The notes under the pieces are model-generated. The model searched no databases. It was not told the DNA's origin and worked only from the letters and a program-made list of their open reading frames with translations. The position numbers and the translations under genes were made by a program. 64,000 bases of DNA from Gallionellaceae bacterium (lineage in GTDB: Bacteria; Pseudomonadota; Gammaproteobacteria; Burkholderiales; Gallionellaceae), in assembly GCA_019753125.1 (NCBI GenBank), contig JAIELH010000026.1, positions 18,262-82,261 on the forward strand, in the 5' to 3' direction. Shown piece by piece: positions 1-64,000 of the stretch. Position 1 is the first letter of the stretch. Every line of letters begins with the position of its first letter.

Positions 1-2
1 TG

Positions 3-575
3 CAAAGCAGCCAAACAAACAGCTATCCGGCAAGTATCCGCAAGTTAGAATCAGGCAACCTCATTCTGGTTGGCATGATGGGGTCCGGAAAAACCACGAT
101 GGGAAGGTTGCTGGCCAAGCATCTGGGCAAGACCTTTATCGACAGTGATGAAGAAATCCAGAAACGTACCGGTGTAACCATTCAGCACATATTTGATGTT
201 GAAGGCGAGGCGGGTTTCCGCCAGCGCGAAACGGTTGTGCTTTATGACCTGGTTCAACAAGATAATTTGGTGTTGGCAACCGGTGGCGGCGCGATCCTGT
301 CGGAGCAAAACCGTGCGATGCTGCAACAGAATGGCATCGTTATTTATTTGAAGACAGGCGTGCCGGATTTGTTGCAGCGCACCCGGCATGACCGCAATCG
401 CCCGTTGTTGCAGACCGGCGATCCATATGCCAAATTGACGGAGCTGCATCAGCAGCGCGATCCGCTGTACCAGCAGGTTGCGGATGTTGTCATTCAGAGC
501 GGCAAGCAGAGCGTGCACGCCTTGATGTTGCGCTTGGTGGATGAAATAGGGTTGTTCAGAAAAAACAGCGCTTAG
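3..575 (+). CDS. aroK: Shikimate kinase, 5' end cut by window edge
   Basis: GMMGSGKTTMGRLLAKHLGKTFIDSDEEIQ P-loop and shikimate kinase motifs. The frame stays open upstream of ATG 75 to the window edge (..SIRKLESGNLILVGMMGSGKT), so the true start lies upstream. Followed by aroB. Confidence 0.93.
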   Translation, partial: QSSQTNSYPASIRKLESGNLILVGMMGSGKTTMGRLLAKHLGKTFIDSDEEIQKRTGVTIQHIFDVEGEAGFRQRETVVLYDLVQQDNLVLATGGGAILSEQNRAMLQQNGIVIYLKTGVPDLLQRTRHDRNRPLLQTGDPYAKLTELHQQRDPLYQQVADVVIQSGKQSVHALMLRLVDEIGLFRKNSA

Positions 576-603
576 GGAGTTGGCAATTCTTAATGTACCA
601 ATT

Positions 604-706
604 AGAAGGAGAAGGGATAAGGGTGAAGGGTTGAAGGGTAAAACCCTCACCCCATTTATTCGGAGAGGCGGTTTTACCCTTCTCCCTTCCCTCTTCTCCC
701 TTCACC
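604..706. repeat. Inverted pair of 7-bp-period degenerate repeats (GGNNAAG type) between aroK and aroB
   Basis: Left arm GGAGAAG GGATAAG GGTGAAG GGTTGAAG GGTAAAACC. Right arm reverse complement GGTGAAG GGAGAAG AGGGAAG GGAGAAG GGTAAAACC. Confidence 0.85.
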
Positions 707-759
707 ATAAAATGTATATTAGTAATTTCATTCCCACTTGGTAAATTTACCGGAAGATT

Positions 760-1845
760 ATGCAAACACTGACAGTGGGATTGGGAGAACGCAGTTATCC
801 GATATATATCGGCAGTGGCTTGCTCGGCCAAGCCGGGTTGCTGCAAAGCGTTTTGCCGCGCAAGCGGGCGGCCATCGTCACCAATACCACGGTCGCGCCG
901 CTGTATCTGGAAAAGCTCCGGCAGACTTTGCAGCATATCGGCGTCAGCAGTGTGCCGGTCATCTTGCCGGATGGCGAGGAGTATAAAAACACCGGTACGC
1001 TGAACCTGATTTACGACGCGTTGCTCACCCATCGCTGTGAGCGGACCACGCCGCTGATCGCACTTGGAGGCGGTGTGATCGGCGACATGACCGGTTATGC
1101 CGCAGCGACCTATTTGCGCGGCGTGCCGTTCATCCAGGTGCCGACCACGCTGCTCGCGCAGGTGGATTCTTCGGTGGGCGGCAAGACCGGCATCAATCAT
1201 CCGCTCGGCAAAAACATGATCGGCGCTTTCTATCAGCCGCAACTGGTGCTGGCCGACATCGATACGCTGAATACCTTGCCGGACAACGAGCTTGCGGCGG
1301 GGATTGCCGAGGTCATCAAGTACGGCCTGATCCGCGACCTGCCTTTTTTCGAATGGCTGGAGCAGAACATCGAGAAGCTGCTGGCGCGCGATACTGCCGC
1401 GTTGCAATACGCGATTGCGCGCAGCTGCCAGAATAAGGCCGATGTCGTTGCGGCAGACGAACGCGAAAGCGGCGAACGTGCTTTGCTGAATCTGGGGCAT
1501 ACCTTCGGCCATGCGATCGAATCCGGTATGGGCTATGGCAACTGGCTGCATGGCGAAGGTGTTGCGGCGGGGACAATCATGGCGGCGGATCTGTCGCGGC
1601 GCCTGGGCTGGATCGGCGCGCAGGATGTGTTGCGCATCCGCAAATTATTCGAACGGGCAAAGTTGCCTGTCGTCGCTCCCGATCTGGGCGCTGAAAAATA
1701 TCTCGAGCTGATGGGGCTGGACAAAAAAGTGGAAGGCGGGAAAATACGTTTCGTGCTGCTCAAGGAAATCGGCCGCGCCGTGGTTTATGGCGATGTGCCG
1801 GACGATTTGTTGCGCCAGACTCTGGAGGCATCGGTACGTGACTGA
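760..1845 (+). CDS. aroB: 3-dehydroquinate synthase
   Basis: Full-length ORF with [50 protein letters not shown]. Confidence 0.97.
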
Positions 1846-2971
1846 TCTGGCGAGTTACGCCGTCAGCGAGAAGAACTCGCGCGGGCGGAAAATTGCTGAA
1901 GAGGCCCCGCAGGGGCGTAGCGAGTTCCAGCGCGACCGCGACCGTATCGTTCATTCCGCCGCCTTCCGCCGCCTCGAATACAAGACGCAGGTATTCGTGA
2001 ACCATGAAGGCGACCTGTTTCGCACCCGCCTCACCCATAGCATCGAAGTCGCGCAAATCGCCCGTTCGATAGCGCGCCGCCTGAATCTGAACGAAGACCT
2101 TGCCGAGGCTATTTCGCTTGCGCATGATTTGGGGCATACCCCGTTCGGCCATGCCGGTCAGGATGCGCTGAATGCCTGCATGAAAGCCTATGGCGGCTTC
2201 GAGCACAACCTGCAATCGCTGCGGGTGGTGGACTTGCTGGAAGAACGCTATGCCGCATTCGACGGGCTGAATCTGTGTTTTGAAACCCGCGAAGGCATAC
2301 TCAAACACTGCTCGGCGGGGAATGCAGCACAACTGGGCGAGCTGGGCGAACGCTTTTTGAATAACCGCCGGCCCTCGCTGGAAGCGCAGGTTGCCAACCT
2401 TGCCGACGAAATTGCCTACAACAACCATGATGTGGATGATGGTCTGCGTTCCGGACTGATCACGCTCGAACAGCTTGCCGCAGTTCCGCTGGTAGCGGAG
2501 CATCTGGAAGAGGTGCGCAGCGCCTACCCCGGTCTGGCTGGCCGGCGCGTGGTGCATGAAGCCGTGCGGCGCATGATCAATACGCTGGTATCGGATTTAA
2601 TCCGGCAGAGCGAACGCAATATCGGCAACAACAGTCCTGCCACGCTGGAAGAGGTGCGCAGCGCGCCGGCGATGATTGCCTTCAGCGATGAAATGAATGA
2701 ACAACAGCGTGTGCTGAAGAGTTTTTTGCACACCCATTTGTACCGCCACTATCGCGTGTTGCGCATGAGCGCCAAGGCGCAGCGCATCATCAGCGACTTG
2801 TTCGGCATATTCATGGCGGACAGCCGTCTGTTGCCGCCGCAGTTCCAATATCAGGCAGAGTCGGACCGTGCCCGTGCCGTTGCCGACTATATTGCCGGCA
2901 TGACCGACCGCTACGCGATCCGCGAACACCGGCGGATTTTTGCGGTGGAAGAAGTGCCGGTCGGTTTTTAG
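1838..2971 (+). CDS. dgt: dGTP triphosphohydrolase-like HD-domain protein
   Basis: [55 protein letters not shown] motifs; likely GTG start at 1838 overlapping the aroB stop. Confidence 0.9.
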
Positions 2972-3023
2972 CCGGGATACCTGCCTACGCAGTTAACGGA
3001 CGGTTTGTCTCTGCATCCTGGCG

Positions 3024-4646
3024 TTATACCGGCGCGAAGCTGACGCGCTCGTAATCGACTCCGCGCCCCACACTCAAGACCATTTTGACGTTTTCCGCTT
3101 CGCCGCTCTGGTGCAGTATTGCGATCACGCGCCCCGCCTGGAAATAGTCACGCGGGATAATCAGGCTGGCGGGCGAATTGAGCGCCGCAACAGCCTGCAA
3201 TAGAAATGCCGGGAGATATCTGTCGGATACGGACAGATTTACTCCGGTTGCACGTATGCTGACTGCCTTGGCGACGCCGGGCAGATAACGCACGCCGATT
3301 TGCAATTGCCCGGCACGCGATACGTTTGCCCAAGCGGTCACCCCCAGTATGAAAATGTCCGCATCGCTGGGCCGTAGTCCGACCAGTTGGTTGTAGTTCA
3401 GTCTGCCGCCGAAAGTGTCCTGGCGTGTGAGGCGCGCGCCCATAACGCTCTCATTGTCGAGCTGCCAGGTTTCCAGCGGGTAGCCCATCTCCAGCAGTTC
3501 CTTGTTTTGCGCATCTTGCAAAGCCTTGTCGAAGGCTTCGGCCCGGTGGAGTGAAGCGCTGTCCCTGGCAATATCCCGCGCGGGTTGTTTGAACGGCTTT
3601 CCGGACAGGTGCGCATAAATGCTTTCCGGTTTATAGCAAAGCTGGGTTTGTTTGGCGACCGGGCGCCGTTCGGTATGGCGTATATTGAGATCATCGCACC
3701 AGCACTGGTGCAGCAAAGACAGGAATTCAATGCAATCATGGCTGCTGCTATGGTCGCACAGGTTGGCCTGCCGGGGAGTCTGGCCTTGTTGCAGCAGAAT
3801 AGTCTTGACGCGCAGCAGCTTGGAGAGCGGAACCATTGCCAGGTAGCGCATGCTGCTGCTGTGCGCCACTTGTTTGACGGGTTGCAAGCCCCGGGTGCTC
3901 GACAGGTCCACTGCAAGCGGAGGCGCGTCACCCTTGCTGACGGTATAACTGTGCTCCACAGTGACGGTATTGCTCCATTGCGCCAGCCAGCGATCCAGCA
4001 ACTGCAACTGCGAACGGGTCAGTTCGGCGGGGCGCGCATAACAGGCGAGCAGGGTTTTGACATAGATGCTGCGGCAACTGCCGCGCGACTGGGTGGCGCT
4101 CAGCGGATCGTCCACATCCGCCTGTTGCAGGCCTTGTTCTTCGGCAAAAGCATACAGCTCATGCAGTTGATGCCATAGTTTTGGCTCGAACTCATAGCCG
4201 GTGCGCAAGTGCTCGAAGATCTCCAGCCCGCTATACAGCAGGCAGCGTTGGCACAGCAATGCGCCATGTTTGCCGAGCTGCTTGTCGCCGGCCATATAGG
4301 CTTGCAGGCAACGCTGATAGCCCAACACCATCGCCTGCCAGAGTTGCACGATGGCAACAAAAACCATTAGTTCACTTTCATTCAACGGCAGCGGCCGGGC
4401 AATCAATTTTTTGGCGTAATCGTCCTGCACATAGCCGACGGTCTCGCGCAGCAGTTCCAGCGCATTCAAACGCTCCAGTCCGCGCATCGGGTAGCGGTTG
4501 AGCTCGTTGATCTGGGTGAGCAGCAGGCTGTGCGCCAGTTGCAGGTTGGTCAGTTGCAGTTGCCCGAGCCATTGCGCGCAACCCGCCGCATCCTTGAAAA
4601 CAGGATTGGCGCGATCGTCAGTGGGTTCGAGCGGCAGGGTCAGCAT
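3024..4646 (-). CDS. Conserved hypothetical protein (540 aa), possibly PilZ-like C-terminus
   Basis: Long uninterrupted ORF with coding-like composition; family not confidently recognised. Confidence 0.7.
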   Translation of the reverse strand: MLTLPLEPTDDRANPVFKDAAGCAQWLGQLQLTNLQLAHSLLLTQINELNRYPMRGLERLNALELLRETVGYVQDDYAKKLIARPLPLNESELMVFVAIVQLWQAMVLGYQRCLQAYMAGDKQLGKHGALLCQRCLLYSGLEIFEHLRTGYEFEPKLWHQLHELYAFAEEQGLQQADVDDPLSATQSRGSCRSIYVKTLLACYARPAELTRSQLQLLDRWLAQWSNTVTVEHSYTVSKGDAPPLAVDLSSTRGLQPVKQVAHSSSMRYLAMVPLSKLLRVKTILLQQGQTPRQANLCDHSSSHDCIEFLSLLHQCWCDDLNIRHTERRPVAKQTQLCYKPESIYAHLSGKPFKQPARDIARDSASLHRAEAFDKALQDAQNKELLEMGYPLETWQLDNESVMGARLTRQDTFGGRLNYNQLVGLRPSDADIFILGVTAWANVSRAGQLQIGVRYLPGVAKAVSIRATGVNLSVSDRYLPAFLLQAVAALNSPASLIIPRDYFQAGRVIAILHQSGEAENVKMVLSVGRGVDYERVSFAPV

Positions 4647-4697
4647 GGCTGTTATTTTTGTTTCAAGCTGGCGCTCTTCATCAGGAGCGCTTCCCGG

Positions 4698-4784
4698 TCA
4701 AGGGGGCTTGAGGGCTGTGGGCTGAGGAAAATCCCCGCCCCTGTTTTGGTTCAGCCCTCAGCACTCTAACCTCTAACCTCATAG
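4698..4784. repeat. Inverted pair of 7-bp-period repeats
   Basis: TGAGGGC TGTGGGC TGAGGAA opposite CTCAGCA CTCTAAC CTCTAAC CTCATAG; overlaps the stop codon of the 4779 gene. Confidence 0.7.
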
Positions 4785-7700
4785 CAACACTCTTTCAATG
4801 CCGCCATGATTCGCGTTCTGGACATAATTTTCCAGCCAGTTTGCACCGAGCAAATGCCTGGCCATTTCGACAACTATATAGTCCGGTGTCGTGCCGCTGT
4901 CGTCGTTGTAACGTGACAAACCCTGATAGCAGGCCGGGCAGGAGGTGAGTATCTTGATTTCGCCGGCAAAGCCATCGGCCCGTAGCGAGTTGGCGCCTTT
5001 GCGCATTTCCTCTTCCTTGCGGAAACGCACCTGCGTGGCAATGTGCGGCAGCGCAACGCCAAAGCTGCCGGATTCTCCGCAGCAGCGGTCATTGAGCGGC
5101 ACATCGGTTCCCATCAACTGGCTTGTTACTTTGAGAGGTTGATAGGTTTTCATCGGCGAGTGGCAGGGGTCGTGGTACATGTAGCGCACACCGGTGGGAG
5201 TTTCCAGTTTTACACCCTTCTCAAGCAGATATTCGTGGATGTCGAGCAGTCGGCAACCGGGAAAGATTTTTTCGAACTGGTATTTCATCAGTTGATCCAT
5301 GCAGGTGCCGCACGACAGGATGATCGTCTTGATGTCGAGATAGTTCAGCGTGTTTGCGACACGGTGGAACAGCACACGGTTGTCGGTGGTAATTTTGCTG
5401 CCCTGCTCCTCATGGCCGGCGGCAGCCTGCGGGTAACCGCAGCACAGGTAACCCGGCGGCAATACGGTGATGGCCCCCATTTCATATAGCATCGCCTGTG
5501 TCGCCAATCCTACCTGGCTGAACAGCCGTTCCGAGCCGCAGCCGGGAAAATAAAATACCGCTTCGCTATTTTCGTTCAGCTTGCGCGGGTTGCGGATGAT
5601 CGGCACGATGCTGCTGTCCTCGATGTCGAGCAATGCGCGCGAAGTTTTCTTGGGCAGGCCGCCCGGCATCGGCTTGTTGAAAAAGTGGATTACTTGCGCC
5701 TTGACTGGCGCGCCCCCGACGGTGGCCGGCGGGTGTTTGGTCAGGTTGCCCAGCAAGCCGAGCCGCCTGGCAATTTGATAGCCGAGGCGCTGTCCTTTAT
5801 AAGCCCACTCGATCATCACCTTGCGTATCAGCTTGATGGTGGCAGGGTCGGTGCTGTTGAGGAATAACATTGAAGCCGCGCTGACCGGGTTGAATTTCTT
5901 TTTGCCCAGTTTGCGCAGGAAATTACGCATCGCTACCGACACATCGCCAAAGTCGATATCCACCGGGCAGGGGCTCTTGCACTTGTGGCAGATCGTGCAA
6001 TGATCGGCGACATCGCCGAATTCGGCGAAGTGCTGTATCGAAACGCCGCGGCGCGTTTGTTCCTCATATAAGAACGCCTCGATCAGCAACGAGGTGGCGA
6101 GGATTTTGTTGCGCGGCGAATACAGCAGGTTGGCGCGCGGCACGTGGGTGTTGCATGCCGGCTTGCATTTGCCGCAACGCAAACAATCCTTGATCGAATC
6201 GGATATCTGGCCCAGCTCGCTTTTTTCCAGGATCAGGCTTTCCAGCTCCATTAAATTAAAGCTGGGGGTGTAGGCGCGCTCCAGATTGCTGCCCTTGAGC
6301 AGTTTGCCCTTGTTGAAGCGCCCTTCCGGATCGATCTGCTGCTTGTAGGCAGTAAATGCGGCGATTTCGTGCGGGTCAAGAAAATCGAATTTGGTGATGC
6401 CGATGCCGTGTTCGCCGGAGATCACGCCGCCCAGATCTTTCGCCAGTTGCATGATGCGATCCACCGCGCCATAGGCCTGTTGCAGCATCGCGTAATCGTC
6501 CGAATTGACCGGGATGTTGGTGTGCACGTTGCCGTCGCCGGCGTGCATGTGCAATGCGACAAACACGCGGCTTTTCAGCACGCCCTGATGGATCGCGTTG
6601 CACTGGTCGAGAATCGGTTGATAGGTGTTGCCGCTGAACATCTGGCGCAACGGTTCGCGCAACTCGCGTTTCCATGAGGCGCGGATGCTGTGGTCTTGCA
6701 GGGCGTGGAAGATAGAGCTGGTAGCAAGAGGCAGGGTTGGGCTACCCGCTACTGGCCACTCGCTACTGGCTGCATCAAGATTGTCCAGCAGCCACTGCCA
6801 GCGTTTGCGCACTCCGGCGAGCAGGCGTTGCGCTTCCTGCGGGCGGTTGCCGAGCAGTTCCGCATCGCCAAGCTGGGCGTCGTCCTGGTAATGCAGCGGC
6901 AATTCGCCGCTGAAGAATTCATCCAGCGCATCCAGCAGCTTGAGCTTGTTGTGCAGTGACAATTCGATGTTGATGCGCTCGATGCCGTCGCAGTAATCGC
7001 CCATGCGCGGCAGCGGGATCACCACATCTTCGTTGACCTTGAATGCGTTGGTATGTTTTGCGATCGCGGCGGTGCGCGCGCGATCCAGCCAGAATTTCTT
7101 GCGCGCCTCGGCAGATACGGCGATGAAGCCTTCGCCGCTGCGCAGGTTGGCCAGCCGCACAATCTCCGAAGCGGCGGCAGCGGCAGCATCCGCATCATCG
7201 CTCACCACATCGGCGATCAGCACCATCTTTGGGTGCGTGCCGCGTTTGGATTTGGTGGCGTAGCCCACCGCTTTCAGGTAGCGCTCGTCGAGGTGCTCCA
7301 GCCCGGCCAGGAAAACCTGGGACGGGGGAAGGGGGAAGGGCGAAGGGGGGGGGGTGCGCTTATCAAATAATGAAGTGATCTCGATGATCGCCGGCACCGC
7401 TTCGCGCACCTGGCCGAAAAATTCCAGGCACACGGTGCGCGTGTGCTTATGTGCGCGGTGCAGGATGAAACGCGCCGAGGTGATGATGCCGTCGCAGCCT
7501 TCCTTCTGGATGCCGGGCAGACCGGACAGGAATTTGTCGGTGACATCCTTGCCGAGCCCGGCCTTGCGGAATGCGCCACCGTGGATGGTCAGTATTTCCG
7601 GTTCACCGTGCGGCGTTTTGCCATCCTGCCCCAAACGGCTGATGCGGAACTGGGCGGTTTCTGCATCGTGGATTTTGCCGAGATTGTGGTTCAGGCGTTC

Positions 7701-8693
7701 CACCAGCATCCAGTTGCCGTCTGGCGTCACCATTTTCCACGATGCCAGGTTATCCAGCGCGGTGCCCCACAGCACCGCCTTCTTGCCGCCAGCGTTCATT
7801 GCCACGTTGCCGCCGATGCAGCAGGCGTCCGCCGAAGTCGGGTCGACCGCAAACACCAGGCCATTGTTGTCGGCCGCCTCCATCACGCGCCGTGTGACGG
7901 CGCCTGCGCCGCAGTGGATCGTGGCGTAAGGCTCTTGCAGCCCGGGCAAAACAAGAGGCTCGATCGGAGAAAGCGTGTCCAGTTTTTCGGTGTTGATGAC
8001 GGCGGCATGCTTGGTGAGCGGCACTGCGCCGCCGGTATAGCCGGTGCCGCCGCCGCGCGGGATGATGGTCAGGCCAAGTTCGATGCAGGCGCGCACCAGC
8101 GGCGCAACTTCTTCTTCGGCATCGGGATGCAATACCACAAACGGATATTCCACACGCCAGTCGGTGGCGTCGGTGACGTGCGATACGCGCGCCAGCCCGT
8201 CGAACTGGATGTTGTCCTTGCGCGTGATGCGGCTCAACACGCGCAATGCGCGCCTGCGCAACTGCAAGGTGTGCTCGAATTCAGCGGAGAATTGGTCGAT
8301 TGCCGCGCCGGCCAGCTCCAGCAGGCGTTTTACCTTGTCGTTGTGGTTGCGGCCGCTACGCTGAACATCGTCTTCGCCGACGTTAGTCTTCACCGCACCT
8401 TCGGTGTCCTGGCGGCGCGCTTCGATGGCATTCAGGCGGTGATGCAGCGCGCCGATCAGCGCCTCGCGCCGTTCGCGGTTGGCGAGCAGGTCGTCTTCCA
8501 GATACGGGTTGCGTGTCAGCACCCAGATATCGCCCAGCACTTCGTACAGCATTTGCGCCGAGCGTCCGGTGCGCCGCTCTTCGCGTAGCGTGTCGATGAT
8601 GTCCCATGCCTCGGCGCCGAGAATGCGCAGGACGATCTCGCGGTCAGAAAACGAGGTGTAGTTGTAGGGGATTTCGCGCAAACGTGCCGTCAT
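4779..8693 (-). CDS. Large FAD-linked oxidase / 4Fe-4S (CCG-domain) oxidoreductase, D-lactate dehydrogenase/GlcD-GlpC-like fusion (DUF3683-type)
   Basis: FAD_binding_4 region ([17 protein letters not shown]), [16 protein letters not shown] and [15 protein letters not shown] Fe-S motifs, CCG-type [17 protein letters not shown]. Start placed at ATG 8693 ([20 protein letters not shown]). Confidence 0.88.
6721..6771. repeat. 7-bp-period repeat array inside the oxidoreductase CDS
   Basis: Minus strand AGCCAGT AGCGAGT GGCCAGT AGCGGGT AGCCCAA; encodes [18 protein letters not shown] in frame. Confidence 0.7.
7321..7354. repeat. 7-bp-period repeat plus a 10-nt homopolymer inside the oxidoreductase CDS
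   Basis: Minus strand C10 then CCTTCGC CCTTCCC CCTTCCC CCGTCCC; encodes [13 protein letters not shown]. Confidence 0.75.
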
Positions 8694-8814
8694 GGTGTTC
8701 CTTATCCAAGATGTGCATTTTACCTTAGAGTCGATTTCAGCAGGCTTCAAATTCTGATTGAAATTGGCATTAACAAGTCCTTTATGCAGCGCCCGGCTCC
8801 TGCGGATAGAATGC

Positions 8815-9381
8815 ATGGGTATGAGCCATTCATCCGACACGACAGTACGGGTATTTTTTGCCTTATGGCCGACGGCTGCCGAATACGGTCAGATTGGTGC
8901 GTGGCAGAAACCGCTGATGAACCTGGCCGGCGGGCGGGCGATGCGTACGGATATGCTGCATGCCACGCTGGTGTTCGTCGGCGCAATCGGGCAGTCCAGG
9001 CTTGAAGCGTTGCAGCTTGCCGCGCAAGAAGTTGACGCGGCAGAGTTCGAGTTGTGCTTTGATGAGGCGCGCTACTGGGGGCACAACCATATCGTCTATG
9101 CCGCGCCCAAGCGCGTACCGCAACAACTGGTGCAACTGGTCGGCGCGCTGGAGCAGCGCTTGGCCGCGCATCATTTCAAGTTCGACCAGCGTGAACACAA
9201 GCCGCATATCACGCTGTTGCGCAACGCCCGCTGGAGCGCGCCGTTGCCGGTAATGCCGCCGGTGCGCTGGCAGATAAAGGATTTTGCGCTGGTGCAATCG
9301 GTGCAGCGGCAAGGCGCTTCCGCTTACCGGGTATTGGCGCGGTTTCCGCTGGCACAGCATTGCGCCAGCATCCTGCCATAA
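8815..9381 (+). CDS. thpR: RNA 2',3'-cyclic phosphodiesterase (2'-5' RNA ligase family)
   Basis: [22 protein letters not shown] and [11 protein letters not shown] (two HxT motifs). Confidence 0.9.
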
Positions 9382-9436
9382 CCCTGTTGGGCGATGGTAT
9401 TATTGCGGCATCGTTAAAACACACCAAAATCAGGCT

Positions 9437-10171
9437 ATGCCGTCGCACCAGACTAAAATTGCAGCGGAAACCGATTGCGCAACTGTCAGTTGCGAAAATT
9501 GCGGCATATTCCAGCTCTGCCATTCGGTGGGCGGGGATACGGATCTGAGTGTGCTCGATACGATCGTAAAGAGCCGCAGGACGATGAAGCGCGGGGAGTT
9601 TTTATACCGGGCGGGGGATGCCTTTCGTGCGATCTATGCGATCCGTGGCGGGGTGATTAAAACTTCCATTTTTGCCAGTGATGGCGGTGCTCAAATAACC
9701 GGCTTCCATATTGCCGGCGAGGTGCTTGGGCTTGATGCGATCACAGCCGGGCGACATGGCTGCGATGCTGTCGCGATTGAAGCAGCCAGCGTTTGCGAAG
9801 TTCCGTTTGCCCTGTTCAAGGAACTCGGTAAGGAGTTTCCGGATTTGCCGTACAAAATGCTCGAAATCATGAGCCGCGATATTCTGCATAGCCATGAACT
9901 GATGCTGTTGCTGGGCAAAAAAAATGCCGAAGAACGCCTGGCTACCTATTTGCTGAATATGTCCAGCCGCATGGCAAAGCGCAGTTTCTCGGCCACGCAA
10001 CTCAATATGAACATGTCGCGCAGCGATATCGGCAATTATCTGGGAATGGCGGAAGAAACCGTATGCCGTACTTTCAGCCGCTTCCAGGAAGAAGGATTGC
10101 TTACGATACGACGCAAGCAAATCATATTAAACGACCTTGCCAGACTCAGGGCAAAGGTTTATCGTCGTTAG
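9437..10171 (+). CDS. fnr: Crp/Fnr-family regulator with FNR-type Fe-S cysteines
   Basis: CENCGIFQLC (CX2CX5C) plus the downstream Cys in ASVCEVPF; C-terminal HTH SRSDIGNYLGMAEETVCRTFSRFQEEGLL. Confidence 0.9.
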   Translation: MPSHQTKIAAETDCATVSCENCGIFQLCHSVGGDTDLSVLDTIVKSRRTMKRGEFLYRAGDAFRAIYAIRGGVIKTSIFASDGGAQITGFHIAGEVLGLDAITAGRHGCDAVAIEAASVCEVPFALFKELGKEFPDLPYKMLEIMSRDILHSHELMLLLGKKNAEERLATYLLNMSSRMAKRSFSATQLNMNMSRSDIGNYLGMAEETVCRTFSRFQEEGLLTIRRKQIILNDLARLRAKVYRR

Positions 10172-10213
10172 TGTCAGGCCGTTTTCGGCTTTAATCATCT
10201 TGAAGGAGTATTC

Positions 10214-10777
10214 ATGAAGAAATTATTGATGGCCGCTGCGGTTTTGACCGCTCCGTTTGTTGCCACATTTGCCAACGCCGGCGACGATGTGTTGTTGGGG
10301 GAAGCGCGCAAGGTGGCCGCAACGTTGCCGCCAAAACTCCTTGCTGCGTTGCAGGAGGAAATCAACAAATCCGGCCCCGAAGGCGCGATTTCGGTCTGCA
10401 AGGAGATGGCGCCAAAAGCGGCCGGCGAAGTATCACAGCAGACCGGGTGGAAGATCAAACGGGTTAGCCTCAAAGCGCGCAACGAGTCGCGCGCGACCCC
10501 CGACGCTTGGGAGAAAGCCGCTCTCGAAGATTTCGACAAGCGCGCCGCCGCGGGCGAGCCGCCAGCCCAGCTGGAAAAAGGCGAGAAGGTCGACAATGAA
10601 TACCGCTATGTCAAAGCGCTGCCGGTGCAGCCGCTCTGCCTCAACTGCCATGGGCCGGCAGATCAACTCGGCGCCGCCGTCAAGGCCGCTCTCGCGCAGC
10701 AATACCCCAATGATCGCGCAACCGGTTACGCCGCAGGCCAGATTCGCGGCGCGATCAGTGTGCGCAAACCGCTTTAA
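10214..10777 (+). CDS. Secreted DUF3365-type protein with one c-type heme motif
   Basis: N-terminal signal peptide; LCLNCHGP (CXXCH); C-terminal GYAAGQIRGAISVRKPL. Confidence 0.85.
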   Translation: MKKLLMAAAVLTAPFVATFANAGDDVLLGEARKVAATLPPKLLAALQEEINKSGPEGAISVCKEMAPKAAGEVSQQTGWKIKRVSLKARNESRATPDAWEKAALEDFDKRAAAGEPPAQLEKGEKVDNEYRYVKALPVQPLCLNCHGPADQLGAAVKAALAQQYPNDRATGYAAGQIRGAISVRKPL

Positions 10778-10812
10778 CCTTCTTGTATCTTATTGGCTGC
10801 ACTTGTGATGGT

Positions 10813-10950
10813 GCGTTCGATCCGGTTTTGCGTGCTCTTTATGAGCGCCCCGTTAAATCCGGCAAGCCGGAAAAGGTTGCACTGGTTGCCGGTACGCGCA
10901 AGTTCCAGACCATCCTGAATGCAATGGTTAAGCACAAAACCGTTGAATGA
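10813..10950 (+). pseudogene. C-terminal remnant of an IS110-family transposase
   Basis: Own translation: AFDPVLRALYERPVKSGKPEKVALVAGTRKFQTILNAMVKHKTVE*, resembling the IS110 C-terminus (NPVLRAFYERL..GKPKKVALVACMRKLLTILNAM). Absent from the ORF track. Confidence 0.8.
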
Positions 10951-11009
10951 ATCGCTTCATTTTGCTTGACATGAAAGACAGTTGCTGAAATTAAAGCGAA
11001 CAGGGCAAA

Positions 11010-11987
11010 TTGAAAAAAGTATTAATCACCGGTATTAATGGGCAGGACGGATCATATTTGGCAGAGCTACTTCTGTCCTGTGGATACGAAGTGCATGGCA
11101 TTGTACGGCGTGAAGCCATTGAGGATGCTGCGCACCGTCTGTCCAATATCAGCCACTTATGCGACAAAGTGAAACTTCACGTTGGCTCGGTTGACAACCA
11201 TCTCTCTATCTACAAAATTGTAGCGAATATTCAACCGGACGAATGCTATCACCTTGCCGCTTCAAGCTTCGTGAGCTATACGTTTGACGATGAAGCGTCG
11301 GTTGTATCAAATAACTTCACGGCCACACATGCGTTGCTGGCCAGCATCAAAGAGCTTGCGCCAAACTGCCGGGTTTATTTTGCCGGATCGAGCGAGATGT
11401 TTGGAGATGCAAGAGTCACACCGCAGAATGAGTCGACGCCCTTCAACCCAAGATCGGTATATGGCATTTCAAAATTAGCCGCGTTTCATCTGGCGAGAAG
11501 CTACCGTGAGCATCATAAATTGTTTGTGGCTGCGGGCATTCTGTACAACCACGAATCACCACGCCGGGGCTTTCAGTTTGTCACCAGGAAAATCAGCGCT
11601 ACTGTTGCAAAGATCCATCTTGGGCATGCCAATTATCTGGAATTAGGGAATATAGATGCTTTAAGAGACTGGGGTTACGCTCCTGACTATGTGGTGGCCA
11701 TGCATGCAATGCTTCAGCAAGATATACCCGAAGACTTTGTGGTCGCCACCGGCGCTTTGCATTCAGTCAAAGAGTTTTTGATTAAAGCCTTTGCTGTGGC
11801 CGGTCTCGACTATAAGCCTTATTTGCGCATTAAATCGGAGCATTTCAGGCAGGGTGAGGCAGTGCCTTTATGCGGCGATGCAAGCAAGGCGCGACGTTTA
11901 TTGGGCTGGCGTCCTACCAAAACATTTGAACAAGTTGTAGAAGAAATGGTGCTTGCGGATATCGAACGCCTCAGAGGGAATCAATGA
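11010..11987 (+). CDS. gmd: GDP-mannose 4,6-dehydratase-like NAD-dependent epimerase/dehydratase
   Basis: MKKVLITGINGQDGSYLAELLLSCGYEVHGIVRR; NHESPRRGFQFVTRKI; YxxxK motif (SVYGISK). Confidence 0.88.
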   Translation: MKKVLITGINGQDGSYLAELLLSCGYEVHGIVRREAIEDAAHRLSNISHLCDKVKLHVGSVDNHLSIYKIVANIQPDECYHLAASSFVSYTFDDEASVVSNNFTATHALLASIKELAPNCRVYFAGSSEMFGDARVTPQNESTPFNPRSVYGISKLAAFHLARSYREHHKLFVAAGILYNHESPRRGFQFVTRKISATVAKIHLGHANYLELGNIDALRDWGYAPDYVVAMHAMLQQDIPEDFVVATGALHSVKEFLIKAFAVAGLDYKPYLRIKSEHFRQGEAVPLCGDASKARRLLGWRPTKTFEQVVEEMVLADIERLRGNQ

Positions 11988-13204
11988 GAGTTCTATTCAC
12001 AACACCAATTCTGGAGCACCCTGCTGCGGGAGGGCCGCAATTACGCATCGAGAACTCGATAAAGGCATTATCGAGAGTATGTGAACTCGATATTGTATAC
12101 AGGGCTTCCGCACACACTGAAGCCGTTGAGAAAACCAGTAATTTTTTTCGAAACTACGCATCTGAATACAGTGTCTTGTCCAGACCAATTCCAGAAGGTT
12201 TGTTTTTTCGTGGCCTGTCATTGGCTGAAAGAGCCTTGAATCGCTTTTTCGATACAAGGACTGCCGGGCAGGCAAAGTATATTCTCGATCATATTGACCG
12301 CAGGCGGATTGATATCCTGTGGTTTGGATATGGAAATATTTCATATCCGCTGATCAAATATATTAAAGCGCGAAAGCCAAACCTGAAGGTAGTGTGCGAC
12401 ACGGATAGCGTATGGTCACGTTTTGTGTTGCGCGAGTTGCCGTACGCGAGCGGGTTAAGAAAATTACGAATATGGCGAACCGGGCGAAAAAAAGAGCTGG
12501 AAGAACGAGCTTGGGTAAAGCTGTGTGACGTAACCACTGCGGTGTCTGAGATTGATGCGGAATATTATAGAAGCATTGCGGATGAGCCAGGCAGGATACA
12601 TTTATTTTCAAATGTGATTGATGCCGAAAATTACAAGCTGCCACCCCCGCCTCCAGCTGGTTTCAAGAAGCCATCCATTTATCTTGCCGGAAGCTTCGGC
12701 CATTACAATAGCCCCATGGATACTGCAACTCGCTGGATGCTGGAAGATATCTTTCCCCGTGTGCTTCAAAGCCATCCTGAAGTGCATTTTTATATTGTGG
12801 GCCGCAATTCGGAGCTGGGTTTTGGCCATATGAACAGCCCGCATATTACTGTTACGGGGCAACTGGAGACGGTATTGCCGTATCTTTGCAACACCGATGT
12901 TGCGCTTGTTCCGTTGAAGTTTGAATCGGGCACACGTTTCAAGATATTGGAAGCCGGAGCCTGCAAGGTGCCGCTTGTTTCGACAACTCTGGGTGCGGAG
13001 GGCATTCCTGTGCTGAACGGACGGGATATCCTGATTGCTGATGAACCGCAAGATTTTGCAAAGGCAATTGCCAGATTGCTTGACGATAAAGAGCTTGCTA
13101 AAACATTGGCGCTAAACTGCCATAATTTGGTCGACGAACATTTTAGTGTTGAATCGTTGGCTATCGAGGCGAAACATATTCTGGAATACCTGAACCGTGA
13201 TTGA
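11984..13204 (+). CDS. Glycosyltransferase (GT4-like)
   Basis: LFSNVIDAENY, FKILEAGACKVPLVSTTLGAEGIPVLNGRDILIAD; ATGA coupling with the preceding gene. Confidence 0.85.
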   Translation: MRVLFTTPILEHPAAGGPQLRIENSIKALSRVCELDIVYRASAHTEAVEKTSNFFRNYASEYSVLSRPIPEGLFFRGLSLAERALNRFFDTRTAGQAKYILDHIDRRRIDILWFGYGNISYPLIKYIKARKPNLKVVCDTDSVWSRFVLRELPYASGLRKLRIWRTGRKKELEERAWVKLCDVTTAVSEIDAEYYRSIADEPGRIHLFSNVIDAENYKLPPPPPAGFKKPSIYLAGSFGHYNSPMDTATRWMLEDIFPRVLQSHPEVHFYIVGRNSELGFGHMNSPHITVTGQLETVLPYLCNTDVALVPLKFESGTRFKILEAGACKVPLVSTTLGAEGIPVLNGRDILIADEPQDFAKAIARLLDDKELAKTLALNCHNLVDEHFSVESLAIEAKHILEYLNRD

Positions 13205-13634
13205 GCGCATCGTAAACAAGGAGCAAGAACTTGCGATTATCATCCGCCATTCCTTCCGCAAGGATGGTATCGAGTTTTTTACTCCCGGCGCCTACTCTCA
13301 GCAGATTGGTTACATGAATCGCCCGGCAGGGTATGTTATTTCACCTCATGTGCACAACCCCGTAGCACGTGAAGTTCAATATACCAAGGAGGTCTTGCTT
13401 ATCAAGAGCGGCCGGTTAAGGGTGGATTTCTATTCGGAAGAGCAGGAATATCTGGAAAGCGCTATTCTGGAAACGGGTGACGTCATTATGCTTGCTTATG
13501 GCGGGCATGGTTTTGAAATGCTGGAGCCAACGGAAATCATCGAGGTCAAGCAGGGTCCCTATGCAGGCGACCAGGATAAGACACGATTCGAACCTGTTGA
13601 TGCAAACGCCTTGAGAATGCGAGGAAGCAACTGA
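13197..13634 (+). CDS. Small cupin-like protein in the sugar-biosynthesis cassette
   Basis: ISPHVHNPVAREVQYTKEVLLIKSGRLRVDFY and LETGDVIMLAYGGHGFEML cupin-like pattern; overlaps the preceding gene. Confidence 0.7.
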   Translation: MIERIVNKEQELAIIIRHSFRKDGIEFFTPGAYSQQIGYMNRPAGYVISPHVHNPVAREVQYTKEVLLIKSGRLRVDFYSEEQEYLESAILETGDVIMLAYGGHGFEMLEPTEIIEVKQGPYAGDQDKTRFEPVDANALRMRGSN

Positions 13635-14747
13635 ATGATCCCCGTCAATGAGCCATTATTGGACGGCAATGAAAAAAAGTATCTTCTGGAGTGCATCGAA
13701 ACCGGGTGGATTTCTTCCGAAGGCCCGTTTATCAAGCGGTTCGAAGAACGGTTTGCCGCACTGGTTGGGCGCAAATACGGGATTGCCGTATGCAATGGCA
13801 CGGCGGCACTTGATGCGTCAGTGGAAGCGCTTGGCATCGGGCGCGGCGATGAAGTTGTCATGCCGACCTTCACTATCATTTCATGCATCAATCAAATTGT
13901 TCGTGCCGGCGCCAAGCCCGTTCTGGTGGACAGCGATCCGCTAACCTGGAACATGGATGTCACGCAGATCGAGGCGAAGATTACGGCTCGCACCAAGGCC
14001 ATCATGGCTGTGCATATTTTTGGTTTGCCGGTGGACATGGAGCCATTGTTGGAGCTTGCCCGCAAACATGGGCTGAAAGTGATCGAAGACGCCGCCGAAA
14101 TGCATGGCCAGGCTTGCATGGGCAGACCCTGTGGCAGCTTTGGCGACATCAGCACCTTTAGTTTCTACCCCAACAAACACATAACGACAGGTGAGGGTGG
14201 CATGATTGTGACTGACGATCTTGCGCTTGCCGAAAAATGCCGCTCCTTGCGTAATCTCTGCTTCAAACCCGAGCAGCGTTTCGTGCATGATGAACTGGGC
14301 TGGAATCTGCGCATGACCAATTTGCAGGCGGCGCTGGGTTTGGCGCAGATGGAACGACTGGATAAATTTGTGCAGATCAAACGCCGTATGGGCGCGCGTT
14401 ATACCGAGTTGCTGGAGGGTACGCCGGGTATTCAACTGCCGCTGGCGCATACCGATTATGCCGACAACATCTATTGGGTGTTCGGTATGGTGCTGGATGA
14501 CAGCGTACCGTTTGATGCCAAGGAGGCAATGGCCAGATTGGGCAAGCTTGGTATTGGCACGCGCCCGTTTTTCTGGCCGATGCACGAGCAGCCGGTGTTC
14601 AGGAAAATGGGGCTATTTGCCAATATAAACTTTCCTGTAGCTGAACGCATTGCCCGGCGTGGATTTTATATTCCCAGCGGCTTGGCGCTGACTGATGAGC
14701 AAATGGAGCAATCCGCAGCAGCGGTGAAAGAAGTTTTAACTCATTGA
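13635..14747 (+). CDS. DegT/DnrJ/EryC1 aminotransferase, perosamine synthetase-like
   Basis: MIPVNEPLLDGNEKKYLLECIETGWISSEGPFIKRFEE; PLP-lysine context FSFYPNKHITTGEGGM. Confidence 0.9.
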   Translation: MIPVNEPLLDGNEKKYLLECIETGWISSEGPFIKRFEERFAALVGRKYGIAVCNGTAALDASVEALGIGRGDEVVMPTFTIISCINQIVRAGAKPVLVDSDPLTWNMDVTQIEAKITARTKAIMAVHIFGLPVDMEPLLELARKHGLKVIEDAAEMHGQACMGRPCGSFGDISTFSFYPNKHITTGEGGMIVTDDLALAEKCRSLRNLCFKPEQRFVHDELGWNLRMTNLQAALGLAQMERLDKFVQIKRRMGARYTELLEGTPGIQLPLAHTDYADNIYWVFGMVLDDSVPFDAKEAMARLGKLGIGTRPFFWPMHEQPVFRKMGLFANINFPVAERIARRGFYIPSGLALTDEQMEQSAAAVKEVLTH

Positions 14748-14935
14748 GTTTACAAGGCTGCTGCGCATGGTTTGCTTATGCACACAGGCGCCAAGAGCAG
14801 ATACTCAGTACCTTTTCCTGAATGTCTGGCTCATCACTCGGCAATGAAAAAAACTGGTGGCAGCGCAGCCATGCAATTCTCGAAAAAAGATACCAAATCA
14901 AGAGTCCAGTAGCGACGGGGCTTGCAGCATAGCGG

Positions 14936-15388
14936 TTAACTCTGCTCCCAGGGCAATCCGGCAGCGCGCCAGCCGCCGGTGGTATTGCGGTGCTCGTCGC
15001 TGTCTTTTTCGCCCTCGAATCCTTCCAGCACGTTGTAGCAGCCGGTATAACCGGCCTGCGTCGCGGCGATGGCTGCGGCATTTGCGCGTGCGCCACTGCG
15101 GCACATGAACAGCACCAGAGCTTCCTTTTCCACTTGCTGCTCCAGTTGGCTGAGGAAACTCGGATTGGGTTTCATGCCCGGATAGGTCAGCCATTCGATT
15201 TCGACGGCGCCGGGCACGCGGCCTACCCAGTCCAGCTCGGCGCGGCTGCGCACGTCCACCAGCTTGGCGCCGGGCGCGGATTGCAGGATTTCGTAAGCCT
15301 CATCCGGGAATAGTGCGCCCTCGTAGGGCAGATTCATTTCTTTGGCGCGTTGTTGCGCGGTTTGCAAAGTGGCAGTAATTTTTCCCAT
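14936..15388 (-). CDS. Rhodanese-like domain protein
   Basis: KLVDVRSRAELDWVGRVPGAVEIEW; active-site loop MCRSGAR. Confidence 0.88.
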   Translation of the reverse strand: MGKITATLQTAQQRAKEMNLPYEGALFPDEAYEILQSAPGAKLVDVRSRAELDWVGRVPGAVEIEWLTYPGMKPNPSFLSQLEQQVEKEALVLFMCRSGARANAAAIAATQAGYTGCYNVLEGFEGEKDSDEHRNTTGGWRAAGLPWEQS

Positions 15389-15508
15389 GATGTCTCTTTC
15401 TCTTGAATACGGTGGTTTTTGGATGCAGGGGTAGTGCTTAATGGAGGTTCAATGATATATCCATAAATGCTATGCTGTGACGCACCGGTACATACTAACG
15501 CAACCGAC

Positions 15509-16699
15509 ATGAAAAATCATTCCCGTCAGGCTCCTTCCGGCACCACGATCGACGCTTTTGAATCGGTGCACCCCGAGCGTTTTGCGGCCGCGCAAAAAAG
15601 TACCTGGGTAAGTATCGCGATCAATTTGCTGTTGACGTTGTTTCAGGTAGTCGGCGGGTTTTTCAGTCATTCCCAAGCCTTGATGGCGGACGGCTTGCAT
15701 TCCTTGTCCGATCTGCTTTCCGATATTCTGGTGCTGTACGCGAACCGCCACGGCAACCGGCACGCCGATGAAAATCATCCGTATGGCCACGCGCGGATCG
15801 AAACCGCCGCGACGCTGATTCTCGGCGCGTTTCTGGCGATGCTCGGCGTTGGTTTGCTGGTGGCGGCGGCAATGCGCTTGCAGCATCCGGAAGCTTTACG
15901 GGCGATCAACCCGCTGGCGCTTGCCGTTGCAGTCATCGCGTTGATCGCCAAGGAAGGGATGTTCCGCTACATGCTGGCCGTGGCGCTGCGGGTGCGTTCG
16001 CAGATGCTGGTGGCGAACGCCTGGCATGCGCGCTCGGATGCGGCGTCCTCGTTGGTCGTGGTAGTCGGGATTATCGGCAATTTGCTCGGCTACACGTTCC
16101 TCGATCTGGTCGCGGCAGCCGTGGTGGGGGTGATGATCGCGCATATGGGCGGCAAGCTGGCGCTCGAGGCGATGGCGGAGCTGATCGATACCGGTCTGGG
16201 CGCCGAAGAGGTCGAGGCGATCCGCCAGACTTTGCGCGACACGCCGGGCGTGCTTGGGCTGCATGAATTGCGCACGCGCAAAATGGCCGACAACGCGCTG
16301 GTCGACGCGCACATCATGGTCGATCCGAAGATCAGCGTCTCCGAAGGGCACTACATCGCCGAGGCGGCGCGGCGGGCCGTGCTGGCCAAACATCATGTCA
16401 TGGATGTGATGGTGCATATCGACCCGGAAGACGATCACAAGGCAAAGCCCAACGCGCACCTGCCCAGCCGTACGGCATTGCTCGAGCATCTTGCCACGCA
16501 GCTTGGCGATCCGGCGATAAAGGGCTGTCGCGTGATTTTTCATTATCTGGACGGCATGATCGATGCGGAAATTTATCTGCCCGCCGGGCAGCTACCTCAC
16601 GAGCACGCCGATGCATTGCAGGTGCGCTGTAATAACCTGACGGTTCAAGATCCGCTGTTTCGCGCGATCCATATCCACCGCAGCCACGCACAAAATTAG
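15509..16699 (+). CDS. Cation diffusion facilitator (CDF) transporter
   Basis: QALMADGLHSLSDLLSDILVL and HARSDAASSLVVVVG (HxxxD); C-terminal VMVHIDPEDDH domain. Confidence 0.93.
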   Translation: MKNHSRQAPSGTTIDAFESVHPERFAAAQKSTWVSIAINLLLTLFQVVGGFFSHSQALMADGLHSLSDLLSDILVLYANRHGNRHADENHPYGHARIETAATLILGAFLAMLGVGLLVAAAMRLQHPEALRAINPLALAVAVIALIAKEGMFRYMLAVALRVRSQMLVANAWHARSDAASSLVVVVGIIGNLLGYTFLDLVAAAVVGVMIAHMGGKLALEAMAELIDTGLGAEEVEAIRQTLRDTPGVLGLHELRTRKMADNALVDAHIMVDPKISVSEGHYIAEAARRAVLAKHHVMDVMVHIDPEDDHKAKPNAHLPSRTALLEHLATQLGDPAIKGCRVIFHYLDGMIDAEIYLPAGQLPHEHADALQVRCNNLTVQDPLFRAIHIHRSHAQN

Positions 16700-16798
16700 T
16701 GCGCAAACAAATGCGCCGCGCCCGACTTTGGTGCAAAATATTTTGTGCGCCGGATAACGGGCTTATGGCACAATGCCGTTTTGCTTTGCGGGTGCCTT

Positions 16799-16814
16799 TG
16801 GCACGATATCTGCA
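16799..16814 (+). promoter_or_regulatory. Sigma-54 (-24/-12) promoter for glnA
   Basis: TGGCACG-ATAT-CTGCA, one mismatch to TGGCACG-N4-TTGCW; 67 bp upstream of the glnA ATG. Confidence 0.82.
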
Positions 16815-16880
16815 ACCAAAGATTTCAGTTGTTGGTTAGTTCGATTTGCTTATTATTTTTTGTACTTTGGGGAGAAAGTT

Positions 16881-18296
16881 ATGTCGATGTCGGCAAATGA
16901 TGTATTGAAGATGATCAAAGACCACGATGTGAAGTTCGTGGATTTCCGTTTTACCGATACGCGCGGCAAAGAGCAGCACGTCGGCGTACCCGCCAAATAT
17001 GTTGGCATGGACAAGTTTGAAGACGGCCACGCCTTCGACGGCTCCTCGATCGCCGGGTGGAAGGGCATCCAGGCTTCCGACATGTTGCTGATGCCGGATC
17101 CCTCGACCGCCTATCTCGATCCGTTCATGGATGAAAACACGCTGGTGATTACCTGCGACGTCGTCGAGCCATCCGACGGCAAGGGCTATGACCGCGATCC
17201 GCGTTCGATCGCGAAGCGCGCCGAAGCGTACCTGAAATCCAGCGGCGTCGGCGACACCGCTTTTTTTGGCCCGGAGCCGGAATTTTTCATCTTCGACTCG
17301 GTGAACTGGCATGTCGACATGTCCGGCTGCTCGTTGAAGATCAACTCCGAAGAGGCTGCATGGGCAACCGGCGAGAAGTTTGACGGCGGCAACACCGGGC
17401 ATCGCCCGATGGTCAAGGGCGGCTACTTCCCGGTTCCACCGGTCGACAGCCTGAACGATATCCGCGCCGCGATGTGCCTGGCTTTGGAAGATATCGGCAT
17501 CGAAGTCGAAGTGCATCACCACGAAGTGGCGACAGCCGGCCAATGCGAGATCGGCACCAAGTTCAACACCTTGGTGCGCCGCGCCGACCAGACCCAGGCA
17601 TTGAAATACGTCGTGCACAACGTCGCGCACCAATACGGCAAGACCGCGACCTTTATGCCCAAGCCCATCGTCGGCGACAACGGCTCCGGCATGCATGTGC
17701 ACCAGTCGATCTGGAAAGACGGCAAGAACACGTTCGCAGGCAACGGCTACGCCGGCCTGTCCGAGACCGCGCTGTTCTACATCGGCGGCATCATCAAGCA
17801 CGCCAAGGCGCTGAACGCGATCTGCAACCCCGGCACCAACTCTTACAAGCGTCTGGTTCCGCACTACGAAGCGCCGGTCAAGCTGGCTTACTCGGCGAAA
17901 AACCGTTCCGCTTCGATCCGCATTCCGCACGTAGCCAGCGACAAGGCGCGCCGTATCGAGACCCGTTTCCCGGATCCGACCGCAAACCCGTATCTGTGCT
18001 TTGCCGCGCTGATGATGGCCGGTTTGGACGGCATCCAGAACAAGATTCACCCCGGCGATCCGGCCGACAAGAATCTGTACGATCTGCCGCCTGAAGAGGA
18101 CGCAAAGATTCCAACTGTATGCGCATCGCTGGATGAGGCGCTGGCTCATCTGGACAAGGATCGCGAGTTCCTGACACGCGGCGGCGTGTTCTCGAGCGAC
18201 TTCATCGATGCCTTCATCGCCTTGAAGATGGAAGAGGTCAACAAGATTCGCATGACCACGCATCCGGTCGAATTCGACATGTACTACAGCATCTAA
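16881..18296 (+). CDS. glnA: Glutamine synthetase type I
   Basis: [88 protein letters not shown]. Confidence 0.98.
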
Positions 18297-18315
18297 GCAT
18301 CACGCAAGACAAAAC

Positions 18316-18341
18316 AAAAACGGGGCTGATGCCCCGTTTTT
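18316..18341 (+). terminator. Rho-independent terminator after glnA
   Basis: AAAAACGGGGC-TGAT-GCCCCGTTTTT perfect hairpin with T tract. Confidence 0.92.
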
Positions 18342-18423
18342 GTTTATTGCGCCGAATTGTAATTGTTTGTGCGTGCGGAGCGCTTGGCCTATACTTGCCG
18401 CATCACCTTGAGGAAGAACAGAC

Positions 18424-18921
18424 ATGAAACTTCGATATTTGTTTGCCATGTTATTTTGCCCGATGTTTGCGCAGGCGGAAATCTACAAGGCTGTCGATGC
18501 GGATGGGCACGTCACTTATTCCAGCACGCCGATCAAGGGCAGCAAGAAAATCATCCTGGAACCGCTTTCGACCACGCTTCCGCCGGGACACGCACGCTCT
18601 GCAACTTCACCGGAGGGCTTCCCGAAGGTGGATGGCGCAACCCAGAAGGGACGCGACGAGACGCGCCGCAGGATTCTGCAGGACGAATTGAGCAGTGAGG
18701 AAAAACTGCTTGAAGAAGCCAGAAAAAACCTGAAGAGTGCCGAGGAAAACCCGGAAGTATTCAAGGTGGTTGTCGGCAAGAAGCCCGATGGCTCGCCGGT
18801 TACCGAGACGCGGCGCAATGTTGCCAAGTACGATGAAAAAATAAAGCTGTTGAATGAACAGGTCGATTTGCATCAGAAAAATATTGAAGCCCTCAAGACT
18901 GAGCTGTCCAAACTCAAGTAA
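18424..18921 (+). CDS. DUF4124-type periplasmic protein
   Basis: Signal peptide, then AEIYKAVDADGHVTYSSTPIKGSKK; coiled-coil C-terminus. Confidence 0.82.
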   Translation: MKLRYLFAMLFCPMFAQAEIYKAVDADGHVTYSSTPIKGSKKIILEPLSTTLPPGHARSATSPEGFPKVDGATQKGRDETRRRILQDELSSEEKLLEEARKNLKSAEENPEVFKVVVGKKPDGSPVTETRRNVAKYDEKIKLLNEQVDLHQKNIEALKTELSKLK

Positions 18922-19187
18922 GGGCTCGTAAATGAATAACATGGGCTTACGTTGCAACGTATTCGGGATGAGTGCAAGGCGCGAAGCGCAGCGAATGGTC
19001 GTTCCATTCGCAAGCTTCGCAACACCGCAATCGCCCGAATACGCTGCAACCCTCCGGGCTGGGGTCGCTTTGGGCTCATCCCTATGTTGCGAGCCGCTTG
19101 TTGTGAATGACACAACCGCGCGTCTCGCGCCTTGGTCTGCGCCCAAAGCGACCCCAGCGTAAGCCCATGTTATTCATTTACGAGCCC
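18922..19187. mobile_element. MITE-like non-autonomous element with 30-bp perfect TIRs
   Basis: GGGCTCGTAAATGAATAACATGGGCTTACG at 18922-18951 and its exact reverse complement at 19158-19187; TAA on both sides; nested inverted repeats inside. Confidence 0.85.
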
Positions 19188-19228
19188 TAACTTCCACTCT
19201 GGCATGTTTTCTGCATTACAAGTAGAGT

Positions 19229-20269
19229 ATGCCTGATTTTCATCTTCTTGCTCTTGAACACCTCGATACGGCAGTCATCCTGCTGGATGAAGCGTCGCGT
19301 ATCGTCTACCTCAATCCGGCCGCAGAGCATCTGTTTGACATAAGCGGCAAAAATTTGTTGGGGCATCCGGTTGATCAGGCGTTCACACACGCCGAGCAAC
19401 TGTCCAGCGCGATGCGCCAGGCGATAAGCAACAACGCCAGTTATATCGAGCATGACCTGACGCTTGGCACGCATGCGCACGGCAAATTGCATCTGCGTTG
19501 TGCGGCAACGCCGCTGCAATATTCGGAACATTATTTGCTGCTGGAGTTTCATCCGATAGACCGGCCGCTGAAGCTGGCGCGCGAAGAGCAGATGCTGGAT
19601 CAGACGCAGGCCAACCGCCTGCTGCTGCGCAATCTGGCGCACGAGATAAAAAACCCGCTGGGCGGCATACGCGGCGCGGCGCAGTTGCTCGAACAGGAAC
19701 TGGAAAAACCGGCATTGCGCGAATATACCCAGGTCATCGTGCAAGAGGCAGACCGGCTGCGCTCGTTGATGGAGAAGCTGCTCAGCCCGCAAAATGCATC
19801 GCACTATAGCGCGCTCAATATCCACGAAGTCATGGAGCGGGTGCGCAGTGTGGTGCTGGCGGAAATGCCGGCGGAGCTTGAAATACAGCGCGACTACGAC
19901 ATCAGCCTGCCGGCGCTGGTCGGCGACAAGGAGCAACTGATACAGGCGATGCTCAACATCGTGCGCAACGCAGCACAAGCGATGCAGGGCAGCGGCACCA
20001 TCACGCTGCGCACCCGCATCGCGCGCCAGGTGACGCTGATCAAGCGCCGCCACCGGCTCGCGGTGATGGTGCAAATTATCGATAACGGCCCCGGCATCCC
20101 CGTGGAATTGCAGGACAAGATTTTTTATCCGCTGGTATCGGGGCGTGCCAACGGCCACGGCCTGGGGTTGACACTGGCGCAGGACTACGTCAGCCAGCAT
20201 CACGGCACGATAGAATTCGACAGCGAACCGGGGCGCACGTGTTTTACCGTGCTGCTTCCTCTTCCATAA
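19229..20269 (+). CDS. ntrB: Nitrogen regulation sensor histidine kinase NtrB
   Basis: PAS domain; NLAHEIKNPLGGIRGAAQLLE H-box; DNGPGIPVELQDKIFYPLVSGRANGHGLGL. Confidence 0.95.
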   Translation: MPDFHLLALEHLDTAVILLDEASRIVYLNPAAEHLFDISGKNLLGHPVDQAFTHAEQLSSAMRQAISNNASYIEHDLTLGTHAHGKLHLRCAATPLQYSEHYLLLEFHPIDRPLKLAREEQMLDQTQANRLLLRNLAHEIKNPLGGIRGAAQLLEQELEKPALREYTQVIVQEADRLRSLMEKLLSPQNASHYSALNIHEVMERVRSVVLAEMPAELEIQRDYDISLPALVGDKEQLIQAMLNIVRNAAQAMQGSGTITLRTRIARQVTLIKRRHRLAVMVQIIDNGPGIPVELQDKIFYPLVSGRANGHGLGLTLAQDYVSQHHGTIEFDSEPGRTCFTVLLPLP

Positions 20270-20275
20270 AGGTAA

Positions 20276-21697
<1,422 letters not shown>

Positions 21698-22066
21698 GTG
21701 TTGCGTGAACAGTGTAATTTGCTGGAACAGATTTATTGGCGATGATAAATGCGCACTCCGTGCGATGAGCAGCCGTTCGCTCAATTGATTTCCCATAGGG
21801 GGTCAAAAAAACGGCTGCGGTGCATTTCATCTATATCTTTCGGTCTATTGACCGGGAGTTTGCCAAGGGGTAGGGTGCGGTGCAGTGAGCCGGGGCGACC
21901 GACAGAGCGGTAACGTGCCTAGCAGTGGAGATGCCGTGTATCCATCTATAGACACAGAACTCCACCTATGGCAACAAATGCCTATAGGTGGGTATTTTTC
22001 GATGATGTATATTTTACGTTGGGCATCGTCATTGGGGTTGTGAAGATTCATTACTTGGAGAAATAA

Positions 22067-22636
22067 ATGCGTACGTTGATTATCGTAATTTTTGCTGTGC
22101 TGCTCGTCGGATGTGCGAACACCACACAGAGATACGGAATTTCTACAGAGAACAACCAAATCCTGAGAGGTATTGAAAGTCCGCATCAAATTAAGGTTGG
22201 TGTATTTACCAGCTCTGGGCCAAACAGCGCGACAATTAATTGCCGTAGCGTGCGTCCACTTATCGTACCATCATCATCCTATGAGTCCTATATCAGGGAG
22301 GCACTGATTGACGAGCTAAAGCTATCTGGTCTCTATTCAGACACCGCTAGCACCGAGCTTACAATGCACTTTGAAAAAATTGATTTCAGCTCCGCGCTGA
22401 CTGGCAATTGGGTAATTAGCGCGCAGTTCGCTGTTGCAGGAAAATCATCTTTTACGATAACGAGCAACTATGGAATTCCTGACGTAAACTTCGGGCCAGA
22501 CCTTGCTTGTTCAAATACAGCGTCAGCATTTGTACCGGCAGTTCAAAACTTCCTGAAGACCTTATTCCTCGACCCACGGTTCAAGGAGGCTATTCTTGGC
22601 TCCGGCAATTCCAAGTCGGCATCTACTACTCGGTAA
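22067..22636 (+). CDS. Cassette 1: putative lipoprotein, unknown function
   Basis: MRTLIIVIFAVLLVGCANT lipobox (LVGC). Confidence 0.75.
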   Translation: MRTLIIVIFAVLLVGCANTTQRYGISTENNQILRGIESPHQIKVGVFTSSGPNSATINCRSVRPLIVPSSSYESYIREALIDELKLSGLYSDTASTELTMHFEKIDFSSALTGNWVISAQFAVAGKSSFTITSNYGIPDVNFGPDLACSNTASAFVPAVQNFLKTLFLDPRFKEAILGSGNSKSASTTR

Positions 22637-22648
22637 AGTAGTTTCGAT

Positions 22649-22712
22649 GCCCAACCCTACATTCGATCGGGGCAGGCCAGAAGCGGCCTGCCCCTCAATT
22701 TGAACGCCGGGC
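22649..22712 (+). repeat. attC1 with degenerate core (GCCGGGC)
   Basis: GCCCAACCC...GGGGCAGGCCAGAAGCGGCCTGCCCC...AACGCCGGGC. Confidence 0.82.
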
Positions 22713-22718
22713 TTTAGA

Positions 22719-23105
22719 ATGCAATTGTCACAATTCCGCGCCAAATTTCTGCTGACTACTTTGCTACAATTTCTGATCCATGCAAACGATGCCGCTGCGA
22801 GAGGCGGATACACCGGCACTTGTCGTGGCCCTGAAAATGAGTGTGGTGGTAGTGCAATTATCGGCTTCAGTTTCATTGCTTTTGTAGCCATCTATTTTAA
22901 GGTTTTGGGTAAGCGCCCAGCGAAGGACTGTCCAGGCTTCTTTCTCATACTGATTTTCATGGGCATTTCAATTGCGCTCGCTTTCGTTACAGTTATAATT
23001 GCTTCAAGCGTTGTTGGGCTTTCGTTGCTTTGGGCGTGGCTACTGGGTGGTATATCCTGCTTTACTTCGTTTGCTTATCTGCTTAACCTCTCATTCACAA
23101 AATGA
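22719..23105 (+). CDS. Cassette 2: small membrane protein, unknown function
   Basis: ORF between two attC sites with hydrophobic segments. Confidence 0.6.
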   Translation: MQLSQFRAKFLLTTLLQFLIHANDAAARGGYTGTCRGPENECGGSAIIGFSFIAFVAIYFKVLGKRPAKDCPGFFLILIFMGISIALAFVTVIIASSVVGLSLLWAWLLGGISCFTSFAYLLNLSFTK

Positions 23106-23112
23106 CACAGTT

Positions 23113-23171
23113 GCCCAACCCATCAGTCAAGCGGGACTGAAGCGGCCTGCCCCTCAATTTGAACGTTGGGC
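23113..23171 (+). repeat. attC2, apparently chimeric
   Basis: GCCCAACCCATCAGTCAAGCGGGACTGAAGCGGCCTGCCCCTCAATTTGAACGTTGGGC; left and right arms do not pair fully. Confidence 0.82.
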
Positions 23172-23197
23172 ACTATCTAATGAGAAAAGGGGACGCT

Positions 23198-23659
23198 ATG
23201 AGCTTAGATAACGTATCGAAATTATTTGGAATAATTTCTTCTCTTGTTGCGGTGGTCGCACTCCTTTGGAATGTTCATGTCTTTCAGGCAACAGCTAAGA
23301 GTAATGAGGAGGTGTTGCGCTCAACAGTTGCACAGCAACAAGAGTCAGCAGCAGTCGAGTTGCACAATAGCTACCTAAATCTTGTATTTCAAAATTCGGC
23401 TTTTGCGTTCGAGAAGCAGAATGTTGCAGACCTCCCACCTGAGAAACAACAACGCTACATATTGTTTGCAATAGCCACTGTCAGAGTCGCAGAACGACTT
23501 TACTCGCTCACGAAGGGAAATCCGCTTTGGAATCGCTCTATTGATGAAATGCTCTCAAATCATCTTGAGTTCATAGCCACAAATTTTTCCTGCAGCGATT
23601 TTAGTCCAGAATTTGGTGCTTACCTAAAAAAGAGGGTCAACAACCTTGCTTGCAAATAG
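23198..23659 (+). CDS. Cassette 3: hypothetical protein with N-terminal TM segment
   Basis: MSLDNVSKLFGIISSLVAVVALLWNVHVF...; in-frame alternative start ATG 23180. Confidence 0.65.
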   Translation: MSLDNVSKLFGIISSLVAVVALLWNVHVFQATAKSNEEVLRSTVAQQQESAAVELHNSYLNLVFQNSAFAFEKQNVADLPPEKQQRYILFAIATVRVAERLYSLTKGNPLWNRSIDEMLSNHLEFIATNFSCSDFSPEFGAYLKKRVNNLACK

Positions 23660-23664
23660 CCTTT

Positions 23665-23727
23665 GCCCAACCCGGCAGTCGAGAGGGGCTGCGCAAAAGC
23701 GCGCAGCCCCTCACTTTTACGTTGGGC
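23665..23727 (+). repeat. attC3
   Basis: GCCCAACCCGGCAGTCGAGAGGGGCTGCGCAAAAGCGCGCAGCCCCTCACTTTTACGTTGGGC; near-perfect hairpin. Confidence 0.92.
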
Positions 23728-23768
23728 ATCACTACAATTCACCTTAACAAATTTGGAGCGTATTCATA

Positions 23769-24500
23769 ATGACGACACGACACGACACGGAAACTGAATA
23801 TGAGAGAAATCAGCGATTCAACTCCCTCGTGTCTTACCTTCATTCGTTCCGATACAGAAACATTCTGACGCTGTTCAAGGCCATTGCACGAGAAACAGAC
23901 GGTAAGCCGATTAAAGTCATCGATATTGGTTGCGCTCATGCCAAATTGTTCTCGGTACTCAATGAACGCTTCGATATTGACTATACGGGTATTGAAATTA
24001 ACTCTGTTTTTGTCGAGGCTGCGCGCTCAAGATACGCCGGAGACCCGAACTTTCGTGTGATACACGATTCCGCCGCAAACGCTTTAGCGAATTTGAAGCA
24101 CGCCGACATTATTGTCGCTTTGGAAACACTCGAACATATACCGGAACATGATGTGGTACGAATTATCGAGGCTGTTGCTGCTGCTAAACCACGACTTTTC
24201 GTATGCTCGGTGCCGGTAGAAATTGGCCCGGCCATTTGGCTAAAGAATGTTGGCTCTCTCGTTACCGGCTATATGCGCCATAAGGAATATCGCTGGTCTG
24301 AGACATTTTGGGCTGGGCTATATCAACTCGATAGGTTGCCGCCGCATGATACCGGCCACAAGGGCTTTGATTGGAGGTGGTTGGCACAGACAATTCATCA
24401 CAATATGAAGATCAAAGAGACCCGTTGCTTCCCATTGAGCCTATTGCCTGCTGCGGTTGCCTTTTCAGTATTCATGATCGCAGAGCCGAGGGAGCAGTGA
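23769..24500 (+). CDS. Cassette 4: SAM-dependent methyltransferase
   Basis: IKVIDIGCAHAKLFSVLNERFDIDYTGIEIN; IIVALETLEHIPEHDV. Confidence 0.82.
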   Translation: MTTRHDTETEYERNQRFNSLVSYLHSFRYRNILTLFKAIARETDGKPIKVIDIGCAHAKLFSVLNERFDIDYTGIEINSVFVEAARSRYAGDPNFRVIHDSAANALANLKHADIIVALETLEHIPEHDVVRIIEAVAAAKPRLFVCSVPVEIGPAIWLKNVGSLVTGYMRHKEYRWSETFWAGLYQLDRLPPHDTGHKGFDWRWLAQTIHHNMKIKETRCFPLSLLPAAVAFSVFMIAEPREQ

Positions 24501-24501
24501 T

Positions 24502-24568
24502 GCCCAACCCGGTGGTCAACCGTACCTTTCGCATAAAGCCGCGCAGCGCCGGTTAGCTCTCGTTAGGG
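24502..24568 (+). repeat. attC4, degenerate right core
   Basis: GCCCAACCCGGTGGTCAACCG...CGCGCAGCGCCGGTTAGCTCTCGTTAGGG. Confidence 0.65.
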
Positions 24569-24720
24569 ATACGCTGAACAAGCCCCGATTTTCGACAGCT
24601 ATTCGGCGCATCCGGTTTTTCATGTTGATACTTTTTCTACAGCTTCGTTAGCGGCCGAACCAAGACAACTGGGAAAGCCAAGAGTAAAATGCCTTAGTCT
24701 CAGCCAAAGGAGTATTCACC

Positions 24721-24951
24721 ATGTCTGCATTGCTAGTCGAGTTAGAGAAACAAGCATGTTCACTTTTGCCTGAAGAGCGAGCACATCTTGCTGAGGTTCT
24801 GCTTGAGTCACTACATGACTCCCACCTGTCCGAAATCGAAACAGAGTGGGAACGAGAAATTGAGAAGCGTGTCGCCGCTTTCGACAGGGGGGAACTACAG
24901 ATCTATCCGGCAGAGGATGTGTTTGCTGAAGCAAGGCGCATGACCCAGTGA
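24721..24951 (+). CDS. Antitoxin / addiction-module component
   Basis: Short ORF directly upstream of a RelE/ParE-like ORF with ATGA-type overlap; LLPEERAHLAEVLLESL..EIETEWEREIEKRVAAFDRGE. Confidence 0.8.
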   Translation: MSALLVELEKQACSLLPEERAHLAEVLLESLHDSHLSEIETEWEREIEKRVAAFDRGELQIYPAEDVFAEARRMTQ

Positions 24952-25250
24952 AGCGAGCACGTTTTGTCGCAGAAGTTCGCCAAGAATTTCTTGCTGAGGT
25001 CGCTTATTACAACGAAGCACAACCGGGCTTAGGAAAGCGCTTTACCAAAGCCGTCGAAGAAGCAACTGTCCGAGCATTGACTTTCCCGCTATCAGGGACA
25101 CCATCAGCTTCAAATACGAGGCGCGTTTTTCTCAAAGGGTTTCCTTTCTCGCTTTTCTACCGGCAAGAGGGCGAAGGTATAGTCGTTTTTGCAGCTTCAC
25201 ATAATTCTCGTAAACCCCGTTACTGGGTCGGTCGTACCCGTGGCCGCTAA
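24948..25250 (+). CDS. RelE/ParE-family toxin
   Basis: VRQEFLAEVAYYNEAQPGLGKRFTKAVEEA...RRVFLKGFPFSLFYRQEGEGIVVFAASHNSRKPRYW. Confidence 0.87.
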   Translation: MKRARFVAEVRQEFLAEVAYYNEAQPGLGKRFTKAVEEATVRALTFPLSGTPSASNTRRVFLKGFPFSLFYRQEGEGIVVFAASHNSRKPRYWVGRTRGR

Positions 25251-25360
25251 CCCGGCGGTAAGGTAACGAAGTTTTGCATTACGACATTTCCACATTTTTA
25301 TTTCATTTACACCATCAACACTGGCATTTTGCCGGGCGGATCAGGCTTAATTGATCCCTT

Positions 25361-25705
25361 TCATGCATCAAACGCATTCTTGATCCATTGCATCTGTTTG
25401 CCCTGCGCGTCATCGGTCAGCACGACATCGAAGCGGCACTGTGGTGTGTTGGCGAGGGTGGAAAGATACTGTTGTGCGGTGCGGATGATGCGCTGTTGTT
25501 TGCGGGTGTCGATGCTGGCCGCCGCGCCGCCGAAATCCGCATTGCGCCGCAGGCGCACCTCGACGAATACCAGTACCGCACCGTCGCGCATGATCAGGTC
25601 GATTTCGCCGAAACGGCTGCGGTAATTCTGCGTGACCAGATTCAATCCGTGTTGCCGCAAGTACTGCGCCGCCTGCTGTTCGGCCTGCGCGCCGGTGCCG
25701 TTCAT
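25361..25705 (-). CDS. yraN: YraN/UPF0102-family endonuclease-like protein
   Basis: GAQAEQQAAQYLRQHGLNLVTQNYRSRFGEIDLIMRDGAVLVFVEVRLR. Confidence 0.93.
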   Translation of the reverse strand: MNGTGAQAEQQAAQYLRQHGLNLVTQNYRSRFGEIDLIMRDGAVLVFVEVRLRRNADFGGAAASIDTRKQQRIIRTAQQYLSTLANTPQCRFDVVLTDDAQGKQMQWIKNAFDA

Positions 25706-26829
25706 GGCTTCCCGGCTGGCTGTTCGGGAAATACCGGCGCTACAGATACGGGTTGCATGTTGTCGGGTTGTGCCTGCCCCTGGGAGAAGCTCGCCGGAGC
25801 TCCAGCACGCTGAAAGTGGCGACCGCGAAGCTGTATGTTTCCGGTTACCCCGTCCAGCGGCAGAGCGTCATGGACTTTATCGGTTAGCAGCAATTGAATC
25901 AGCCGGAATGCGTCGATGCCGAGCGCATAAAGCCGTTCGCGCTCTGCGGGAAGCGGCGGATTGGCGCGCGGGTAAATCATCACCGCCGGGTGGTCGGCTT
26001 GCAGCAACCAGGGCATGTCGACAAAATGGACGCCATTCAAATCATAATTGGTCAGCGGATTGTGGTTGCCGGCAAAGATTTGCGAGGTGGCGTAGATCGG
26101 CAATTTGCCCGGCAAATAAGGGCGGATCAGGGTGGCTTTGCCGGTATCGACGGCTAGAAATACCGCTGTGCCGGACTGGTTGTTGATACCGGCGAGCGCA
26201 ACGCGGTCTCCGTTGAATTCGATTCCTTGCAACAGCGCCCCGCCGGATGCGCGCCATTCATCCTCGAAAGCCAGTTGCAAACGATGGGATAACTGTGTGC
26301 CGGCGGCGATGACGATGGCCTGATGCAGGCCATGCTGCGCGGCCAGTTGCGCGGCTTGCCGCGCTTCTGCTTCCACATCCATGCCGAAAAAGTACAAGCG
26401 TCCGGCCGCTTCACTATCCGTGATATTCAGTGCGAGGGTCGGCACCGGGATATCTTTTTCTGCCGCCAGCGTGTTGACGCCATTGCGTGTCAGCGGGCCG
26501 GCTATCGCACGGGCGCCGCTGGCGACGGCCAGGCGATATAACGCAACGATGTCGTTGCTCTCATCGAAGCATCCATATACGCGTACCGGCAGGCCTTGCA
26601 AATCCTGACCGGCCGCCGCCTGGAATCCCTGCTCCACCGCTTCGGCGGCCGAGCCGAAGATTGCCGACTTCAGCGGCAGCAACAGCGCGATGTGCGGCAC
26701 GGGTTTTTCGTTGCCGGGAACGAGCGGCATGACAGCCGCATCGGTGGCGCAAGCAAAACCGCTCACGTATAGTGCCAAGAGAACCGATAGCCCCAGAAAA
26801 TCCGATAACCAGAGGAACACACGTTGCAT
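25702..26829 (-). CDS. LppC/LpoA-like penicillin-binding protein activator
   Basis: PHIALLLPLKSAIFGSAAEAVEQGFQAAAG; located between yraN and rsmI. Confidence 0.85.
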   Translation of the reverse strand: MQRVFLWLSDFLGLSVLLALYVSGFACATDAAVMPLVPGNEKPVPHIALLLPLKSAIFGSAAEAVEQGFQAAAGQDLQGLPVRVYGCFDESNDIVALYRLAVASGARAIAGPLTRNGVNTLAAEKDIPVPTLALNITDSEAAGRLYFFGMDVEAEARQAAQLAAQHGLHQAIVIAAGTQLSHRLQLAFEDEWRASGGALLQGIEFNGDRVALAGINNQSGTAVFLAVDTGKATLIRPYLPGKLPIYATSQIFAGNHNPLTNYDLNGVHFVDMPWLLQADHPAVMIYPRANPPLPAERERLYALGIDAFRLIQLLLTDKVHDALPLDGVTGNIQLRGRHFQRAGAPASFSQGQAQPDNMQPVSVAPVFPEQPAGKP

Positions 26830-27693
26830 AACGAACGACCGCAAAAACTGGAACCCGCATTATATGTAGTTGCCACCCCGATTGGTAATTTGCGCGATAT
26901 CACGCTGCGCGCGCTGGATGTGCTGGCGGCGGCTGACGTGGTCGCGGCGGAAGACACGCGCAATACCGCCCATCTGTTGACGCATCACGGCATCGGCGCA
27001 AGCCGGCTGATGGCGGTGCATCAGCACAATGAACGCGGCGCTGCGGAAAAAATCGTCGCGTTGCTGCAGGCGGGACAAAGCGTCGCATTTGTCAGCGACG
27101 CGGGCACCCCGGCCGTCAGCGATCCGGGCGCATTGCTGGTGCAGGCCGTGCTGGCGGCGGGCCTGCGCGTCATTCCGATTCCCGGCGCGAGTGCCGCAAT
27201 CGCGGCACTGTCGGTCTCCGGGCTGAATCATCCGCATTTCCTGTTCTATGGCTTCCTGCCGAACAAGTCCGCCGCACGGCGTACGGTTCTGGAATCCTTG
27301 CGCGACCATCCCTGCACGCTGGCATTTTACGAAGCGCCACACCGCATCGTCGAATGCGTGGCCGACCTGCATGCGGTGCTGGGCGGCGAGCGGCAGATCG
27401 TGCTGGCGCGCGAGATCACCAAGCTGTTCGAAACGATTCATGCCTGCCGCCTGGCCGATGCCGAGGCCTGGTTGCTGTCCGACAGCAACCGGCAGCGCGG
27501 CGAGTTTGTCGTGCTGGTTTCCGGTGCGGGACCGCAACCAGGTTTGCCTGCCGAGGTAAGGCGCATTCTCGAAGCGCTGCTCGGAGAATTGCCGCTCAAA
27601 CAGGCGGTGCAGCTCGCCGCAAAAATCAGCATGGCCAACCGCAACGACCTGTATCAACTGGCGCTGGAAATAAAAGATTCACGGCAGCCATAG
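26824..27693 (+). CDS. rsmI: 16S rRNA (cytidine(1402)-2'-O)-methyltransferase
   Basis: LYVVATPIGNLRDITLRALDVLAAADVVAAEDTRNTAHLL; TTG start. Confidence 0.95.
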   Translation: MHNERPQKLEPALYVVATPIGNLRDITLRALDVLAAADVVAAEDTRNTAHLLTHHGIGASRLMAVHQHNERGAAEKIVALLQAGQSVAFVSDAGTPAVSDPGALLVQAVLAAGLRVIPIPGASAAIAALSVSGLNHPHFLFYGFLPNKSAARRTVLESLRDHPCTLAFYEAPHRIVECVADLHAVLGGERQIVLAREITKLFETIHACRLADAEAWLLSDSNRQRGEFVVLVSGAGPQPGLPAEVRRILEALLGELPLKQAVQLAAKISMANRNDLYQLALEIKDSRQP

Positions 27694-27833
27694 CGTCCTC
27701 AGAACTTATGTGGGATGCCATACAGTATTGACAGTATTTCGCAAAACGCGGAAACTGTGCGCCATAACCAGCGACTTAACGAGTGTTGTTTGCTCACCTA
27801 GTCAGATGGCCAGTAGCTCTATCAGTAGTTCAT

Positions 27834-27890
27834 TAGTGCCGATTTGACATCAGCTTGCGGGGCACTTAAAAGATTCCAGCTAAAGCGAGG
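27834..27890 (+). ncRNA. SAM-II (SAM_alpha-type) riboswitch aptamer upstream of metX
   Basis: AGTGCC-GATTTG-ACATCA-GCTTGC-GG-GGCACT-TAAAAGATTCCA-GCTAAA-GCGAGG: P1 AGTGCC/GGCACT, conserved GATTTG, GCTTGC and GCTAAA blocks in SAM-II order. Confidence 0.87.
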
Positions 27891-27891
27891 C

Positions 27892-27928
27892 AACCCGTTT
27901 TGGCACAAGCTGAACGGGTTTTGTTTTT
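27892..27928 (+). terminator. Intrinsic terminator between the SAM-II aptamer and metX
   Basis: AACCCGTT-TTGGCACAAGCTG-AACGGGTT followed by a T-rich tract. Confidence 0.85.
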
Positions 27929-27940
27929 GGGATAGACATT

Positions 27941-29080
27941 TTGAACGCATCGAATAGTATTGGTATCGTGACAGCGCAGCGTGTGCGATTCGACACCCCG
28001 CTGGTCTTCCGCAGCGGTGCGGTGTTGCCGCGCTACGAGCTGGCGTATGAGACCTATGGCAAGCTGAATGCCGGCAAGAGCAATGCGATCCTGATTTGCC
28101 ATGCGCTGTCCGGACATCATCATGTGGCCGGCTATTACGCGGATGACCCGGCGAACACCGGCTGGTGGGACAACATGGTGGGGCCGGGCAAGCCGATCGA
28201 CACCGATAAATTCTTTGTGATCGGGGTGAACAACCTCGGTGGCTGTCACGGTTCGACCGGGCCATCCTCGATCAATCCGGAAACAGGCAATCAATATGGC
28301 GCAAGCTTTCCGGTCATCACGGTGGAAGACTGGGTGGAGTCGCAGGCGCGTCTTGCCGACTTGCTCGGCATCCGGCAATTCGCCGCAGTGATCGGCGGCA
28401 GTCTGGGCGGCATGCAGGCGTTGCAATGGTCGCTGGCTTACCCGGAGCGGGTGCGGCATGTCTTCGCGATCGCCGCCGCGCCGCGCCTTACCGCGCAGAA
28501 CATCGCGTTCAACGACGTGGCGCGCAATGCGATCCTGACCGACCCGGATTTTCATGGCGGCGATTATTACCAGCACGGTGTGGTGCCGACGCGCGGGCTG
28601 CGCCTGGCGCGCATGCTGGGGCATATCACTTACCTGTCCGACGATGCGATGGCCGACAAGTTCGGGCGCGGGCTGCGCGCCGACAAATTCGGCTATAACT
28701 ACGACATCGAATTCGAGATCGAGTCCTATTTGCGTTATCAGGGCGACAAATTTGCCGCCTATTTTGACGCCAACACCTATTTACTGATGACCAAGGCTCT
28801 GGATTATTTCGACCCGTCGCATGATTTCGGCGGCGATTTGAACCGGGCGTTTTCCCGCGCGCAGGCGAATTTTCTGGTGATCTCGTTCACCACCGACTGG
28901 CGCTTCTCGCCACAGCGTTCGCGCGAAATCGTGCGCCCGTTGCTGCACAATCGCCGCAATGTCAGCTATGCGGAAATCACCTCCACGCATGGGCATGATT
29001 CCTTTCTGATGGAGCATCCGCATTATTTCGACGTGATGCGCGCCTATCTCGACAACGTAGCCAGCGAGTGCTGCAAATGA
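27941..29080 (+). CDS. metX: Homoserine O-acetyl/succinyltransferase MetX
   Basis: [50 protein letters not shown] start. Confidence 0.96.
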
Positions 29081-29691
29081 ACCCGAACGACATCGCCAAA
29101 CTTGCGATAGCCCGGCCCGACTTCGCCGCGATCGCATCCTGGATACCCAAGGGCGCATCGGTGCTCGACCTCGGCTGCGGTGACGGCAGTCTGCTGCGCT
29201 ACCTCAAGGAAACACGCGCCGTCAGCGGCTACGGCGTAGAGATCAGCGACCTCGATATCGTGTCGTGCATCGCCAACGGCGTGAACGTGATCCAGAACGA
29301 CCTCGAGTCCGGTTTGTCCGATTTCGAAAGCGGCTCGTTCGACTTCGTGATGCTGTCGCAAACGCTGCAAGCGACGCGCCATACCGAGCCGTTGATTCAG
29401 GAGATGCTGCGCGTCGGACGCGAAGGCATCGTCAGCTTCCCCAACTTTAGTTACTGGCGCAACCGCCTCAGCGTGCTGCTCGGCAACATGCCGGTGTCGA
29501 GCGAATTGCCCTACCAGTGGTATGACACGCCGAACGTGCATCTGTGCACGCTGAACGATTTCGAAACATTCTGCCGCGACCATCGCGTCGCGATACTCGA
29601 ACGGCGCGTGATGACCGGCGAGCGCGAAATAAGCGTGCTGCCGAATCTGCTCGGCAGCACGGCGGTGTACCGGTTTCAGCGTGGGTTGTAG
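29077..29691 (+). CDS. metW: Methionine biosynthesis protein MetW
   Basis: [35 protein letters not shown] overlap with metX. Confidence 0.95.
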
Positions 29692-29776
29692 AGGTGCGAT
29701 AAATGGGACTGATCAATCCGCTGGCTGAAAACCTGATTCCAAAAATGAAAGCCCCCAATAAAATGGGCTTCCAGCC

Positions 29777-30829
29777 ATGAGCATAATTACTTCATCAGCC
29801 GACAACCGCTATCAAGATTTCCTGCGCGACATCAAAACGCAGGTTGCCCAGAGCCGGATCGGTGCAGCGCGGGCGGTCAATCGCAGCCTCATCGGACTGT
29901 ACTGGTCGTTGGGCAAAATGATTGTGGAGCGGCAAGAAGAGTTGGGCTGGGGGAGTGCGGTGGTCGATCAACTCTCTGCCGATTTGCGCAATGAGTTCCC
30001 CGATATGAGCGGGTTTTCACCGCGCAACCTTTGGGACATCAAGCGTTTCTACGAAACCTATGTCAGCGCGCCCGAATTTCTGCGACAGCTTGTCGCAGAA
30101 ATACCCTGGGGGCAGAACATCCTGATCTTTCAACGGGTAAAAAACGAAGCTGCGCGCCGCTACTATCTGGAAGCCACCGCCCGGCTGGGCTGGACGCGCA
30201 ATGTACTGCTTAACCAGATCAAGGCCGGGGCGTATCAAGCAAGCCTGCAAGACAAAACACACAACTTTCCCGCTGTGCTGCCTCAGCACTTGGCCGAACA
30301 GGCAGATGAGGCGCTGAAAAGCCGTTATAGCCTGGAATTCCTTGGTATCAATCAAACTGTGCACGAGCGCGAGCTGGAGAAACGGCTCATCGCCCGGCTC
30401 AAGGATTTTATGATTGAACTGGGTTATGGCTTTTGCTTCGTCGGCAGCCAATACCGGCTCACGCTGAGCGAAAACGAATATTTTATTGATCTGCTGTTCT
30501 ACCACCGCTTCCTGAAATGCTTGGTTGCGGTCGAACTTAAGACCGGGCGCTTTCGCCCCGAATATGCGGGTAAGATGGACTTCTATCTCGAAGTACTGAA
30601 TGAAAAAGAGCGCGCGCCGGACGAAAACCCCGCCATCGGCATCATCCTGTGTGCGGAGCGCGACCAACTGGAAGTCGAGTTCAGCCTGAAGTCCAAAGCG
30701 AATGCAATCGGCGTGGCAACTTACCAGCTCTACCCCAAATTGCCCAAAGAATACCAAGGCCGTTTGCCGACCGAGGAAGACTGGCAACGCCTGCTTGAAT
30801 CGGCGCGAAATTCGGAATCCACAACATGA
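29777..30829 (+). CDS. DUF1016 / YhcG-family PDDEXK nuclease domain protein
   Basis: GLYWSLGKMIVERQEELGWGSAVVDQLSADLRNEFPDMSGFSPRNLWDIKRFYETY; FIDLLFYHRFLKCLVAVELKTGRFRPEYAGKMDFYLEVLNE. Confidence 0.93.
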   Translation: MSIITSSADNRYQDFLRDIKTQVAQSRIGAARAVNRSLIGLYWSLGKMIVERQEELGWGSAVVDQLSADLRNEFPDMSGFSPRNLWDIKRFYETYVSAPEFLRQLVAEIPWGQNILIFQRVKNEAARRYYLEATARLGWTRNVLLNQIKAGAYQASLQDKTHNFPAVLPQHLAEQADEALKSRYSLEFLGINQTVHERELEKRLIARLKDFMIELGYGFCFVGSQYRLTLSENEYFIDLLFYHRFLKCLVAVELKTGRFRPEYAGKMDFYLEVLNEKERAPDENPAIGIILCAERDQLEVEFSLKSKANAIGVATYQLYPKLPKEYQGRLPTEEDWQRLLESARNSESTT

Positions 30830-30956
30830 GCGCGCAAATACGATTGCTTGATCACGAGACAGCCTGCGCATGGATATTAAGCGGCAAGCGGGAGTCATCG
30901 TGCGGTAAGCTGTAGAGCGCGCCATACCTGCGGCGGCGTTTATATAAACAGGCGGA

Positions 30957-31322
30957 ATGAAAATAATGCTGGCCCCTTTGCCCCATCACGACTACCGCAC
31001 CAACATCCACCACACGCTGAAAAAGAAGCCGCTGCGCTTCGAGGATTTGCAGGAATTCATCGCCTGCTACAACCCGCTCAACCGCTTTGATCGCAAGGAA
31101 GGCTGGAACGAGGCCACGAACCCCGAAGGGCGCTGGCGCAAATTCAGCTACGAGCAAATCATTGCGCGCGACAAGACCAGCCTGGATATTTTCTGGTTGA
31201 AGGACAAGAGCCTTGCCGATCTGGATAACCTGCCGGAACCGGATGAGCTTGCACTGGAGATCATCGATAACCTGGAGGCCGGGCCGGACAGTTTCAGGAC
31301 GGTTGTTGCGGCGCTGGAGTAA
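30957..31322 (+). pseudogene. C-terminal fragment of a type I restriction-modification methyltransferase (HsdM-like)
   Basis: DYRTNIHHTLKKKPLRFEDLQEFIACYNP...GRWRKFSYEQIIARDKTSLDIFWLKDKSLADLDNLPEPDEL resembles the tail of N-6 DNA methylases; no catalytic domain upstream. Confidence 0.82.
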
Positions 31323-32593
31323 TGGCAAGCATGCCCATCTGGCAACAACTCTTCACGCGCCGCATGCTGATCTGCGTGTTCACCGGTTTCGCCTCCGGTC
31401 TGCCGCTGTATCTGCTGTTTAATCTGATACCCGCCTGGTTGCGCAGCGAGCACGTCGATCTTAAAACCATCGGCCTGTTCGCGCTGATCCAGTTTCCCTA
31501 TACGTGGAAATTCCTGTGGTCGCCGCTGCTGGACCGTTACGTGGTGCCAGTGCTCGGGCGGCGGCGCGGCTGGATGCTGCTGACGCAGATCGGGCTGTTG
31601 CTGGTGATCGCGCTGCTCGGCGGATTCTCGCCGCAGCACAGCCTGTCTTCGATCGTGCTGCTGTGCACGCTGCTCGCCTTTCTTTCCGCGACGCAGGATA
31701 TCGTGCTCGACGCTTTCCGCCGCGAGCTGCTCTCCGATGCCGAGCTGGGGCTGGGCAACGCGGTGCATGTCAATGCATACCGCATCGCCGGGCTGGTTCC
31801 TGGTTCGCTGTCGCTGATTCTGGCCGACCATTTGCCGTGGGATATGGTGTTTATCATCACCGCGCTGTTCATGCTGCCCGGCATCGCGATGACGCTGCTG
31901 GCGAATGAGCCGCAGGGGGCGATTGCGCCGAAGACGCTGCGCGAGGCGGTGGTCGAGCCGTTCCGCGAATTCGTCGGGCGGCAGGGCTGGCAAGGTGCGC
32001 TGCTGATCCTGGCATTCCTGCTCTTCTACAAACTCGGCGACAGCCTGTGCACCGCGCTGGCCACGCCGTTTTATCTCGACATGGGATTCACCAAATCGCA
32101 GATCGGCCTGATCGCGAAGAACGCCGGGCTGTGGCCGGCGGTAATCGGCGCACTGCTCGGCGGCGTCTGGATGCTGAAGCTCGGCATCAACCGCGCGCTG
32201 TGGCTGTTCGGCGTCGTGCAAGTCGTGTCGATATTCGGTTTCTACTGGCTGGCGCTGCAAGGGGTGCAGGCTGAAGTCAGCGCGGCGCATCTGACCCAGC
32301 TCGCGTTCGTGATCGGGCTGGAAGCGTTCGGGGTCGGCCTGGGTACGGCGGCCTTCGTCGCCTACATCGCGCACACCACCCATCCTTCCTACACCGCCAC
32401 GCAGTTCGCGCTGTTCACCAGTCTCGCCGCCGTGCCGCGCACCTTCGTCAATGCGACGGCTGGCTGGCTGGTAGAGCAGATGGGCTGGAGCGGTTTCTTC
32501 CTGCTGTGCGCGGCACTGGCGATACCGGGGATGCTGTTGCTGCTGAAGGTCGCGCCGTGGAATAGTGTTGCCCGAAGCGAGCCAGTGACCTAA
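31322..32593 (+). CDS. ampG: MFS muropeptide transporter AmpG-like
   Basis: GFASGLPLYLLFNLIPAWLRSEHVDLKTIGLFALIQFPYTWKFLWSPLLDR. Confidence 0.92.
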   Translation: MASMPIWQQLFTRRMLICVFTGFASGLPLYLLFNLIPAWLRSEHVDLKTIGLFALIQFPYTWKFLWSPLLDRYVVPVLGRRRGWMLLTQIGLLLVIALLGGFSPQHSLSSIVLLCTLLAFLSATQDIVLDAFRRELLSDAELGLGNAVHVNAYRIAGLVPGSLSLILADHLPWDMVFIITALFMLPGIAMTLLANEPQGAIAPKTLREAVVEPFREFVGRQGWQGALLILAFLLFYKLGDSLCTALATPFYLDMGFTKSQIGLIAKNAGLWPAVIGALLGGVWMLKLGINRALWLFGVVQVVSIFGFYWLALQGVQAEVSAAHLTQLAFVIGLEAFGVGLGTAAFVAYIAHTTHPSYTATQFALFTSLAAVPRTFVNATAGWLVEQMGWSGFFLLCAALAIPGMLLLLKVAPWNSVARSEPVT

Positions 32594-32610
32594 AACGGCT
32601 GGGATAACCG

Positions 32611-33420
32611 ATGAAGCATTTCCTGATGTGCGAGCCGAGATTTTTTGAAGTGTGCTATGTGATCAATCCCTGGATGGAAGGCAACTTGGGGCAGGTGAAC
32701 AAGGCGCTGGCGCAACAGCAGTGGGAAAATCTGTATGGCATTGTGAAAAGACTGGCATCGGTCAGCCTGATCGAGCCTGTTGCCGGACTGCCGGATATGG
32801 TGTTCACCGCCAATGCGGGACTCGTCCGCAAAAATGAAAATGGTACAAAAGATTTCATCGTCTCATCATTCCGCCATGCCGAGAGGCAACCGGAAGCAAA
32901 GCGGTTTGAAAAATTCTTTTCCTCCCATGGCTACAGGGTGCGGCATCTTCAGGCAAACACGCTATTCGAAGGTGCGGGGGATGCACTGTTCGATTCGCGG
33001 GAGAGGTTATGGGTCGGTTCTGGAATCAGGAGCGATTCACATGCGCTGCATGAAATTGTCGGTGCGCTCGATATCGAAGCCTATGCGCTTGAGCTCATCG
33101 ACCCCCGCTGGTATCACCTCGACACGGCGTTTTGTCCGCTGCCGGAAGGACGGATCATCGCCTATGAAAAAGCGTTCGCCGGGAACAGCGTGGCAACCCT
33201 TAACGATATCTTCGGTGAAAACATCATCTGGGTCTCTGAATTCGACGCCAGAAATTTCGCCTGCAACGCGATCTCCATCAAGCGGAGCGTCATCATGCAT
33301 CATGCCTCGGCAGAGCTGAAATTCGCATTGGCACAACACGGCTTAGAAGTCATCGAGATAGATGTTTCCGAGTTCCTTAAATCCGGCGGCGCATGTAAAT
33401 GCCTGACGCTGGAAATCTGA
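32611..33420 (+). CDS. Amidinotransferase / dimethylarginine dimethylaminohydrolase-like protein
   Basis: LPDMVFTANAGLV; LFEGAGDALF; YHLDTAFCPLPEGRIIAYEKAF; C-terminal GGACKCLTLEI. Confidence 0.87.
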   Translation: MKHFLMCEPRFFEVCYVINPWMEGNLGQVNKALAQQQWENLYGIVKRLASVSLIEPVAGLPDMVFTANAGLVRKNENGTKDFIVSSFRHAERQPEAKRFEKFFSSHGYRVRHLQANTLFEGAGDALFDSRERLWVGSGIRSDSHALHEIVGALDIEAYALELIDPRWYHLDTAFCPLPEGRIIAYEKAFAGNSVATLNDIFGENIIWVSEFDARNFACNAISIKRSVIMHHASAELKFALAQHGLEVIEIDVSEFLKSGGACKCLTLEI

Positions 33421-33424
33421 ACAG

Positions 33425-34153
33425 GTGCAGGCAGTGAGCGCCGATGAATTGATTGCCGCCGCACAAAAATTGTCGCGCACCGTATCCGGCCTGTCTTTTT
33501 CTGCGCCGGTCACGCATGTCTATAACCCGCTCGATTATGCCTGGGCATGCCACGAGCAATACCTGCGGCGCTACGGCGATGGCAGGAAGCGCATCGTGTT
33601 TGTCGGCATGAATCCAGGCCCGTTCGGCATGACGCAAATCGGCGTGCCGTTCGGCGAAATCGCGGCGGCGCGCGACTGGCTGCATCTTGATGCGCCCATT
33701 GCCAGGCCATCGCGAGAGAATCCGGCGCGCCCCATCGAAGGCTGGTCATGCCCGCGCAGCGAAGTGAGCGGACGGCGGTTGTGGGGGCTGTTCGCGCAAC
33801 GCTTCGGCGAGGCAGACCAATTCTTCGCCGATCACTTCGTCGCCAACTACTGCCCGCTGGCGTTCTTCGCCGGCGCACGCAACCTCACGCCGGACAAACT
33901 GCCCGCAGACGAGGCCGCCCCGCTGTTTGCGGCCTGCGACGCCCATCTGGCAGAAGTGGTGCGCTCATGCGGCGCGGAGTGGGTGATTGGCATCGGCGGC
34001 TTCGCGGAATCCCGCGCGCGCAACGCGCTGGCAAAGGTTCCAGGCATCCGCTTCGGCCGCATCCTGCACCCCAGCCCGGCCTCGCCCGCCGCCAATCGCG
34101 GCTGGGCAGAACAGGCTACCAGGCAGATGCAGGAATTAGGGTTGTGGGATTAG
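33425..34153 (+). CDS. SMUG1-like single-strand-selective uracil-DNA glycosylase
   Basis: FVGMNPGPFGMTQIGVPFGE and HPSPASPAANRGW motifs. Confidence 0.87.
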   Translation: MQAVSADELIAAAQKLSRTVSGLSFSAPVTHVYNPLDYAWACHEQYLRRYGDGRKRIVFVGMNPGPFGMTQIGVPFGEIAAARDWLHLDAPIARPSRENPARPIEGWSCPRSEVSGRRLWGLFAQRFGEADQFFADHFVANYCPLAFFAGARNLTPDKLPADEAAPLFAACDAHLAEVVRSCGAEWVIGIGGFAESRARNALAKVPGIRFGRILHPSPASPAANRGWAEQATRQMQELGLWD

Positions 34154-34181
34154 TATCTATGCTCGCTGCCTGCGCTCGAAG

Positions 34182-34316
34182 ATTGGTGTATTCCTCGCCC
34201 TTGGTCAGCATGGTGTAGATCAAGCGCGCCAACTTGAGCGCAGCGGCGGTCACGACTTCGGGCTTGTCCATGCGCCTGCACATTCTGCGGAAATATGCGC
34301 CCTGCGCTGACTGGCG
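34182..34316 (-). pseudogene. Transposase C-terminal remnant (IS110/transposase_20-like)
   Basis: Own minus-strand translation RQSAQGAYFRRMCRRMDKPEVVTAAALKLARLIYTMLTKGEEYTN; no intact ORF. Confidence 0.72.
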
Positions 34317-34353
34317 AAAATATATGTGACGCTGACCCTAATCAATTCGGGCC

Positions 34354-35316
34354 TCATGTGGCTGGCCTAAAGAGCGCTAATACTTTTGTACGGAGAGCTT
34401 CGTCGCAGAATTCTTCCATGCCTAGCATTCGAATAAGAGCATCTACTTGTTCATCGCTTCGGTGTTCGTATGCGAGAAGCCTTTCAATTTTATGCTTTGG
34501 CAGATACTGATCGAAGTATTGAAATGGATTGGATGTCTTCGGCACATGCGAAATTATCAAGTTCCAACTGCACTTCTTCTGTATGCCTTCGTAGAGACGC
34601 TTGTATTCGAAGTAGGGCTGAAGGATTTGCGCATACTCTTCAAGTACGGCGCCTTTGTGCCAGGCATAAAAGCTTTGCACATGCTTTCGGTATTCAAAAA
34701 AGAGGTCGTAGATGTCGATTGTGTCCGAGGCGCTTTCAATAAACTCCCGTGCTTTTGCGGTCCAGCCATCCCATGCAAGCAACTCAGGCTTCGTAACCGT
34801 GAATCGAGCCGCTCGTGAGTGGGACTTGAAGTCGTGATGAATGACCCAGTTAGCCTGTGCGATGCGCCAATGAGTGTTGTAGTTTCTGAGGCATTGCAAA
34901 AAATCGTGTAGCCCGGGAGAAGAGAAGGCGGCCTTCAATCGATCAAAGTATTCGCTAACGGGTGCAGTCCCCTGAAATTTGCGTGCATGATCGACTAGCG
35001 CCATGAGAGACGAAGTGCAGTGAAAGAGCTTCTTTTTGACAGCGCGAATATGGCTCTCAGCTTCATTCACGTTTGCTTGGTGCCAGAACGTCAGATTTTT
35101 GCTGTGATCTCCGAAGAGACATATCTCGTCGAGAAGCTCGGTGGTGCTTGCATGAAATATCCATATAGTGTCTTCGAGATCCCACACAGCGCGCCATAGC
35201 TTGCCGCCCGAGGTCTCTTCAATTGACTCTCTTGCGTCCGAGAAACTTGTGAATATCGCGGCCTCAATGATGTCGCGAGACCAAGGATGCGGGACGGTGT
35301 CGAGGTAGCGGGTCAT
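34354..35316 (-). CDS. Cassette-borne hypothetical protein
   Basis: Uninterrupted ORF starting just inside the GTTGGGC core (MTRYLDTVPHPWSRDII...). Confidence 0.65.
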   Translation of the reverse strand: MTRYLDTVPHPWSRDIIEAAIFTSFSDARESIEETSGGKLWRAVWDLEDTIWIFHASTTELLDEICLFGDHSKNLTFWHQANVNEAESHIRAVKKKLFHCTSSLMALVDHARKFQGTAPVSEYFDRLKAAFSSPGLHDFLQCLRNYNTHWRIAQANWVIHHDFKSHSRAARFTVTKPELLAWDGWTAKAREFIESASDTIDIYDLFFEYRKHVQSFYAWHKGAVLEEYAQILQPYFEYKRLYEGIQKKCSWNLIISHVPKTSNPFQYFDQYLPKHKIERLLAYEHRSDEQVDALIRMLGMEEFCDEALRTKVLALFRPAT

Positions 35317-35323
35317 GAGGCCC

Positions 35324-35390
35324 AACGTTAAGTGGCTATCCTATTTGACGCAAAATATTGCATCAAGCAGTTGCCTGTTTGTTTATAAAA
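35324..35390. repeat. 67-bp direct repeat copy 1, abutting a cassette core site
   Basis: AACGTTAAGTGGCTATCCTATTTGACGCAAAATATTGCATCAAGCAGTTGCCTGTTTGTTTATAAAA. Confidence 0.95.
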
Positions 35391-35408
35391 TTTGATTCAT
35401 GGTCACAA

Positions 35409-35474
35409 GCCTAACGTAATGGAGCTAAGGGGCTGCGCGCTTTTGCGCAGTCCCGCTTGAGCGCAGGATTAGAC
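35409..35474 (-). repeat. attC of the brnT/brnA cassette
   Basis: Minus: GTCTAATCCTGCGCTCAAGCGGGACTGCGCAAAAGCGCGCAGCCCCTTAGCTCCATTACGTTAGGC. Confidence 0.88.
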
Positions 35475-35783
35475 CGATGCATCCCTGAACGCCCGCAATA
35501 CGGTATTGATCTTGGTTTGGTAACCCGGCCCTTGTGCCTTGAACCACTCAAGGACATCTCGATCCACACGAAGCGAAATTGAAGACTTTGTCGGGAGCGG
35601 CTCCAATCCACGACGGACAATCCCTCGAACGATATGTTTCAAACTTGCTTCAGGGTGTTCGGCAGTTGTCTCTGCTTTGGAGTGCTTTGACTCTAAACGA
35701 GCCCAGTCAGTTTTTGACTTCGTCGAAGTAGATTTGTGTTTCACGTTTTGTGGCTTTTCGGAATGAGATGATGCGGATTTCAT
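35469..35783 (-). CDS. brnA: BrnA-like antitoxin
   Basis: SSISLRVDRDVLEWFKAQGPGYQTKINTVLRAFRDA. Confidence 0.87.
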   Translation of the reverse strand: MKSASSHSEKPQNVKHKSTSTKSKTDWARLESKHSKAETTAEHPEASLKHIVRGIVRRGLEPLPTKSSISLRVDRDVLEWFKAQGPGYQTKINTVLRAFRDASV

Positions 35784-35982
35784 GTTCGTTCTCCGTGTGG
35801 ACAATTGATACGGTAACACCAGCGAGCAATCCCAGCGTAACGAAGCGCTGCTCTCCATAACTGAACCGGTCGTCCTCGAAGGTGAAAGTGATGCCTTCGA
35901 ACACGCGCGGTGCGTCGACAAAATCGAGCCCGTGGTCTTTCAGATTCCGGGTGCGCTTCGTTTCTGTCCAGAAAAATTGCAT
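35707..35982 (-). CDS. brnT: BrnT-like toxin
   Basis: FFWTETKRTRNLKDHGLDFVDAPRVFEG...VSIVHTENEHEIRIISFRKATKRE. Confidence 0.9.
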   Translation of the reverse strand: MQFFWTETKRTRNLKDHGLDFVDAPRVFEGITFTFEDDRFSYGEQRFVTLGLLAGVTVSIVHTENEHEIRIISFRKATKRETQIYFDEVKN

Positions 35983-36046
35983 AGACGAATTGTATATACG
36001 TTTCGTGGACGTTGCAAGTCTCGGAGTGGGGAAGCCCTTGTAGTGG

Positions 36047-36096
36047 AATTAACCGGCTCCGCGCTTTTGCGTCCGGGTTGAATGTCGGGTTAGCCC
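36047..36096 (-). repeat. attC of the CPBP cassette
   Basis: Minus: GGGCTAACCCGACATTCAACCCGGACGCAAAAGCGCGGAGCCGGTTAATT; inverse core CATGGGCTAAC complements the cassette start GTTAGCCCATG. Confidence 0.75.
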
Positions 36097-36768
36097 ATGC
36101 GCACCGTGTAGCGCCCAGAAGGACACCAGTGCGACAGAAGCCAGCAACGGGACGAAGCCCCAGTTTTCGTTAAGTGGGGCAGAGAGCAGAGGGGTAAAGG
36201 AAAACAGAGCATCGTAGACGGTGTGAATGACGATAGCCGCAAGGATGCTCCCTGAATGAACGTATAAGACACCCAGCAAAATACTGGCAAGAAAAATTTG
36301 CGAAAACGTCCAGACTGTCGGCTCCCAGACACCAATATGCCAGGCAGTAAAAAGCGTGCTTGTGAACAGCACGGATTTCACGAAACCAAATTTTTCGGCC
36401 AAAAGATTCTGAACAATGCCACGGAACAAGAACTCCTCTTTCACGGCCACGGGCACACTGGTTACAGCGAAGAAAATAGCAAGAGAGGGCGAAAGGTTGT
36501 AGTGACCAACGACTGCCGGGATTAGCAGGAACAGGAACAATCCGACGATTAGCAATGGACTCCGAAACGTCGATGGGTTTGTGGTACGAGAGAGGATCAG
36601 AGGCCGCAACAGCCACCAGTAAATTGACGCTGTAGCGATGCGTAAAACCGTGCGAATTGATTCAACCTCAAATGACATCGGCTCATAGAAATGAAGCGTG
36701 AGCCTCGCGATAACCATGGAGAGCAACTCGGTTACAGCAACGATCACAAGGCAGCGTGTGAGATTCAT
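36049..36768 (-). CDS. CPBP-family intramembrane metalloprotease
   Basis: AVKEEFLFRGIVQNLL (EExxxR) and AWHIGVW motifs, multiple TM segments; C-terminal tail is encoded by attC. Confidence 0.87.
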   Translation of the reverse strand: MNLTRCLVIVAVTELLSMVIARLTLHFYEPMSFEVESIRTVLRIATASIYWWLLRPLILSRTTNPSTFRSPLLIVGLFLFLLIPAVVGHYNLSPSLAIFFAVTSVPVAVKEEFLFRGIVQNLLAEKFGFVKSVLFTSTLFTAWHIGVWEPTVWTFSQIFLASILLGVLYVHSGSILAAIVIHTVYDALFSFTPLLSAPLNENWGFVPLLASVALVSFWALHGAHGLTRHSTRTQKRGAG

Positions 36769-36773
36769 GGGCT

Positions 36774-36840
36774 AACGTTAAGTGGCCATCCTATTTGACG
36801 CAAAATATTGCATCAAGCAGTTGCCTGTTTGTTTATAAAA
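36774..36840. repeat. 67-bp direct repeat copy 2
   Basis: Same as 35324-35390 with one mismatch (GGCCATC vs GGCTATC). Confidence 0.95.
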
Positions 36841-36981
36841 ATTCATAACCGCTTTAATTTCAGTTGGCTGAGTCATTTTTAGTGCGGCCTGAAATTTTCA
36901 CCAGCCATCGTTCAAAGATACAGCCACGCGGCAACAACCTGCAAGGCGCTCTCTTAAGGAGGCACTGATTTATTCGGTTTT

Positions 36982-37050
36982 GTCGTTCCCGCGAAGGCGG
37001 GAACCCAGTTAAATCAACAGACTGGATCCCCGCCTTCGCGGGGATGACGA
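36982..37050. repeat. REPIN-like inverted pair of palindromic repeats
   Basis: GTCGTTCCCGCGAAGGCGGGAACCCAGT...ACTGGATCCCCGCCTTCGCGGGGATGACGA, both palindromic and mutually inverted. Confidence 0.87.
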
Positions 37051-37065
37051 ATAATCAGCGTCCCA

Positions 37066-38412
37066 TTAAATCTTTCTAACGAATACCTTTGATTTGCGCT
37101 GGTAGTTATACAGCGATTTTTTCTGTGCCGGCAGGTCTGAGACATCCGCCTCCTTGAAGCCGCGCTCGATGAACCAGTGTGCGGTGCGCGTCGTCAGCAC
37201 GAACAGTTTTTTCAAGCCCTGCTCCCTGGCAACGGAGGCGATGTGGTTCAGGATTGCTTCGCCGTAACCGCGGTCGCGGCATTGCGCATCCACCGCAAGG
37301 GCGGCCAGTTCGGCGGCGGCCTCGTCGGGGAACGGGTACAGCGCGGCGCAGCCGATGATGCGGTGGTCGTGTTCCAGCACCACGAAGCGCGCGATTTCGC
37401 GTTCCAGCAATTCGCGGTTGCGCCGCACCAGGATTCCCGCTTCTTCCAGCGGGCGCAACAGTTGCAGCACACCGCCGACGTCTTCGATCGTGGCGGCACG
37501 CAGCGTGTTGAGCGTGCTTTCCACCACCATCGTGCCGATGCCTTCGTCGCTGAACAGTTCCTGCAACACCGCGCCATCGGTGTGGCGGCTGATCAGGTGG
37601 GTGCGCGCCACGCCGGCTTCGCAGGCGCGTATCGCGCAGGGCAGGAACAGGCTCACATCGTCCGGCAACTTGCGCTTGCTCATGCCTGACGCGGCGGATT
37701 TTGGCGGGCTCAACACCTCCTGCGCCTGGGCGACGGTAAGCTCCTTGAGCAGCTTGCCCTTCTTGTCCAGCACACCGTCGGTGTCCATCAGGAACATCAG
37801 CTTGTCGGCATCCAGCGCAATCGCGGTGGCGGTGGCGATGTCCTCCAGCGTGACGTTGAATACTTCGCCGGTGGGCGAATAACCGAGCGGCGAGAGCAGC
37901 ACCACTTCGCCGAATTCCATGCGGTCGTTCAGCGCGGCGACATCGACTTTGCGCACCGCGCCGGTATGCATCAAGTCTACGCCGTTGATGATGCCGATCG
38001 GTTGCGCGGTGATGAAATTGCCGCCCGCCACGCGGATGTCGGCATTGGCCATCGGCGAATTCGCCAGGCCCATCGACAGCAGCGCCTCGATTTCGACGCG
38101 CACCCGCCCGACCGCCTCCTTCACGCAGCGCATCGTCTCGGCATCGGTCAGGCGGATGCCGTGATGGTAGGTGTCGCCGAGATTGTTGCGCGCCAGATGC
38201 TCCTCGATCTGCGGCCGCGCGCCATGCACCAGCACCAGCCGGATGCCGAGCGCCGCAAGCAGGTTGAAATCATGCGTCAACTCGACAAACTTGCCGTCCG
38301 CCACCACTTCGCCGCCGAACGCGATGACGAAGGTCTTGCCGCGGAACGCGTTGATGTACGGTGCGACGGAGCGGAACCAGGATACAAAATCGGCAGGAGT
38401 AGTAATGTGCAT
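37066..38412 (-). CDS. argA: Amino-acid N-acetyltransferase (N-acetylglutamate synthase)
   Basis: Amino acid kinase-like N-terminus (LVLVHGARPQIEEHLARN) plus GNAT domain (AALAVDAQCRDRGYGEAIL). Confidence 0.95.
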   Translation of the reverse strand: MHITTPADFVSWFRSVAPYINAFRGKTFVIAFGGEVVADGKFVELTHDFNLLAALGIRLVLVHGARPQIEEHLARNNLGDTYHHGIRLTDAETMRCVKEAVGRVRVEIEALLSMGLANSPMANADIRVAGGNFITAQPIGIINGVDLMHTGAVRKVDVAALNDRMEFGEVVLLSPLGYSPTGEVFNVTLEDIATATAIALDADKLMFLMDTDGVLDKKGKLLKELTVAQAQEVLSPPKSAASGMSKRKLPDDVSLFLPCAIRACEAGVARTHLISRHTDGAVLQELFSDEGIGTMVVESTLNTLRAATIEDVGGVLQLLRPLEEAGILVRRNRELLEREIARFVVLEHDHRIIGCAALYPFPDEAAAELAALAVDAQCRDRGYGEAILNHIASVAREQGLKKLFVLTTRTAHWFIERGFKEADVSDLPAQKKSLYNYQRKSKVFVRKI

Positions 38413-38570
38413 GATTTGTTTGCTCGTGTTGATTGTATGGATTGTTGGCAGCGAATAATGCCATGAACCGAAAGCGAATTGTGCGTCATTATGAGCAAAA
38501 GCTCCGGCACAGGATTGCAGGTGGGCTCAATGCCAGCGGCTATCCCGCGCCAATCAACAGGTAACGTGCG

Positions 38571-39200
38571 CTACGCAGCCTGCTTTATGCCAGCCAGGGA
38601 GAAATCAGCAATGTGTCCTGCTATCGCTGCGATTTCTTCATGCCCATAGCGCAACTCTGGGTGCAGGCGTTGCAGCACCGGGTGTGAATGCCGGTAATAC
38701 AGGCATTGCCCGAAAATACTGAGGACGCAGCAGCGCAGCCTGGTTGCATCGGCGTTGGCGCCGATGATTTCGCGCACCAGTTCACCGAGAAATTCATGCA
38801 GTGGCGCAATCGCATCGCGCACGATCTGATCCAGCGCCGGGGTGGGGTCGGCCAGTTCGCGCGCCATGATGCGGCACATCGCGGAGGGGTTCTTTTCATC
38901 CAGCAGCATCAGCATGAAATCGCGGATGAACAGGCGCAACCGCACCTCCGGGCAAGCGTCGGCGTTGGCGTTGGCAACCCGCAACGCTTCGAGCGGCGCG
39001 AAATTCAGCGCCTCGGCAAGCAGCCCATCCTTGCTGCCAAAATGGTAATTTACCGCCGCGACATTTGCCTTGGCGCGGCGGCAGATTTCGCGCACTGTCG
39101 CGCCCTGAAAACCGTGCCGCGCAAACACCTCGCGCGCCGCTATCAACAAACGCGTGCGCGTTTGTGCGCTGGCAGCGCCGATTACCGTTTCGCTTGTCAC
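38571..39200 (-). CDS. TetR/AcrR-family regulator (CerR-like)
   Basis: LLIAAREVFARHGFQGATVREICRRAKANVAAVNYHFGSKDGLLAEAL. Confidence 0.92.
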   Translation of the reverse strand: MTSETVIGAASAQTRTRLLIAAREVFARHGFQGATVREICRRAKANVAAVNYHFGSKDGLLAEALNFAPLEALRVANANADACPEVRLRLFIRDFMLMLLDEKNPSAMCRIMARELADPTPALDQIVRDAIAPLHEFLGELVREIIGANADATRLRCCVLSIFGQCLYYRHSHPVLQRLHPELRYGHEEIAAIAGHIADFSLAGIKQAA

Positions 39201-40633
39201 TTGCCGCCTCCTTGCAAGTCTTTACCTTCCGCAGTATGCCGGCTTTCGCCTGCCAAGGCTTTGTAGAGCTGCGCGTCTGCCGACAGCGCGGCGCGCCGTA
39301 CTTGCACTGTACCCTGTTCTGCGGCGAATGCTTCGCGTTGCGCATCCAGCACTTCAAGATGATTGGCGACCCCTGCCTGATAGCGCGCATCGACCAGCTT
39401 CAGGCGCTGGTTTTGCGCCTGGGCATTGGCCTGTTGTGCAGCCAGTTGCCCGGCGAGTTTTTCGCGCGCATTCAGCAGATCCGCCACCTCGCGGAACGCC
39501 TGCTGGATGGTTTTCTCATATTCGGCAACCGCGATCACCTTGCGCGCCTCGGCGACATCGACGCCGGCGGAGATGCGCCCGGCATCGAACAACGGCAGGC
39601 TGATGGTGGGTTGGAAGCTCCACGCATCACTGCCCGCATCGAACAGCCCGGACAGGCTGCGGCTTGCGGTGCCGGCGCTGCCGGTCAGCGTGATGCGCGG
39701 CAGGAACGCGGCGCGCGCCGCGCCGATGTTGGCGTTTGCGGCAATCAGGCGTTGCTCGGCGGCCAGTACATCGGGGCGCTGCAACAGCACTTCGGCAGGC
39801 AGTCCGGCAATCGGGCCGGTGGCGATGTTTTGCCCGGCAAGCGTGCGCCCGGCGGGCAAATCTTTCATTTCCGCGATAGTCTGGCCCAGCAGCGCGTTGA
39901 GCAGGTTTTCTGCTGCGGCCTGTTGCCGCTCCAGATTCGCGCGCTCGGCCAATGCGGCCTGGTATGCGCCTTCCGCCTGCAAATAATCCAGGTCGCCCGA
40001 CACGCCCAGATCGCGGCGGCGTAAAACCAGCTCCCTGGTTTTCGCGCGTGTTCCGACAGTCGCAGCGGCGAGTTGTGTGCGCTCGCGCAGCTCCAGCAGC
40101 GACAGGTAGGCATTCGCGACATCCGCGATCAGCGACAGGCGGAACGCGCGTTGCGCGGCCTCGGTGGACAAATAATTTGCCTTGGCCGCTTCGTTCAGGC
40201 TGCTGACACGCCCCCAGAAATCCAGCTCGAACGACACCAGGCTAATGCCCACGTCATAGCGTTGCACATGCAAGCTGGCGCCGGTCGTGGATGCGCCCGC
40301 CGGGGTCAGCGAGGCGTTGCGCCCGGCGTTCAGATTCAGGTTCGGCAGCCGGTCCGCCTGCTGGATACCGTATTGCGCGCGTGCTTCGGCGATGCGCGCC
40401 GTGGCGATGCGCAGGTCGCGGTTGTTCTCCAGCGCGGCGGCGATCAGCGCCTGCAGGCGCGGGTCGGTGAAATATTCCCGCCAATCGGCAGGTGCAGCGC
40501 CCTGTACTGTTTTCAAATGCGCAGTATCGGGCCATGCGGCGGAAACCGGTGCGGCGGGGCGTTGATAGTTCGGCATCAGGGAGCAACCGCCCAGCGCCAG
40601 CGTAATTGCGCCGATCACAAATCTCTTACTCAT
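39197..40633 (-). CDS. RND efflux outer-membrane lipoprotein (NodT/OprM family)
   Basis: GGCSLMPNYQRP lipobox; outer-membrane efflux repeat organisation. Confidence 0.93.
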   Translation of the reverse strand: MSKRFVIGAITLALGGCSLMPNYQRPAAPVSAAWPDTAHLKTVQGAAPADWREYFTDPRLQALIAAALENNRDLRIATARIAEARAQYGIQQADRLPNLNLNAGRNASLTPAGASTTGASLHVQRYDVGISLVSFELDFWGRVSSLNEAAKANYLSTEAAQRAFRLSLIADVANAYLSLLELRERTQLAAATVGTRAKTRELVLRRRDLGVSGDLDYLQAEGAYQAALAERANLERQQAAAENLLNALLGQTIAEMKDLPAGRTLAGQNIATGPIAGLPAEVLLQRPDVLAAEQRLIAANANIGAARAAFLPRITLTGSAGTASRSLSGLFDAGSDAWSFQPTISLPLFDAGRISAGVDVAEARKVIAVAEYEKTIQQAFREVADLLNAREKLAGQLAAQQANAQAQNQRLKLVDARYQAGVANHLEVLDAQREAFAAEQGTVQVRRAALSADAQLYKALAGESRHTAEGKDLQGGGK

Positions 40634-43600
40634 GATGTTTCTCCTGATGCTCGGCCTGCTTGCGCGCATGCCCCGGGAAAATGCGCCGCACTGTCATGAA
40701 GAACACCGGCACCAGGAAGATCGCAAGCACGGTGGCGGCAACCATGCCGCCGATGACGCCGGTGCCGATCGCGTGGCGGCTCTCCGCCCCGGCACCGGTG
40801 GAGATCGCCAGCGGGAATACGCCGGCAATGAAGGCGATCGAGGTCATCAGGATCGGGCGCAGGCGCAGGCGGCATGCCTCCAGCACTGCGGCGAGGCGCT
40901 CCTGCCCTTCGTCTTCGAGGCGGCGCGCGAACTCGACGATCAGGATCGCGTTCTTGGCGGCGAGCCCGATGATCGCGATCAGCCCGACCTTGAAATAGAC
41001 ATCGTTGGGCAGGCCGCGCAGTTCCACGGCGACCAGCGCGCCGAAAGCGCCGAGCGGCACGGCCAGCATCACCGCGAGCGGGATCGACCAGCTTTCATAC
41101 AATGCGGCGAGCACCAGAAACACCACCAGCAGCGACACGCCAAACAGCAGCGGCGCCTGCTGGCCGGAGAGTTTTTCCTCGGATGAAATGCCCGACCATT
41201 CGAAGCCGATGCCCTGCGGCAGTTTTTGCGCGATCGCTTCCATCGCGGCGAGCGCCTCGCCGCTGGATACGCCCGGAGCGGTCGCGCCGGAAATCTTCAT
41301 CGCCGCCAAGCCATTGTAGCGGTCGAGCTTGGCCGAGCCCGCCACCCATTTGATGCGGACGAATTCGGACAGACGCACCATACGCCCGGCGTTGTTGCGC
41401 ACCGCTGCGCGCATCAGGTCGGCTTCACTCTTGCGCGTATTTTCCCCGGCTTGCATCTGCACGCGCAGCACCCGCCCCTGGCGCACGAAGTCGTTGATGT
41501 AAGCCACGCCAAACAGGGATTGCAGCGTATCGTTGAGGTCGGTGGCATTGACGCCCAGCGTCTCCGCCTTGTCGCGGTCGATGTCGAGAAAAAGCTGCGG
41601 CGCCGGTTCCTGGCCTTCGGGGCGCACGGCGGTCAGGCGCTTGTCGGCCATCGCCATGCCCAGCACCTGATTGCGCGCATCCTGGAGTTTTTCGCGCCCG
41701 ACCCCGCCGCGATCCTGCAAACGGAAATCGAAACCGCCTGCCGAGGCGAGCTCGGGTATCGGCGGCGGGTTGATCGCGAACAGCATCGCCTGTTTCATCC
41801 GGAAGAAATTCATGTTCGCGCGTTTGATCAATGCCTGCGCCGAGTTTTCCTCGCCCGGTCTGGCGTCCCAATCCTTGAGTTTGACGAACGCGAGCGCCAT
41901 GTTCTGCCCGCGGCCGAAGAACGAAAAGCCCAGCACGCCGACCACCTTGTCCACCTGCGGCTGTTTCAGGAAAAACTGCTCGACGGATTCCAGCACCGCC
42001 TGCGATCTTTCTCTTGCGGCAGCGGGCGGCAACTGGATCGCGGTGACGATGTAACCTTGATCTTCCTCCGGCAGAAAGCTGCCCGGCAGTTTCATGTATG
42101 CCCATGCTGCGACCGCGACGATCACCGCATAAATTGCCAGCGAACGCAGCAATCTGCGCACGGTGTAATTCACGCCACCGACATAGCGTGATGTCACACG
42201 ATCGAAGAACCGGTTGAACCAGCCGTGGAAGCCGCGTTCCAGGCTTTCGGCATCGTGCCTGAGCAGGCTCGCGCACAGGGCGGGCGTCAGCGACAGCGCG
42301 AGAAAGGCGGAGAACGCCATCGTTACCACCAGCGTGACGGCAAACTGGCGGTAGATCGCGCCGGTGGAACCGCCGAAGAACGCCATCGGCACAAATACCG
42401 CCGAGAGCACCAGCGAGATCGCGACAATTGCGCCGGTGATTTCGCCCATCGCGACGCGGGTCGCCTCACGCGGCGGCAGGTGCTTGCTGCGCATGTTGCG
42501 CTCGACATTTTCCACGACGACGATCGCGTCATCGACCACGGTTCCGATCGCCAGCACCATCGCAAACAACGTCAGCACGTTGATCGAAAAGCCGAAGGCA
42601 TACAACCCCAGCAGCCCGCCCATCAGCGACACCGGCACGACAATTGCCGGGATCAGCGTAGTGCGCCAGTTACCGAGAAAAATGAACATCACCAGCACCA
42701 CCAGCGCCGCCGCTTCCAGCAAGGTAATCACCACTTCGCGGATCGACAGCTCGATGAAGCGTGTGGTGTCGTAGGGTACGACCCAGTCCACGCCCTGCGG
42801 GAAATAACGCGACAGCTCCTGCATCTTGGCGCGCACGCCGCGCGCGGTTTCGAGCGCATTTGCGCCCGGCGTGATGCGCACCGCCATGCCGGCGATGGGT
42901 TGGCCGTTCAGGCGCGCGGAGCGGCTGTAGTCCTGCGCACCCAACTCGATGCGCGCGATGTCCCTGAGCCGTACGGTCGAGCCGTCCGGGTTGGCGCGCA
43001 CGACGATGTCGCCGAACTCCTCCGGGGTGGCGAGCCGCCCGCGGCTGGTGATGACGGCGTTGACCTCTTGCCCAGGCGTGGCAGGCAATTGCCCTATCTC
43101 GCCCAGCGGCAGCAATGTATTTTGCGCGCGTACTGCGCGGCTGACATCGGCGGGTGAAAGTGCGTAAGACTCCAGCTTTTCCGGTTTGAGCCAGATGCGC
43201 ATCGAATATTCGGTGCCGAACAGCAGCACTTCACCGACACCCTGCACGCGCAGCAGCGGCTCCAGCACGCTGGCGGTGGCGTAGCTGCCGAGATCGACCA
43301 CGTTCAGGCGTCCGTCCGACGAAGCCAGCGCCACCACCATGATGAAGTTGCGCCCGGCGCGGGTCACCGTTACGCCCAGCCGCCGCACGTCGTCCGGCAG
43401 GCGCGCTTCCACGCGCTTGATGCGATTCTGCGCCTCGACCGAGGCGAACTGGATGTCGGTGCCGGGCTTGAAGGTGAGCGTCACCTGGCCGGAGCCGACC
43501 TGCGAGCTGGAATCCATGTAGAGCAGGTTGTCGATGCCGTTCATTTCCTGCTCGATCAGCTGCACCGCGCTTTGCTCGACTACCTGCGCCGATGCGCCCG

Positions 43601-43751
43601 GATAGGTGACGGAAATATCCAGTGCGGGCGGCGCCACCGATGGATATTGCGATACCGGCAATCCGCGCAGCGCCAGTACTCCGGCAAACATGATCAGGAT
43701 CGCGATGACCCAGGCGAAAATCGGGCGGTCGATGAAGAATTTGGCGAACAT
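40626..43751 (-). CDS. HAE1-type RND efflux permease (AcrB/MexB-like)
   Basis: FFIDRPIFAWVIAILIMFAGVLALRGLPVSQYPSVAPP; full length 1041 aa. Confidence 0.97.
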   Translation of the reverse strand: MFAKFFIDRPIFAWVIAILIMFAGVLALRGLPVSQYPSVAPPALDISVTYPGASAQVVEQSAVQLIEQEMNGIDNLLYMDSSSQVGSGQVTLTFKPGTDIQFASVEAQNRIKRVEARLPDDVRRLGVTVTRAGRNFIMVVALASSDGRLNVVDLGSYATASVLEPLLRVQGVGEVLLFGTEYSMRIWLKPEKLESYALSPADVSRAVRAQNTLLPLGEIGQLPATPGQEVNAVITSRGRLATPEEFGDIVVRANPDGSTVRLRDIARIELGAQDYSRSARLNGQPIAGMAVRITPGANALETARGVRAKMQELSRYFPQGVDWVVPYDTTRFIELSIREVVITLLEAAALVVLVMFIFLGNWRTTLIPAIVVPVSLMGGLLGLYAFGFSINVLTLFAMVLAIGTVVDDAIVVVENVERNMRSKHLPPREATRVAMGEITGAIVAISLVLSAVFVPMAFFGGSTGAIYRQFAVTLVVTMAFSAFLALSLTPALCASLLRHDAESLERGFHGWFNRFFDRVTSRYVGGVNYTVRRLLRSLAIYAVIVAVAAWAYMKLPGSFLPEEDQGYIVTAIQLPPAAARERSQAVLESVEQFFLKQPQVDKVVGVLGFSFFGRGQNMALAFVKLKDWDARPGEENSAQALIKRANMNFFRMKQAMLFAINPPPIPELASAGGFDFRLQDRGGVGREKLQDARNQVLGMAMADKRLTAVRPEGQEPAPQLFLDIDRDKAETLGVNATDLNDTLQSLFGVAYINDFVRQGRVLRVQMQAGENTRKSEADLMRAAVRNNAGRMVRLSEFVRIKWVAGSAKLDRYNGLAAMKISGATAPGVSSGEALAAMEAIAQKLPQGIGFEWSGISSEEKLSGQQAPLLFGVSLLVVFLVLAALYESWSIPLAVMLAVPLGAFGALVAVELRGLPNDVYFKVGLIAIIGLAAKNAILIVEFARRLEDEGQERLAAVLEACRLRLRPILMTSIAFIAGVFPLAISTGAGAESRHAIGTGVIGGMVAATVLAIFLVPVFFMTVRRIFPGHARKQAEHQEKHHE

Positions 43752-43763
43752 GAATGATCCTTA

Positions 43764-44924
43764 TTATTTGCCGCTCGCCACAGGCAGAGTTTTTCTGTCC
43801 TCTGTCTTCTGTCCTCTGTCCTCTGATACCGGCTTCACCGATGCTCCCGGGCGCGCTTTCTGCAGGCCATTGACGATGACCTGCTCACCGCCTTTCAGCC
43901 CGCTGCTGACGATGAAGTCTGTGCCCGCCATGCCGCCGGTCTTGATCGGCAGCGGTGCAGCCTTGCCGTCGGGCGCCACTATCATCACGAACTGCCCTTG
44001 CGGCCCGGCCTGCACCGCGCGCTGCGGCACGCGGATCGCATTGTCCGCGAGCGCCTCGGGAAAGCGGACGCGCACGAACATGCCGGGCAACAATTCACGC
44101 TGTGGATTGGGGAATTCGGCACGCAGGCTGACCGCACCAGTGGAAGGGTCGGCGGCCATGTCGGTAAAAAATATCCTGCCCGGCTGCGGGTAGATGCTGC
44201 CATCTTCCAGCAATAATTCCAGTTTGGCAGATTCGGCGCGCCTGAGCTTGCCGCTCTTGATCGCCTGACGCAGGCGCAGCACATCCGCACCGGGCTGGGT
44301 GAAGTTGACGTAGATCGGATCGAGCTGTTCGATCGTCGCCAGCAGCGTGGCCTCGCCCTTGCCGACCAGCGCGCCCTCGGTCACCAGCGCGCGGCCGATG
44401 CGCCCCGAGATCGCCGCCGGCACACCGGCGTATTCCATATCCTGTTCGGCACGGGTCAGCGCGGCCTCGGCCTGCATCGCCTTGGTCATCGCCAAATCGA
44501 ACTCCTGCTGGCTGACCGCCTTGATTTCGAGCAACGGTTTGTAGCGTTCGACGATCTGGCGCGCCGATGCAAAGTCGGCTTTGGCAGCCAAGGCAGCGGC
44601 CTTATAGGTGCGCGCATTGATCTGGAACAGCGATGTGCCCGCTTTCACTTCGCTGCCTTCCTGAAACAGCCGCTTTTCCACCACGCCTTCGACCCGTGCA
44701 CGCACTTGGGCGGTGCGATAGGCCTGCAAGCGTCCGGGCAGTTCCTGCGTGAGTGTCGCGCTGCCCGCCGTTACCGTGATCACCTCCACCTCGGGCGGCG
44801 GCATTGCCGCACCCGGCCCTCCCGGGCCAGCCGGAGCGGCAGGCTTGTCGTGAGCGCCGCCACAGGCGGTCAGCAAGGTGGCGAAAGTAAACGTGAGGGC
44901 ATACAGCCTGGCGATGTGTATCAT
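43764..44924 (-). CDS. RND efflux periplasmic adaptor (MFP)
   Basis: ELPGRLQAYRTAQVRARVEGVVEKRLFQEGSEVKAG; last residues SEDRGQKTEDRKT lie in a 7-bp repeat. Confidence 0.95.
   Translation of the reverse strand: MIHIARLYALTFTFATLLTACGGAHDKPAAPAGPGGPGAAMPPPEVEVITVTAGSATLTQELPGRLQAYRTAQVRARVEGVVEKRLFQEGSEVKAGTSLFQINARTYKAAALAAKADFASARQIVERYKPLLEIKAVSQQEFDLAMTKAMQAEAALTRAEQDMEYAGVPAAISGRIGRALVTEGALVGKGEATLLATIEQLDPIYVNFTQPGADVLRLRQAIKSGKLRRAESAKLELLLEDGSIYPQPGRIFFTDMAADPSTGAVSLRAEFPNPQRELLPGMFVRVRFPEALADNAIRVPQRAVQAGPQGQFVMIVAPDGKAAPLPIKTGGMAGTDFIVSSGLKGGEQVIVNGLQKARPGASVKPVSEDRGQKTEDRKTLPVASGK
43795..43827. repeat. 7-bp-period repeat at the 3' end of the MFP gene
   Basis: CTGTCCT CTGTCTT CTGTCCT CTGTCCT CTGA. 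Confidence 0.88.
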
Positions 44925-44999
44925 TTTTGTTTCCGTAAAATCAATCGCAGGGGCATCATGCCCCTGCTTCCGTGAACCTGCATCAGGTTAAGTGAATTA

Positions 45000-45554
45000 T
45001 TACGCGATGAAGCGTGCTGCAATCTCCGCCACACGCTGGCCGAACAGCCGCGCAGTCTCCACGTCGCCGGGCAGCACCTCGTCCGGGCTGGCATCGGACG
45101 GCGTCTGCATCATCGCGCCGCAGAACGAACCCACATAGTTCACGTCGTTGCGCTGCGCTGCCTTGCTGTTGGACGGCATCATGCCGGTGCCGACCCACAC
45201 CATGCCGTGCTGCATCGCCAGCGTGAACTGATAGTGCAAGGTGGAGAGTTTGTCGCCGTTCATCGTCGCGGAATTGGTGAAACCGGCAGCGATTTTGTTC
45301 TTCCATTTCTGCGTGAACCACGGCTTGGATGAGGCGTCGGCAAATTTCTTGAATTGCCAGCTCACGCAACCCATGTAGGTAGGTGAGCCGAAAATGATTG
45401 CATCGGCCGCTTCCAGCGCAGTCCAGTCCGTATCGGTGATGTTACCCTCGGCATCAATCGCAATCAGCGCACCGCCCGCACCCTGTGCCACAGCTTCGGC
45501 CTGCTTTTTGGTATGCCCGTAACCACTGTGATAAACAACGACGATCTTGGCCAT
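45000..45554 (-). CDS. WrbA/flavodoxin-like NAD(P)H-dependent oxidoreductase
   Basis: MAKIVVVYHSGYGHTKKQAEAVAQGAGG; ADAIIFGSPTYMGCVSWQFKKFAD. Confidence 0.92.
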   Translation of the reverse strand: MAKIVVVYHSGYGHTKKQAEAVAQGAGGALIAIDAEGNITDTDWTALEAADAIIFGSPTYMGCVSWQFKKFADASSKPWFTQKWKNKIAAGFTNSATMNGDKLSTLHYQFTLAMQHGMVWVGTGMMPSNSKAAQRNDVNYVGSFCGAMMQTPSDASPDEVLPGDVETARLFGQRVAEIAARFIA

Positions 45555-45720
45555 GATGCTCTCCCTAAGAATTGGTAAATGGATGAACCAGAATTGCGCA
45601 ACGAGCGTATCAAACACCTGTTTGAATGTAAAGCGGCTTCCTAGCTGGACTCAATTGTATTGATTAAGGAGTAATTTGCATTGCTGCAATATTGGGCGCT
45701 GCCGTTGCGTAAATATTCAG

Positions 45721-45957
45721 TTACGGGGGGTCGTCCTGGTTTTTTTGGGTGGCGTCCGCAGGGATTGCCGCGTCGGCTGGCTTGTCGCCGGTTTGTGCAT
45801 CGCCATGTCCGTTCTTGGCGGGGCGATTTTTGGTTGCATCCGCCCAGATGAAACGGCCAAAAAGCACGCATCCTTTCATGCCGGGATTGCACGGCATATT
45901 GTTGACGCGTGCGCATTTTCCATCAATCTCGTGCGGGCATCCCCAGGAGGAGCTCAT
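45721..45957 (-). CDS. Small Cys-rich conserved hypothetical protein
   Basis: CPHEIDGKCARVNNMPCNPGMKGCVLFGRF cysteine pattern followed by a low-complexity tail. Confidence 0.6.
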   Translation of the reverse strand: MSSSWGCPHEIDGKCARVNNMPCNPGMKGCVLFGRFIWADATKNRPAKNGHGDAQTGDKPADAAIPADATQKNQDDPP

Positions 45958-46002
45958 GAAATTTCCATTTTGGCATGGCGGCGCAAGCGCAATGTGCCGG
46001 CC

Positions 46003-46203
46003 TTATAAAAAAACCCGCCACCCCACCAGAACATAGCGTTCCAGTATGAACAGCAGCCCGAAGATCAGAAACAGGAACACCGTAAAACGTAGTGTCTGCC
46101 AGACAAATTTGAGATAGCGGCGATTGCGCGTGAAGATGTACATTCCGCCGCTCAACACCAGCAGCAATGCAACCAGCACGATGAACAAACGCAGGATCAG
46201 CAT
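46003..46203 (-). CDS. Small membrane protein (66 aa)
   Basis: Two hydrophobic segments with an FTRNRRYLKFVWQTLRFTVF linker. Confidence 0.6.
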   Translation of the reverse strand: MLILRLFIVLVALLLVLSGGMYIFTRNRRYLKFVWQTLRFTVFLFLIFGLLFILERYVLVGWRVFL

Positions 46204-46317
46204 AAGAGGTTTTTAACCGAGATAATTCACAAATTCAAGACACCCGCTGCAGGAGCGGCTCCTGAAACAGACGGAAGCCTGACGGGCAATTTCTAGCCCG
46301 CCATTTTCATGTATGGA

Positions 46318-47229
46318 TCAAACAGGCTGCAATTGCAGGCGCAGGAATGCGGGCGCTTCTTCCACGCTGTCGAAGGTGGCGAACTCCCATGCCTGCTCAT
46401 CCGCGAGCAGCGCGCGCAGCAGCGCATTATTCAGCGCATGGCCGGATTTGTAGCCGGAAAATGCCCCGATCAGCGGATGTCCGAGAAGATACAGGTCGCC
46501 GATCGCATCGAGCACCTTGTGCTTGACGAATTCATCTTCAAAACGCAACCCGTCCGGATTCAGCACGCGGTATTCATCCATCACGATGGCGTTATCCAGG
46601 CTGCCACCCAGCGCCAGGCCCTGAGCGCGCATGTTCTCGACATCGTGCATAAAACCGAAAGTGCGTGCCCGGCTGATGTCGCGCACATAAGATTCCTCGC
46701 CCAGATCAACCGTGACATGCTGTCTGGTATTGGTGAATACCGGGTGGGCAAAATTGATCGTGAAGGTTAATTTGTAACCGTGATGCGGATCAAAGCGCAC
46801 CCATTTGTCGCCTTGTTTCACCTCCACGGCTTTCTTGATGCGGATAAATTTTTTCGCGGCAGACTGCTCGACGATGCCTGCCGATTGCAGCAGGAACACG
46901 AACGTGCCGGCGCTGCCATCCATGATCGGCACTTCAGCACTGTTCAGATCAACATATACATTATCGACACCGAGCCCGGCCAGTGCAGACATCAGGTGCT
47001 CGACGGTGGCGACGCGCACGCCGTTCTGCTCCATGCAGGTGGAAAGGCGCGTGTCATGCACCAGTTCAGCGCACGCATGAATTTCAACGGCCGGCTTCAA
47101 GTCCACACGGCGAAAAACAATGCCGGTATTGGCCGGCGCCGGACGCAAGCCGAGCGCAACCTTTTCACCGCTGTGCAAGCCGACCCCTGTCACATTGACG
47201 GGACTCTTCAGGGTGCGCTGTTTAACCAT
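46318..47229 (-). CDS. lpxC: UDP-3-O-acyl-N-acetylglucosamine deacetylase
   Basis: [58 protein letters not shown]. Confidence 0.97.
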
Positions 47230-47286
47230 CGGTGTCTTGAGCACGGAAATCATTTTGTAATTTTATCACAGCCCCTTTTGCCCTTA

Positions 47287-47315
47287 GATCCTGAATCCTA
47301 AATCCTGAATCCTGT
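47287..47315. repeat. 7-bp-period repeat between lpxC and ftsZ
   Basis: GATCCTGA ATCCTAA ATCCTGA ATCCTGT. Confidence 0.88.
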
Positions 47316-47318
47316 CTT

Positions 47319-48491
47319 TCAATCCGCCTGTTTGCGCAGGAATGACGGGATATCCAGCATCTCCATCCCGGATTTTTCCATCGCATCGATGGTTTCGCGG
47401 CGGCCACGGCGCATCACGGCAGGCGTATCCAGCTCGTTGTAGTCCACGTTGCTGTTGGCGATCGGCATGTCGTGCGTGCCGGTCCTCTGGTAATCCTGGT
47501 TCTGATAGACAACTTCCGGCTTGGATTGCCTGCCTGCCCGGGGCGCGCCCAGACCGGTCGCCACGACGGTGACGCGCAACTCGTCGCCCATCGCTTCGTC
47601 AAACACCGAGCCGACGATCACGGTCGCTTCTTCTGCGGCGAATTGCACGCACTGCATCACATCGTCGATTTCCTTCAGTTTTAACTGGTTCGATGAAGTG
47701 ATATTGACCAACACGCCGCGCGCGCCGGACATATCGACATCTTCGAGCAACGGGCTGGAAATCGCGCGCTCTGCGGCGACGCGTGCGCGATCCGGACCGG
47801 ATGCGATCGCCGAACCCATCATCGCCATGCCGTTTTCCGACATCACGGTATGCACGTCGGCAAAGTCCACGTTGATCAGGCCGGGCACATTGATCACTTC
47901 GGCAATGCCTGCCACCGCACCCTGCAACACGCCATTGGCGGCCTTGAACGCTTCCGGCACCGTAACATCTTCGCCCAGCACTTCCATCAGCTTCGAGTTC
48001 GGCACGATGATCAGCGAATCGACATGCTCGTGCAGCGCATCGATGCCGGCCTTGGCATAACGCATGCGGTTGCCTTCATAAAGGAACGGTTTGGTGACGA
48101 CCGCGACGGTGAGAATATTCAGCTCGCGCGCAATCTGCGCGACGATCGGCGCGGCGCCGGTGCCGGTGCCACCGCCCATGCCGGCAGTGATGAACACCAT
48201 GTTTGCACCGCTGATCATTTCCTTGATGCGCTCGCGGTCTTCCTCGGCGGCAGCCTGCCCGACCGAAGGTTTGGCGCCTGCGCCGAGACCCTTGGTGATG
48301 TTTGCACCGATCTGCAACTGCGTGCCCGCCTTGCTGCGCTTGAGCGCCTGCGCGTCGGTGTTGATGACGATGAACTCGACACCCTGCACGCCCTGTTCGA
48401 TCATGTGATCCACGGCATTACCGCCGCAACCGCCAACCCCGATAACCTTGATCACCGCATCCTGAGTTTGCGCTTCCATTAGTTCAAACAT
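47319..48491 (-). CDS. ftsZ: Cell division protein FtsZ
   Basis: VIGVGGCGGNAVDHMIEQGVQGVEFIVINTDAQAL; GGGTGTGAAP; C-terminal DIPSFLRKQAD. Confidence 0.98.
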   Translation of the reverse strand: MFELMEAQTQDAVIKVIGVGGCGGNAVDHMIEQGVQGVEFIVINTDAQALKRSKAGTQLQIGANITKGLGAGAKPSVGQAAAEEDRERIKEMISGANMVFITAGMGGGTGTGAAPIVAQIARELNILTVAVVTKPFLYEGNRMRYAKAGIDALHEHVDSLIIVPNSKLMEVLGEDVTVPEAFKAANGVLQGAVAGIAEVINVPGLINVDFADVHTVMSENGMAMMGSAIASGPDRARVAAERAISSPLLEDVDMSGARGVLVNITSSNQLKLKEIDDVMQCVQFAAEEATVIVGSVFDEAMGDELRVTVVATGLGAPRAGRQSKPEVVYQNQDYQRTGTHDMPIANSNVDYNELDTPAVMRRGRRETIDAMEKSGMEMLDIPSFLRKQAD

Positions 48492-48523
48492 CATTATTTC
48501 TCCTTTTCATAATTGCAAAATCA

Positions 48524-48562
48524 ACCCTGAATACTGAACCCTGACCCCAACCCTCAAACCCG
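48524..48562. repeat. 7-bp-period repeat between ftsZ and ftsA
   Basis: CCCTGAA TACTGAA CCCTGAC CCCAACC CTCAAAC. Confidence 0.75.
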
Positions 48563-49798
48563 CTAAAAATTCCCCTGAAACCACGCCTTCAATCTTGCCA
48601 GCACATCGCTGAACGAGCCGGACTGCATCCGCGTCTCCTCGTTGCGCTTGAAATGCTCCAGGCCGTACAGTAGCAAGCCTACGCCCGTCGCCATGCGCGG
48701 CGTTTTAACCATATCGGAGAGCCCGCCGACATACTTCGGTATGCCCAGGCGCACCGGCAGGTGAAAAATCTCCTCGCCCAATTCGACCATGCCCTGCATC
48801 GCGCTGCTGCCGCCGGTAATGACGATGCCGGACGACAGCACGTCTTCGAACCCGCAGCGGCGCAACTCCTGCTGCACCAGCGAATACAGTTCTTCGACGC
48901 GCGGCTCGATCACCTCAGACAGCGTCTGGCGCGACAACATGCGCGGCCCGCGCTCGCCGACACCCGGCACCTCGATCGTGGCGTCGTCGGCCAATTGGCG
49001 CAGCGCGCAGCCGTGCTTGATTTTGAGATCTTCGGCATCCTGCGTCGGGGTACGCAGCGCCATCGCGATATCGTTGGTGATCTGGTCGCCGGCAATCGGG
49101 ATCACGGCGGTGTGGCGGATCGCGCCGCCGGTAAACACCGCAATATCGGTGGTGCCGCCACCGATATCGACGAGGCACACACCCAGCTCTTTTTCATCCT
49201 CGGCAAGCACCGCCTTGCTGGAGGCCAGCGGCTGCAGGATCAATTCGTGAACCTCCAGCCCGCAGCGATGCGTGCATTTCATGATGTTCTGCACCGCCGC
49301 TATCGCGCCGCTGACGATATGCACCTCAACATCGAGGCGCATTCCGCTCATGCCCAGCGGCTTCTTGATGCCGCTCTGCCCGTCGATACTGAATTCCTGC
49401 TCGAGCACATGCAGTTTCTGCTGGTCGCCGGGCAGGCTGATTGAACTTGCCGTTTCCAGAACGCGATCGATGTCGGCCTGCTTTACTTCCTGCTCCTTGA
49501 TTTTCACCATCCCCTTCGAATTGATGCTGCGGATATGGCTGCCGGCAATACCGGCAAACACCTCGCGGATCGTGCAGTCAGCCATCAATTCGGCCTCTTC
49601 CAGCGCGCGCTTGATCGCATCCACCGCCGCCTCGATATTGACCACCATGCCTTTTTTCATACCGTCGGACTTATGCATGCCCATGCCGATCACCTCCAGC
49701 ATGCCATCTGGCTTGACCTCACCGACAATGGCGACAATCTTGGATGTGCCGATATCCAGACCGACCACCAGATTCTTGTTTTCCTTGTTTCTACTCAT
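48563..49798 (-). CDS. ftsA: Cell division protein FtsA
   Basis: LVVGLDIGTSKIVAIVGEV; VDIGGGTTDIAVFTGG. Confidence 0.98.
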   Translation of the reverse strand: MSRNKENKNLVVGLDIGTSKIVAIVGEVKPDGMLEVIGMGMHKSDGMKKGMVVNIEAAVDAIKRALEEAELMADCTIREVFAGIAGSHIRSINSKGMVKIKEQEVKQADIDRVLETASSISLPGDQQKLHVLEQEFSIDGQSGIKKPLGMSGMRLDVEVHIVSGAIAAVQNIMKCTHRCGLEVHELILQPLASSKAVLAEDEKELGVCLVDIGGGTTDIAVFTGGAIRHTAVIPIAGDQITNDIAMALRTPTQDAEDLKIKHGCALRQLADDATIEVPGVGERGPRMLSRQTLSEVIEPRVEELYSLVQQELRRCGFEDVLSSGIVITGGSSAMQGMVELGEEIFHLPVRLGIPKYVGGLSDMVKTPRMATGVGLLLYGLEHFKRNEETRMQSGSFSDVLARLKAWFQGNF

Positions 49799-49814
49799 CA
49801 CTTGCGCTCCGTTT

Positions 49815-49938
49815 CAGAAGACAGAGGGCAAAGGGCTGAGGACAGAAAACCTGTCTATTTCCCGCCATCTTCCTTACTCCCTCATTCTTCAATAACTTCA
49901 ACCTTCAGACCTCAATTTCCTGTCTTCCGCCATCTGCC
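49815..49938. repeat. 7-bp-period repeats (two opposed tracts) between ftsA and ftsQ, intruding into the ftsQ 3' end
   Basis: AGAAGAC AGAGGGC AAAGGGC TGAGGAC AGAAAAC, then CATCTTC CTTACTC CCTCATT CTTCAAT .. ACCTTCA GACCTCA ATTTCCT GTCTTCC. Confidence 0.68.
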
Positions 49939-50638
49939 TGACAGCAAATCCATTGCGGTATCGCAAATCCACATATTTCACGGCATTCTTTTCATCAGCC
50001 TTCTGTACCCGGCTGGCGATATACGGGTAGGCCAGCACAAACCGTGCGAGACGCTGTTGCATATCTTCACGCCCCAATTCCAGCACCATGCCGTTGTTCA
50101 GCCGCACTTGCCAGGCATGGCGCGGCGACAAGGCAAGCTGCGCCACCCGCAAATTCAACACGGCAAGCTGACGGCTGAATTGCGCGTAATTCTGCGTAAC
50201 TTCCATCGAGTCGCCCGCTTGCCCGATAAAGCCCGGCAAAACCTGCTTGCTTCCGGCGCTAAACACCTCGCCTTGCAGGTTGACCAGGGCATTGTCATTC
50301 CAGCGCGCCAACGCCTGATGTTCTTCCAGTTGCACCGCAAGACTGCCCGGAAATTCGCGGCGTATGCTGACGTTACGCACCCAGGGCAGCTTTTCCAGCG
50401 ACTGCCTTAACCGATCGATATCCACGGTAAAAAAATTACCGGCCGCCTCGCCGCGCAGCACCTGCAAAACCTCCTCCACAGCCACCCGCTCTGGCGCCGC
50501 ATCCAGCCGCACGCCATGCAGCGGGAACAGCCACGGCAAATGCACCGTGTAATGGATTGCGCCATACAGCAGCGCCAGCACGCTGAAAGCAGTCAGCATG
50601 TTGGCGATCGCACGCAGCAATGGCGCGTTATCCCACAT
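49898..50638 (-). CDS. ftsQ: Cell division protein FtsQ
   Basis: POTRA-like region [45 protein letters not shown]. Confidence 0.94.
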
Positions 50639-51593
50639 GCGCCAGCTCCAGCACGCGCAACACCAGTTGCTCGAAGCTGATCCCCGCCTGGCGGGCCGCC
50701 ATCGGCACCAGACTGTGATCGGTCATCCCCGGCGCGGTATTCGCCTCCAGCAGATACGGCTGCCCGTTCTCGCTCATCAGAAAATCCACACGCCCCCATC
50801 CCTGCCCGCCCAGCAGCGCAAAGGCTCGTTGTGCCAGATGCTGCATTTCGGCTTCCTGTGCCGCATTCAGGCCGCTCGGGCACAAATAGCGCGTGTCATC
50901 GCGCAAATATTTGGCCTCGTAGTCATAGAACTCATTGGCTGGTTCGATCTTGATCACCGGCAGCGCCTGCTCGCCCCCATTCGCCGCATCGCCCAGGATC
51001 GCCACGGTGTATTCGCCGCCGCCGACAAACTTTTCCGCAATCACCAGCTTGTCGTGCCTGACCGCTGCCTGATATGCAGCACGTAAACCGCCCATCTCCT
51101 TTACCTTGCTGATACCGACACTGGAGCCTTCGTTGGCGGGTTTGACGAACAGCGGCAAACCCAACCGCCGCGCAACACCCGCCCAATCGCTTTGCTCGTC
51201 AAGCAGCACGTAATCCGGCACCGGCAGGCTCGCCGCCTGCCATACCAGCTTGGTGCGCCACTTGTCCATCCCCAATGCGGAAGCCAGCACACCGCTGCCG
51301 GTGTAGGGAATACCCAGCAACTCCAGCGCGCCCTGTACCGTGCCGTCTTCGCCAAACCTCCCGTGCAGCGCGATGAACGCGCGCTCGAAGCCTTCGTCGT
51401 GCAGCGACTGCAAATTCTGCACTGCGGGGTCGAACCCATGCGCATTCACGCCACTACGTTTCAGCGCCGCCAGCACCGCCGCACCGCTCTTCAGCGATAC
51501 CTCGCGCTCGGCAGATTTGCCCCCATATAACACTGCCACTTTTCCGAAACGTGAGGTGGGAAGAGAAAGGGGAGAAAGGTTGCTCTTATCCAT
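50628..51593 (-). CDS. ddlB: D-alanine--D-alanine ligase
   Basis: [44 protein letters not shown]. Confidence 0.97.
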
Positions 51594-52587
51594 GATTCGC
51601 ATACTCACCAATAATTTTTACTTCCGGATGCAGGTCGATGCCGGTCTGTTTCAGCACCATCGCCCGCACTTCATTGATCAGGTTTTCGATGTCCGCCGCC
51701 GTCGCCCCGCCGGTATTCACAATGAAATTGGCGTGTTTTTCCGATACCCGGGCGCCGCCGATCTGCCTGCCTTTCAGCCCGCACTGCTGGATCAGCCGCG
51801 CCGCATGGTCGTTTGGCGGGTTGCGGAACACCGAGCCGGCATTCGGCAGATTCAGCGGCTGGCTGGCGATACGCTTATCCAGCAAGGACTTGATTTCCTG
51901 CCGTGCCGTCGCGCCATCGCCTTCATTGAACTTCAACCATGCGGCGACGAAGAATTCTTCTGAGGATTTGGGATTTGGGATTTGGGATTTGGACAAGAGC
52001 TCACGGGGGTTTGCCAAATCCGAAATCCCAGTTCCTAATTCCTCACGCCTTTTCACGTGCCGGTAACCAATCTCATAATCCAGCGGGGTGCGCTGATGCA
52101 GCGCGCCGCTCCGGTCGACGGCGAGCACGCGCAGCACCTTTTCCCAGGTCTGGCTGCCATAACAGCCGGCATTCATCGCCAGCATGCCGCCCAGCGTGCC
52201 GGGTATCCCGGCAAAGAATTCCGCGCCGCGCAAATTGTGCAACGCGGCGAAACGCGCCAGCTTTGCGCCGGATACTCCGGCCTCGACGTAGATTCCGCCA
52301 TCCGTTTCGAGGCGCAACTCATTCAACGCGCCGTGCAGCAACAACACCGTGCCGCGCAGCCCGCCGTCGCGCACCAGCAGGTTGCTGCCCAGTCCAACCG
52401 GATACAGCGGTTCGTCAGGCGGCAAGCCGCGCAGGAATGCCAGCAGATCATCCAGATCGGCAGGCTGGTACATGCGCTCTGCCGCGCCGCCTGCACGCCA
52501 ACTGGTGTACTTGCGCATCGGCACGTTGTAGCGCAGCGTGCCACGCAATGCCGGGTCGATGAATTGTTGCGGTTCGCTCATGTTCAT
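51586..52587 (-). CDS. murB: UDP-N-acetylenolpyruvoylglucosamine reductase
   Basis: [48 protein letters not shown]. Confidence 0.96.
51962..52047. repeat. Inverted pair of 7-bp-period repeats inside murB
   Basis: GGATTTG GGATTTG GGATTTG GGATTTG opposite CAAATCC GAAATCC CAGTTCC TAATTCC. Confidence 0.9.
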
Positions 52588-53984
52588 GACTTTAATAATT
52601 GCACCAACGCACTCGGCGTATTGCCGATCGATCCCGCGCCCATCGTGACGACCACATCGCCATCGCGCACGATCTGCATGATCGCCTGCGGCATATCCTG
52701 GATATTCCCGGCAAACACCGCTTCGTTTTGCCCCGCCACACGCAAGGCGTGCATCAACGCACGCCCGTCTGCCGCGACGATGGGCTGCTCACCTGCCGCA
52801 TAGACTTCCGCCAATACCAGCGCGTCCACGCTGCACAACACCTTCACAAAATCCTCGAACAAGTCGCGGGTGCGCGTGTAACGGTGCGGCTGAAAGGCCA
52901 GCACCAGCCGCCTGCCCGGAAATGCGCCGCGCACCGCCGCCAGCGTCGCGGCCATTTCCACCGGATGGTGGCCGTAATCGTCGATCAACGTGAACACGCC
53001 GCCGCCAGGCAAATCAATCTCGCCATAGCGCTGAAAGCGTCTGCCGACACCCTGGAATTCGGCCAGTGCGGCAACGATCGCGTCATCCGCCACGCAAACT
53101 TCCAGCGCGATCGCGATCGCAGCCAGCGCATTCAGCACGTTATGCCTGCCCGCCAGATTCAGCGTGATATCCAGATCCTTGGGCGTGCCGTTCTGGCGGC
53201 ATTGCGCGGTAAAGTGCATCTTGCCGCCCTCGTGGCGCACATTCACGGCGCGGATCTGCGCGTCCTCGCTGAAGCCATAAGTGCACACCGGCTTGCTGAT
53301 GCGCGGCAATATCTCGCGCACGTTGGCGTCGTCGATGCACAGCATTGCCATGCCGTAGAACGGCAGATGTTCGACGAAATCCACGAATGCCTGCTTGAGC
53401 CGCGCAAAATCGTGGCCGTAGGTTTCCATGTGATCAGCGTCGATGTTCGTGATCACCGCCAGAATCGGCTGCAAATACAAAAAGGAGGCATCCGACTCGT
53501 CGGCTTCGGCGACGATGAATTCGCCGGTGCCGAGCCTGGCGTTGGTGCCGCTGCTGTTGAGCTTTCCGCCGATCACAAAGGTGGGATCGAATCCGCCCTT
53601 GGCCAGCACGCTGGCAGCCAGCGATGTCGTCGTGGTTTTGCCGTGCGTACCCGCCACCGCGATACCCTGACGCAAGCGCATCAGTTCGGCCAGCATCATC
53701 GCGCGCGGCACCACCGGAATACGGCGCGCACGTGCCGCCTGCACCTCGGGGTTGTCCTTGCCGACAGCGGTGGAAACCACCACCGCATTGGCGTCGGCCA
53801 GATGCTGCCCGTCATGCCCGATATACACCGTCGCACCGAGTTGCCTGAGGCGTTGTGTGGCGGCGTTCTCGCCGAGATCGGAACCGCTGACCTGAAAACC
53901 CAGATTCAGCAACACCTCGGCGATGCCGTTCATGCCCGAGCCGCCGATGCCGACAAAATGAAGGTGTTTGACTTTATGCTTCAT
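52584..53984 (-). CDS. murC: UDP-N-acetylmuramate--L-alanine ligase
   Basis: [41 protein letters not shown]. Confidence 0.98.
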
Positions 53985-54001
53985 CTCTTAACCCCATTTG
54001 C

Positions 54002-54072
54002 CCACGAAAGACACGAAAAGCACGAACAAAGCAGGCCACGGTTTTATTTCGTGCCTTTCGTGTTTTTCGTGG
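54002..54072. repeat. Inverted CACGAAA-type repeat between murC and murG (period about 9)
   Basis: CCACGAAAGACACGAAAAGCACGAA opposite TTTCGTGCCTTTCGTGTTTTTCGTGG. Confidence 0.88.
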
Positions 54073-54091
54073 ACTGAATTGTTTTTCAGCT

Positions 54092-55270
54092 TCATGCTTC
54101 TGCCAGTTCTGCGCATACCTGCGCCACCTGTTGTGCCGCATCGGTTTTAGCCACGCTACGCGCCTGTTGCGCCATCACCAATAATTTTTGGCGACCTTGC
54201 ACGTCATCTGCAAACTGGCGCAGCAACTGCGCCAGCTTTTCAGCACTCATCTCACCTTGTGGCAATAAAATCGCGGCGCCGCGTTCGCTCAGAAACTGCG
54301 CGTTGTGCGTCTGGTGATCGTCCACCGCAAACGGGAACGGGATCAGGATGCTCGCCACACCCGCCGCAGCCAGTTCTGCGATCGTCAATGCGCCGGCGCG
54401 GCAAATCACCAGATCGGCCTCGGCATAGCGAGCCGCCATGTCGTCGAGGAATGGCCGGATGTCCACCTCCGACACGTTACTGGCGCAGCCAGCCGTTTGC
54501 GGGAGGAGGTGGAGGGGCGGCATTCCCGCACCCGTCGCTTGCGCGCACCGTGTCATGCCGCCCACCTGTACGCCGGCCTGCCGGTATAACTGCTGCACCG
54601 CATCGAAATGCTGCTTGCCGGCCTGATGAATCACGTTCGGACGAACAGCTTCCGGCAGCAGCGCCAATGCCTGCGGCAAGGCTTCGTTGATCGCCTTCGC
54701 CCCCAGGCTGCCGCCGACAACCAGCACGTTCAGCCTGCCGCTGCGCGCGGCATAACGCTGTTGCGGTTCGGCTAATGCCGCGATGTCGCCGCGCACCGGA
54801 TTGCCGCACCAGATGGCTTTGGGCAACACATCGGGAAAACCGCTCAACACCTGCCGCGCGATGCGCGCCAGCACCTTGTTGCTCAATCCGGCAATGGAAT
54901 TTTGCTCGTGTATCACCAGCGGCCTGCGCAGCAACGCCGCGACGATCCCGCCCGGAAAAGTGATGTAGCCGCCCATGCCCAGCACCACATCGGGGCGATG
55001 GCGAAATATCGCGACCGCGCTTTGCCACAATGCGACCAGCAGATTGAACGGCAACCGCACCAGGCGCATGAATCCCTTGCCGCGCACCCCGGAGAAGCGC
55101 ACCCAAGCCATGTTGTAACCATGCCTGGGCACCAGTTCCGCTTCCATGCTGTCAGGCGCGCCCAGCCAAGTCACCAGCCAGCCCTGTGCGCGCAAAATGT
55201 CGGCAACTGCCAAGGCGGGGAAGATATGCCCACCAGTGCCGCCAGCCATGATCAGGATTGAGCGGTTCAT
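54092..55270 (-). CDS. murG: UDP-GlcNAc:undecaprenyl-PP-MurNAc-pentapeptide transferase
   Basis: [45 protein letters not shown]. Confidence 0.97.
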
Positions 55271-55353
55271 ACCGGAAGCCCCCTTGCTACTCTCCGGTTT
55301 TGGTTTCGGCCGCCCCTGTGGGACTTAACTTGCTCACGCAAGTTAGCCTTCAC

Positions 55354-55419
55354 CGAAACAGACGAGTTGTGAGTGCGTGTACTCATACTGGGAGTCCCCG
55401 CGCAACTCGTCTGTTTTCG
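55354..55419. repeat. Inverted repeat duplicating the 3' coding end of ftsW
   Basis: CGAAACAGACGAGTTG (55354) versus CAACTCGTCTGTTTTCG (55403). Confidence 0.82.
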
Positions 55420-56546
55420 TAATCAACTCGTAGCAGCACCGCCGCCGCGATGCAATTCACCACGACGCCGCTACCGCCGAAGCTGAGGAACGGCAGGGTC
55501 AATCCCTTGGTCGGCAGCACGCCCATATTTACGCCGATGTTGATCATCGCCTGCACGCCGAGCCATACGCCGATACCCTGCGCGACCAGCGCCGGGAAGT
55601 TGCGTTCGAGGAATGCGGCATGGCGGCCGATCTGGAAGGCGCGCACCACCAGCACCGCGAACAACACAATCACCGCAGCCACGCCGGCCAGCCCCAGTTC
55701 TTCCGCGATCACCGCCATCAAAAAATCGGTGTGCGCTTCGGGCAAATAAAACAGTTTTTCGACGCTCGCCCCCAGACCCACCCCCAGCCATTCGCCGCGC
55801 CCGAACGCGATCAACGCGTGGCTCAGTTGATAGCCCTTGCCATACGGGTCAGACCACGGATCCATGAAGCCGATGACGCGCTGCATCCGGTATGGCGAGG
55901 AAAGGATCAGCGCGGCAAACGCCAGCGGCAGCGCCACGAGCAGCGCGGCGAACACTTTGATATTGAATCCGCCCAACCACAGCGTGCATAACGCGATCGC
56001 ACAAATCACGACGAACGCGCCCATGTCCGGTTCCAGCAGCAGCAAGCCGCCGACCAGCACCATCACCGCCAGCATCGGCGCGAAAGTTTTTGTCAGCAAA
56101 TGTTTGATCTTGCCTTTGCGTACCGTGTAATCGGCGGCATACAGCACGGCAAACAGCTTCATTAATTCCGAGGGCTGCAGGTTGATCACGAACAACGACA
56201 GCCAGCGCCGGCTGCCGTTCACCTCGCGCCCGATGCCCGGAATCAGAACCAGCACCAGCAATGCGGCGCCGAACAGAAATAAATACGGCGCATAGTTCTG
56301 CCATATCTGCACCGGCACCTGAAAGGCAAACAGGCCGGCCAGCAAACCCACGGTGATGAATATTCCATGGCGCAGCAAGTAATAACCCGGCTGATAGCCG
56401 GTAAATTTGCTTGCCTCCGCCGTGGCGACCGAAGCGGAATAAACCATCACCAGGCCGAGCATCAGCAGACCCGCCAACACCCAGATCAGCAGCTCGTCGA
56501 ATTGCGCCTGCGGCGGGCGGGTGTGGGTTTTGACTAGCGAGACCAT
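55383..56546 (-). CDS. ftsW: Lipid II polymerase / division protein FtsW
   Basis: [36 protein letters not shown]. Confidence 0.97.
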
Positions 56547-57970
56547 GCGCCCTCCCCGCCCAGATCGTGCACCGCACCGACAAACACTTCGGCGCGATGC
56601 GCGTAATTGCGGAACATGTCGAAACTGGCACAGGCCGGTGACAGCAGCACCGCGTCGCCGCTTTGCGCCAGTTGCGCTGCCTGCTGCACCGCATCGCTCA
56701 TATCCTTCGCGCGCCGCACCTGCACATGGCAGCCATTCAGCGCGGCTTCGATCAGCGGCGCATCGCGCCCGATCAGCACCACGGCGCGTGCATGCTGCGC
56801 GACTGCCGGCTTGAGCGGCGCGAAATCCTGCCCTTTGCCTTCGCCGCCGGCGATCAGCACCGCTTTACGGCCAAGACCTTGCAATGCGGCCACCGTCGCG
56901 CCGACATTGGTGCCTTTGGAATCGTCGTAATAAGCGATTCCGCCTATTTCCGCGATATGCTCCACGCGATGCGGCAAACCCTTGAAGCTGCGCAATGCGG
57001 CAATCAGCTTGTGCATCGGCAAATCGATCGCACGGCACAATGCCAGTGCGGCCAGCGCATTGGTGGCGTTGTGCAGCCCGGTTACCTGCAACTCGCTGGT
57101 CTTGAGCAAACGCTCGCCGCCCTGCATCAGCCAGATGCTGCCTGCGTGGCGCTCGATGCCGAAGTCGCCTTCGATACCTCCCGAGCTGTCCAGGCCGTTC
57201 CAGCCGCTCATCGATAATATCGGAACAGCAGTTGTGCCAAAGGTTGTATGGGTGCGCCCCGGCAATGCCATGCCTGCGCTGCGTGCATCGTCACGATTCA
57301 ATATTTGCACGCCGCTGCCCTGGAAAATGCGCGCCTTGGCCGCAGCATATTCGTCGATGCCGGCATAGCGATCCAGGTGATCCTCGCTGACATTCAGCAC
57401 CGTCGCCGCATCGGCATTCAGGCTATATGTGGTTTCCAACTGGAAGCTGGACAATTCCAATATCCATATCTCGGGTTGTTGCGCGCCGCGCTGCAAAACG
57501 ACATCCAGCACCGCCGGAGAAATGTTGCCTGCCGCCACCACATCCTTGCCCGCCGCCCGGCACAAATGCTCGACCATCGCAGTGACGGTGGTCTTGCCGT
57601 TTGACCCGGTAATCGCAAGAACCTTGGTATTCGACCGCAGCCCGCTGGCCGCCAGTTGTTGCGCGAATAGCTCGATGTCGCCAACCACGGGAATGCCGCG
57701 TGCCACGGCTTTTGCGACAAGCGGGTCGCGCATCGGCACGCCCGGGCTGATCGCAATCAGATCGATACCGTCAAGCAGCGCCTCGCCGAATGCACCGCAG
57801 AATACCTGTCCGGCCGCCACATACCGGCCTGCTTCAGCCAAACCGGACGGTGCACTGCGACTATCTGCGGCGCGTAAGCGCGCACCCTGCGCGCTGAGCC
57901 AGCGCAGCATCGATAACCCGGTCTCGCCGAGACCGAGTACCAGCACAGATTTGTCAGACCAATTCTTCAA
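56534..57970 (-). CDS. murD: UDP-N-acetylmuramoylalanine--D-glutamate ligase
   Basis: [37 protein letters not shown] start at 57970 preceded by GGAGGT. Confidence 0.96.
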
Positions 57971-57985
57971 AATACCTCCAGTTAT

Positions 57986-58058
57986 GGTGAGTAGTAAGTT
58001 GTAAGTCGTAAGTGGAAAAACCGCGCGCACTTACCACTTACCACTTACCACTCACCAC
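57986..58058. repeat. Inverted pair of 7-bp-period repeats between mraY and murD
   Basis: GGTGAGT AGTAAGT TGTAAGT CGTAAGT opposite GCACTTA CCACTTA CCACTTA CCACTCA CCACTA. Confidence 0.93.
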
Positions 58059-59143
58059 TATCTCAACTTCAACGTCGCCAGCCCCAGCAATACCAGCAGC
58101 ATCGTGATAATCCAGAAACGCACGACAACCTGCGTCTCTTTCCAGCCCTTCAACTCATAGTGATGATGCAACGGCGCCATGCGGAACACGCGCTTGCCGG
58201 TGAGCTTGAACGAGGCCACCTGGATCATCACCGACACCGCCTCGACGACGAACACGCCGCCCATGATGAACAGCACCAGCTCCTGGCGCACGATCACCGC
58301 CACGACACCGAGCGCCGCGCCGAGCGCCAGCGCGCCGACATCACCCATGAACACTTCGGCCGGGTAAGCGTTGAACCACAGGAACGCCAATCCCGCACCG
58401 GCAATCGCGCCGCAAAATATCGCCAGTTCGCCTGCGCCGGGGATGTAGGGAATACCGAGATATTTCGAGAACACCGCATTACCCGCGACATAGGCAAAGA
58501 TCGACAGTGCGCCGCTGACCATCACGGTCGGCATGATCGCCAGCCCGTCCAGGCCATCGGTCAGATTCACCGCATTGCTGGTGCCGACAATGACAAAATA
58601 CGACAGCACGATGAACGTGAGTGCCGACAACGGGAACACAATGAATTTCAGGAACGGCACGATCAGTTCGGTATGTGCGGGCAAACTGGCGATGCTCCAT
58701 AAATAGGCGCCTGCAACCAAGGCGATAACCGACTGCCAGCCCATCTTTGCCCTGGCTGACAAACCCTTGGGGTTGCGATGCACCACCTTGCGGTAATCAT
58801 CCACCCAGCCGATTGCGCCGAAGCCCAGCGTGGTGAGCAGCACTACCCAGACGTAACGATTGTGCAAGTCGCCCCACAACAACGTAGTGATCGCTATTGA
58901 AACCAGAATCAGCGCGCCGCCCATCGTCGGCGTGCCGGCCTTAACCAGATGCGTCTGCGGCCCATCGCTGCGCACCGATTGGCCGATCTTGTAGGCAGTC
59001 AGCTTGCGGATCATCGCCGGCCCGACCATGAATGAAATGACCAGTGCGGTCATCGCGGCGAGCACGGTGCGCAGCGTGATGTAATTAAACACGCTGAAGA
59101 ACCGGATATCCTGGGCCAGCCATTGGGCGAGTGCTAATAACAT
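58058..59143 (-). CDS. mraY: Phospho-N-acetylmuramoyl-pentapeptide-transferase
   Basis: [44 protein letters not shown]. Confidence 0.98.
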
Positions 59144-60618
59144 TTAGTGCCCCTTTCGTTGTGGGAAGAGGGAAGGGAGAAGAGGGAAGGGGAAGAGCCG
59201 GCACCCGCTCCACCCTTCTCCCTTCCCACTTCCCCCTTCTCTGTGTCCACGCAGTAGGACACAACACGCTCCATTCTCATGAAGCGCGAGCCTTTCACCA
59301 GCATGGTGGTATTAGCACCCAATTCTTTTTCGAGCGCGCCGCACAAGTCTTCGACGCTCTCGAAATGTTGCCCGCCGCTGCCAAATTCACGCACCGCATT
59401 GCGGCTCAATTCACCCAGCGCATAGAGCTTTTCGATTCCGGCACGGCGCGCCTCGCTGCCGATTTCGGCATGCAAAACCGCCGCATCATCGCCCAGCTCG
59501 CCCATATCGCCCATCACCAGCACGCGCTTGCCGTCGGGCTTTTCAACGGCGCTTTGGGCCAACACGCCGATTGCGGCACACATCGAGGCGGGATTGGCGT
59601 TATAGGTATCGTCGATCAACACCGCACCCTGCCGTGCTGTCTTGCGTTGCAGCCGTCCGGGCACGCCGCCGAAGCGCTGCAAACCGGCGGCAATGATTTC
59701 CAGCGGCAGGTTCAGCGCAACGGCAGCGGCAATTGCGGCCAGCGCATTGCGCGCGTTATGTGCGCCCGGCACTTGCAGCTCGACCGTAAATGCCCCCTGC
59801 GGCGTCTGCACGTCCAGCCTCAATCCGGCACCCTGCGGTTGCCACTGTCCGCAGATGTCTCCAGGTTGATCCAGTGCAAACTCAAGCAGTGACCGGGTGC
59901 CTGCCAGCATGCGCCACAAAGGCGCATGCGCATCATCGGCATTGAGTACCGCCGTGCCTTTGTACGCCAGCCCGGCAAATATCTCACCCTTGGCGTGTGC
60001 CACAGCTTCCACCGAACCCAGTCCTGCCAGATGCGCACCGCTGGCATTGGTGATCAGCGCCACATCGGGACAGGCGATATGCGTCAGGTAATCAATCTCT
60101 CCCGGATGGTTCATGCCCATCTCGATCACCGCATAACGGTGCTGCGCATTCAGTTGCAGCAACGTCAACGGCATGCCGATGTCGTTGTTGAGGTTACCCT
60201 GGGTGGCAAGAACGCCTTTTTCGCTCCCCGCCGCCGCGCGCAATATTGCGGCGAGCATCTCTTTCACCGTGGTCTTGCCGTTGCTGCCGGTGATCGCGAC
60301 CAGCGGAATGTCAAACTGCTTGCGCCAGTACGCGGCAAGCTGGCCCAAGGCCAGGCGCGTATCCTTGACCAGCAGGATTTGGGAATTGGGAATTGGGATT
60401 TTGGAGGTGGCGCTGTCGGCGTTGAGCATCACGGCGGCTGCGCCGGACTGCAATGCGGCGGCGGCAAATTCTGCGCCGTCGAAATGCTCACCGCGTAGCG
60501 CGATGAACAGATCACCCGCCTTGATCTTGCGGCTGTCGCTCGACACGGCAGCAAAGCGCACATCTGCACCGATCAAACGGCCATTCAGCACTTGCGCGGC
60601 TTGCGAAAGCAGCATCAT
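59134..60618 (-). CDS. murF: UDP-N-acetylmuramoyl-tripeptide--D-Ala-D-Ala ligase
   Basis: [45 protein letters not shown]-terminus [24 protein letters not shown] is encoded by a 7-bp repeat tract. Confidence 0.96.
59160..59241. repeat. Inverted pair of 7-bp-period repeats in the murF 3' end
   Basis: GGGAAGA GGGAAGG GAGAAGA GGGAAGG GGAAGAG opposite CCCTTCT CCCTTCC CACTTCC CCCTTCT. Confidence 0.92.
60373..60406. repeat. 7-bp-period repeat inside murF
   Basis: AGGATTTG GGAATTG GGAATTG GGATTTTGG; encodes [10 protein letters not shown]. Confidence 0.88.
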
Positions 60619-62132
60619 GCGCGCACCTCCGCTTGCCAGGTTTGCAGGGCCCGCTGGGCAATTTGCACATCGCTGAACGGATATTTCACGCCGCCGATTT
60701 CCTGATAATCCTCATGCCCCTTGCCCGCCAGCAGCACGGTATCGCGCTGCTGCACCAGACTGATCGCGCGCTCGATCGCGGCGGCACGATCGATAATGAT
60801 TTCGTGATTGTTTGCATTCATACCACCAACCACTTCGGCGATGATGTGCTGCGGGTTCTCGCTGCGCGGGTTGTCGCTGGTGACGATGCAGTAATCCGAA
60901 AATTTTTCGGCAACCATTCCCATCATTGCGCGCTTGCCCCGGTCGCGATCGCCGCCGCAACCGAACACGCAAATCAGCCTGCCGCCGCTCTGAGCGTTTA
61001 CCTCGCGCAACGCCAGCAACACCTTCTCCAGCGCATCCGGCGTGTGCGCGTAATCCACGACCACTGCCGGTTGCTGCATGCCGCCCAGCCGCTGCATGCG
61101 CCCGGCCACCGCCTGCACCTTGCCCAGCAATGGCACGGCCTGATCCAGCGCGATATCGCTGACCAGCAACACCGCAAGCGCCCCGAGCAGATTTGCCGCA
61201 TTGAAGCGCCCGACCAGCGCGCTGCGCAATTGCGCGCCCCCCCAGCTCGAATGTATTTCCAGGCTCAATCCGCATGTGCTCATTTCCACCAGACGACCAT
61301 ACACCATCCGGATGCCGAGCCGCTCGGCCAATTGCAATGCCGCATCGGTCATGCCGTAGCCGACCACCTCCCGCGATGCACCGGAAACCGGCTCATCACA
61401 TAACTCCTCTGCCAGCCCCGCACCGAATGCATCGTCGAGATTGAGCACGACACAGCGCAAATTTTCCCAGTCAAACAGCTTGCGCTTGCTTGCCGTATAG
61501 CTTTCCATATCGCCGTGGTAATCGAGATGGTCGCGGCTCAGATTGGTGAGCAGCGCCACATCGAAGCGCACTCCGTTCACCCGGCCCTGCGCCAGCGCAT
61601 GCGAGGACACTTCCATCGCCACGGCGCGCGCGCCATCGCGCAAGTATTCGGCCAGCAGACCATGCACACTGAGCGCGTCGGGCGTCGTATTGGCGCTGGC
61701 CTGCAAGCCGCCCAACAGCCCGTTGCCCAGCGTGCCGATCAGCGCGCAGCGCTGCCCGGCGGCATCCAGTGCATGCGCAATCCAGTGGCTGGTCGAAGTC
61801 TTGCCGTTGGTGCCGGTGACGCCGATCACCCGCAACCGCTCCGAAGGGCCGCGATACACCGCATCCGCAAGCCAGCCGGCCTTGCGGCGCAAATCGGCCA
61901 CCGCCAGATTGGGCACCTGCCACGCATCGTTCCAGGCAAAATTGTGCGCTTCCCAGATCACCGCGCTCGCGCCCTGCGCAATCGCCTGCGCGATGAACTG
62001 CCGCCCGTCGAGTTTCTCGCCGGGATAGGCAATAAAAGTGTCGCCTTTCTGCACGGCGCGACTGTCATTCACCAGGCGTGATACGGGCACGCCCAGTTTG
62101 CTTGATAGTTCAATAAGAGAAGGCTTCATCAC
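60615..62132 (-). CDS. murE: UDP-MurNAc-tripeptide synthetase
   Basis: VTGTNGKTSTSHWIAHAL; VFGCGGDRDRGKRAMMG; SDNPRSENP. Confidence 0.97.
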   Translation of the reverse strand: MMKPSLIELSSKLGVPVSRLVNDSRAVQKGDTFIAYPGEKLDGRQFIAQAIAQGASAVIWEAHNFAWNDAWQVPNLAVADLRRKAGWLADAVYRGPSERLRVIGVTGTNGKTSTSHWIAHALDAAGQRCALIGTLGNGLLGGLQASANTTPDALSVHGLLAEYLRDGARAVAMEVSSHALAQGRVNGVRFDVALLTNLSRDHLDYHGDMESYTASKRKLFDWENLRCVVLNLDDAFGAGLAEELCDEPVSGASREVVGYGMTDAALQLAERLGIRMVYGRLVEMSTCGLSLEIHSSWGGAQLRSALVGRFNAANLLGALAVLLVSDIALDQAVPLLGKVQAVAGRMQRLGGMQQPAVVVDYAHTPDALEKVLLALREVNAQSGGRLICVFGCGGDRDRGKRAMMGMVAEKFSDYCIVTSDNPRSENPQHIIAEVVGGMNANNHEIIIDRAAAIERAISLVQQRDTVLLAGKGHEDYQEIGGVKYPFSDVQIAQRALQTWQAEVRA

Positions 62133-63859
62133 ACCTCCTCCCTGACGATGTCGGCCGGCGGCGCAATCACGTTATTCAGCGGCGCATCGTTCGGCACGTT
62201 GAGCGCGCGCAGCGCGGCGCCCGTCACCTTGCTGAATACCGGCGCGGCAACCAGCCCGCCGTAATACTGGCCGTTGCTCGGCTCGTCTATCATCACCGCG
62301 ACCACCAGGCGCGGGTTGGATGCCGGCGCAAAGCCGACGAAAGAAGCCACATAGCGGTTCACGTAGCGCCCGCCTTCCAGTTTGTGCGCAGTGCCGGTCT
62401 TGCCCGCCACGCGGTAGCCTGATACCTGCGCCAATGGGGCCGTCCCGCCGGGCATCACCACCAGTTCCAGCATGTCGCGCAACGCCTGCGCAGTGCCATC
62501 AGAAAACACTTTCCTGCCCACTACAGGCGTATCGAGCCTGAGCAGCGAAACAGGCTTCAGCTCGCCGTTGTTGGCAAAAACCGTATAGGCGCGCGCCAGT
62601 TGCAGCAGATTTACCGAAAGGCCGTGCCCATACGACATCGTGGCCTGTTCGATCGGGCGCCAGGTTTTTGGGTCGCGCAGTTTGCCCGAAGCCTCGCCCG
62701 GGAAATTGCTGCCGGTCTGCGCGCCGAAACCGCTATCCGACAAGCTCTGCCACAACGTTTGCGGTTCCAGCGACAAAGCCATTTTTGCCGCGCCGACGTT
62801 GCTGGATTTCTGGATGACCTGCGCCACGGTCAGCATCGATTCCGGATGCGAATCGTGAATTTTCTTGTTGCCCACCGTCATGACGCCATGCTCGGTATTG
62901 ATGACGGTTTCCGGATGCACCTTGCCGCGCTCGATCGCCGTCGCCACCGTGAACGGCTTCATCGTCGAACCCGGCTCGAACAGGTCGGCGATCGCGCGGT
63001 TGCGCATCGCCTTGGCGCTGGCTTTGCCGCGGTTATTGGGGTTGTAGCCGGGGTAATTGGCCAGCGCCAGCACCTCGCCGCTTTTCGCATCCAGCACCAC
63101 CACCGCGCCCGCCTTGGCGTGATGCTGCCTGATTGCATCTTCCAGCTCACGATAGGCCAGATGCTGCACCTTGCCGTCCAGGCTCAGCGCAATATCGCCT
63201 CCGGGCTTCGGCGCATGCAGGCTGCCGGCATCCTCGACAATGTGCCCGCGTCTGTCTTTGATGACGCGCTGGCTGCCGGGCTTGCCTGCCAGTTGTTCCT
63301 GCAAAAGCAACTCCAAACCTTCCTGCCCGTTGTCATCCTGACCGGTGAAACCCAGCGTCTGCGCCGCCTCTTCGCCAGCCGGGTAATAACGGCGGTATTC
63401 GCGCTGCAATGAAATTCCTGGGAAATTCAAGCTGACTACCTGTCTGGCCTGATCGGGAGGCAACTGCCGTTTGAGATAGACAAAATCATGCGAGGTATCC
63501 GACAAGCGTTGTTTCAATTCGTCGACACCGATGCCGAGTGTTTGCGCCAGTTGCTTCACCTGTTTGCCGTCGGCCTCGACATTTGACGGGCTGGCCCATA
63601 CCGATTCCACCGGCGTGCTGACCGCGAGCGGGTCGCCGTTGCGGTCGGTGAGCATGCCGCGATGCGCGCTGACTTCCACGACGCGGCTATAGCGCGCATT
63701 GCCTTTTTCCTGCAAGAAATCGTTGTGTATCCCTTGCAAATACACCCCGCGCCCCATCAGCCCGGCAAGCCCACACAACAACGACACGAATAACGCGGTG
63801 GCGCGCCATCCGGGCAGTTTTGCCGCGATGTCTGGAGGTGCGCTGGCCGCATAATTCAT
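62129..63859 (-). CDS. ftsI: Peptidoglycan D,D-transpeptidase FtsI (PBP3)
   Basis: FEPGSTMKPFTVATAIE (SxxK), KSSNVG (SxN), KTGTAHK (KTG). Confidence 0.98.
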   Translation of the reverse strand: MNYAASAPPDIAAKLPGWRATALFVSLLCGLAGLMGRGVYLQGIHNDFLQEKGNARYSRVVEVSAHRGMLTDRNGDPLAVSTPVESVWASPSNVEADGKQVKQLAQTLGIGVDELKQRLSDTSHDFVYLKRQLPPDQARQVVSLNFPGISLQREYRRYYPAGEEAAQTLGFTGQDDNGQEGLELLLQEQLAGKPGSQRVIKDRRGHIVEDAGSLHAPKPGGDIALSLDGKVQHLAYRELEDAIRQHHAKAGAVVVLDAKSGEVLALANYPGYNPNNRGKASAKAMRNRAIADLFEPGSTMKPFTVATAIERGKVHPETVINTEHGVMTVGNKKIHDSHPESMLTVAQVIQKSSNVGAAKMALSLEPQTLWQSLSDSGFGAQTGSNFPGEASGKLRDPKTWRPIEQATMSYGHGLSVNLLQLARAYTVFANNGELKPVSLLRLDTPVVGRKVFSDGTAQALRDMLELVVMPGGTAPLAQVSGYRVAGKTGTAHKLEGGRYVNRYVASFVGFAPASNPRLVVAVMIDEPSNGQYYGGLVAAPVFSKVTGAALRALNVPNDAPLNNVIAPPADIVREEV

Positions 63860-64000
63860 GAGTGTTTGTCTATTAGATCGTCAAATAAATACTGTACAAA
63901 TAGCTGCGATGGCGCATTCGCTCGCAAGCGGCGAGCCGGCGGCTTGCCGGCCGCTACGCTCCATATCTCACGCACTGCATCTGCTTCGTTCATTTTTCAG

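Follow-up and report, generated by a model that had tools for sequence, protein, structure and literature searches.

MITEs are commonly regarded as short-lived deletion products of insertion sequences (ISs), and the interior of most of them is a decayed IS; the interior of the family described here differs, being a conserved core. Reviews of bacterial MITEs describe short elements that have TIRs and give stem-loop transcripts (PMC10969869, PMC2229807). The element that we analyzed in the window (the whole 64,000-nucleotide stretch of DNA from a Gallionellaceae bacterium) resembles the type II MITEs (Chunjie, QMITE2, RUP, and similar elements) in being short, bounded by TIRs, associated with a target duplication, mostly intergenic, and free of a transposase; further points of likeness are stable stem-loop transcripts and a similarity to ISs that is confined to the TIRs (PMC10969869, PMC2229807). 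Unlike type II MITEs, its family has a covarying two-arm core that occurs across many TIR types and genera, and a nearly fixed length.

Other known systems share single features with it. The CIR elements of Caulobacter also consist of two hairpin arms and a linker, but they carry a GANTC methylation motif and have no stem that closes the 5' and 3' ends (PMC2229807), whereas the arms of the window element sit on a 30-bp closing stem formed by its TIRs. IS5-family ISs (NCBIfam NF033580 transposase) have ends in common with related MITE types, and their short target sites are likewise TWA-like or CTAG-like; however, they are ∼835–945 bp long and lack the core, whereas the MITE lacks a transposase. 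The Correia/NEMIS elements of Neisseria are likewise short TIR elements that lie between genes and fold as RNA, but PMC2229807 gives their lengths as 107 and 155 bp, with TA ends, and describes no two-arm core. REP/BIME sequences are defined as high-copy palindromes of 20–40 bp (PMC3733652), and the window element, with its 266 bp, long TIRs, and low copy number, falls outside that definition. In the open-access literature, no paper contained the TIR or core strings of the window element, and no published description was found. We regard the family as a superfamily of MITEs that have a conserved junction core in common.

A filled site at the stop codon of a DUF4124 gene

An earlier note, made from the sequence of the window, had described a 266-bp MITE-like element with perfect 30-bp TIRs and two hairpin arms, P2 and P3, separated by a 9-nt linker. 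When the coordinates were recomputed, all of these features lay exactly where the note had placed them (Table 1), TAA was present on both sides, and the DUF4124 reading frame ended at the left TAA. The folding that the note had recommended gave −177.5 kcal/mol for the 266-bp element as RNA, compared with −90.8 ± 4.5 for dinucleotide shuffles (z = −19.4; 0/200), and z = −18.1 against dinucleotide shuffles for single-stranded DNA. The three-way junction was predicted in both RNA and DNA folds. P2 contains one unpaired position close to its base, and internal loops are present in both P2 and P3, which makes “near-perfect” a fair description. Only spurious open reading frames overlap the element; no credible one lies inside it and, as the note had held, there is no transposase. 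In Rfam 15, no family reached its gathering score, and two weak matches were far below theirs. Neither a promoter nor an intrinsic terminator, including a T-run terminator, was found within the element, and a terminator or promoter role was rejected for this reason. Its size (<500 bp), its TIRs, and the absence of a transposase are those of a MITE.

Table 1. Positions of the element, its parts, and the adjoining host genes in the window.
Feature	Position	Strand	Details	Evidence
Element (MITE)	18922–19187		266 bp	Coordinates exact to the base
Left target-duplication copy, TAA	18919–18921	+	Stop codon of the DUF4124 gene	Sequence check; empty site in relatives
Left TIR, GGGCTCGTAAATGAATAACATGGGCTTACG	18922–18951	+		Ends conserved among 56 type-a elements
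Hairpin arm P2	18952–19049	+	Stem 18952–18967/19034–19049; apical hairpin 18991–19011	Folding, alignment
Linker between P2 and P3, CCCTCCGGG	19050–19058	+	9 nt	
Hairpin arm P3	19059–19157	+	Stem 19059–19075/19141–19157; apical hairpin 19100–19116, GTTGTG-AATGA-CACAAC	Folding, alignment, covariance model
Right TIR	19158–19187	-	30 bp, perfect match to left TIR	
Right target-duplication copy, TAA	19188–19190	+		Sequence check; empty site in relatives
Host gene with the stop codon hit, DUF4124 protein	18424–18921	+	165 aa	
Next host gene, PAS/HisKA/HATPase histidine kinase, NtrB-like	19229–20269	+		Anchor for empty-site comparison

The element has moved. The genome from which the window was taken contains at least five copies of the window's TIR type, the others being on contigs C22, C7, C5, and C3 (the last cut by the contig end), and genomes elsewhere in its genus and family carry more copies, whose flanks are unrelated; because of these additional copies, the observation is far beyond chance. 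In relatives that carry the DUF4124–histidine kinase pair, the two genes are separated by ∼40 bp after the stop codon, with no element between them (e.g., L259, L262, L265, and L269; relatives that matched on the minus strand were left out of this comparison). The corresponding gap in the window is 308 bp, that is, 39 + 266 + 3, and the locus is therefore a filled site at which the stop codon TAA was duplicated as 3 bp, which is exactly the target duplication that the note had proposed. Wherever this could be tested, the element occurred in multiple copies with differing flanks and mostly identical TWA trinucleotides, empty sites were present, and no match to Rfam or to a paper was found. These results support the MITE reading. 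That the element is instead a structured RNA or regulatory sequence adopted by the host, and not mobile, is extremely improbable: a conserved and covarying structure would agree with this, but the sites are dispersed and variable, there are target duplications, empty sites, and a deletion series, and Rfam has no matching family. Phages and viral contigs contained no match to the element, and a phage or viral origin was rejected accordingly.

Members of the family and their putative transposase

An exact scan of a GTDB-based genome collection with the apical motif of P3 identified 73 stretches, none of them in viral contigs, and the carriers included Gallionella, Sulfuricella, Sulfurimicrobium, Sulfuriferula, Thiobacillus, and Hydrogenophilales, among others. 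From these stretches and from whole-genome searches, we compiled 92 distinct TIR-bounded elements of six TIR types, with a modal length of 266–268 bp. Type a (GGGCTCGTNAATGAATAAC), to which the window element belongs, comprised 56 elements, 36 of which were 266–267 bp long; the TIRs of types b (GARCTTGTCCGTAAATAAT), c, d, e, and g differ from these, whereas their common length is identical or almost so. The trinucleotides on the two sides were identical in 33/56 type-a and 16/19 type-b elements and were nearly all TAA/TAA or TTA/TTA (TWA); the flanks of type e are CTAG-like.

The lengths ranged from 46–57 bp, for palindromes made of TIRs only, to 365 bp, for forms with extra nested hairpins. 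The short palindromes, which consist of two TIRs alone (L220, L221, L222, L224, L225, and L211), have matching TWA flanks in several cases, and they arose by deletion or else represent the minimal form that is mobile. The nested hairpins in the arms of L228:1001–1367, L026, L029, L053, and L206 contain repeats beginning with GACACGTTACNGCG and CCCTCTCCCAAACC, and are apparently other palindromic repeats that were inserted there. Three further loci were unusual: a type-a copy in Sulfuriferula multivorans (L131:4134–4398) carries its P2 arm in inverted orientation at the usual position; the window's own genome contains a solo remnant of a type-a TIR, GGGCTCGTTAATGAATAA (L189:5001–5020, contig C14), the ATG of which resembles the start codon of the following open reading frame; and in L333 (G170, contig C3), an IS5-family IS with the ends CTAGACAGTGTCGTCACG has inserted directly against a type-a element, at its outer end.

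We also searched more widely with a covariance model, R1, that was built from one arm (P3 plus the linker). R1 matched 53 of the 369 genomes of the class sample, in 45 of 272 genera, and 38 of the 399 genomes of the phylum sample, some of which were outside the class. At the class loci, TIRs bounded the element in about 22 of 29 cases, mostly at 267–275 bp, and further TIR types were found there (AGGGCCTGTTAACACTAT, AGAGCCTGTCTGTGAATAAATC, AGAACCTATCTC, and AGAACGTGTTTACGATCTC). Among the loci fetched from the phylum search, 10/11 had elements of 266–283 bp, and L353, the only fetched locus from outside the class, had no clear TIRs at the expected distance. L353 is the single locus fetched from f247, a family outside the class in which many small (∼2 Mb) genomes have matches to the arm model. 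Named carriers were Azotobacter chroococcum, Halomonas sp. PA16-9, and a plasmid of Pseudomonas aeruginosa PA83. In a tree of 51 cores, the TIR type changed 12 times (minimum, 11; shuffled mean, 30.6), and type a formed a fully supported group. The TIR type thus tracks the phylogeny of the core, which means that core and TIRs mostly diverged together and that the family is one old MITE lineage; this tree led us to abandon, as the principal hypothesis, a scenario in which different TIRs had captured one constant core again and again. The family to which the window element belongs is large, consists of very small mobile elements, extends across Pseudomonadota, and has apparently not been described before.

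The earlier note had suggested a search for a transposase with matching TIRs, and this was answered in part: IS5-family ISs with matching ends were found for types b and g, both related to the window's type, and no IS was found with the window's exact GGGCTCGTAAATGAAT ends. In Gallionellaceae GW715_bin.18, copies of an IS at contig edges have the ends AGAACTTATCCGTAAATAA, compared with AGAACTTGTCCGTAAATAA for type-b MITEs, and near-identical C-termini on plasmids belong to annotated IS5-family transposases, in ISs of ∼932–944 bp with the same kind of ends. An 835-bp IS in the window's own genome has the ends CTAG|AGTCTGTTGACATT, and both of its open reading frames match NCBIfam NF033580 (IS5 family); the ends of type-g MITEs (GAGTCTGTTGACAATC) match those of this IS (CTAGAGTCTGTTGACATT). 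The arm covariance model had no match in the type-b-like and type-g-like ISs. Since the ends match and these ISs lack the core, an IS5-family transposase is the likely mobilizer of types b and g, and the core was not derived from those ISs. For type a, no autonomous IS was detected by an exact pattern search of 399 genomes of the order, among the IS5-family (IS5_3) matches inspected in 22 mostly type-a-bearing genomes, by a paired-TIR scan of the loci, or by a TIR BLAST search of plasmids. Solo type-a TIR matches were rejected as the ends of an autonomous partner and are mostly truncated remnants. Based on the shared core, the shared target duplication, and the resemblance of the TIRs, we infer that type a is also moved by an IS5-family transposase.

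Conservation of the core and homology of its arms

Three features extend beyond what could be seen in the window: elements with a wide variety of TIRs share the core structure across Pseudomonadota, the arms are homologous to each other in inverted orientation, and insertion at stop codons is a statistical property of the family. To describe the core, we used a structural alignment (A1) of 29 non-redundant, divergent elements of several TIR types, in which RNAalifold recovered the same three-way junction and 95.7% of cells were paired. Changes on both sides of a pair occurred at 78 of 101 pairs, compared with 39.9 ± 3.5 after shuffling, which ignores relatedness, and 31–42 when the partner was slid. 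Covariation by itself is insufficient to prove selection on the core, because the shuffles ignore relatedness and because template switching can homogenize inverted repeats. The mean identity of the internal loops was similar to that of the pairs (0.88 and 0.82, respectively, in P2; 0.82 and 0.85 in P3). Two examples of conserved internal loops that stayed unpaired are the AA bulge in GCAAGGCG and the AAC loop. Furthermore, the inner core (0.85–0.88) was better conserved than the outer stems (0.73–0.78) and the TIRs (0.77), and the C-C/G-G pairs of the linker were retained in all 29 elements. P2 aligned better with the reverse complement of P3 than with P3 itself in 23/29 elements, and R1, although built from P3, found the P2 of the window on the minus strand (68.9 bits, E = 1e-13). 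The element is built as an inverted dimer of a single hairpin, its arms being diverged inverted copies of each other.

How the core came to be conserved can be read in more than one way. The family might be an old, neutrally amplified set of plain MITEs with a passive interior, whose arms seem conserved through kinship and through template-switch (quasipalindrome) correction. The joint divergence of core and TIRs is what simple descent would give, mutation can produce compensatory changes in inverted repeats, and deleted and extended forms exist; on the other hand, correction should erase internal loops, which instead remain unpaired and roughly equal the pairs in conservation, the inner core is better kept than the outer stems and TIRs, and most full elements are 266–275 bp long in distant genera with different TIRs. 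On balance, we regard a wholly passive interior as possible but somewhat doubtful. To the same tentative degree, the core may be a selected nucleic-acid device, either a cis-acting DNA fold or a protein-binding pair of hairpins, with which a single non-autonomous, protein-less lineage would persist by following successive IS5-family transposases across Pseudomonadota.

Insertion at stop codons and a model for transposition

The positions of the insertions were analyzed by joining the flanks to reconstruct the empty site and calling genes with a home-made periodic Markov model, the calls of which are approximate. Of 86 sites, 20 lay exactly on a predicted stop codon, compared with 2.6% of the TAA/TTA trinucleotides in the same flanks (p = 6e-14). 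When only non-genic sites were considered, the values were 34% and 8% (p = 1e-8), and the enrichment persisted against TWA sites located 1–60 bp downstream of stops (20:18 vs. 49:132; Fisher p = 0.0035). Insertion at stop codons is thus strongly enriched, and both targeting by the transposase and selection fit this result. The orientation relative to the host gene was 26:16 (p = 0.16), which is not significant in a test that the near-symmetry of the element weakens. The 835-bp IS5-family IS of the own genome (L240:1427–2251, contig C1) is located directly behind the TAA stop of its host reading frame, as are the MITEs.

The strong RNA fold and the 20/86 insertions exactly on predicted stops, with more within 30 bp, might indicate that the element acts at the RNA level: read-through transcripts would adopt the junction fold and shield the upstream mRNA, process it, or terminate it, and insertions after stops would be tolerated or favored. 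Correia and ERIC elements have been reported to affect mRNA decay (PMC10969869). However, the window element has no T-run terminator, the preference in orientation is not significant even if near-symmetry blunts this comparison, and the TWA target can itself be the stop codon TAA, behind which one IS5-family IS of the own genome lies as well; we consider an RNA-level function unlikely. We favor a DNA-level role for the core, because there is no significant orientation bias, the element is near-symmetric, and it contains no terminator or promoter.

The explanation that we consider probable is that the element is a non-autonomous DNA transposon moved in trans by an IS5-family transposase, with a conserved core that is kept for a nucleic-acid reason. 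An IS5-family DDE transposase supplied in trans would recognize the 30-bp TIRs and move the 266-bp unit, duplicating a TWA trinucleotide, and TAA or TTA at or near a stop codon would be a favored, harmless site. The two arms of the core, as mutually inverted copies, would stack on the stem of paired TIRs to give a three-way junction; when one strand is exposed, for example on the lagging strand, or when the DNA is supercoiled, this fold may pair both TIRs and offer them as a single compact substrate, and this would account for a length that hardly departs from ∼268 bp. Against this explanation, no autonomous IS with type-a TIRs was present in the order and type-a-bearing genomes mentioned above, the compensatory changes of a palindrome can arise from template-switch correction without selection, and any inverted repeat brings about TIR pairing in a fold. 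In addition, the core may be dispensable for movement, because TIR-only forms of 46–57 bp with TWA flanks exist; an element without it can be present at a TWA site, although such forms may have arisen by later deletion.

One MITE lineage with a covarying core of nearly fixed length thus recurs in many genera of Pseudomonadota with many kinds of TIR. The bias toward stop codons offers a clean case in which to ask whether a transposase targets the ends of genes or whether selection spares only those insertions. Should selection act on the core, elements that depend on the transposases of others would be able to evolve their own structural parts.
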